Positions 1-38,554 of a DNA stretch of 38,554 nucleotides are shown piece by piece. The notes below the pieces were generated by a model. That model was not told where the DNA came from, did no database searches, and worked only from the letters and a program-made list of their open reading frames with translations. The number at the start of each line of letters is the position of its first letter. Positions within the stretch are counted from its first letter, which is position 1. Source of the DNA: Flavobacteriales bacterium (GTDB lineage Bacteria > Bacteroidota > Bacteroidia > Flavobacteriales > BACL11). The position numbers and the translations under genes are program-made. The DNA is taken from the NCBI GenBank assembly GCA_014381465.1, contig JACNLP010000033.1, forward strand, positions 1 through 38,554, written 5' to 3'.

Positions 1-82
1 TGGGATAAAACCCATCTGTTTTAATCTCGTGTTGCAGTTATTAGTTGAACTTACAATTTTTAAAAAATAAAAAATAAATAAA

Positions 83-943
83 ATGAAAAAATTAACACTT
101 ATTACTTTGCTTTTTTGTTCAGTTGCTACATTAACTTTTGCTCAAGAAAAAGCGCATCAAATTTATAATAAAGATGGAAATAAAATTTCCTACAAAACAA
201 TGCTTTTCAAAATGAAGAATGCTGATGTGGTGTTGTTTGGGGAGAATCATAATGATCCTATTTCACATTGGTTGCAATTAGAACTTACTAAAAGTTTACA
301 TGAGAAGCATGGAGAAAATTTAATGCTAGGAGCAGAAATGTTAGAAGCGGATAATCAAGTGGTGTTAGATGAGTATTTACTAGGGTTTAGTAGAGAAAAA
401 GATTTTGAGAAAGAAGCGAAAATATGGCCTAATCATAAAACAGATTACCGACCACTTTTACGCTTTGCAAAGGATAATGATTTACATTTTGTGGCTACTA
501 ATATTCCAAGGCGTTTTGCAAATATGGTGTACCGTTTTGGTTCGGACACCTTAGTTTATTTGCCAGAAGCATCTAAGCAATTTATTGCACCATTACCAAT
601 GTTGTACGATACATCTTTACATTGTTATAAAGAAATTTCAATTATGGCTGGAGGTCATGGAGGAGAAAATTTACCAAAATCACAAGCAATAAAAGATGCT
701 ACAATGGCTCATTTTATACATGCAAATATGAAAGAGGATACTAAATTTATTCATTATCATGGTTCTTACCATTCAAAATATCACGAGTCAATAATGTGGT
801 ATTTGTTGCAGTTAAATCCTGACTTAGCAATAAAAACTATTGAGGTAGTAGAGCAAGAAGATGTATCAGAATTTGACAAAGAACTTTTAGGTAATGCTGA
901 TTTCTTTATAGTTGTTGATGAAGATATGTGTAAGACGCATTAA
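83..943 (+). CDS. ChaN-family (haem-binding uptake/Tiki-like) exported protein
   Basis: A 286-residue protein starting MKKLTLITLLFCSVATLTFA, a signal peptide with likely cleavage after the Ala before QEK, so it should act outside the cytoplasm. The conserved core VVLFGENHNDP near residues 49-59, followed by a helix with His and then GAEMLEADNQ, is the signature of the ChaN/Cofac_haem_bdg family (Tiki/TraB-like fold). Family members bind haem or act as metal-dependent proteases; nothing here decides which. No lipobox Cys is visible, unlike many ChaN lipoproteins. The stop overlaps the tail of the convergent gene to the right by 4 bp. The start is preceded by an A-rich leader typical of this phylum. 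The family call is firm and the function is not. Confidence 0.85.
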   Translation: MKKLTLITLLFCSVATLTFAQEKAHQIYNKDGNKISYKTMLFKMKNADVVLFGENHNDPISHWLQLELTKSLHEKHGENLMLGAEMLEADNQVVLDEYLLGFSREKDFEKEAKIWPNHKTDYRPLLRFAKDNDLHFVATNIPRRFANMVYRFGSDTLVYLPEASKQFIAPLPMLYDTSLHCYKEISIMAGGHGGENLPKSQAIKDATMAHFIHANMKEDTKFIHYHGSYHSKYHESIMWYLLQLNPDLAIKTIEVVEQEDVSEFDKELLGNADFFIVVDEDMCKTH

Positions 944-1200
944 AAATTAGGTTTTTCTTCTAAATCAGAATTGATAACTTTAAGAGTGAAAACAACAGAA
1001 TTTTCATTCAAAAAAGTATTTTCCATTTCAGTATTTATGGCATTCATTACTCTTTTGTAATCGCCAAAAACTTGGGTGCTCATTCCGTTAGTTGCTACTT
1101 TTATAAAAGGGTGCTTTCTTAAATTTTTAATGAAGGAAATAATAGAAGGTTTGAATTCTTCCTTAAGTGGGTACATTGATATTTCTACTGAACAATCCAT
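940..1200 (-). CDS. YkoF-like thiamine/HMP-binding family protein
   Basis: A small 86-residue soluble protein. The N-terminal strand with ISMYPL and the central NGMSTQVFGDY segment match the YkoF/MTH1187 family, whose ferredoxin-like domains bind thiamine or hydroxymethylpyrimidine in characterised members. Only one domain is present, against two in Bacillus YkoF. Its ATG overlaps the stop of the upstream GGGP synthase gene by one base (TAATG), so translation is probably coupled. It converges on the ChaN-like gene with a 4-bp overlap. The family assignment is moderately strong. Ligand and role are unknown, and the neighbours are not thiamine genes. Confidence 0.7.
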   Translation of the reverse strand: MDCSVEISMYPLKEEFKPSIISFIKNLRKHPFIKVATNGMSTQVFGDYKRVMNAINTEMENTFLNENSVVFTLKVINSDLEEKPNF

Positions 1201-1937
1201 TATAAAGAATGTATTGCATTAGCAATTTCTGTAATAAGATTTTCATCTTTTTCAATCGCATTTCCTACTACTATAATATCTGCCCCTGCTTTGCAATTGG
1301 CAATTGCTTTTTTACCACTACTTATTCCTCCTCCAATAATTAAAGGAACATCAACTGATTTGCTTACAGAAGTAATCATTTGCTCAGAAATTGGGTTTAA
1401 TGCACCACTTCCCCCATCCATAAAAATGAGTTTAAGCCCGAGCATTTCGCCTGCCATTGCTGTACATGCAGCCACTGCATTTTTTTCATGAGGGATAGGA
1501 GTTGTATTACTCATGTAAGAAACAGTAGTTGGTCTTCCGCTATCAATTAGCATGTATCCAGTTGATAAAACTTCAACAGATGATTGCTTTAAGATTGGTG
1601 CAGTAACTACTTGTTTCCCAATCAGCATTTCTGCATTTCTTCCTGAGATTAGCGATAGAAATAAAATTCCATCAGCCTTATCATTTACTTGCATTGCATT
1701 TCCTGGAAATAACACAACAGGAATTTCGGAATTTGCTTTTAAAGTTGAAAGACAGGAATCTAGGCTGTCATTTGTAAGTAAACTTCCGCCCACAAAAAGG
1801 TAGTCCGTATTTGCTTTTTTTGCTTTTTCAACAATAGTAATAAGTTGATTTTCATCTTGTTTGTCAGGGTCAATCAAAAGTGCAAATGATTTCTTTCCTT
1901 CTTTTTTGTTTTTTAATATGTGTGTGTAGATATTCAT
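1200..1937 (-). CDS. Geranylgeranylglyceryl/heptaprenylglyceryl phosphate synthase
   Basis: A 245-residue TIM-barrel prenyltransferase of the GGGPS/PcrB family, which joins sn-glycerol-1-phosphate to a polyprenyl diphosphate to make an ether lipid precursor. Visible motifs are LLIDPDK near residue 20 (Mg/diphosphate site), FVGGS near 48, STGYMLIDSG near 125, GGSGA, and the C-terminal phosphate-binding GGGISSG followed by GADIIVVGNAI. Length and motifs fit the Bacteroidota group of bacterial GGGPS enzymes, which are known to be active; what the ether lipid does there is not settled. The gene is translationally coupled to the YkoF-like gene downstream. The phosphopantetheinyl transferase gene upstream on the same strand could share a transcript. 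Confidence 0.9.
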   Translation of the reverse strand: MNIYTHILKNKKEGKKSFALLIDPDKQDENQLITIVEKAKKANTDYLFVGGSLLTNDSLDSCLSTLKANSEIPVVLFPGNAMQVNDKADGILFLSLISGRNAEMLIGKQVVTAPILKQSSVEVLSTGYMLIDSGRPTTVSYMSNTTPIPHEKNAVAACTAMAGEMLGLKLIFMDGGSGALNPISEQMITSVSKSVDVPLIIGGGISSGKKAIANCKAGADIIVVGNAIEKDENLITEIANAIHSL

Positions 1938-1972
1938 GTATTAGTTTCTTGTTGCTAGTTTTATGTGTTCTG

Positions 1973-2063
1973 AATTCAAAAAACATTTGGCCTTGCCGAA
2001 CAAAAGTCGTTTAAAAAACGAGATTCTTCACTTTCGTTCAGAATGACAAATGTTTTTTCAATT
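1973..2063. repeat. Palindromic intergenic repeat element (MITE/REP-like)
   Basis: The element is bounded by a 16-bp inverted repeat with one mismatch: ATTCAAAAAACATTTG at 1974-1989 pairs with CAAATGTTTTTTCAAT at 2047-2062. Inside are two smaller hairpins: TCGTTT/AAACGA at 2007-2021, and ATTCT/AGAAT at 2023-2044 enclosing the string TCACTTTCGTTC. The whole could fold as a multi-branched structure. Strings close to TTCTTCACTTTCGTTCAGAA recur, in my recollection, in intergenic DNA of many Bacteroidota genomes, but only one copy is visible here. The right arm covers the stop codon of the phosphopantetheinyl transferase gene. It could also act as a terminator. Confidence 0.55.
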
Positions 2064-2639
2064 GCAAACATACACTAAATAGTGATTATTTGTTTTTTGA
2101 TAGTTTAAGATTAATTCTTGGCTTTTAAAATGTGCTTTTATTTGTCCTTTGTCTTTTTCTGAAAATTCTGGAATGATGATATCTTTTATGAAATCTACCT
2201 TTCCTTTTTGATGCCATTTGAAAACTGCTTCTTTCAGGCACCAAATTAAAGTTGCTTTTTCTTTTGTAAGATTATTTAAGTTCTTTTCTGCAACAAATTT
2301 TGATGACAACCTTAATGGTTTTTCCGAAATTTGTTCGATATCTATGCCAACTTGTTGCTCGCTAATAATTATAGCCACCAGTTCTTTGGAATGAGAAATA
2401 GAGATGAACTTTCCATTGTTTAATGTTGGTGCGCCAAACTCATTATAAGTGATTGTTTCGTTTGAACAAATTTCTTGGAGTAATAATCGACTTGCTAAAA
2501 ACTCTTTTTTTCTTTTTTCGGTTTCAAATTTTGATGTGTCAAAATTGGCTCCAAGTTTTAAGAGATCGGTTAATTCCTCTGTAATATCCCAAATAGCAAT
2601 TTGGCAATTATTTTCAGTATAGTTTTTGACGATCCCCAT
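2058..2639 (-). CDS. 4'-phosphopantetheinyl transferase superfamily protein
   Basis: A 193-residue Sfp-like enzyme that would move phosphopantetheine from CoA to a serine of an acyl or peptidyl carrier protein. The magnesium-binding VGIDIE motif is at residues 97-102 (D100, E102), and the second signature WCLKEAVFKW is at 133-142 with the catalytic E137 and K141. An ISHS motif near residue 81 matches the CoA-binding region. No carrier-protein or synthase gene is nearby. The stop codon lies inside the right arm of the palindromic repeat at 1973-2063, so insertion of that element may have set the C-terminus. The gene is divergent from ahcY. Confidence 0.9.
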   Translation of the reverse strand: MGIVKNYTENNCQIAIWDITEELTDLLKLGANFDTSKFETEKRKKEFLASRLLLQEICSNETITYNEFGAPTLNNGKFISISHSKELVAIIISEQQVGIDIEQISEKPLRLSSKFVAEKNLNNLTKEKATLIWCLKEAVFKWHQKGKVDFIKDIIIPEFSEKDKGQIKAHFKSQELILNYQKTNNHYLVYVCN

Positions 2640-2658
2640 ATTTTAATATATGATATTG

Positions 2659-2690
2659 TTTTGCGAATGTAATGATTATGATTATCTTTG
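2659..2690 (+). promoter_or_regulatory. Bacteroidota-type promoter of ahcY
   Basis: TTTTG at 2659-2663 (-33 box), exactly 19 bp, then TATCTTTG at 2683-2690 (-7 box). This is the best match in the window to the TTTG-N19-TAnnTTTG consensus. Transcription should begin around 2696, leaving an A-rich leader before the ATG at 2712. Confidence 0.8.
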
Positions 2691-2711
2691 CCGTCCTTAA
2701 AAAAACAAAAT

Positions 2712-4019
2712 ATGGAAACGGAAACTATGAATTATAAAGTAAAAGACATCTCCTTAGCAGATTGGGGTAGAAAAGAAATCACTTTGGCAGAGGCAGAAAT
2801 GCCAGGATTAATGGCTACTCGTGAAGAATATGGAGATAGCAAGCCATTGGCTGGAGCTAGAATTGCAGGGTGTTTGCACATGACAATTCAAACTGCAGTT
2901 TTAATTGAAACATTGGTTCATTTAGGTGCTGAGGTAACTTGGTCATCTTGTAATATATTTTCTACACAAGATCAAGCAGCAGCTGCAATTGCACAGGCAG
3001 GAGTTCCTGTTTTTGCTTGGAAAGGATTAAGTGAAGAAGAATTTGACTGGTGTATTTTGCAAACTCTTACTGCTTTTGAAGGAGGTAAATCATTAAACAT
3101 GATTTTAGATGATGGTGGTGATTTAACAAATATGGTATTTGACCGTTTCCCTGAAATGGTTGCTGATATTAAAGGACTTTCAGAAGAAACAACTACTGGA
3201 GTACACAGGTTGTATGAAAGAATGGAGAAAGGAACGCTTTTAACTCCTGCTATTAATATTAACGATTCGGTTACTAAATCAAAATTTGATAATAAATACG
3301 GTTGTAAAGAGTCATTAGTTGATGCTATAAGAAGAGCTACTGATGTAATGATGGCTGGAAAAGTTGCTGTTGTTGCTGGTTATGGTGATGTAGGTAAAGG
3401 TTCTGCAGCTTCTTTAAGAGGTGCTGGAGCTAGAGTTATTGTTACGGAAATTGATCCTATTTGTGCTTTGCAAGCGGCAATGGATGGTTTTGCTGTAAAA
3501 AGAATGGATGATGCCTGTAAAAATGCAGATATCATTGTAACAACAACTGGTAATAAAGATATTCTTCAATCTCGTCATTTTGAGAGTATGAAAGACAAAA
3601 CAATTGTTTGTAATATTGGTCATTTTGATAATGAAATTGATGTAGCTTGGTTAAATGACAACTGGGGACACACGAAAGATACCGTGAAGCCACAGGTGGA
3701 TATGTACACTATTGATGGGAAAGACATTATTCTTTTAGCAGAAGGCCGTTTAGTGAATTTAGGTTGTGCTACTGGGCATCCTTCTTTTGTAATGTCTAAT
3801 TCATTTACCAATCAAGTTTTGGCTCAATTAGAACTTTGGAACAATACGGATGCTTACAAAAATGAAGTGTATATGTTGCCTAAGCATTTGGATGAAAAAG
3901 TAGCTAGATTACACCTTGCAAAAATTGGTGTAGAGTTAGAAACTTTACGACCAGACCAAGCAGAATATATTGGTGTAACTGTTGAAGGGCCGTATAAGCC
4001 AGAATACTACAGATACTAA
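2712..4019 (+). CDS. ahcY: Adenosylhomocysteinase (S-adenosylhomocysteine hydrolase)
   Basis: Reversibly hydrolyses S-adenosylhomocysteine to adenosine and homocysteine in the cytoplasm, recycling the by-product of SAM-dependent methylation. The protein is 435 residues with the full set of family features: the N-terminal [17 protein letters not shown] block, the catalytic [11 protein letters not shown] region, the NAD-binding [10 protein letters not shown] Rossmann motif, GHFDNEID, and the C-terminal PYKPEYYRY tail that reaches the partner subunit's NAD site. The reading frame can be extended upstream to a TTG at 2688, but that codon lies inside the -7 promoter box; the ATG at 2712 is therefore the start, and its product has the normal family length. 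A strong terminator follows. Confidence 0.97.
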
Positions 4020-4058
4020 GAAATAGATATAAGTATTTAGACATAAGATGTTAGATTG

Positions 4059-4086
4059 AAAAAGCCCGAATTATCGGGCTTTTTTT
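4059..4086 (+). terminator. Intrinsic terminator after ahcY
   Basis: An 11-bp perfect stem, AAAAAGCCCGA (4059-4069) with TCGGGCTTTTT (4074-4084), a 4-nt loop and a run of T to 4086. The A/T-flanked stem makes it potentially bidirectional, also serving the leftward lipoprotein gene ending at 4134. Confidence 0.9.
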
Positions 4087-4133
4087 AATTGAAAGTTATT
4101 TTATTAACTAAATAACGACAAGCAAAAAACCAA

Positions 4134-4547
4134 TTAGTTATAAATATAAAGAAAATCTCCCGAAAGGTTATTGGAATACTCTTTTAATGGAAGTATAGCA
4201 GGACCATCAATTGCATCTCCATTTTGATTAAGTAAAAATTTTGAATTACAACAATTACAAATCGCAATAGATGAATTTACAGAATCAATTCTTGCACATG
4301 TTAATGATGGCTCATAACTGCAATTTCTATCATAAGTTTTGTAAAGATTAAAATCTTGCCGATATACTATGATGCCTTTTACACCCTCATTTGCAATAAA
4401 AACATAATTACCTACAGTTTGTAAGTCAGAAAATAGGGGTAAACTAAGGTTCAAATTATAATCAACCATTACATTTTGTATAAAATCATCTTCTTTTTGG
4501 CAAGCAAAAAAAAGCAATAAGCCAACTGTTAAAATTCTAATTTTCAT
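4134..4547 (-). CDS. Lipoprotein with a Rieske-like fold lacking the His ligands
   Basis: A 137-residue predicted lipoprotein: MKIRILTVGLLLFFACQK has a signal sequence ending in a lipobox with C16. The second half resembles a Rieske [2Fe-2S] domain. YDRNCSYEP occupies the place of the first ligand motif (C-x-H), ICNCCNSKF the place of the second (C-x-C-H-G-S), followed by the family-like DAIDGPAILPLKEY. In both motifs the iron-binding His is absent: Tyr replaces it in the first and Cys in the second. It probably cannot bind an ordinary Rieske cluster; an all-Cys site, disulfides, or a structural-only domain are alternatives. The gene stands alone between terminators. The lipoprotein call is strong and the fold call is inferred from pattern. 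Confidence 0.65.
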   Translation of the reverse strand: MKIRILTVGLLLFFACQKEDDFIQNVMVDYNLNLSLPLFSDLQTVGNYVFIANEGVKGIIVYRQDFNLYKTYDRNCSYEPSLTCARIDSVNSSIAICNCCNSKFLLNQNGDAIDGPAILPLKEYSNNLSGDFLYIYN

Positions 4548-4573
4548 AGCAGTTGCAAGATTATATATTTTCC

Positions 4574-4581
4574 CAAAACTA
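4574..4581 (-). promoter_or_regulatory. Candidate -7 box for the Rieske-like lipoprotein gene
   Basis: On the minus strand this reads TAGTTTTG (TAnnTTTG consensus), placing transcription start about 20 nt before the ATG at 4547. No -33 box is evident. Confidence 0.4.
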
Positions 4582-4642
4582 CATAGAAAATAAGAGATTA
4601 TTTTTTCTTTTAAAGAAGTGTATAATTTTTTATTTCTTTTTA

Positions 4643-4650
4643 TATCTTTA
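4643..4650 (+). promoter_or_regulatory. Candidate -7 box for the TonB receptor unit
   Basis: TATCTTTA differs from TAnnTTTG at the last base. It lies about 50 nt before the ATG at 4701, giving an A-rich leader. No convincing -33 box is seen. Confidence 0.4.
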
Positions 4651-4700
4651 CGCCCTTATTTTTGAGTTATCTAACTACGACAAATACAAACATTACAAAT

Positions 4701-7700
4701 ATGTTAAGAAAAATATACTTACTTTTTGCAACTGGGCTTATATCGTCAGTTGCCTTTGCGCAAACGGGTACTTTAAAGGGTACTGTATTAGATGCTTTGA
4801 GTGGAGAAGCTGTTCCTTTTGCCAATGTTATTATTGAAAGAAACGGAAGCCAAACTGCAGGAACTACCACCGATTTTGATGGGAAATTTACCATCAAGCC
4901 AATAGAGCCTGGAATTTATACTGTAAAAGCTACTTTCGTTGGTTACCAAACTTTTATGATGACTGGCTTAATTATTTCTGCAAACAAAATCACTTTTCAG
5001 GATTTAAAGATGTCCTCCGGTATTGAAAAAGGGGAAGTGACCATTGTGGAGTACAAAAAACCACTGATTGACCAAGATAATATTACAGGAGAAACTAAAA
5101 CGGCAGAAGAAATTGTAGCCATGCCAACAAGATCTGTGGCTTCTGTTGCTGCAACTACTGCTGGAATTTACCAAAAAGATGAAGGAGAGGAGTTAAATGT
5201 AAGGGGTTCCCGATCAGATGCAACCGACTACTATATTGATGGAATAAAAGTAAGAGGAACTTTAGGCGTTCCACAATCTGCTATTGAACAAATTACAGTA
5301 ATGACTGGTGGTTTACCAGCACAATATGGGGATGCAACTGCAGGAATTATTTCTATTACTACAAAAGGACCTTCTAATAAGTTTTATGGCGGTGCAGAAA
5401 TAGAATCATCATCTCTTTTTGATAAATACAATAAAAATCTTTTCGGATTAAATATGTCAGGACCAATATGGAAAAAAAGAAATGATGATGGAACAAAAGG
5501 AAGTTCTGTAATTGGTTATTTTTTATCTGCTGAGTTTAGAATGGTGGATGATAATGATCCTTCAGCTATAGGTAATTGGAAAGTGAAAGATGATGTATTA
5601 GCCGATTTAAAAGCAAACCCTTTTCGTCCTGCTCCAGATGTTTCTGCTGGATTTTTACAAAATGCAGAATTTGTGCGCTTAGATGATTTGGAAAAAGTAC
5701 AAGCAAGGCAAAATGTTGCTCAGAAAAGAATAAGGGTATCAGGGAAATTAGATTTTAAGCCATCTAAAAACACCTATTTATCATTAGGTGGAAACTATCA
5801 TTACGATAAACATCATAATTATACAAGAGTTTATTCGGTTTTTAATTCTAATAATAATAGACAAGATATAGCAAAGACATGGAGAGTATTTGGAAAACTT
5901 ACTCAAAAGTTCGGAGCACAAGAAGCAGACGATAAAGAAAGTGCTTCTACCATAAAAAATGCTTTCTTTACCATTCAAGCAGATTACACAAGAGAAACAG
6001 AAACTCAGCAAGATGATTCCCATAACGAAAATGTTTTTGAATATGGGTATATAGGAAAATTTGAAACATTGAAAGAAAATGTTTACGACTTTAGTCCTAC
6101 AGGTATATTTGATACTATTGCTAATACTTATTATTCAGGGTATATTCATTCAGGGTGGAGAGACACTCTTTACACCTTTTCGGCAGGTTCGCAAAACCCT
6201 GATGCTGCTATTTATACCACAAAATATTATGAAATGTTTTCTGATTACGGTATGTCATCATTTGTTGGTGGCTATGGCTTAGATGGCGTTATCAGAACTC
6301 CATTGGACTTACAGGGAGTTGGACTTAGAAACGGAGAGCGATCACGATCTATTTATTCTCTTTGGTATCCTTTTGGTAGAGAGTATAATTATTATGGCTA
6401 TGATTACGAAACACAAACTACTTTTAAAGCATCTGGTTCTGCCGATATTAAAGATCATGAGTTTTCTTTTGGTATTGAATACGAGCAAAGATTAGATGCA
6501 TCATGGGGAGTAAACCCTATAGGGCTTTGGGGACTTATGAGACAACTAACCAACAAGCATCTTACCGAGCTTGATTTAAGCAACCCTCACCCAGTATTTG
6601 ATGCAAATGGAATTTATAAAGATACTGTATATTATGATCGACTTTATGTTGCGGAAGAACAAGCATTCTTTGATAGAAATTTAAGAGAAAAGTTAGGAAA
6701 AAATGCGAATAATGTAGAATGGATTGATATTGATTTTTATGATCCTGATATGTATGATTTAGATATGTTCTCAGCAGATGAGTTATTGAATAATGGAGGC
6801 TCTTATGTATCTTATTATGGTTATGATTATTTAGGAAATAAATTTACAAATCAACCTTCTTTTGATGATTTTTTAAATAAAAAAGATGCAAATGGAAACT
6901 ATACAAGACCAATTGCAGCTTTTCAGCCAATTTACACAGCTGGATATATTCAAGATAAATTTGCAATTGAAGATCTTATTTTTAATGTGGGCTTAAGGGT
7001 TGATAGATATGATGCAAACCAGAAAGTACTAAAGGATAAGTATTTATTATATGATACTTACACAGCAAGTAGTACAAAGGCAAGAGATTTAGGTAGCTTA
7101 TCTCAGTTTGGAGAGGACTACTATGTATATGTAGATGATATTGCAAACCCTTCCTCTATTGTAGGTTATAGAAGTGGCGACAGTTGGTACGATCATACAG
7201 GTGCTGAAATATCTGATCCTGATATTTTGATAAATGCTGCAGGTGGTAAAATCGCACCAATGGTAAAAGACCCAACTGCTGCTGTAAATGGTGATTTAAG
7301 TACGGCTGCTTTTAAAGATTATGATCCACAAACTATATTGATGCCTAGAGTTGCTTTTTCTTTTCCAATATCTGATGAAGCACAGTTCTTTGCTCACTAT
7401 GATGTACTTACACAAAGACCTCCTCAAAGAAGTCGTTTTAGCCCTACACAATACTATTTCCTAGAACAAAATATTGGTGGTTTGCTAAACAACCCAGATT
7501 TGAAACCTGAAAAAACGGTAGATTATGAAATAGGTTTCGCTCAAACTCTAAGTTTAAAATCGGCTTTAACTATTTCTCTTTTCTATAAAGAGTTAAGGGA
7601 TATGATACAAGTAATGAATTTACCTGGGGCTTATCCTGGAAGATACATGACAATGCAAAACTTAGATTTTGGTACTGTAAAAGGATTATCTATCGCATTT

Positions 7701-8387
7701 GATTTAAGAAGAACAAATAATGTAAGCATGACGGCAAACTATACCTTGCAATTTGCAGATGGAACAGGTTCTTCTGCAACTTCTGGATTTAGTTTAGCCA
7801 ATACTGAGCAACCTAACTTGAGAACTACTACTCCGCTTAGTTTTGACCAACGCCATACTATTTCACTTTCTGTTGATTATCATTATGGAGCAGGTAAAAA
7901 ATATGATGGACCAGTATGGTTTGGAAAAAAGATATTTCAAAATGCTGGCTTTAACGCATTGCTTTTTGCTGGTTCAGGTACGCCATTTAGCAAGCAAGCC
8001 AATATCACTCAAGAAGCAGCTTTCGGAATTAATGACCGTTCTACTTTAGAAGGAAGTATTTTTGGCTCTAGATTGCCTTGGCAATTTAGAATAAGTACTA
8101 AAGTGAATAAAGAATTTGAAATAAAATGGAATGATAAAAAGAAGTCGTATGTAAATGTGTACTTACAAGTACAAAACTTACTTAATACCAAAAATATAAT
8201 TAGTGTTTATAGAGCTACAGGAAATCCGGAAGATGATGGTTACTTAACATCTGCTGCTGCACAAAATGATATAAATACCAAAAATAATCCTGACTCTTTT
8301 GTCGATTTATATAGCATAAAGGTTAATGATCCTTCTAAATATAGTTTGCCAAGAATGATGAACTTAGGATTAACAATTAGTTTTTAA
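4701..8387 (+). CDS. TonB-dependent receptor with N-terminal carboxypeptidase-regulatory-like domain
   Basis: A 1228-residue outer-membrane receptor. Residues 1-20 (MLRKIYLLFATGLISSVAFA) are a signal peptide. Roughly 23-105 form the CarboxypepD_reg-like beta-sandwich typical of Bacteroidota receptors (GEAVPFANVII, GYQTF). About 140-240 is the plug with ELNVRGSRSDATDYYIDGIK and GGLPAQYGDATAGIISITTKG-like text, and the rest is a beta-barrel ending in an aromatic residue (LTISF). An upstream in-frame TTG at 4662 is possible, but the ATG at 4701 puts the signal peptide at the N-terminus. No SusD gene follows; instead a giant secreted protein and a PorV-like barrel lie 9 and 12 bp downstream. The substrate is unknown; the plug-barrel architecture is clear. 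Confidence 0.92.
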   Translation: MLRKIYLLFATGLISSVAFAQTGTLKGTVLDALSGEAVPFANVIIERNGSQTAGTTTDFDGKFTIKPIEPGIYTVKATFVGYQTFMMTGLIISANKITFQDLKMSSGIEKGEVTIVEYKKPLIDQDNITGETKTAEEIVAMPTRSVASVAATTAGIYQKDEGEELNVRGSRSDATDYYIDGIKVRGTLGVPQSAIEQITVMTGGLPAQYGDATAGIISITTKGPSNKFYGGAEIESSSLFDKYNKNLFGLNMSGPIWKKRNDDGTKGSSVIGYFLSAEFRMVDDNDPSAIGNWKVKDDVLADLKANPFRPAPDVSAGFLQNAEFVRLDDLEKVQARQNVAQKRIRVSGKLDFKPSKNTYLSLGGNYHYDKHHNYTRVYSVFNSNNNRQDIAKTWRVFGKLTQKFGAQEADDKESASTIKNAFFTIQADYTRETETQQDDSHNENVFEYGYIGKFETLKENVYDFSPTGIFDTIANTYYSGYIHSGWRDTLYTFSAGSQNPDAAIYTTKYYEMFSDYGMSSFVGGYGLDGVIRTPLDLQGVGLRNGERSRSIYSLWYPFGREYNYYGYDYETQTTFKASGSADIKDHEFSFGIEYEQRLDASWGVNPIGLWGLMRQLTNKHLTELDLSNPHPVFDANGIYKDTVYYDRLYVAEEQAFFDRNLREKLGKNANNVEWIDIDFYDPDMYDLDMFSADELLNNGGSYVSYYGYDYLGNKFTNQPSFDDFLNKKDANGNYTRPIAAFQPIYTAGYIQDKFAIEDLIFNVGLRVDRYDANQKVLKDKYLLYDTYTASSTKARDLGSLSQFGEDYYVYVDDIANPSSIVGYRSGDSWYDHTGAEISDPDILINAAGGKIAPMVKDPTAAVNGDLSTAAFKDYDPQTILMPRVAFSFPISDEAQFFAHYDVLTQRPPQRSRFSPTQYYFLEQNIGGLLNNPDLKPEKTVDYEIGFAQTLSLKSALTISLFYKELRDMIQVMNLPGAYPGRYMTMQNLDFGTVKGLSIAFDLRRTNNVSMTANYTLQFADGTGSSATSGFSLANTEQPNLRTTTPLSFDQRHTISLSVDYHYGAGKKYDGPVWFGKKIFQNAGFNALLFAGSGTPFSKQANITQEAAFGINDRSTLEGSIFGSRLPWQFRISTKVNKEFEIKWNDKKKSYVNVYLQVQNLLNTKNIISVYRATGNPEDDGYLTSAAAQNDINTKNNPDSFVDLYSIKVNDPSKYSLPRMMNLGLTISF

Positions 8388-8396
8388 TTAATAGAA

Positions 8397-11300
8397 ATGA
8401 AATTAAAGAAAAATACAGTATTCATGAAAAATAAAGTTAAACAGATTTTTACTATTGCACTTGTATTGATTTATACCAGCACAATTGCCAAAGAAAATAT
8501 TACAGGACCTGGAGCTAATACTGTAGTACAAACGAAAATTGCAGCAGCTTGTGCGGCAGCAACATCACAAACAGATTTGAATATTAATAATGTAAGAGCA
8601 ACCATATTAGGTGGTGGTGATATGTGGTGGGATTTGAATGATGCAATGTACGAAATACCAAAAGGGAGTTTTAAAAACTCATTATTTGCTGGGGCACTTT
8701 GGATTGGTGGAGTAGATGCTGGAGGACAATTAAAAGTAGCTGCACAAACCTACAGACAAGGTGGTGATGATTTCTGGCCAGGACCACTGAATGTAAATAC
8801 AGCAACAATCAACGATCAGGAATGTTTGGCTTTTAACAAACATTTTAAAATGGAAAGAGAAATGGTAGAAGAATTTATTGCCAGGAATCAAGACCCAACC
8901 TATACTATTCCTGATGAAATTTTAGAGTGGCCTGCACATGGAGGGCCCGGGCAAGACCCTTTCTTAGCACCTTTCTTTGATGTAAATGCAGATGGATTTT
9001 ACAATCCCTATGATGGCGACTATCCTGATTATAATGTAACAGGAACAAACAAAGAAGCTAAACTTTTTGGAGATCAAACTCTTTGGTGGGTATTTAACGA
9101 TAAAGGAAATATTCATACAGAAACAGGGGCCGACCCAATTGGACTTGAAATTCATGCACAAGCATTTGCTTTTGAAGCAGATAATGAGGTAAATGATATG
9201 ACTTTCTATAATTATAAAATTATAAATCGTGCTACACAATCCTTAAATGAAACTTATTTTGGACAATGGGTTGATCCTGATTTAGGTAATTATTTAGATG
9301 ATTACGTAGGTTGTGATGTTGGATTAGGATTGGGATTTTGTTATAATGGTGATGCTGAGGATGAAGGTGCTACAGGTTATGGTTTTAACCCTCCAGCAAT
9401 TGGAGTTGATTTCTTCCAAGGTCCATTAGCTGATCCAGGAGATGGTCTTGATAATGATAGAGATGGAACTATTGATGAGTTAGGTGAACAAATTATCATG
9501 TCAAAATTTGTGTATTTCAATAATGATGGTTCTATGCAAGGAAATCCCAGTACCGGTTCACATTTTTACAATTATTTACAAGGGATTTGGAAGGACAATG
9601 TACCCATGACTTATGGAGGAGATGGAAAAGGAGGGGGTAATGGAGCAACAAATGAGCCATGTAACTTTATGTTTCCTGGATCTTCCGATTCGTCTTTGTT
9701 CTCTCAATATGGGGAGTGGACAGAAGTAACAGTAGGAAATACTCCAGCAGATAGAAGATTTATACAATCTGCAGGACCTTTTACATTAGAGCCAGGAGCT
9801 GTAAATCACATTACAGTAGGAGTAATTTGGGCAAGAGCACAGGGTGGAGGACCTTTAGCTTCAGTTGAATTGGTAAAAGTTTATGATCAAATTGCACAAG
9901 CATTATTTGATAGCAACTTTGATATTATTAATGGACCAGATGCTCCTGATTTGAATATAAGAGAGCTAGACAAAGAACTTATTTTTACAATATCTAATTC
10001 TTCTACTTCAAATAATATAAATGAAAGCTATAGTGAGAAAGATGCCTTTATTCAAAACCCTGTAAATATCCCAGGAAATCAGGATTATAATTTTCAAGGA
10101 TATTTGGTTTATCAATTGTTAAATTCAACAGTTACACAAACTGATTTAGATAATCCAGACAAAGCCCGACTAATTTTCAGATCTGATATTAAGGATGATG
10201 TTAGCGCTATCATTAATCACTATTATACACCAGCTCCTGCTAATATTTGGACTCCTGTTGAAGAGGTAAGTGGCGTATTAAGTGCAGGAATGAAAGGATC
10301 AGTAGATAATGGAATAGAATATTCTTTTAAAATAACAGAGGATAGATTTGCTTTAGGAAATACGCGTTTGGTAAATCATAAAACATATTATTATATGGCC
10401 CTTTCCTATGCATATAATGAGGCAGAAATAAATGAAGACCCTTATGCAGATGCTTCAACTGACCCAGAATATGATGGAAGAAACAGACCATATCTTTCAG
10501 GGCGTAGGAATATTAAAGTAGAAAAAGGAATTCCTCATTTTACAGAACCAGAAGATGGAGGAACTGTGCTTAATTCTTCTTTTGGTGATGGCGTAAAAAT
10601 TCAAAGATTGGAAGGTACAGGAAATGGAAATATACCTTTAGAATTCACAGATGAAACAATTACTGAAATTCTTAACTCTTCTTCTCACCGTTCATTTAAT
10701 CCTATTTACAAAAACGGTTTAGGTCCTATTGATGTTTCAGTAGTTGATCCTGTTGCTGTGAAAAAAGGAACTTATATTTTCACTTTGGAAGATCCAATTC
10801 TTGATAACCAAAACAATATTTCTTCTTATGGAAAATGGGTATTGAAAAATGAAACAACAGGGAATGTTGTAGCAACTTCAACTAAACCAATTGAGGTTGG
10901 CTCAGAGAAATTAATCTCAGATATAGGGCTTACCATAAAAATTCAACAAGGAGTAAATCCAGCTGAAGACCCAGCACTTATTACAAATAATGGTTTGATT
11001 ACTTCATCAATCGAATTTGAAAATATTAATGACAGATGGCTAACAGGTGTACCTGATAGAGATGATGAAAGTGGAATGTTTTGGGGACTGAACTGGATAA
11101 GGGCAGGATCATTTGAAGTAGATGCTGGCGGAAACACCCAGTTAAATGATTATTTTGTAAATGACGATCCAAATGGAATTTACGAATCTGCAGTAGAAAA
11201 GAGTACGGCTGTACCTTTTACTAATTTCTTGATGATTGGGAATGATTTTACTATGGAGTATTCAGGTGGAACATGGGCTCCTTATCATCTAACATCTTAC

Positions 11301-12587
11301 TATAAAGATGGTCCTGGATTTACCCAATCTTCTTCACAGCTTGCTAGTATGGCTGATTTACATTCAGTAGATATTGTATTTACTGATGATAAATCCAAAT
11401 GGTCAAAATGTGTGGTGGTAGAAGCACAAGATGATGATTTATTAACAGTAGGTGATCAAACAAAAATGGGATTGCGTCTAACTCCTTCAATTGATAAAGA
11501 TGGTAACCCTACAAATGATGGTACCATGGGTATGAGTTGGTTTCCTGGCTATGCCATTAATTTAGAAACCGGAGAAAGACTAAATATAATATTTGCTGAG
11601 GATTCTTATCTCTCAGAAGATAATGGTAGAGATTTAAAATGGAATCCTACTTCTAATATTGTAACTAAAGAGGCTCCAATGTATGACCCTCAAACACAAA
11701 CTTTCTCACAAGGAAGTTATTTACTTGGGGGTAAACATTTTATATATGTAATGGGCGGTAGTGCAGATGTAAAAAAAGATAGCACTTATATTAACGGAAC
11801 TGAAAGTCCGAATTATGATGAGTGTGCTTGGATTTATAATCAGTTAAAAGAGTACACTTCTCCTGGTTATGCTGCCAATATTTGGCAAGTATTCAGGAAT
11901 GCTACTTGGGTAGGAGTACCTCTGCTTAGCCCAGGAAGATCGCTTCTTGCTAATGATGCAACTGTGAAACTAAGAGTAAGCAAACCATACAACCAGTATG
12001 TAACCAGAGATGCTTCTGCTATTTTAGATAAAAATGATGATCTTGATACTGTTACTACTTATTTTGTAATGGGACAAAATTTGACTTATAACGGGAATAC
12101 ATATGCACCTGGTGATACTTTTACAACTGGGTCACTTATTACTTCTTTTGGAGGAAGTAGTAATGCAAGAGCTATTAGTCCAATTCCAGTGAATGGATTT
12201 AGCTCTATGTACCGATTTTCTACTGATGATATTGTAGCTGAAAAAGGAGATCATAATACTGCTGTAAATGCACTAGATATGATAAATGTAGTTCCTAATC
12301 CTTATTATGCTTATTCGGCTTACGAAACTTCTCAGCTTGATAATAGAATAAAAATAACTAACCTACCAACAAGAGCAACAATTTCTATTTATACTATAAA
12401 TGGAACTTTGGTACGGCAAATGAAAAAGAATGATAAAATGACTTCAATCGATTGGGATTTGAAAAATACTTTTGGTATTCCTGTGTCATCTGGATTGTAT
12501 GTAATACATATAGATGCAAAAGGAGTTGGAGAGAAGGTGCTCAAATGGTTTGGCGTTATGCGTCCTATTGACTTGGATACTTTCTAA
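8397..12587 (+). CDS. Giant secreted protein with calcium-loop motifs and T9SS/FlgD-like C-terminal domain
   Basis: A 1396-residue protein with an N-terminal hydrophobic signal. Either the ATG at 8397 or the one at 8424 may be used; the latter (MKNKVKQIFTIALVLIYT) gives a more normal signal peptide. The early part has DVNADGFYNPYDGDYP near residue 195 and GLDNDRDGTIDELG near 350, acidic loops resembling EF-hand or thrombospondin-3 calcium sites. The last hundred residues (from NVVPNPYYAY, about 1295) form a beta-sandwich like FlgD-Ig or type A T9SS sorting domains: ISIYTINGTLVRQ, then GIPVSSGLYVIHI. The tail MRPIDLDTF extends beyond a usual sorting signal. Position between a receptor and a PorV-like gene suggests a surface-displayed partner. 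No enzyme domain was recognised. Confidence 0.75.
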   Translation: MKLKKNTVFMKNKVKQIFTIALVLIYTSTIAKENITGPGANTVVQTKIAAACAAATSQTDLNINNVRATILGGGDMWWDLNDAMYEIPKGSFKNSLFAGALWIGGVDAGGQLKVAAQTYRQGGDDFWPGPLNVNTATINDQECLAFNKHFKMEREMVEEFIARNQDPTYTIPDEILEWPAHGGPGQDPFLAPFFDVNADGFYNPYDGDYPDYNVTGTNKEAKLFGDQTLWWVFNDKGNIHTETGADPIGLEIHAQAFAFEADNEVNDMTFYNYKIINRATQSLNETYFGQWVDPDLGNYLDDYVGCDVGLGLGFCYNGDAEDEGATGYGFNPPAIGVDFFQGPLADPGDGLDNDRDGTIDELGEQIIMSKFVYFNNDGSMQGNPSTGSHFYNYLQGIWKDNVPMTYGGDGKGGGNGATNEPCNFMFPGSSDSSLFSQYGEWTEVTVGNTPADRRFIQSAGPFTLEPGAVNHITVGVIWARAQGGGPLASVELVKVYDQIAQALFDSNFDIINGPDAPDLNIRELDKELIFTISNSSTSNNINESYSEKDAFIQNPVNIPGNQDYNFQGYLVYQLLNSTVTQTDLDNPDKARLIFRSDIKDDVSAIINHYYTPAPANIWTPVEEVSGVLSAGMKGSVDNGIEYSFKITEDRFALGNTRLVNHKTYYYMALSYAYNEAEINEDPYADASTDPEYDGRNRPYLSGRRNIKVEKGIPHFTEPEDGGTVLNSSFGDGVKIQRLEGTGNGNIPLEFTDETITEILNSSSHRSFNPIYKNGLGPIDVSVVDPVAVKKGTYIFTLEDPILDNQNNISSYGKWVLKNETTGNVVATSTKPIEVGSEKLISDIGLTIKIQQGVNPAEDPALITNNGLITSSIEFENINDRWLTGVPDRDDESGMFWGLNWIRAGSFEVDAGGNTQLNDYFVNDDPNGIYESAVEKSTAVPFTNFLMIGNDFTMEYSGGTWAPYHLTSYYKDGPGFTQSSSQLASMADLHSVDIVFTDDKSKWSKCVVVEAQDDDLLTVGDQTKMGLRLTPSIDKDGNPTNDGTMGMSWFPGYAINLETGERLNIIFAEDSYLSEDNGRDLKWNPTSNIVTKEAPMYDPQTQTFSQGSYLLGGKHFIYVMGGSADVKKDSTYINGTESPNYDECAWIYNQLKEYTSPGYAANIWQVFRNATWVGVPLLSPGRSLLANDATVKLRVSKPYNQYVTRDASAILDKNDDLDTVTTYFVMGQNLTYNGNTYAPGDTFTTGSLITSFGGSSNARAISPIPVNGFSSMYRFSTDDIVAEKGDHNTAVNALDMINVVPNPYYAYSAYETSQLDNRIKITNLPTRATISIYTINGTLVRQMKKNDKMTSIDWDLKNTFGIPVSSGLYVIHIDAKGVGEKVLKWFGVMRPIDLDTF

Positions 12588-12599
12588 ATTATAGATAAA

Positions 12600-13673
12600 A
12601 TGAATACTACTGAAATGAAAAAAATAAACAATTGGCTAAAAGCCCTTATAATTGTATCGCTTATTGTGCTGCCTGTAAAAGACAATTTTGCAGGTAATGA
12701 GCAAAGAGCTGGTCAAGCGGGAGCTTCTGAATTACTAATTAATCCTTGGGCAAGAAGCTCGGGTTGGGCAAGTGCTAATATTGCAGGCGTTAGAGGTTTG
12801 GAAGGAGTGTTTAGCAATGTAGCAGGTTTGGCATTTACATCTAAAACTGAACTAATCTTTTCTCGAACTAATTGGTTAATGTATAACGATAATGAAGCAG
12901 TAAGTTATATCAATACTTTTGGTTTTTCTCAAAAAGTGGGGGAGTCAGGCGTATTGGCATTGGGTATCATGTCCATGGATTTTGGTGATATTAAAATTAC
13001 AACTGAAGATCTTCCTAATGGAGGAATTGGAACTTTTTCTCCTAAGTTTATGAATATCGGACTCTCTTATGCTAAAACTTTTTCTAATAGTCTTTATGGA
13101 GGGCTTACTGTTAAAATGATTTCAGAAAAAATATCAAATTTAAGTGCAAATGGAGTAGCTCTTGATGTTGGAATACAATATGTAACAGGGGCAAAGGATA
13201 ATTTAAAGTTTGGTATTTCTCTTAAAAATTGGGGAGCTAGAATGTCCTACTCAGGGGATGGCCTTTCGTTTAGAGATTTTGTAAACCCTAATTATGAAAT
13301 GACTGTTGAACAAAAATCTTCTGAGTTTGAGCTACCTTCACTACTTAATATTGGAATATCTTATGATTTACTTTATATGCAACACCGATTAACAGGTGCG
13401 GGAACTTTTACTTCCAATGCTTTCCAGAAAGACCAATACAGATTGGGAGGAGAGTATTCGTATAATGAAGTATTTATGGTTCGTTTGGGCTATACCTATG
13501 AGGAAGGAATTAGAACACCATCTACTAGAACTACAGCTCTAAGAGGGCCAAGTGGAGGTTTCACTATTGAAATACCAATGGGTGGAGGTAAAACTTTTGG
13601 TGTAGATTATTCTTACCGACATACCGATCCTTTCCAAGGAGTTCATGCTATAGGAGCCAGAATAAACCTCTAA
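12600..13673 (+). CDS. PorV/PorQ-family outer-membrane beta-barrel protein
   Basis: A 357-residue protein with a signal segment (LIIVSLIVLPVKDNFA) and then the family's hallmark opening, AGASELLINPWARSSGWA, with NVAGLAF soon after, as in the FadL-like PorV/PorQ (UPF0164) family. The remainder is alternating beta strands (GLSYAKTFSNSLYGGLTVK, YRLGGEYSYNEVFMVRLGY), ending GARINL. In the type IX system PorV carries cargo from the translocon to the attachment complex. This copy is not next to the translocon genes but 12 bp after a giant secreted protein, so it may be a dedicated paralogue for that cargo. It could start at the ATG of 12600 or of 12615. Confidence 0.85.
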   Translation: MNTTEMKKINNWLKALIIVSLIVLPVKDNFAGNEQRAGQAGASELLINPWARSSGWASANIAGVRGLEGVFSNVAGLAFTSKTELIFSRTNWLMYNDNEAVSYINTFGFSQKVGESGVLALGIMSMDFGDIKITTEDLPNGGIGTFSPKFMNIGLSYAKTFSNSLYGGLTVKMISEKISNLSANGVALDVGIQYVTGAKDNLKFGISLKNWGARMSYSGDGLSFRDFVNPNYEMTVEQKSSEFELPSLLNIGISYDLLYMQHRLTGAGTFTSNAFQKDQYRLGGEYSYNEVFMVRLGYTYEEGIRTPSTRTTALRGPSGGFTIEIPMGGGKTFGVDYSYRHTDPFQGVHAIGARINL

Positions 13674-13737
13674 TTAAACAAAATTATTTTTAAACAAAGA
13701 GGGAAAAAATTCTTTCTTTGTATAATGCTATGTTATT

Positions 13738-14211
13738 ATGAGCGATATAAAATATTTTACTAAGGAAGGACTACAAAATTTGAAGGATGAATTAAATCAT
13801 CTGAAAAATGTAGAACGCCCAAATATTACCAAAGAAATTGCAGAAGCAAGAGATAAAGGTGATTTGTCGGAAAATGCAGAATATGATGCGGCAAAAGAAG
13901 CGCAAGGAATGTTGGAAGCAAAAATTGCAAAAATTGAAGAGCAATTAAGTCAAGCAAGAGTGCTTGATGAAAGCGAATTAGATACCTCCTCTGTACATTT
14001 ACTCACCAAAGTTACCATCAAAAATATTGAAAATAACATGCAATTTACTTATACTATTGTGCCCGAATCGGAAACAGATTTAATGGCAAAAAAGATTTCG
14101 GTTGAGTCGCCCATAGCACAAGGATTATTGGGTAAAAAAGTAGGAGAAATTGCTGAAATAAATGTACCAAATGGCATCATGAAATTTGAAATTATTGCCA
14201 TAACGACTTAA
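13738..14211 (+). CDS. greA: Transcription elongation factor GreA
   Basis: A 157-residue cytoplasmic protein that rescues backtracked RNA polymerase by stimulating transcript cleavage. The N-terminal coiled coil has the acidic tip ARDKGDLSENAEYDAAKEAQ near residues 38-57, containing the D and E residues that act in the polymerase secondary channel. The C-terminal FKBP-like domain has SPIAQGLLGKKVGE. Length is normal. It precedes the HIT gene by only 3 bp and is probably co-transcribed with it. Confidence 0.96.
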   Translation: MSDIKYFTKEGLQNLKDELNHLKNVERPNITKEIAEARDKGDLSENAEYDAAKEAQGMLEAKIAKIEEQLSQARVLDESELDTSSVHLLTKVTIKNIENNMQFTYTIVPESETDLMAKKISVESPIAQGLLGKKVGEIAEINVPNGIMKFEIIAITT

Positions 14212-14214
14212 ACA

Positions 14215-14607
14215 ATGTCAAGTGTTTTTACTAAAATAGTAAATGGTGATATTCCTGCATACAAAGTAGCAGAAAACGAAAGATTCTTGGCTTTTTTAGA
14301 TATTTTCCCTCTTGCTAAAGGACATCTACTTATCATTCCAAAAAAAGAAACCGACTATATTTTTGATTTAGATTCGGAAGAATTTATGGCACTTTGGCAA
14401 TTTGCACAATTGGTAGCAAAAGCAATGGATAAGGTATTTGATTGTGATAGAATTGGAGTTGCAGTAATTGGCTTAGAAGTGCCTCATGCTCATATTCATT
14501 TAGTACCTTTAAAAAACATGACCAGCATAAATTTTGAAAAACCAAAACTAAAATTCACACAGCAAGAATTTGAGGAAATTGCCCAGAAAATAAGAAGAGA
14601 GGTATAA
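14215..14607 (+). CDS. HIT family nucleotide-binding hydrolase
   Basis: A 130-residue histidine triad protein. The start FTKIVNGDIPAYKV and the middle FLDIFPLAKGHLLIIPKK are the conserved HIT core, and the triad HAHIHLV lies at residues 91-97 with H91, H93 and H95; H93 would be the nucleophile by family analogy. Such proteins hydrolyse nucleoside phosphoramidates or dinucleoside polyphosphates. It follows greA by 3 bp, a pairing consistent with a shared transcript. Its stop codon abuts the stop of the convergent ruvC with no gap. The specific substrate cannot be told from sequence. Confidence 0.92.
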   Translation: MSSVFTKIVNGDIPAYKVAENERFLAFLDIFPLAKGHLLIIPKKETDYIFDLDSEEFMALWQFAQLVAKAMDKVFDCDRIGVAVIGLEVPHAHIHLVPLKNMTSINFEKPKLKFTQQEFEEIAQKIRREV

Positions 14608-15159
14608 CTACTTCAACCTATCCGGATTATCTTTTACAAATGCTTTCCAGCCCGTATAACTTTTTCCTTTCTCTGCTACATTTCTTTGGAAAAAATGACA
14701 AACAGCAGCAGCTAATCCATCAGTAGCATCTAAGTGTTTTGGCATTTCTTTTATTGTTAATAATGATTTTAGCATGGCTGCCACTTGCTCTTTTGAAGCA
14801 TTTCCGTTTCCTGTAATTGCCTTTTTTATTTTCTTTGGGCTGTATTCAAAAATTGGAATATCTCTATAAAGTCCTGCTGCCATTGCTACTCCTTGAGCTC
14901 TTCCCAATTTCAGCATAGATTGTACATTTTTTCCAAAAAAAGGAGCTTCTACTGCTAACTCATCTGGTTTGTACTCATCTATCAAAGCCAATGTTCTTTC
15001 AAAAATCCGTTTTAATTTCAGTTCGTGTGAATCTAATTTGGCTAAATGTAAAACACCCATCTGCAAGAGCTGCATCTTTTTTTTATTAATTTGGATTAAA
15101 CCATAACCCATTATGGTAGTTCCTGGGTCAATTCCTAATATGATTTTTTCTATCGACAA
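14608..15159 (-). CDS. ruvC: Crossover junction endodeoxyribonuclease RuvC
   Basis: A 183-residue Holliday-junction resolvase acting with RuvAB in recombination repair. Catalytic acidic residues are visible: D11 in [15 protein letters not shown], Glu in [11 protein letters not shown], and the C-terminal pair in [13 protein letters not shown]. The middle segment [15 protein letters not shown] is also typical. The start is a TTG at 15159; the next upstream codons in frame are CAA and a stop, and no later Met could keep the first catalytic Asp. The gene is divergent from the flippase-like gene with closely spaced candidate promoters. It converges on the HIT gene with zero spacing. Confidence 0.95.
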
Positions 15160-15173
15160 TTGTTATCTTTAAG

Positions 15174-15181
15174 TATATTTG
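15174..15181 (+). promoter_or_regulatory. Candidate -7 box for the flippase-glycosyltransferase operon
   Basis: TATATTTG matches TAnnTTTG 17 nt before the ATG at 15199. No TTG at a proper -33 distance was found. Confidence 0.4.
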
Positions 15182-15186
15182 CAATA

Positions 15187-15194
15187 CAAAACTA
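15187..15194 (-). promoter_or_regulatory. Candidate -7 box for ruvC
   Basis: Reads TAGTTTTG on the minus strand, about 28 nt before the TTG start at 15159. It lies 5 bp from the opposed box at 15174-15181, so the two promoters would face each other and could interfere. Confidence 0.35.
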
Positions 15195-15198
15195 AACA

Positions 15199-16179
15199 AT
15201 GCTTTCCAAAAAAACGCTTGGCTTTCTATTAAAAATTACAATTGTTGTGTTTGCATTGTACTTTCTGTGCCAACAACTTATAAGTAAAAAAGCAATTGAA
15301 GGATTTGATATTACTTTTATCAGGCAAACAATAGTTGAAAAACAACTTTTAGTTTTTTTGGTTTTTTTGATGATGTTTTTCAATTGGTTTGTTGAAGCAA
15401 TTAAATGGAAATTCTTAATTGGTAAAATTGAAAAAGTAAGCATGCTTACCTCTTTACGAGCTGTTTTTTCGGGTATAACCGTTTCTGTGTTTACGCCCAA
15501 CAGAATTGGCGAATACGGGGGAAGGGTATTTTGTTTGGAAAAAGCTGATAGAATTCAAGGGGTTTTAATAACGGTTTTGGGCTCTATGGCACAACTACTT
15601 ACTACCATCTTTTTTGGTTCAATTGGTATTTTGTTTTTGAATAATTACATTCCAGAACTGCAAGGGTTATATCAAGAAATGGAATTTGCTTATCCTGTAA
15701 TGTTTTTCATGCTATTGCTTTTAAATATCTTGTTGCTACTTCTTTTTCATAATATTTCTATCATTTCCAATTTGATGGATAAGTTCTCTTGGCTCAAAAA
15801 ATACAAAAAGTATAAAGAAGTTTTTACCTTTTATAATACTCAAGAGTTATCTTTTGTGTTCATCTTTTCCATTATTCGTTATGCCATTTTTACTACTCAA
15901 TTTTTTATTCTACTTCAATTATTTGCGGTTGATATTTCTTATTTTGATGCTATTATTTTAACAATGGTAATGCTTTTTGTTATTTCTGTAATACCAACAA
16001 TTGCTATTTCAGAAATTGGCATAAGGAGTTCGGTAGCAATATATTTGTTCGGATTAGTTTCTGCTAATACTTTGGGAATTCTCTCTGCCACTTTCGTGCT
16101 TTGGGTAATTAATTTATTACTTCCTGCCATCATTGGAGCATTCTTTGTATTTACGCTCAAATTTTTTAGAAAAGCGTAA
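15199..16179 (+). CDS. Flippase-like membrane protein (LPG synthase TM/UPF0104 family)
   Basis: A 326-residue integral membrane protein with about eight hydrophobic segments. Diagnostic pieces are NWFVEAIKWKFLIG near residue 66, then SVFTPNRIGEYGGRV near 95, and SEIGIRSSVAIYLFG near 273, which match the family of the MprF/AglD-type membrane domain, thought to translocate lipids. It abuts a membrane glycosyltransferase gene exactly (stop at 16177-16179, ATG at 16180), so the pair may build and flip a glycolipid. The start ATG at 15199 lies just after a candidate -7 box. Substrate unknown. Confidence 0.85.
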   Translation: MLSKKTLGFLLKITIVVFALYFLCQQLISKKAIEGFDITFIRQTIVEKQLLVFLVFLMMFFNWFVEAIKWKFLIGKIEKVSMLTSLRAVFSGITVSVFTPNRIGEYGGRVFCLEKADRIQGVLITVLGSMAQLLTTIFFGSIGILFLNNYIPELQGLYQEMEFAYPVMFFMLLLLNILLLLLFHNISIISNLMDKFSWLKKYKKYKEVFTFYNTQELSFVFIFSIIRYAIFTTQFFILLQLFAVDISYFDAIILTMVMLFVISVIPTIAISEIGIRSSVAIYLFGLVSANTLGILSATFVLWVINLLLPAIIGAFFVFTLKFFRKA

Positions 16180-17295
16180 ATGGAAATCGCATATATTTTC
16201 TTCTCAATATTAGGAATTTGGTACTTCTTTGTATTTTTACTATATAGAATTGCTTGGAATAAACTTCCTAAATTAAAAAGCACAAACGATAAGGATTTTG
16301 TAAGTGTAATTGTAGCTTGTAGAAATGAGAGGGATAATATTGCAAATCTTATTCAGCAAGTTAAAAATCAAAAATTAGATAAGAATAGATTTGAAATGAT
16401 TATAGTAAATGATCATTCTACTGATGATACTTTGCAAATTTTGGAAAAAGAGGCGTCAATTTGGGATAAGCTAAAAGTAGTCCGTTTAAGTAAAAGTGAA
16501 AAAGGGAAAAAATCGGCCATCCAAAAAGGAATTTCTTTTGCAAAAGGGGATATTATTCTGTGCACGGATGCCGATTGCTCTGTTGGAGAAAATTGGATAA
16601 CTACTATTTTATCTTATTTTTTAGATGAGAATATTAAAATGGTTTCCGCTCCTGTGGTTTTTGAAAATAAAAAAGGAATTTTTCAGAAACTACAGTCCTT
16701 AGAATTTTTAAGTTTGATTGGTTCGGGTGCAGCTGCAATTTCTAGAGGAAAAAGTATCTTTTGCAATGGTGCTAATTTGGCTTACAGAAAGTCTGTTTTT
16801 TTTGAAGTAAATCCCTTTAGGAACAATACTGTTTCTGGGGATGATGTGTTCTTGATGCACCACATCAAACAGAAATATACCAATGGAATTGCTTTTGCAA
16901 AACAGAAAGATGCTATTGTAGAAACAATCAGCCAGCCCAATTTAAAAGCATTTATTAACCAAAGAAAAAGGTGGGCTGCTAAAAGCAGTGCTTACAAAGA
17001 TTTTGATACAATCCTTATTAGTATTTTGGTTTTTTTGATGAATTTAAGCATTGCTACTTTGTTTGTTTTATTTCTTTTTAATATCAAGTGGTTAGGGATT
17101 TTCTTGGCTTTGTTTTTAGTAAAATTTGTTGCTGATTATCTTTTTCTGCTTCCTGTTCTTCAATTTTTCAAAAGAAAAAAATTAGCTTTTTGGATTCTTC
17201 CTTTTGAAATATTTTATTGCTTTTATATTGTTTTAATTGTACTTTTATCCTTTACCAATTCCTTTGAGTGGAAAGGCAGAACTCATAAAAAATGA
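16180..17295 (+). CDS. Family 2 glycosyltransferase, membrane-anchored
   Basis: A 371-residue protein with an N-terminal TM helix, a GT-A catalytic domain and about three C-terminal TM helices. Catalytic-site motifs are SVIVACRNERDNI, IIVNDHSTDDT, the DxD-type LCTDADCS near residue 130, SGDDVFLMHH, and QRKRWAAKS (the QxxRW-like motif of processive enzymes). It would transfer a sugar from a nucleotide donor to a lipid or growing polysaccharide on the cytoplasmic face. It is flush with the flippase-like gene upstream and overlaps the permease gene downstream by 4 bp (ATGA), so the three form one operon. Acceptor unknown. Confidence 0.88.
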   Translation: MEIAYIFFSILGIWYFFVFLLYRIAWNKLPKLKSTNDKDFVSVIVACRNERDNIANLIQQVKNQKLDKNRFEMIIVNDHSTDDTLQILEKEASIWDKLKVVRLSKSEKGKKSAIQKGISFAKGDIILCTDADCSVGENWITTILSYFLDENIKMVSAPVVFENKKGIFQKLQSLEFLSLIGSGAAAISRGKSIFCNGANLAYRKSVFFEVNPFRNNTVSGDDVFLMHHIKQKYTNGIAFAKQKDAIVETISQPNLKAFINQRKRWAAKSSAYKDFDTILISILVFLMNLSIATLFVLFLFNIKWLGIFLALFLVKFVADYLFLLPVLQFFKRKKLAFWILPFEIFYCFYIVLIVLLSFTNSFEWKGRTHKK

Positions 17296-18347
17296 AAACA
17301 GCATCCTTAAATACATTGGCATGGCAGAAATTAAAAGGAAAAAAAATGTCTTTTTCTGCTTTCTTGTTTATTTGTGTTTGTGTTTTTATAGCTTTTTTTG
17401 CTGTACCTCTTAGCCCAGATAAAACGCCAATGGGAAACCAAATGCATCTTGAATTAGCCACCCTAAAACCATTTACCAAAATTACATTTTTAGAGATTCC
17501 AAAAACAATAGAAGTTAATACCCCTTTTTTTGAGGGGCTATTTTTTGGAAAGCCATCAAAAGTAAAGCGTATTCCTATCTCCTTATTTTCTGAAATAAAG
17601 AATGGCTTAAATTACTTTCCCTACCAATCTGACTTGGAGCAAAACTATATTGGTGCATACAATATCAAAACACAAACCTTTTTCTTTGGCACAGATAAAT
17701 ACGGAAGAGATTTATTAAGTCGAATATTATACGGAATTCGTATTTCACTTTCTGTTGGATTTATTGCAGTTTTTATTTCTTTAGTTATTGGCATTAGTTT
17801 AGGGCTTATTGCCGGCTATTTTAGAGGAAGAACAGATGATCTCATCATGTGGATAGTGAATGTAATTTGGTCTATCCCAACCCTACTAATGGTTATCGCT
17901 ATTACTTTGGCATTGGGCAAAGGCTTTTGGCAAGTGTTTGTAGCGGTTGGTTTAACCATGTGGGTAGAAGTCGCCAGAATAGTAAGAGGACAAGTATTAT
18001 CCATCAGAGAATTGGAATATGTGGAAGCAGGAAAAGCACTGGCTTACAAACCATTTAGAATTATTTTTAAACACATTTTGCCCAATGTAATAGGACCAGT
18101 AATTGTAATTTCTGCAGCCAATTTTGCAGCCGCAATTCTTATTGAAGCAGGACTTTCATTCCTTGGGATTGGCGCACAACCTCCAGCACCCTCTTGGGGA
18201 GGAATGATAAAAGACCATTACGCATATATTATTATGGACAAGGCGTATTTGGCGATTATTCCAGGTGTAGCGATTATGAGTTTGGTTTTGGCTTTTATGC
18301 TTTTAGGAAATGGTTTGCGTGATGCTTTTGATGTAAAAGAAAAATAG
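17292..18347 (+). CDS. DppC/OppC-like ABC transporter permease
   Basis: A 351-residue inner-membrane permease of the peptide/nickel importer type. A TM helix at about 20-40 is followed by a roughly 100-residue periplasmic stretch, then TFFFGTDKYGRDLLSRILYG, the family's entry motif, and five TM helices. The EAA loop that contacts the ATPase is EYVEAGKALAYKPFRIIFKH with ILPN after it. LSFLGIGAQPPAPSWG is the usual C-terminal signature. No ATPase, solute-binding protein or DppB-type partner is present nearby, so those components must be encoded elsewhere. It overlaps the glycosyltransferase gene by 4 bp and precedes dtd by 6 bp. Confidence 0.9.
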   Translation: MKTASLNTLAWQKLKGKKMSFSAFLFICVCVFIAFFAVPLSPDKTPMGNQMHLELATLKPFTKITFLEIPKTIEVNTPFFEGLFFGKPSKVKRIPISLFSEIKNGLNYFPYQSDLEQNYIGAYNIKTQTFFFGTDKYGRDLLSRILYGIRISLSVGFIAVFISLVIGISLGLIAGYFRGRTDDLIMWIVNVIWSIPTLLMVIAITLALGKGFWQVFVAVGLTMWVEVARIVRGQVLSIRELEYVEAGKALAYKPFRIIFKHILPNVIGPVIVISAANFAAAILIEAGLSFLGIGAQPPAPSWGGMIKDHYAYIIMDKAYLAIIPGVAIMSLVLAFMLLGNGLRDAFDVKEK

Positions 18348-18353
18348 AAAAAT

Positions 18354-18806
18354 ATGAAAGCAGTTATCCAAAGAGTAAAACAATCAGCAGTTACAATAAA
18401 TAATAAAGTTGTTGCAGAAATAAATAGCGGGCTTGTTGTTCTGTTAGGAATTGAAATAGAGGATACAAATGAGGATTCTCTTTGGCTTGCAAATAAGATT
18501 TCTCAATTGAGAATATTTTCGGATGAAGGAGGAAAAATGAATAAATCCATTACCGAAATTAATGGAGAAATTATTGTAGTGAGTCAGTTTACTTTACATG
18601 CTAAAACCAAAAAAGGGAATCGTCCTTCTTATATAAAAGCTGCTCGCCCTAAGCAAGCAATTCCTTTGTATGAGCAATTCAAAGAAAACTTGTCAATAGC
18701 AATTGCTAAAGAAGTTCAATCAGGAGAATTTGGTGCAGATATGCAAGTTTCCCTAATTAATGATGGTCCAGTAACTATTATCATTGACACAAAAAATAAG
18801 GAATAA
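18354..18806 (+). CDS. dtd: D-aminoacyl-tRNA deacylase
   Basis: A 150-residue homodimeric editing enzyme that removes D-amino acids (and glycine) from mischarged tRNA. Both catalytic cross-subunit motifs are present: SQFTLHAKTKKGNRPSY near residues 79-95 and NDGPVTIIID near 136-145 (the Gly-Pro motif). The N-terminus MKAVIQRVKQSAVTI is also typical, and length is standard. Probably the last gene of the rightward group; it ends flush against the stop of the convergent YiiX-like gene. Confidence 0.96.
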   Translation: MKAVIQRVKQSAVTINNKVVAEINSGLVVLLGIEIEDTNEDSLWLANKISQLRIFSDEGGKMNKSITEINGEIIVVSQFTLHAKTKKGNRPSYIKAARPKQAIPLYEQFKENLSIAIAKEVQSGEFGADMQVSLINDGPVTIIIDTKNKE

Positions 18807-19448
18807 TTATTTCTTCATTCCATCTGGAACTCCATAAATATGCACTATTTCAATGTTGTTGGATAGAGACATAATTCCAGGATTTATCCCTTCTTTATTT
18901 TGCGGAATTTCAACTTCTAAATCAGAGTAATAGTCTTTCCAAACTTGCAGTGTATCTTTTGTGTTTGGATGTAAAAAAGTCATGGGTTGTAATTGAAAAA
19001 TACTATCTTTTTTAAAAGCTTCAAATATAAGTTCGGAGCAGTAATATGAATTGTTGTTTATTAAGAATACTTCATCATATTGAATGTCTAATTTACTTTT
19101 AGAATAAGCCACTGCATCAGGTATTGATTTTTTAAATTTACTTTTCAATCTGCCTACAATTACTTTAGGGTTTCCATTTATATCAAATGAACGGTTTAAA
19201 AAATCATCAATAGAAGTAAGCATGACTTTTGGTGGAATGGCTTCTAAAACTTTTAATGTGTTATTATTAGAAACTACTAATCCAATATGTGAAAAATTAG
19301 CACCCTTATATCCTGGAGTAACTAATTCTATTGCTTCACAAAGAGGGGAGGAATCTAAGTCTTGAAAGAGTAAATCTCCTTCTTGCAATTTAAAATCTTG
19401 TGTGCAAGAAATGAGAATCACAAAAAGTAGGTAAAAGTATTTTTTCAT
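18807..19448 (-). CDS. YiiX/YebB-like (NlpC/P60, C92-type) lipoprotein hydrolase
   Basis: A 213-residue predicted lipoprotein: MKKYFYLLFVILISC has the lipobox Cys at residue 15. The papain-like core shows LQEGDLLFQDL, NFSHIGLVV with the likely catalytic His, and YYCSELIFEAF with the likely nucleophilic Cys. The order His-before-Cys is that of the circularly permuted YaeF/YiiX family. By family it would hydrolyse an amide or ester bond, perhaps in a peptidoglycan peptide or lipid, in the periplasm; the substrate is not known. The atpDC terminator separates it from the upstream ATP synthase genes, so it needs its own promoter. A TATGTTTG box on the minus strand at 19453-19460 would start transcription almost at the ATG. 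Confidence 0.85.
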   Translation of the reverse strand: MKKYFYLLFVILISCTQDFKLQEGDLLFQDLDSSPLCEAIELVTPGYKGANFSHIGLVVSNNNTLKVLEAIPPKVMLTSIDDFLNRSFDINGNPKVIVGRLKSKFKKSIPDAVAYSKSKLDIQYDEVFLINNNSYYCSELIFEAFKKDSIFQLQPMTFLHPNTKDTLQVWKDYYSDLEVEIPQNKEGINPGIMSLSNNIEIVHIYGVPDGMKK

Positions 19449-19461
19449 TTTTCAAACATAA

Positions 19462-19491
19462 AAAAAGAGGACTACATTGAGTCCTCTTTTT
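19462..19491 (-). terminator. Intrinsic terminator after atpDC
   Basis: An 11-bp perfect stem, AAAAAGAGGAC (19462-19472) with GTCCTCTTTTT (19481-19491), and an 8-nt loop. On the minus strand the stem is followed by an unbroken T run, so it ends leftward transcription from atpC. Confidence 0.9.
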
Positions 19492-19510
19492 ATAATTTAT
19501 TTAAATATAA

Positions 19511-19747
19511 TTAATCTGCTAAAACAATAATTTTGTTTTGTTGCATTTCAATTACGCCACCATTTATTCCAAAATTTTCTGTTTTGTTATCAGCAGTTAT
19601 TATTCTTATATCTCCTTTCGAAAGTGCAGAAATAATAGGAGCGTGATTGTTTAAAATTTCAAATCCGCCAGAAATTCCAGGGAATTTAACTGAAACTACC
19701 TCTCCTTCAAAAGCTTTTTTTTCTGGTGTTATTATTTCTAGTATCAT
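19511..19747 (-). CDS. atpC: F1 ATP synthase epsilon subunit (N-terminal domain only)
   Basis: A 78-residue protein matching the beta-sandwich N-terminal domain of F1 epsilon: ITPEKKAFEGEVVSVKFPG, then GGFEILNNHAPIISAL. Ordinary bacterial epsilon has about 130-140 residues with a C-terminal helical hairpin that inhibits ATP hydrolysis; that part is absent here. Short epsilon subunits are usual in Bacteroidota, so this is not a truncation event. It links the central stalk gamma subunit to the c-ring. It follows atpD by 2 bp. Confidence 0.93.
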   Translation of the reverse strand: MILEIITPEKKAFEGEVVSVKFPGISGGFEILNNHAPIISALSKGDIRIITADNKTENFGINGGVIEMQQNKIIVLAD

Positions 19748-19749
19748 AA

Positions 19750-21294
<1,545 letters not shown>

Positions 21295-21315
21295 TTACAA
21301 TGTTTTTTTCGGCTG

Positions 21316-21323
21316 CAAATGTA
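21316..21323 (-). promoter_or_regulatory. Candidate -7 box for atpDC
   Basis: Reads TACATTTG on the minus strand, giving a leader of about 50 nt before the atpD ATG at 21258. The -33 box is not clear. Confidence 0.45.
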
Positions 21324-21372
21324 TTGTTTTTAATTTGTTTTAACACTAAGAAGATAAGAATAAAATTATTGT

Positions 21373-21380
21373 TAATTTTG
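21373..21380 (+). promoter_or_regulatory. Candidate -7 box for ribF
   Basis: TAATTTTG matches TAnnTTTG and leaves about 30 nt of A-rich leader before the GTG at 21417. No -33 box recognised. Confidence 0.45.
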
Positions 21381-21416
21381 AACACTTTTTCAACATACAA
21401 AACACCAAAAAAATAA

Positions 21417-22343
21417 GTGAAAGTTTTTTCATCCATTCCCAATTTCTATACTGAAAATAAATCCATAATTACCATTGGGACTTTTGATGGCGTGCATTTG
21501 GGACATAAAGTAATACTTGCTCGACTTAAAGAAATCACAAAAAAAACAAAACAGCAAAGTGTATTACTTACTTTTTTTCCTCATCCCAGATATGTGTTAC
21601 AGAAGGATGATCAAGAGATGAAACTGATAAACACACTAAAAGAAAAACAAGATTTATTAGCAAAACAAGGGCTTGACAATCTAGTAGTGCATGAATTTAC
21701 AAAAAAGTTTTCTAGAATAAAATCAGCAAATTTTGTTCGAGATATTTTGGTGGAGAAGCTAAAGGTACACACTTTGGTAATTGGGCACAATCATCATTTT
21801 GGAAGAAACAGAGAGGGTTCTATTTTGGAACTTACTGTATTAGCAGAATTATATGGTTTTAATATAGAAATGATTCCACCTCAGCTTTTTCAGGATGTGG
21901 CGGTAAGCTCCACTAAAATCCGAAATTTTTTAGGAAAAGGAAAAATAGAAAAAGCAAATCAATATTTGGGCTACGATTTTTCACTTAGTGGAAAGGTGAT
22001 TAAAGGAAACTCTATTGGGAAAACTATTGGCTTCCCAACGGCTAATATAAAACTTGAAGATAAATATAAATTACAACCAGCAGATGGAGTATATGCAGTA
22101 AAAGTTATTGCGCAAAATAAAGAGTATAAAGGCATGATGAATATAGGAATGAAACCAACAGTTGATGGGGAAGATAAATCATTAGAAGTAAATATTTTTG
22201 ATTTTTCTGATGATATCTATGGAAAAGAAATAAAAGTATTATTTATAAAACGCATAAGAGATGAAAAGAAATTTGAGGATTTATATGAGCTAAAAAAACA
22301 ATTAATTATTGATAAAAATAAGTCAGTAAAGATTTTGGGATAG
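21417..22343 (+). CDS. ribF: Bifunctional riboflavin kinase/FAD synthetase
   Basis: A 308-residue enzyme converting riboflavin to FMN and then FAD. The N-terminal nucleotidyltransferase domain has IGTFDGVHLGH near residue 20 and VIGHNHHFGRNREG near 120, with SSTKIRNFLGKG near 162. The C-terminal kinase domain has GKTIGFPTANI near 200, then PADGVYAV and MNIGMKPTV. Length is standard. Translation starts with GTG (Met by position), the only start before the conserved MKVFSS segment. It is divergent from atpDC and followed by a hairpin terminator at 22408-22446. Confidence 0.96.
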   Translation: MKVFSSIPNFYTENKSIITIGTFDGVHLGHKVILARLKEITKKTKQQSVLLTFFPHPRYVLQKDDQEMKLINTLKEKQDLLAKQGLDNLVVHEFTKKFSRIKSANFVRDILVEKLKVHTLVIGHNHHFGRNREGSILELTVLAELYGFNIEMIPPQLFQDVAVSSTKIRNFLGKGKIEKANQYLGYDFSLSGKVIKGNSIGKTIGFPTANIKLEDKYKLQPADGVYAVKVIAQNKEYKGMMNIGMKPTVDGEDKSLEVNIFDFSDDIYGKEIKVLFIKRIRDEKKFEDLYELKKQLIIDKNKSVKILG

Positions 22344-22407
22344 TGCCTAAAAATAGTAGTCAGGAATCAGTAGTCAAGAGTTAGAAGTCTTTAAAAAATT
22401 AAATAAA

Positions 22408-22446
22408 AAAAGGGGTGGAACAAGTAAGATAAAAACCACCCCTTTT
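22408..22446 (-). terminator. Intrinsic terminator, best in the leftward direction
   Basis: AAAAGGGGTGG (22408-22418) pairs perfectly with CCACCCCTTTT (22436-22446). On the minus strand the stem is followed by seven T, on the plus strand only by TTTTAATA. It therefore mainly terminates leftward transcripts, such as one carrying the small ORF at 22488-22577, while probably also ending ribF transcripts. Confidence 0.8.
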
Positions 22447-22487
22447 AATAAACCCCATTTAACAGATAAATGGAAACAAAAACTCTT

Positions 22488-22577
22488 TTACATTAATAGT
22501 GTTGCCGCTAAGCCAAATAAGAGTAAAATAATAAGAAATATTAAATACGATTTTTCTTTTTCCATAGATACACTCAT
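22488..22577 (-). CDS. Putative 29-residue single-pass membrane protein
   Basis: A small ORF, ATG at 22577 to TAA at 22488. It begins MSVSMEKEKS and is followed by about 19 uninterrupted hydrophobic residues rich in Leu and Ile, ending LLM, so it would be a single membrane helix with a charged N-terminus. A second ATG at 22565 gives a 25-residue form. It lies downstream of the sensor-kinase/regulator operon on the same strand and 42 bp before a terminator in matching orientation. Repeated 10-bp motifs lie upstream. No homologue is recognised. The coding claim rests on membrane-protein composition and context; a chance ORF in AT-rich DNA remains possible. Confidence 0.5.
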   Translation of the reverse strand: MSVSMEKEKSYLIFLIILLLFGLAATLLM

Positions 22578-22589
22578 GAGTCCTGACGG

Positions 22590-22716
22590 TTTAACTTAGA
22601 GGGAGAAAGCGTAAACGCCACTCCAAGTATTATTATTAGTTTAAAAATCATATACAATAATAACTACAAAGAAGGATAAAAAGTATCCGTAATTTTACTT
22701 AGGGGTTTTACGTAGG
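22590..22716 (-). promoter_or_regulatory. Three copies of a TTTWACKTAG motif (possible operator)
   Basis: Plus-strand copies are TTTAACTTAG (22590-22599), TTTTACTTAG (22693-22702) and TTTTACGTAG (22706-22715). The last two are in tandem with a 13-bp period and share a trailing G. They sit between the response regulator gene and the small membrane ORF, upstream of the latter. Binding by the neighbouring NarL-type regulator is an inference. Confidence 0.35.
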
Positions 22717-22782
22717 AAACAAAATGATAATAGGCGCATAATCAAAGCATTAGAAGTTTTTAATGCACAAATGTCATGTTTT

Positions 22783-23427
22783 TTATTTTGGTATCATTTT
22801 GTTTTTTATGGCGAATTTGGTAAGTCCAACAATGGAATTTACGCCCATTTTAAGCATTAAGTTTTTTTTGTGTGTTTCAACAGTTCGCTTACTTATTTGT
22901 AGTATTTCCCCAATTTCAGTATTTGTTTTTTCGGCTACTATTTGTGTGAGTATCTCTATTTCTCTTTCCGTTAGTGCAAGTTTTTTAACTAGTTTGTCGT
23001 TAATTTTTATATTGTTTCTTTGTATATTGCTTATTTTCTTGCTAATGTATTTTTCACCTTTCATACATTTGCTTATTGCTTTTAATATTTCTTTTTTCCC
23101 TAAGTTTTTGCTCATATAAGCATCAGCTCCAGCTTGCATAGCTTTGTTTATAATGTGTTTTTCTTCATACATGCTTAGTACAATTACTTTCATTTTTGGG
23201 TACAGATTTTTCACTTTCTTTGTAAGAGCTATACCGTCCAGAATAGGCATATTAATATCAGTAATTAAAAGGTCGACTTTTGTATATTTTTTTAAAACCT
23301 CTAATACTTCTTCTCCATTTTTGCATTGTGCCAATATCTTAATATTGTCACCCTCAATTATCCCAGAAATTCCTTCTAGGAAAATCTGATGATCGTCAAC
23401 GATAATGGTTCTAATTTTATCAATCAT
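22783..23427 (-). CDS. NarL/FixJ-family response regulator
   Basis: A 214-residue cytoplasmic regulator. The receiver domain (about 5-120) has the acidic pair D11-D12, phosphoacceptor D57 in LLITDINMP, switch residue S85 and K107 in YMSKN. The LuxR-type HTH (about 148-205) shows LALTEREIEILTQIVAEKTN and then ISKRTVETHKKNL with the DNA-reading helix. All phosphorylation residues are present. Its start overlaps the end of the second kinase gene by 4 bp, so it is translated from the same message. The first kinase in the operon keeps its phosphoacceptor His and is the probable phosphodonor. Target genes are unknown; repeated motifs just downstream are a candidate. Confidence 0.95.
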   Translation of the reverse strand: MIDKIRTIIVDDHQIFLEGISGIIEGDNIKILAQCKNGEEVLEVLKKYTKVDLLITDINMPILDGIALTKKVKNLYPKMKVIVLSMYEEKHIINKAMQAGADAYMSKNLGKKEILKAISKCMKGEKYISKKISNIQRNNIKINDKLVKKLALTEREIEILTQIVAEKTNTEIGEILQISKRTVETHKKNLMLKMGVNSIVGLTKFAIKNKMIPK

Positions 23428-25286
23428 TTTTTTATTTTTTTATTGTAATTCATTTTAATAAATATCTTAGTTCCTTTCCCGATTTCAGTATTTATTTTCA
23501 GTTTTCCGCCATATAATTTTACCCTTTGTTTTATATTAAATAACCCTATTCCTTGTTGTTGTTGTTGTTGTTGTTGGTCGAATCCTTTTCCATTATCTTC
23601 TGCTATAATTTCTATTGTATTTTTAGTATCAGAAATTTCAATATTTAGATGTTTAGCTTTTGCGTGCTGCAAAACATTTATTGATAGTTCTTGAATAATT
23701 CTGAATATATTTAGATTTAAATCATTACTAAGTAAATTAAGCGATAGGGGATTTTTGCATAAAAGACTAACTTTGGTACTGCTTTTTTCAAAGATATTCT
23801 CAATATAATTTTCAATAGCAGAAATTAAGTTTTGATTTTCTAAAACAAGTGGAGTCAGATTAAATGCTAATGTATTGGCAAATCTCTCAGCAAATATTAA
23901 CTTAGATAATTCTTCTTTAATTTCTTTTTTAGGACAATTTTTATCTTTGATGCTTCCACTAATACTCTTTTGTATCTTTTTTAACTCCATTCCTATTTGT
24001 TCTTTTAGAAGTTGGGATATTCTTTGAGTTAAAAACTTGTTTGCTGTGTTAATCTTTTTAGCAGCTTTTTCTTTTTCTTTAAGTATTTTTTGTTTGCTTT
24101 TTGTCGCATGTAAATCACTTTCTTTTTTATTTAGAATTTTTAATAAGTTTGTTTTTTTGTTGGTATTAAAAATAAGAAAAGTAACAATACATATAGCAAT
24201 AATAAGAATTATAATTAGTATGTTTCTTTGTTGTTGTTTCCCATGCTGAATCTCTATAATCTTTTCTAGTCTTCTTTTTTCTTTTTCTTTCTCTTTTATT
24301 AATAATTCTGCTTCTTTTCTGGCAATAAAATTTTTTGTTTCTACATTGTTTAAACTATCGCTTAGTTGCTTTTGTAGTATTTTATATTTAAGGGCGTATT
24401 TGTAATTGTTAAGTCCTTTTTGTGCTTTTGCTAAATTACCATAGAATAAAGAAAGATTATTCACTATTTTTAACTCTGTAGCAATTGCAATTGATTTTTC
24501 AAAATATGGTATTGCCTCTTTATATTTTTTCTGAAAAGTTAGCACATTACCGATATTATTATAGGCATGTATAAAATCACTTTTTTTACCATATTCTTTT
24601 TTTATTTTGAGCGATTTTTGATAATATTTTAATGCCAAATCGTACTTAGTTAAGTTCAGATAAATATTTGCCAAATTATTGTAATTATATCCTGTAGATT
24701 TAAAATAAGATTTTTCTAGATTAATTTCAAGGGCTTTATTTATATAATAAAATGCCGAATCATATTTGTTTAATTTGCGATAATAAGAGCCAATATTATC
24801 AACTGTTCGAGCATAGTTTATAGAGTCCTTCATATCAATTAGAATTTCAAGGGCTTTAAAGTTGTAATCCAATCCTTTTCGGTATTTTTTTTCATGACTA
24901 TAAACCCCTCCAATCATTTTATAATTTTGGGCAATAAACTTTTTGTAGCCAATTATTTCAGCTACTTTTAATGAGCGATTATAGTAGTTAATTGCTTCTT
25001 TCATATTACTCAAATAGAAGTTGCAAAGCCCTATTTGATAGAGAGATTCAACTCTTCCTCTTCCAAATTTTTCTTCAATGGAATACGCTAAAGCGTTTTG
25101 TGCAAAAATTAGTGAGGAGTCAATATTAATTTGCTTATACTCTCTTGCCAAATCAAGCATATTTTTTATTTTCATGGAATCTTTTACTGCTGATTTTTCG
25201 TCTTTCCAAATGCTATTATTTGTATCGATAAGCTGTGCAGAAAGCTGAACTGCAACAAATAGTAATATGAAAGTTATTTTTTTCAT
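23424..25286 (-). CDS. TPR sensor histidine kinase homologue lacking the phosphoacceptor His
   Basis: A 620-residue membrane protein with a signal peptide (MKKITFILLFVAVQLSAQ), about six periplasmic tetratricopeptide repeats (60-310; for example GNLAKAQKGLNNYKYALKY), a coiled segment, one TM helix at 355-373, then a dimerisation helix and an HATPase_c domain. Where HisKA_3 kinases have ELHDGLG, this protein has LLKEQIG (K428 replaces His and E429 replaces Asp). The ATP-binding boxes look intact: N537 in IQELSINVLQ, DNGKG at 564-568, GIGLFNIKQRV from 579. Eight consecutive Gln (571-578) sit in the ATP lid. It overlaps its neighbours on both sides by 4 bp. It probably acts as a pseudokinase partner or as a trans-acting ATPase for the first kinase. 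Confidence 0.88.
   Translation of the reverse strand: MKKITFILLFVAVQLSAQLIDTNNSIWKDEKSAVKDSMKIKNMLDLAREYKQINIDSSLIFAQNALAYSIEEKFGRGRVESLYQIGLCNFYLSNMKEAINYYNRSLKVAEIIGYKKFIAQNYKMIGGVYSHEKKYRKGLDYNFKALEILIDMKDSINYARTVDNIGSYYRKLNKYDSAFYYINKALEINLEKSYFKSTGYNYNNLANIYLNLTKYDLALKYYQKSLKIKKEYGKKSDFIHAYNNIGNVLTFQKKYKEAIPYFEKSIAIATELKIVNNLSLFYGNLAKAQKGLNNYKYALKYKILQKQLSDSLNNVETKNFIARKEAELLIKEKEKEKRRLEKIIEIQHGKQQQRNILIIILIIAICIVTFLIFNTNKKTNLLKILNKKESDLHATKSKQKILKEKEKAAKKINTANKFLTQRISQLLKEQIGMELKKIQKSISGSIKDKNCPKKEIKEELSKLIFAERFANTLAFNLTPLVLENQNLISAIENYIENIFEKSSTKVSLLCKNPLSLNLLSNDLNLNIFRIIQELSINVLQHAKAKHLNIEISDTKNTIEIIAEDNGKGFDQQQQQQQQGIGLFNIKQRVKLYGGKLKINTEIGKGTKIFIKMNYNKKIKK
23553..23576 (-). repeat. 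(CAA)8 trinucleotide repeat coding for polyglutamine
   Basis: Eight perfect CAA codons in the second kinase gene (TTG on the plus strand), placed between the DNGKG and GIGLF boxes of the ATP-binding domain. Slippage would change the number of Gln residues without shifting the frame. Confidence 0.95.
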
Positions 25287-27094
25287 ATAGTTTTTTTACT
25301 AATCGGAATTCTAATATCAATAGTTGTACCTCTTGCTTTTTCGCTATCAATATACATTGTTCCATCAATAAGTTTTAGCCGATCGGCACATAATGATATC
25401 CCTTTATTGTCGGGTATTTTTTTAGAATTTTCTATACCAATCCCGTTATCCTCTATCAGCAAACTCAAATAATTTTCATGAGCAATAATATGTATATTAA
25501 CCTTTGTTGCATTAGCATAGGATACAATGTTTTCGCATAGTTCTTGTAAAATTCTATAAACAGCAAGTTTTATATTGCTTTCTAATTTGTTTAATTCCTT
25601 TTTTGGTAATAAATCAATAACTAATTGTATGCTGGTATTTTCAAATTGATTTTGAAGATAATCTTTTAATATATTACTAAAGCTACTACCCTTTAGAGTA
25701 GGTGGTGTTAAGCTATGGGAGATACTTCTTACTTTTTGATATATTGCATCAATTTCTTGTATAGAATTTTGCAAATTAAGGAATTCATTTTCCTTTTGTA
25801 TTTGACTTAAATTAATTCGAATACTTGCTAGAGTTCCTCCCAATCCATCATGCAATTCTTTTGCTATTCTTTCTTTTATTTGCTCATGATCTTCAGTAAT
25901 ACTAACAGTAGAATTAATTAGTTCCGTTCTAATTTTTTCTTGCAAATCAATTTCTTTTTTCTGTATATCTTTTTCTGCAATAGATTTAATAATATTTTTT
26001 TTGTTGGAGGCATTAATAGTAAGTACAAAAAGCACAAAAAGAGCAATAAGTAAAAATCCAATAAGTACCAATTTTTGGTTCAGCTCTCTTTTTTCGGTTA
26101 ATTCTTCTATTTCTAATAGCTCTTGTTCTTCTATTAAGAGTTGTGCCGAAAGTTCTGCTTCCTTTTTTTCAATACTTATTCTTGTTTCAACATTTAGTAT
26201 GCTATCGTTAATAGAAATATATTCCGCATAATAATTATATGCATTTTTATAGTCACCCAAATTTTCGTAAGAAGTATAAATATTAACTAAGTATTTTGGC
26301 ACTTCATTAAGTATTTTTGCTTTGTAACTTAGTCCCAAACTCTTTTTAAAAAAAGGTATTGCAGTTGTATAGTTTTGTTGTAAAAACTGAAGATATCCCA
26401 AGTTGTTATAGCTTTGGATTATTCCTAAAGGGTTGCCAATTTCGTATCTTATTAATAATGATTTTTCGAAATATTCCCCTGCTTTTTTATAATCCTTTCT
26501 TCTAGCATAAATAATTGCTAAATTGTTGTAATTAAAGGATAATCCTTTTTTGTAGTCAATTTTTTTATTTATTTCTATTGCTTTTTTATGATAGTAAATG
26601 GCAGAATCAGTTTCTCCTAAGCGCTTATGGAAAATACCAATAATATCTAGTGCGTTTGAAATATTTACTGAATCGTTTTCGGTTTCTGCTAAGTGTAAGG
26701 CTTGTCTGGAAATTTGTAATCCTTTGTCATATTTTTTTTGCTGTTTGCTTATTTTAGCCATTGTTATTTTGGCAATAATTATTTCTTTTTTGGCATTTAT
26801 TTTACCTGCAATTTTTAGGGCTTGTGTTACTATTTCTACCGTTTTTAAATAATCTCCTTTCTGATAATATGCTGAGGCAATGCTGTTTAAACTAATTGCT
26901 TGCCCTATTTCGCATTTTTTTTTCAAAGCAAACTCAAGTGCTTTTTCTGATAGAAAAAGTGAAGAGTCAGCATTTTCTTGTAAAATATTCTTAGCAATAA
27001 TATTAAAACTATCTACTATGCAGTTATGTTCCTGTGCCTTAGAAAAGGTGCAAAGTAGAATCAAAGAAAATATAAGCCAACTTTTTAACTTCAA
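25283..27094 (-). CDS. TPR sensor histidine kinase (HisKA_3 type)
   Basis: A 603-residue sensor kinase. It has a signal peptide (LKSWLIFSLILLCTFSKAQ), periplasmic TPR repeats from about 45 to 300 (for example YNNLGYLQFLQQNYTTAIPFFK-type helices), a coiled coil rich in Glu, one TM helix at 341-360, the dimerisation helix RIAKELHDGLGGTLASI with phosphoacceptor H415, the X-box SHSLTPPTL, and an HATPase_c domain with N522 and DNGIG at 549-553. It should phosphorylate the NarL-type regulator encoded two genes downstream. Translation starts at a TTG (27092-27094); a stop lies four codons upstream in frame. A -7 box lies 17 nt before the start. It overlaps the second kinase gene by 4 bp (ATGA). Confidence 0.93.
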   Translation of the reverse strand: MKLKSWLIFSLILLCTFSKAQEHNCIVDSFNIIAKNILQENADSSLFLSEKALEFALKKKCEIGQAISLNSIASAYYQKGDYLKTVEIVTQALKIAGKINAKKEIIIAKITMAKISKQQKKYDKGLQISRQALHLAETENDSVNISNALDIIGIFHKRLGETDSAIYYHKKAIEINKKIDYKKGLSFNYNNLAIIYARRKDYKKAGEYFEKSLLIRYEIGNPLGIIQSYNNLGYLQFLQQNYTTAIPFFKKSLGLSYKAKILNEVPKYLVNIYTSYENLGDYKNAYNYYAEYISINDSILNVETRISIEKKEAELSAQLLIEEQELLEIEELTEKRELNQKLVLIGFLLIALFVLFVLTINASNKKNIIKSIAEKDIQKKEIDLQEKIRTELINSTVSITEDHEQIKERIAKELHDGLGGTLASIRINLSQIQKENEFLNLQNSIQEIDAIYQKVRSISHSLTPPTLKGSSFSNILKDYLQNQFENTSIQLVIDLLPKKELNKLESNIKLAVYRILQELCENIVSYANATKVNIHIIAHENYLSLLIEDNGIGIENSKKIPDNKGISLCADRLKLIDGTMYIDSEKARGTTIDIRIPISKKTI

Positions 27095-27111
27095 GATTTT
27101 AATTTAAGAAA

Positions 27112-27119
27112 CAAAGATA
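27112..27119 (-). promoter_or_regulatory. -7 box of the kinase-kinase-regulator operon
   Basis: Reads TATCTTTG on the minus strand, identical to the ahcY -7 box. It implies transcription from about 27105 and a leader of only some ten bases before the TTG start. No TTG is found near -33, so an activator may be needed. Confidence 0.55.
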
Positions 27120-27150
27120 TAAATTATTGGATTATGGGTTTTGTCCCCTT

Positions 27151-29409
27151 CTATTTAACTATTTCCAATTTAGCAAATTTTAGGAGTAATATTTTCTGTC
27201 CAATACCTTCAAAAAATACAGTTGCTTTCTTGTTGGCACCTTCTCCTTCAATTTTTAAGATTTTTCCATTGTAAAAACGGCTGTGTTTTACTTTTGTTCC
27301 TACTTGAAAATTTTCAGTATTGCTTGGAGAAATTGGTGCATTAGTAGTGTTTACTTTTCTCAAGTTATTTGGAATAGAAATTGGGCTTTTTTTTGCTTTT
27401 TTTGTTTTTGCAAATATTTTGTAAGGATTTTTTTGGATTGGTTTTTTACTTAATTTTATTTCACTCTCTTTGATGAACTTTTTATTTAATTCTTCCAAAA
27501 ACCTACTTGCTTTACAATCGGTATATTGCCCCCATTTAAAGCGACTAAGAGCATAAGATAAAAATAGGCGTTTTTCGGCTCTAGTAATGGCTACATAAAA
27601 GAGTCGTCTTTCTTCTTCTAATCCTTCTCTTCCATCCATTGCCATCATTGATGGGAATAGGTTTTCTTCTAGTCCCACCACAAAAACAAAAGGAAACTCT
27701 AATCCCTTTGCTGCATGAATAGTCATAAGAGTAACTTTGTTGTAGTCATCCTCTTTTTCATTGTCCGCATCCGTTAAAAGAGCTACATCTTGCATGAAGA
27801 ATTCTAAAGTATTATTTTCTTCTTTTTCGCTAAAATCTTTTATGCCGTTTAATAGTTCTTGCAGGTTTTCAAATCTGCTAAGTCCTTCTACCGATTTATC
27901 AGAATACAAATTGTGAAATACACCAGAAGTTTTTGCAATTTGCTCTGCCAAAGTGTAAGCATCTAAACTTTCTTTTTGTACAATATAACTGTTTATTAGT
28001 GTTGCGAATTGAGATAATTTATCAGCCGTTCCTTTGTTTATTGTTACTTTATATTTTTCTAAATTTAAAATTACCTCCCAAATGCTTATTTCATTGATGT
28101 TTGCTGCAATAATTAGTTTCTGTAGAGTAGTGTTGCCAATTCCTCTTGTTGGATAATTGATTATTCTTTTAAGGGATTCCTCATCTTTTGGATTAATACA
28201 CATTCTAAAATAAGCCAGTACATCTTTCACTTCCTTTCGGGCATAGAAAGATAGTCCGCCATATATTTTGTAAGGAATATTTTTCTTTCTAAGGGACTCT
28301 TCTAAAGCCCTGCTTTGTGCATTAGTTCTATAAAGAATTGCAAACTCATTAAATTTTGCATTTTGCTTAAAATAAAGTTCCCAAATTGTGTTTGCAACTA
28401 TTCTTCCTTCCTCATTATCATTTAGTGTTTTGCAAATAATTATTTTCTCTCCAGAGTTGTTTTCAGTCCACACCTCTTTTTCAATTTGTTTTTTATTGTG
28501 GGTGATTAAACTGTTTGCTAAGTTTACTATATTGGAAGTGGAGCGATAATTCTGCTCCAATTTAAAAGTTTTAAAATCAGGATAATCCACTTTAAAATTG
28601 AGGATATTTTGAATATTAGCCCCTCTAAAAGAATAAATACTTTGAGCATCATCACCCACTACGCAAATGTTTTCGTTAAGAGCCGCCAATTTTTTAATAA
28701 TGAGGTATTGCACATGGTTTGTGTCTTGGTACTCATCCACCAAAATATATTTGAATTTGTTTTGGTATTTGTACAGAACATCTGGAAATTCATTGAGTAA
28801 ATGATAGGTGTTTAAAAGTAAATCATCAAAATCCATAGCACCAGATTTGAAACATCTTTGATTATATTTTTGGTAAATTGAGCCGAAAGCATCCCGCTTT
28901 GCAATTTTATCGGTTTGTAAAAGTTCTGGCGAATTCCCATAATCTTTTGGTGTAATAAAATTATTTTTAAGCCCTGAAATTCTATTCTGAATAAGTCCCG
29001 GTTTGTAAATGTCTTTGTCAAGCCCCATTTCTTTAATAATACTTTTTATCAAGCTTTTGGAGTCGGTAGTATCATAAATGGTAAAATTAGAAGTGTAGTT
29101 TATTTTTTCTGCCTCAACTCGCAACATCTTTGAAAAAACTCCATGAAAAGTGCCCATCCACAGATTGCGGGCTTCTGTACTTTCCACAATTGTTTCTATT
29201 CTGTTTCGCATTTCTTTTGCTGCTTTATTGGTAAAAGTAAGCGCTAAGATATTAAAGGCATCTGTCCCAGATTTTATAAGGTGTGCAATTCTAAAAGTAA
29301 GCACCCTTGTTTTACCTGATCCAGGCCCTGCAATTACCATCATTGGCCCGTCTAAATTGCTAACGGCTTGCAGTTGAGATTGGTTTAGTTGCTCTAAATA
29401 GTTTGTCAT
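27151..29409 (-). CDS. UvrD/PcrA-type superfamily 1A DNA helicase
   Basis: A 752-residue 3'-5' helicase for DNA repair and replication-conflict removal. Motifs in order: LNQSQLQAV (Q motif), AGPGSGKT (27-34, Walker A), ALTFTNKAAKEM (Ia), DEYQDTN (II), GDDAQSIYSFRGA (III), EQNYRST (IV), TIHAAKGLEFPFVF (V) and VAITRAEKRLFL (VI). The C-terminus GTKVKHSRFYNGKIL is the Tudor-like domain of PcrA that contacts RNA polymerase in characterised members. The frame extends to an ATG at 29526, but the extra 39 residues are hydrophobic, unlike the family, and lie over the candidate promoter, so the ATG at 29409 (MTNYLEQLNQ) is chosen. It is divergent from the SprB-type gene. Confidence 0.94.
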   Translation of the reverse strand: MTNYLEQLNQSQLQAVSNLDGPMMVIAGPGSGKTRVLTFRIAHLIKSGTDAFNILALTFTNKAAKEMRNRIETIVESTEARNLWMGTFHGVFSKMLRVEAEKINYTSNFTIYDTTDSKSLIKSIIKEMGLDKDIYKPGLIQNRISGLKNNFITPKDYGNSPELLQTDKIAKRDAFGSIYQKYNQRCFKSGAMDFDDLLLNTYHLLNEFPDVLYKYQNKFKYILVDEYQDTNHVQYLIIKKLAALNENICVVGDDAQSIYSFRGANIQNILNFKVDYPDFKTFKLEQNYRSTSNIVNLANSLITHNKKQIEKEVWTENNSGEKIIICKTLNDNEEGRIVANTIWELYFKQNAKFNEFAILYRTNAQSRALEESLRKKNIPYKIYGGLSFYARKEVKDVLAYFRMCINPKDEESLKRIINYPTRGIGNTTLQKLIIAANINEISIWEVILNLEKYKVTINKGTADKLSQFATLINSYIVQKESLDAYTLAEQIAKTSGVFHNLYSDKSVEGLSRFENLQELLNGIKDFSEKEENNTLEFFMQDVALLTDADNEKEDDYNKVTLMTIHAAKGLEFPFVFVVGLEENLFPSMMAMDGREGLEEERRLFYVAITRAEKRLFLSYALSRFKWGQYTDCKASRFLEELNKKFIKESEIKLSKKPIQKNPYKIFAKTKKAKKSPISIPNNLRKVNTTNAPISPSNTENFQVGTKVKHSRFYNGKILKIEGEGANKKATVFFEGIGQKILLLKFAKLEIVK

Positions 29410-29430
29410 ATATTCAAAAAAAAGTGAAAT

Positions 29431-29438
29431 CAAAAATA
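29431..29438 (-). promoter_or_regulatory. Candidate -7 box for the helicase gene
   Basis: Reads TATTTTTG on the minus strand, about 22 nt before the chosen ATG at 29409 and downstream of the alternative ATG at 29526. It supports the shorter protein. Confidence 0.4.
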
Positions 29439-29482
29439 ACTTTTTAGTGAAGATAAAAAACAGTTTATCAGGAAAGTTTTTG

Positions 29483-29490
29483 TATGTTTG
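29483..29490 (+). promoter_or_regulatory. Candidate -7 box for the first SprB-type gene
   Basis: TATGTTTG matches TAnnTTTG about 30 nt before the ATG at 29520; the leader is A-rich. No -33 box is clear. Confidence 0.45.
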
Positions 29491-29519
29491 TCGATTAACT
29501 TTTAAAAATAAAGCAAAAT

Positions 29520-32500
29520 ATGGCAAAACGGCTACTCTTTTTTCTTCTTTTTTTTGTTTCTGTCAGTGTATATTCGCAATGTCCAGTTAATATTCTGTCG
29601 GTTGATTCGGTTGATTGTAATGGGGGGCAGAATGGTAGCATTACCGTAAGCCCAACAGTTTCTGGTTACTGGACTTATACTTTGCAAATCTGGAATTCTG
29701 CTGTAAACATGTGGATGCCTTTTGGGACAATTAACACAGGGAGTCCCTCTTACACTTTTATCAATCTTCCTTCTGATAGTTTTAGAGTTTTAGTGGAAGA
29801 TACATTACTTTCAACTCCTCCTACTGGTTGTGTATCTGCAGGAGTTTTTGTACCACAGCCAGATATCTTAATTGCCACATCAGCTTCAACTAACGAAAGC
29901 ACTCCAGGAGCTTGTGATGGTACAATAAACTTGAATGTTTCTGGTGGTACGCTACCCTATACTTATTCATGGACAGGCCCTAGTGGTTTTACTTCAAATA
30001 GTCAGAACATTAATAACTTATGTGCTGGAATTTATACACTATCTATCACTGATAATAATAATTGTATTGAAACATTAATAGATACTATTTCTTCTCCAAT
30101 AATTTGTGATGTAGTCGTTAATGTTGTGGAGCAAGTAATGTGTCCGGGAGGCAATGATGGAGTGGCACAAATTACTAATGGCTCGGCTTCTTTTCAAGTA
30201 TTTTTATGGGAAAATTTAACGGATGGTAATGTTTATGGAAACGGACCATTAACAACAAATACCAATTTAGCTAGTGGATGGTATCAGGTTACTGGAACAG
30301 ATTTTACAGGCAATTGCATTGTAACGGTTTCTGATAGTTTTTATGTGGCAGAGCCAACGCCTTTTATTCAAAGTAGCCAATTTGCTTGTATTGGTGATAG
30401 TGTGCAACTTTCAGTGGATTTGATAAATCCAAAGCCAGGTGTAACTTATTCTTTTAGTGTGAATGGAAATGCGAATACTTATTCGATTGGCTCCACCTCA
30501 TTGGATTATTTACAAATAGGCAATCATTATTATACGCTTTTTGCTGATACAGGAACAGTTCCTTTTAGTTGTGGAGGAAATATACCTTTTTCTATTTCCG
30601 GCATTAATGCCATGAATATCACTATTGACTCAACCCTTGAAACTTGCCGTGCTAATGATGCAAGTATCAGTATATTTGCCTCTGGTGGAGGCGGAACACT
30701 CACTTATTCTATTGATGGTGGAAATACTTTTTTTACTAATTCAGTTTTTACAAATTTAACTGCTGGAAATTATGATGTATTTGTGCAAGAATCTGGAGGT
30801 TGTGTGCAGTCTTATGCGAATAATCCTGTAATTATTGGAGTAACACCAATTAATTATGTAGTAGATTCTGTAAAAGCAGTAGAGGAAAGTTGTTGTGGCA
30901 ATGACGGAAAAATTCAAATATTTACTTCAGGAACGGATTCTACACTTAGCTATTCTATTGATTCCATGATCAGCTGGCAAGATTCTTCTAGATTTCATTT
31001 TCTAACGGAAGGAAATTATTATGTAGTAGTTGAAGATACCAATGGTTGCAGAACAGATTGGGGATATGTTTCAATCTTTGCAGATTCAGTACCCGATATT
31101 GATATGACGGTTGATGTTACCGATATTGTTTGCAATGGAGATACTAATGGAACTTTCCGTGTACTTAATCCAGATTCCTGCTATTCTTATGCTTTATGGA
31201 GATATACCATTTCTCCTCCATATTATATTCCTGTTGATACGGGCACTTATTTCAATGGTTTAATACCGGGCGCTTATGGGGTAATCGCTACATCAAATAC
31301 AGGAAATTGTATAGATTCCTCTTTGGCTGTAGTGATTGATGAACCAACTCAGCTTGTACAAAACGGCATTGCAGTTCAAGAAGTAAGATGTTCTAATAAT
31401 GGTATTTGTGATGGTGAAATTACTTTAACTGCTTCTCCAACTGGCGGTATTCCACCCTATTATTATTCTATTTTAGACTATGGAAATAATATTCCTTTTG
31501 GGCCAATTAGTAGTGATTCACTGTTTTCAGGGCTCTGTACCGATTCCTTTGAAGTAACCCTATTTGACGCCAATGCTTGTAAAGTAATTGATACGGTTTT
31601 TGTTGCGGATTCTACTCTCTATATTGATTCTATAATTACAACAAATGTGAGTTGTTTTAGCTATGGTGATGCAACAGCAATAGTTTATGCACATGGTGGA
31701 TACACCCCTTATTCTTACGCATGGTCCAATGGAGATTCTACTATGATAGTTGATAGTTTAACCAATATACAGTATTCGGTAATTGTTGCCGACACACAAA
31801 ATTGTGTGGCTTATGACACCATAAACATCACACAACCTGGAGAGTTGTTTTTCAATATTAAAGTGGTGGATGGGTATAAGCCAGAGAGTTGTAAAGGAGT
31901 AAGTTATGATGGAGAGTTTTATATGAATTATCAAGGAGGAACAGCTCCTTTTAATTGGAGTTGGATTGGAACTTCTGGGGCATCAGCTTCTGGTTTTGGC
32001 GATACTATTTTTAATTTAACTTTTGACACACTTACCTTATCAGTTGCAGATGCCAATGGATGTATAGGTCAGCCAGCTTGGATACATGCTGATTCGGCAA
32101 GAGTAGATGCACTTAATGCACTCAATCCACTTGTTTTGGATACCGTAATTGCAGATAGTATTTTGTGTTATGGAACAATGTTAGATACTCTTTTTATTGT
32201 TGTAAAAAGTGGAGAAGCAGCTTACACTTATTCCATTGATAGCGGACTTACTTTCACTAGCGATTCTAATTTTTTAAATCTTCCTGCTGGCAATTATGAT
32301 ATTGAAGTTCGGGATGTTTTTGGCTGTTCGGTTTATTCCAATATCACCATAACACAAGCGCCTGAAATCATTATTTTTAACGATAGTATAAAACACATAA
32401 GTTGTTATGAAGGGACGGATGGCTATCTGTCTATTTCAGTAGTAGGAGGCTATGCCCCTTACAGTTATTTATGGGATCCAGCAGGGAGCACAAACAATTT

Positions 32501-33860
32501 TGCTGATAATCTTTCCGTAGGGATGCAAGGTGTTTCTGTTACCGATTCTACAGGATGTATGCAAGTAGATTCTATTTCTGTTGTTGAATTAACACTGCCG
32601 CTTACTTCCAATGCTATTGTTACATCTCATGCATCTTGTTACGATTCTGCAAATGGAAGTGCTACTATTAAAATTCAAGGTGGTATGTTGCCTTATACTG
32701 TGGATTGGGCAGGTGCCGACAGCAATGCAATGCCTTTTGGAACATATATAATCACCATTAACGATAGTTTTAATTGCCGCCCAATTTCTGATACTATTGA
32801 GATTTTACAACCAAATCAGTTTTTAATACAAACTTCATCCATTACGGCTAATCCTTGTTTTGGGGATGCTCTTGGCGAATTAATATTAACTGCAAGCGGA
32901 GGAACTATGCCTTACAATCAGTATTTTGTAAGAAATGAGCAAGGCAATGTGTTACTAAACAACAGCCCTTCTATTGTTGGTTTGCAGGCTTCTAATTATG
33001 ATATTTGGGCAATGGATGCAAATGGTTGCCCATCTGACACTTTAAAGAGTGTAAAAGTAGGGGAGCCGGGTGAAATTAAAATCAATGTAAATAACCATAT
33101 TAATGCTAGTTGTTTTAATTCGGATGATGGTGTTTTGGAATTGACTTTAATAAGCGGAACAGCTCCTTATGATTATGAACTTTCTGAGAATGGGAATACA
33201 ATTACTCAAGGAAATATAAACCAAACAACCCTGCTTATTTTTGATAATTTATCGGCAACTTCTTATTTGCTTAGTATAACAGATTCTAACAATTGCCCTA
33301 AAGATTCTGTGATTGAAATAATTGAACCAAACCAAATTATTGCTGATTTTACATCTGATAACACGAGCGGAAAAGAAACTTTTACTGTAAACTTAACGAA
33401 TAATAGTCAAGGAGCGGATGTATTTGTTTGGGATTATGATGATGGCAGCCAAGATATTTTAGGGATAGGTGAAATGCCAACTCATAGCTACAACAAACAA
33501 GGGCAATACGAAATAATGCTTGTTGCTGAGAATTCTTTACTTAGTCAAAGTTGTAACGATACCATAACTTTAATTATTGATGTTCAGGGTTTTGATGTGT
33601 TTAATGTATTCTCACCAAATGATGATGGGGTAAATGATGTCTTTGAATTTGATGATTGGGATTTGTCTAGCATGTATGTTGAAATATATAATAGATGGGG
33701 TGAGAAAATTTTCCATTGGGATTCTCCAAATGGAAGTTGGAACGGGAAAACTTATAATGATGATGATGCTCCTGATGGGGTGTATTATTTTTACCTGAAA
33801 GCCAATGGTGTGGATGGGTATTTGTACAATCAGCAAGGTAGTATCACGCTTTTACGATAA
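29520..33860 (+). CDS. Giant SprB-repeat surface protein with PKD and CHU_C (T9SS type B) domains
   Basis: A 1446-residue exported protein. A signal peptide (AKRLLFFLLFFVSVSVYSQ) is followed by about 14 diverged SprB-type repeats of roughly 80-100 residues. Each opens with a Cys-Gly-Asp core (VDCNGGQNGSI, VMCPGGNDGVA, IVCNGDTNGTF, ISCYEGTDGYL, ASCYDSANGSA) and ends with a strand such as GNYDIEVRDVFGC. A PKD-like domain lies at about 1280-1350 (VFVWDYDDGSQ, THSYNKQGQYEI). The last 85 residues are the gliding-motility C-terminal domain: NVFSPNDDGVNDVFEF, YNRWGEKIF, NGKTYNDDDAPDGVYYFYL. This domain directs type IX secretion. Likely role is an adhesin or surface filament, by analogy with SprB. 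It is the first of two adjacent genes of this type. Confidence 0.93.
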   Translation: MAKRLLFFLLFFVSVSVYSQCPVNILSVDSVDCNGGQNGSITVSPTVSGYWTYTLQIWNSAVNMWMPFGTINTGSPSYTFINLPSDSFRVLVEDTLLSTPPTGCVSAGVFVPQPDILIATSASTNESTPGACDGTINLNVSGGTLPYTYSWTGPSGFTSNSQNINNLCAGIYTLSITDNNNCIETLIDTISSPIICDVVVNVVEQVMCPGGNDGVAQITNGSASFQVFLWENLTDGNVYGNGPLTTNTNLASGWYQVTGTDFTGNCIVTVSDSFYVAEPTPFIQSSQFACIGDSVQLSVDLINPKPGVTYSFSVNGNANTYSIGSTSLDYLQIGNHYYTLFADTGTVPFSCGGNIPFSISGINAMNITIDSTLETCRANDASISIFASGGGGTLTYSIDGGNTFFTNSVFTNLTAGNYDVFVQESGGCVQSYANNPVIIGVTPINYVVDSVKAVEESCCGNDGKIQIFTSGTDSTLSYSIDSMISWQDSSRFHFLTEGNYYVVVEDTNGCRTDWGYVSIFADSVPDIDMTVDVTDIVCNGDTNGTFRVLNPDSCYSYALWRYTISPPYYIPVDTGTYFNGLIPGAYGVIATSNTGNCIDSSLAVVIDEPTQLVQNGIAVQEVRCSNNGICDGEITLTASPTGGIPPYYYSILDYGNNIPFGPISSDSLFSGLCTDSFEVTLFDANACKVIDTVFVADSTLYIDSIITTNVSCFSYGDATAIVYAHGGYTPYSYAWSNGDSTMIVDSLTNIQYSVIVADTQNCVAYDTINITQPGELFFNIKVVDGYKPESCKGVSYDGEFYMNYQGGTAPFNWSWIGTSGASASGFGDTIFNLTFDTLTLSVADANGCIGQPAWIHADSARVDALNALNPLVLDTVIADSILCYGTMLDTLFIVVKSGEAAYTYSIDSGLTFTSDSNFLNLPAGNYDIEVRDVFGCSVYSNITITQAPEIIIFNDSIKHISCYEGTDGYLSISVVGGYAPYSYLWDPAGSTNNFADNLSVGMQGVSVTDSTGCMQVDSISVVELTLPLTSNAIVTSHASCYDSANGSATIKIQGGMLPYTVDWAGADSNAMPFGTYIITINDSFNCRPISDTIEILQPNQFLIQTSSITANPCFGDALGELILTASGGTMPYNQYFVRNEQGNVLLNNSPSIVGLQASNYDIWAMDANGCPSDTLKSVKVGEPGEIKINVNNHINASCFNSDDGVLELTLISGTAPYDYELSENGNTITQGNINQTTLLIFDNLSATSYLLSITDSNNCPKDSVIEIIEPNQIIADFTSDNTSGKETFTVNLTNNSQGADVFVWDYDDGSQDILGIGEMPTHSYNKQGQYEIMLVAENSLLSQSCNDTITLIIDVQGFDVFNVFSPNDDGVNDVFEFDDWDLSSMYVEIYNRWGEKIFHWDSPNGSWNGKTYNDDDAPDGVYYFYLKANGVDGYLYNQQGSITLLR

Positions 33861-33928
33861 TTGAACGAATAAGAAATTGAGAAAATAAATTAGATAAGTA
33901 AGATTAAGATTAAGATTTTAATAAATAA

Positions 33929-33936
33929 TAACTTTG
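33929..33936 (+). promoter_or_regulatory. Candidate -7 box for the second SprB-type gene
   Basis: TAACTTTG matches TAnnTTTG, 13 nt before the first ATG at 33950. Transcription would start almost at the ATG, so the second Met codon (33953) may be the real start. The preceding bases hold a short AGATTA tandem (33901-33917). Confidence 0.45.
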
Positions 33937-33949
33937 TAAAAAATTATTG

Positions 33950-36900
33950 ATGATGAAAAAAGTATTTTTAGTAGTAATAATAGCACTTATTAGCTTTGCG
34001 CCTGCAAAAGCATCTCACTTAATGGGCGGGGAAATAACTTGGACTTGTATAACAACTCCAGGAGCAACACAAGGGATGTATATTTTCAAATTAAAAGTAT
34101 ATAGAGATTGTAATGGGATTTCTGCACCTACTACTACTCAAACTATAGATGTACATAACCATCCTAGTATAACTGGAATATCAGTAGATTTTATAAGCCA
34201 AATAGATATTTCTCCTTTATGCGATCCAGTGAATAGTGGTAATGGACAAATAGATTGTGGAAACCCTCAACAAGGATCGGTAGAGGAGTATATATATGAG
34301 TCGCAACCAATTACACTTGCAGGTATTCCCCCAGCAGGAGGTTGGCATTTTACTTGGGAAAATTGCTGTAGAAATAGTGCGATAACAAATCTTACTAATC
34401 CTTCTGCTCTAGGTTTTACGCTTAGGGCAGTAATGTACCCTTATACTATTGCTGGCGTGCCTCAAAATACTTCTCCTTGTTTTGATTCTTCTCCACAATT
34501 TAATGAACAACCAAAGACAATCATTTGTATTGGATATCCTTTTTCTTATAGTCATAATGCATCTGACCCTGAATTAGATAGCTTAGTTTATTCTTGGGGA
34601 GACCCATTAGATGATGGTGGTTATAATCCTGCGGCACCAACAATAATTCCTTTTATGGCTCCATATACTCTAAATAGCCAAATACCATCTAATTTATCAG
34701 TTCCTCCAGGGGTAACTATGGACTCTCAAACAGGAGAAATTTCTTATTACACTAATCTCTCAGGAAACTTTGTTACTTGTGTGCGAGTTTCTGCTTATAA
34801 ATGTGGGCAATTGGTAGCAGATGTTTATAGAGAAATACAAGTTGTGCTTTTAAATTGCCCAAATTTAGCAGCAGGAAATCCTAATACACCACCAGTTGTT
34901 TTACCGCCTTTTCCTGGACCATCTTATTCTACCCAGGTGGTTGCAGGTACTTTAGTGAGTTTTAATATTATGGGAACCGATAGTAATGTATATGCCAATG
35001 GCTCTGCTCAAGATTTAACAATGGAGGTTTCCGGTGGGCAGTTTGCCACTGATTTTTTTACTACTTCTCTTTGTGATAATCCTCCTTGTGCTACATTTAA
35101 TAATTTGGCAGGAGTTACACCTCCATTTTCAGCACCATCAGTGGTTGAAGGGGTGTTTAATTGGCAGACTTCTTGTAGTCATATTGCAGTAAATGCTGGG
35201 TGTAATACTACCTCTAACCTTTATACTTTTGCTATAAAAGTAGTGGATGATTTTTGTCCGGCACCAGCCATTACTTTTGCTACAATTACTATTGAAGTAA
35301 TTGCTGCACCTGCAAGCGTAGAGCCAGATTTTACTTGTGCTTTTGCCAATAATAATGGAGATGTAGCGCTTTCATGGAATCACCTTCCAGGAGCTAACCC
35401 TGCTACAACTTATCATATATATTCATCTAATACTGCAAATGGTCCTTTTACTTTAGTAGATTCAATGTATTATCCAATTGATACTTATGTGGATGCTGCT
35501 GTGAATGCAAATATTTCATCTGTATTTTATTATATGACTACTTCTTCTAATTGTGCGGGAATATCCCCACCATCCGATACTTTAGAATCAATTACATTTA
35601 ATGCTGGAAGTGATTATTTTACTTGTACTGGAGTGCAAATGACTAATACTACCGTAATAGGCGGAAGCAATGCCACTTATTCTTGGACACCAATTATAGG
35701 ATTAAGCGATCCTACAATTGCACAACCCTTTGCAAATCCAGGAGTTACTACAACCTATTATTTGGATATTACCACACAAAACGGCTGTGTAATTTCTGAT
35801 TCGGTTACAGTATTTTATAATGTTGGTTTTATAAATCTTAATGATAGTTCCCAGAATGTGAGTTGCTGGGATGGTAATGATGGACAAATTGCAGTTTATG
35901 CTTCAGGAGGAACACCTCCTTATAACTATTATATTAATGGGAACTTAAATCCGAATCCTCCTCCTTATGACTCTTTGTTTACTGGCTTAACAGTTGGAAC
36001 TTACATTATTACAGTAACAGATGCACAAAGTTGTGCGGAAACAGGGCCTGTAACTTTGGTTGGTCCTGGCTACCCTTTACAAGTTATTACTTCTGATTCT
36101 ATCGCTATTTGTTATGGCGATTCTAATGGAGTGGCAAATGCTTGGGGAGCTGGGGGAACAGCCGCTTATAGTTTTGAGTGGTTTAATTCTGCTCAAGTTT
36201 CTTTTTCCAATAATGCTAGTGTAACGGGTTTACATGCTGGTTCTTATTTTGTAGAAATCACAGATGCACTTGGTTGTGATACTTTCAAAACGGTAAATGT
36301 AGTTCAATCTCAAACACCTCTTACTGCCTCTATTCAGATAATGGATGTTTCTTGTAAGGGTGATAGTACAGGGTATATTGTCGCCACAGCTGTGGGAAGT
36401 TATGCACCTTACTCTTATGTTTGGCTAAACGGCTCTGACACTTTAAGAAGTGCTAGCCTACCAGTTGATATTACAAGAGATAGTTTGAATAATTTAGTAG
36501 CAGGAAGTTATGAATTGCACATATATGATGCTGCAGGATGTTTTGAAAGCTATTCCAATGTGGTGAGTGAACCAACTAATGCTCTTGTTTCTACCTTAAA
36601 TAAAATAAATGATGTGGATTGTTATGGTGATAGTACTGGACAAGTGCAAGTTGTTGCTTCTGGTGGAGTACCTGCTTATTCCTATATTTGGGATGATGTA
36701 GTGGTGAATTCACCAATAGTTTCCAATTTAAATGCTGGCCTTCATACGGTTTGGATTACAGATGATTGGAATTGTACTATTATAGATACCATCACTATTT
36801 TTGAAAACCCTTTAATTGAAGATTCCATAACTATTATTCAAAATGTAAGTTGCCATGGCGGAAATGATGGATCTGTTGTCATTACAAGTTCTGGCGGTTT

Positions 36901-38554
36901 TTCAACCCATTCGTACGATTGGAGTAATGGGCATCAAGGCATATCCCAACCTGATATCAATTCAGGATTATTGTTTGGTTCCTATTATGTAATAGTGGAA
37001 GACCAATTGGGTTGTAGAGTTGTAGATAGTGTTTTTATTTCTGAGCCAGATGTATTGGAAACAGAAGCGAGTCTTGTAGCACATATCAATTGCTACGGCT
37101 ATGATGATGGTATTGCCTCAGCTTCTGGAATGGGCGGAACAGAACCTTACTCTTTTAGTTGGAATCCTGGTGGACAAACAGGCGATACTGCTTTTGGTTT
37201 AACGCCAGGGGTACATACTGCTTATCTGACAGATGCCAAGGGTTGTATGGCTAATGATACGGTAACAATTATAGAACCTGCCGAGTTGTTTGTCAACATT
37301 ATTGATAGCTTAACCATATTGGCTTACTGTACAGGAGTAAATTCTGCTTCCCTTACAGCAGTTGCAAGTGGAGGAACTCCAAACTATACTTATATGTGGG
37401 ATGATAATATAGTAGTGCCTCAAACTACCCCAACAGCTACGGCACTTTTTGCTGGTATTTATACCATCACAGTTACAGATAGTAGAGGGTGTATTGCAAC
37501 TGACACAAGAGATATTGATACGATTACCGCAACAATGGATGCAAAAATTGATACGCAACTTTACAATGGAAATGTAAACATTAGTTGTTTTGGTGAAAAT
37601 GATGGAATGGCAATTGTTTCTACTTGGGGTGCTCATGCTCCTTATACTTATCAATGGTTTGGGCCGAACAATTATACCGCCACCAATGATTCTATTGACG
37701 ATTTATTTGCTGGAACTTATTCCGTAACTATTAACGATACTAATAATTGTTCCATAAACAGAAGCATAAATCTTACTCAACCCAGTGCATTACAATATAC
37801 CACTTTTGCTTCTTCCAATGAAAGTTGTTTAGGTGCTGCAAACGGAACAGTAAGTATAGATATCCAGGGAGGATCTTCTCCTTTTACAGCAATAGCAACT
37901 GATAACAATTCAGGGGTAACAACTACTCATCCAATGCAAAATGATAGTATTATTCCTGGAATTACTTCAGGGATTTTTACCATTACTTTAACGGATGTTA
38001 ATAATTGTAGCAGTACTTTAATTCAAGGAGGAAATAATCAGCAAATCATAGGAACAAGCATAGCAACTTATGCCAATATAAATCCTGCTACTGTTGTGCA
38101 TCTCAATTGTTATGGAATTTCAAATGGAGCTCTTTCTGTATTTAATCCTTTGTCTTCTCCAAGCTACACTTATAGTTGGGAAGACCTTTTTGGAAATGTA
38201 GTAAGTACCGATACCATAGCTGATAGTTTAGCAGCAGAAACTTATGTGCTTTTTGCTCATTATTCCGACTCAATGGGGGCTTATCCTGGCTGTACAACCA
38301 CCGATACTATAATTTTAACTCAGCCAAATGAAATTGTTATTACACCAACATTACTAAAAGATGCAGATTGTTTTGGCGATAATTCGGGAAGGATCCAAAC
38401 GCAAATTACTGGAGGAACTCGATTCCCTGGTCCGCCTAACAATTGGTACCAAATACTTTGGAATTCTGGGCAAACTACTAGAAATATAAATAATTTAACT
38501 GCAGGCACTTATATCATCAATATTACAGATGCAAACGGTTGTATTCAAGCCGAT
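33950..38554 (+). CDS. Giant SprB-repeat surface protein, cut by the window edge (partial)
   Basis: An open frame of 1535 codons with no stop to the right edge. It starts MMKKVFLVVIIALISFAPAKA, a signal peptide, then the common Bacteroidota adhesin opening SHLMGGEITWTC with YRDCNG (about residues 23-60). Residues up to about 450 form a Cys-containing head with cadherin- or PKD-like pieces (SYSHNASDPELDSLVYSW). A fibronectin-III-like part follows (LSWNHLPGANPATTYHIYSS), then at least eleven SprB-type repeats from about residue 630 (VSCWDGNDGQI, VSCKGDSTGYI, VDCYGDSTGQV, VSCHGGNDGSV, ADCFGDNSGRI), each ending in a strand like GTYIITVTDAQSC. The C-terminal sorting domain must lie beyond the window. 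It is a probable T9SS-exported adhesin, tandem with the complete SprB-type gene 89 bp upstream. Confidence 0.9.
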   Translation, partial: MMKKVFLVVIIALISFAPAKASHLMGGEITWTCITTPGATQGMYIFKLKVYRDCNGISAPTTTQTIDVHNHPSITGISVDFISQIDISPLCDPVNSGNGQIDCGNPQQGSVEEYIYESQPITLAGIPPAGGWHFTWENCCRNSAITNLTNPSALGFTLRAVMYPYTIAGVPQNTSPCFDSSPQFNEQPKTIICIGYPFSYSHNASDPELDSLVYSWGDPLDDGGYNPAAPTIIPFMAPYTLNSQIPSNLSVPPGVTMDSQTGEISYYTNLSGNFVTCVRVSAYKCGQLVADVYREIQVVLLNCPNLAAGNPNTPPVVLPPFPGPSYSTQVVAGTLVSFNIMGTDSNVYANGSAQDLTMEVSGGQFATDFFTTSLCDNPPCATFNNLAGVTPPFSAPSVVEGVFNWQTSCSHIAVNAGCNTTSNLYTFAIKVVDDFCPAPAITFATITIEVIAAPASVEPDFTCAFANNNGDVALSWNHLPGANPATTYHIYSSNTANGPFTLVDSMYYPIDTYVDAAVNANISSVFYYMTTSSNCAGISPPSDTLESITFNAGSDYFTCTGVQMTNTTVIGGSNATYSWTPIIGLSDPTIAQPFANPGVTTTYYLDITTQNGCVISDSVTVFYNVGFINLNDSSQNVSCWDGNDGQIAVYASGGTPPYNYYINGNLNPNPPPYDSLFTGLTVGTYIITVTDAQSCAETGPVTLVGPGYPLQVITSDSIAICYGDSNGVANAWGAGGTAAYSFEWFNSAQVSFSNNASVTGLHAGSYFVEITDALGCDTFKTVNVVQSQTPLTASIQIMDVSCKGDSTGYIVATAVGSYAPYSYVWLNGSDTLRSASLPVDITRDSLNNLVAGSYELHIYDAAGCFESYSNVVSEPTNALVSTLNKINDVDCYGDSTGQVQVVASGGVPAYSYIWDDVVVNSPIVSNLNAGLHTVWITDDWNCTIIDTITIFENPLIEDSITIIQNVSCHGGNDGSVVITSSGGFSTHSYDWSNGHQGISQPDINSGLLFGSYYVIVEDQLGCRVVDSVFISEPDVLETEASLVAHINCYGYDDGIASASGMGGTEPYSFSWNPGGQTGDTAFGLTPGVHTAYLTDAKGCMANDTVTIIEPAELFVNIIDSLTILAYCTGVNSASLTAVASGGTPNYTYMWDDNIVVPQTTPTATALFAGIYTITVTDSRGCIATDTRDIDTITATMDAKIDTQLYNGNVNISCFGENDGMAIVSTWGAHAPYTYQWFGPNNYTATNDSIDDLFAGTYSVTINDTNNCSINRSINLTQPSALQYTTFASSNESCLGAANGTVSIDIQGGSSPFTAIATDNNSGVTTTHPMQNDSIIPGITSGIFTITLTDVNNCSSTLIQGGNNQQIIGTSIATYANINPATVVHLNCYGISNGALSVFNPLSSPSYTYSWEDLFGNVVSTDTIADSLAAETYVLFAHYSDSMGAYPGCTTTDTIILTQPNEIVITPTLLKDADCFGDNSGRIQTQITGGTRFPGPPNNWYQILWNSGQTTRNINNLTAGTYIINITDANGCIQAD

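Follow-up and report, generated by a model that had tools for sequence, protein, structure and literature searches.

Among the closest described systems is FasBCAX of group A Streptococcus, in which two kinase-like genes and one regulator are followed by a small effector that has a regulator-driven promoter of its own, and in which the kinases are reported to form a heterodimer with one non-catalytic partner (PMC12675982). PhoQ/PhoP-MgrB likewise has a small membrane protein under regulator control as part of a two-component system (PMC2789325). In the HrrS/ChrS pseudokinase heterodimers, a defective kinase dimerises with its paralogue and alters the output (PMC9491836), and DesK/VraS/NarX-type (HisKA_3) kinases with NarL regulators have the same domain content as the genes considered here. 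We compared these systems with a locus in a 38,554-nucleotide stretch (the window; contig JACNLP010000033.1) of a 1.98-Mb draft genome from the Flavobacteriales, an order that also includes genomes of 200–600 kb.

All features named in a first-pass annotation of this DNA are present where it had placed them. On the minus strand lie a TPR sensor histidine kinase of 603 aa (HKa, 25283–27094), a TPR kinase paralogue of 620 aa (HKb, 23424–25286) and a NarL/FixJ-type response regulator of 214 aa (RR, 22783–23427), with the annotated 4-bp overlaps at both the HKa/HKb and HKb/RR junctions. They are followed by two very short, overlapping reading frames, ORF1 and ORF2, so that the order kinase-kinase-regulator-small effector is that of FasBCAX. 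The annotation knew of no described module of this kind, which needs qualifying as to the order; our literature search, with subscription papers largely outside its reach, returned neither a system with the same combination nor any account from Bacteroidota that links small membrane peptides to a two-component system. The Fas effector, however, is an sRNA, whereas ORF1 and ORF2 are protein-coding; the Fas kinases have six transmembrane segments, and the site bound by FasA is ComE-like; and FasC, thought dispensable for catalysis, holds the histidine, whereas here it is the histidine-less HKb that keeps its catalytic domain. MgrB is a single-gene product of 47 aa rather than two coupled peptides of 25–29 aa adjoining the regulator gene. 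In HrrS/ChrS, which also places a defective kinase beside its paralogue, the ATPase domain was lost by laboratory evolution, whereas HKb has lost the histidine and kept the ATPase domain. The DesK/VraS/NarX-type systems differ from the locus in its TPR input, its duplicated, histidine-less second kinase and its peptide-pair target.

Our preferred reading, to which we assign a probability of roughly 60%, is that the locus encodes a two-component system acting mainly, as far as can be seen, on the adjoining two-peptide operon, with HKb as a histidine-less partner of HKa. HKa and HKb would sense a signal through their TPR domains, which are probably periplasmic. The HKa histidine would carry the phosphate, which HKb, with no histidine at the normal place, could not do; HKb, with its intact ATP-binding domain, might phosphorylate HKa in a mixed dimer or else alter HKa activity. 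Phosphorylated RR would then bind a conserved element at 22688–22714 and activate the promoter of ORF1-ORF2, whose transcript would start no more than about 1 nt from the ORF1 ATG. ORF1 would be translated from this leaderless mRNA, ORF2 next through an ATGA overlap, and both single-pass peptides would act in the inner membrane. RR binding, activation, the leaderless start and the mixed dimer are inferred, and the element is a candidate RR binding site.

HKa has a signal peptide-like N-terminus, TPR repeats, one transmembrane segment at 342–360, a HisKA_3 domain with the motif ELHDG, in which the phosphoacceptor His of the DHp helix is followed by Asp (D/E is usual for the family), and a HATPase_c domain. 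In HKb, Pfam recognises TPR and HATPase_c but not HisKA_3, and Lys and Glu stand where HKa has the phosphoacceptor His and the next Asp (local sequence RISQLLKEQIG). This His is kept in 87 of the 88 other kinases in a set taken from the fetched loci. The annotation of one kinase as lacking it was correct. The HATPase_c matches of both proteins are above the Pfam cut-off, and the N, G1 and G2 boxes of HKb are intact, with the essential N, D, G, G, the second G2-box Gly and the Arg all kept. AlphaFold2 models the HKb core confidently as a kinase (pLDDT 84), and the best solved-structure matches in Foldseek put its predicted DHp-CA fold near VraS and DesK. A run of CAA codons (23556–23582) gives about eight glutamines in the HKb ATP lid and is possibly a variable-length repeat. 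HKa for its part departs from consensus at several semi-conserved ATP-lid positions; the scored positions were picked after inspection, and we make no claim that HKa is the weaker ATPase in a division of labour.

The first-pass annotation had treated the kinase pair as a possible conserved module, and this did not hold up: two kinases occur at the locus in the window genome only, and relatives with a complete module all have a single kinase. HKb could on that account be a decaying pseudokinase duplicate without a role, leaving an ordinary HKa-RR two-component system. Its presence in a single genome and on a long branch, the loss of the His together with most of the conserved DHp residues around it, and the frequency of loss at this locus are all consistent with decay. 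However, its 620 codons remain open and its 4-bp overlaps are kept, its deviations from consensus are concentrated in the DHp helix while all essential ATP-binding residues persist in a near-consensus CA domain, and its model is well folded; we consider decay unlikely. HKa also lies on a long branch, and the placement of both kinases in the tree is not resolved. For the preferred reading, an HKa-HKb heterodimer is plausible because the ATP-binding domain of HKb is intact and because FasBC and HrrS/ChrS provide precedents.

RR has Response_reg and GerE domains (Pfam) and the features expected of the NarL/FixJ family (acid pocket, Asp, Lys and GerE helix-turn-helix), with D11, D12, D57 and K107 invariant in the alignment of the RR2 group. 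Because it gives the single GerE-domain match in the source genome and thus looks like its only NarL-type regulator, the question of its target is unusually simple. In our tree it falls outside a well-supported RR1 clade, with or beside RR2, and it is related to the RR2 of three Flavobacteriales/Cryomorphaceae MAGs, G034 (JACNFT010000087), G048 (CATEYX010000079) and G049 (JABJNS010000043). The regulators of G012, G030 and G044 are of the RR1 type, unlike that of the window, and yet G044 has the clearest promoter element. Viral contigs yielded distant regulator fragments only.

Downstream of RR, a single 29-codon membrane ORF had been annotated. This frame, ORF2 (22488–22577, minus strand; MSVSMEKEKSYLIFLIILLLFGLAATLLM), is real and more than a chance frame, being conserved and under purifying selection; relatives align from the Met at 22565. 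It is not alone, since an overlapping upstream frame had been overlooked, ORF1 (22574–22651, minus strand; MIFKLIIILGVAFTLSPSKLNRQDS), which encodes a hydrophobic peptide of 25 aa. The overlap between the two reads ATGA in the window, and TAATG in G012, G034 and G049. By hydropathy each has roughly the length of one membrane helix, as a single-pass, MgrB-like peptide under the predicted control of its cognate regulator would be. Profile HMM searches found ORF1 in 7 of 346 genomes of the order (E 5e-6 to 2e-17) and ORF2 in six (G000, G012, G030, G034, G048 and G049; E 3e-9 to 2e-16). In 6 of the 7 genomes the pair lies between a NarL regulator and ribF, the order RR, small ORFs, convergent ribF recurring in G012, G034, G044, G048 and G049. 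The exception is G030, where the pair, with its own hairpin, is flanked by an rlmD-like gene and a rocD-like one (named from the look of their translations). ORF1 is the steadier partner, because ORF2 is damaged in G044 by an internal TGA and probably also in G048, where ATA replaces the ATG start (entered as M in row 5 of alignment A1). Weaker matches in other genomes (E > ~5e-4) look like noise; one (G050, C226) is contained in a long coding frame and another (G031, C94) runs antisense to such a frame.

Because the frames are very short and the DNA is AT-rich, ORF1 and ORF2 might be chance ORFs within a conserved promoter or RNA. Against this, synonymous change clearly exceeds non-synonymous change in several comparisons, and does so only when the true frame is read (ORF1 G012-G030: pS 0.78, pN 0.21, P 1e-4; ORF2 window-G012: pS 0.73, pN 0.29, P 1e-3), the other frames giving no signal at P 0.05, although the coding test for ORF1 alone was not significant for window-G030 or window-G012. 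The alignment also contains a codon-sized gap, no structure signal was found in the upstream RNA, and the pair is intact at the unrelated G030 locus. Chance ORFs are thus very hard to credit, and the small-peptide family looks both real and undescribed.

Beyond ORF2 stands a hairpin with an 11-bp stem (22408–22446) that has z-scores of −3.1/−3.6 and is kept in relatives. It had been described as the small ORF's own terminator; the hairpin is instead a two-way one, shared by the small operon and the convergent ribF. An Rfam search of the region gave no family above its gathering score. One match below that score, to n00280 (an sRNA family derived from a helicase gene), lies within uvrD at 27545–27642 on the minus strand and is probably merely conserved helicase coding sequence. 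Also adjoining the locus is a large SprB-repeat/CHU_C (type IX secretion) protein (29520–33860, plus strand); after it comes another large repeat protein, secreted-looking and cut off by the end of the window (33947–38554, plus strand).

Repeated motifs had been annotated upstream of the small ORF, and what matters among them is a 27-bp element on the minus strand, TACG...CTAAG...TTACG (22688–22714), the copy at 22590 falling within ORF1. Five upstream regions, those of the window and four relatives, have TACG-N18-20-TTAC(G/T) with a CTTAG-like centre. The distance from the end of the element to the ORF1 ATG downstream is 37 bp in each of the relatives, and 36 bp in the window itself. When the matrix was derived from the relatives only, 22688–22714 ranked first among the 77,056 positions in the window, and 5000 dinucleotide shuffles of the intergenic sequence yielded no score as high; the second-best matrix score in the window marks a possible, weaker tandem copy (22659–22685, minus strand). 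The three half-site-like blocks lie about 11 bp apart, as would be expected of tandem NarL-type dimers on one face of the DNA. Exact and 3-mismatch pattern searches matched single genomes only because the element is too variable, and a sequence model of it picked out no other good site in the source genome (next match E 6.7). In G048, a second element (C116; L264, 6098–6128; 23 bits) stands with a decayed ORF1-like start and is apparently a degenerate copy of the small operon/ORF1 promoter.

A TAnnTTTG-like box follows the element after 25 bp, and the ATG starts 3–4 nt beyond it; in the window the putative flavobacterial −7 box, assigned from the consensus, is TATTATTG (22655–22662, minus strand), 3 nt before the ORF1 start. 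In Flavobacterium psychrophilum the TAnnTTTG box occupies positions −12 to −5, and leaderless transcripts make up 5.5% of mRNAs (PMC9723704); a box in this position just before the ATG therefore predicts a leaderless ORF1 transcript.

Regulation of the small ORFs by RR has a competing explanation, namely that they are independent of it, chance neighbours transcribed by read-through of the operon. The interval from RR to ORF1 yielded no terminator-like site, and the small operon can exist without the element, since the element is deleted in G012 and not recognisable beside the relocated G030 pair. (In G012, at L033 6660–6740, the regulator gene extends across what was the promoter, so that its stop overlaps the ORF1 start.) Conservation of the element and its spacing across two genera, and decay of the small ORFs alongside the kinase and regulator in G038, speak against independence, which we regard as quite unlikely. 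The regulator-to-small-protein link proposed in the first-pass annotation is supported by the conserved gene order, the promoter element at fixed spacing and the decay of the small ORFs where kinase and regulator are lost.

The surroundings of the locus show how readily the module is lost. uvrD, ribF and atpD form a fixed backbone in the family, and uvrD directly adjoins ribF in about 32 genomes, including all three of the same genus. A kinase and/or RR intervenes in 13 genomes, three of which have a contig end inside the module: the arrangement is kinase-RR1-RR2 in G048 and G034, kinase-RR1 in G012, G030, G044 and genus g2 (G004, G018, G027), and kinase-RR1 as far as the contigs extend in g8 (G010, G040, G043). 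G023 retains an RR fragment (L090 4180–4540) and G038 only decayed small ORFs, its kinase and RR being gone (L088 2500–2760).

This distribution bears on what the peptides do. They might bind the membrane segments of the kinases and damp or boost them, much as MgrB, itself PhoP-regulated, inhibits PhoQ (PMC2789325): each is about as long as one membrane helix, and small ORFs are confined to genomes where the kinase-RR pair is present or has left traces of having been lost. An effector that protects the envelope, however, would give the same co-occurrence, neither sequence nor structure gives any sign of peptide-kinase contact, and six genomes of two other genera keep a kinase and/or RR without recognisable peptides. 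Feedback on the sensors, which the first-pass annotation suggested, is a tentative but serious possibility that ranks level with at least one other. We lean slightly toward an envelope effector because the G030 pair is intact though moved from the kinase locus and because two other genera retain the kinase-RR pair with no recognisable peptides. The most elaborate version, a closed feedback circuit in which an obligate mixed kinase (HKb catalytic domain, HKa histidine) and a dedicated RR drive a leaderless two-peptide operon that tunes the sensors, is a long shot; if true, it would be of a kind not described in Bacteroidota.

Genes as short as ORF1 and ORF2 are usually missed by gene callers, and the pair is a conserved instance under selection, for which a binding site is predicted. 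Whether a kinase that lacks its histidine can still serve as a catalytic partner is a question for which HKb provides a natural test case. G023 and G038 represent relatives caught mid-loss of the module, and, if the relatives are marine as their isolate names suggest, the locus shows each stage in the loss of an entire module from small marine genomes.
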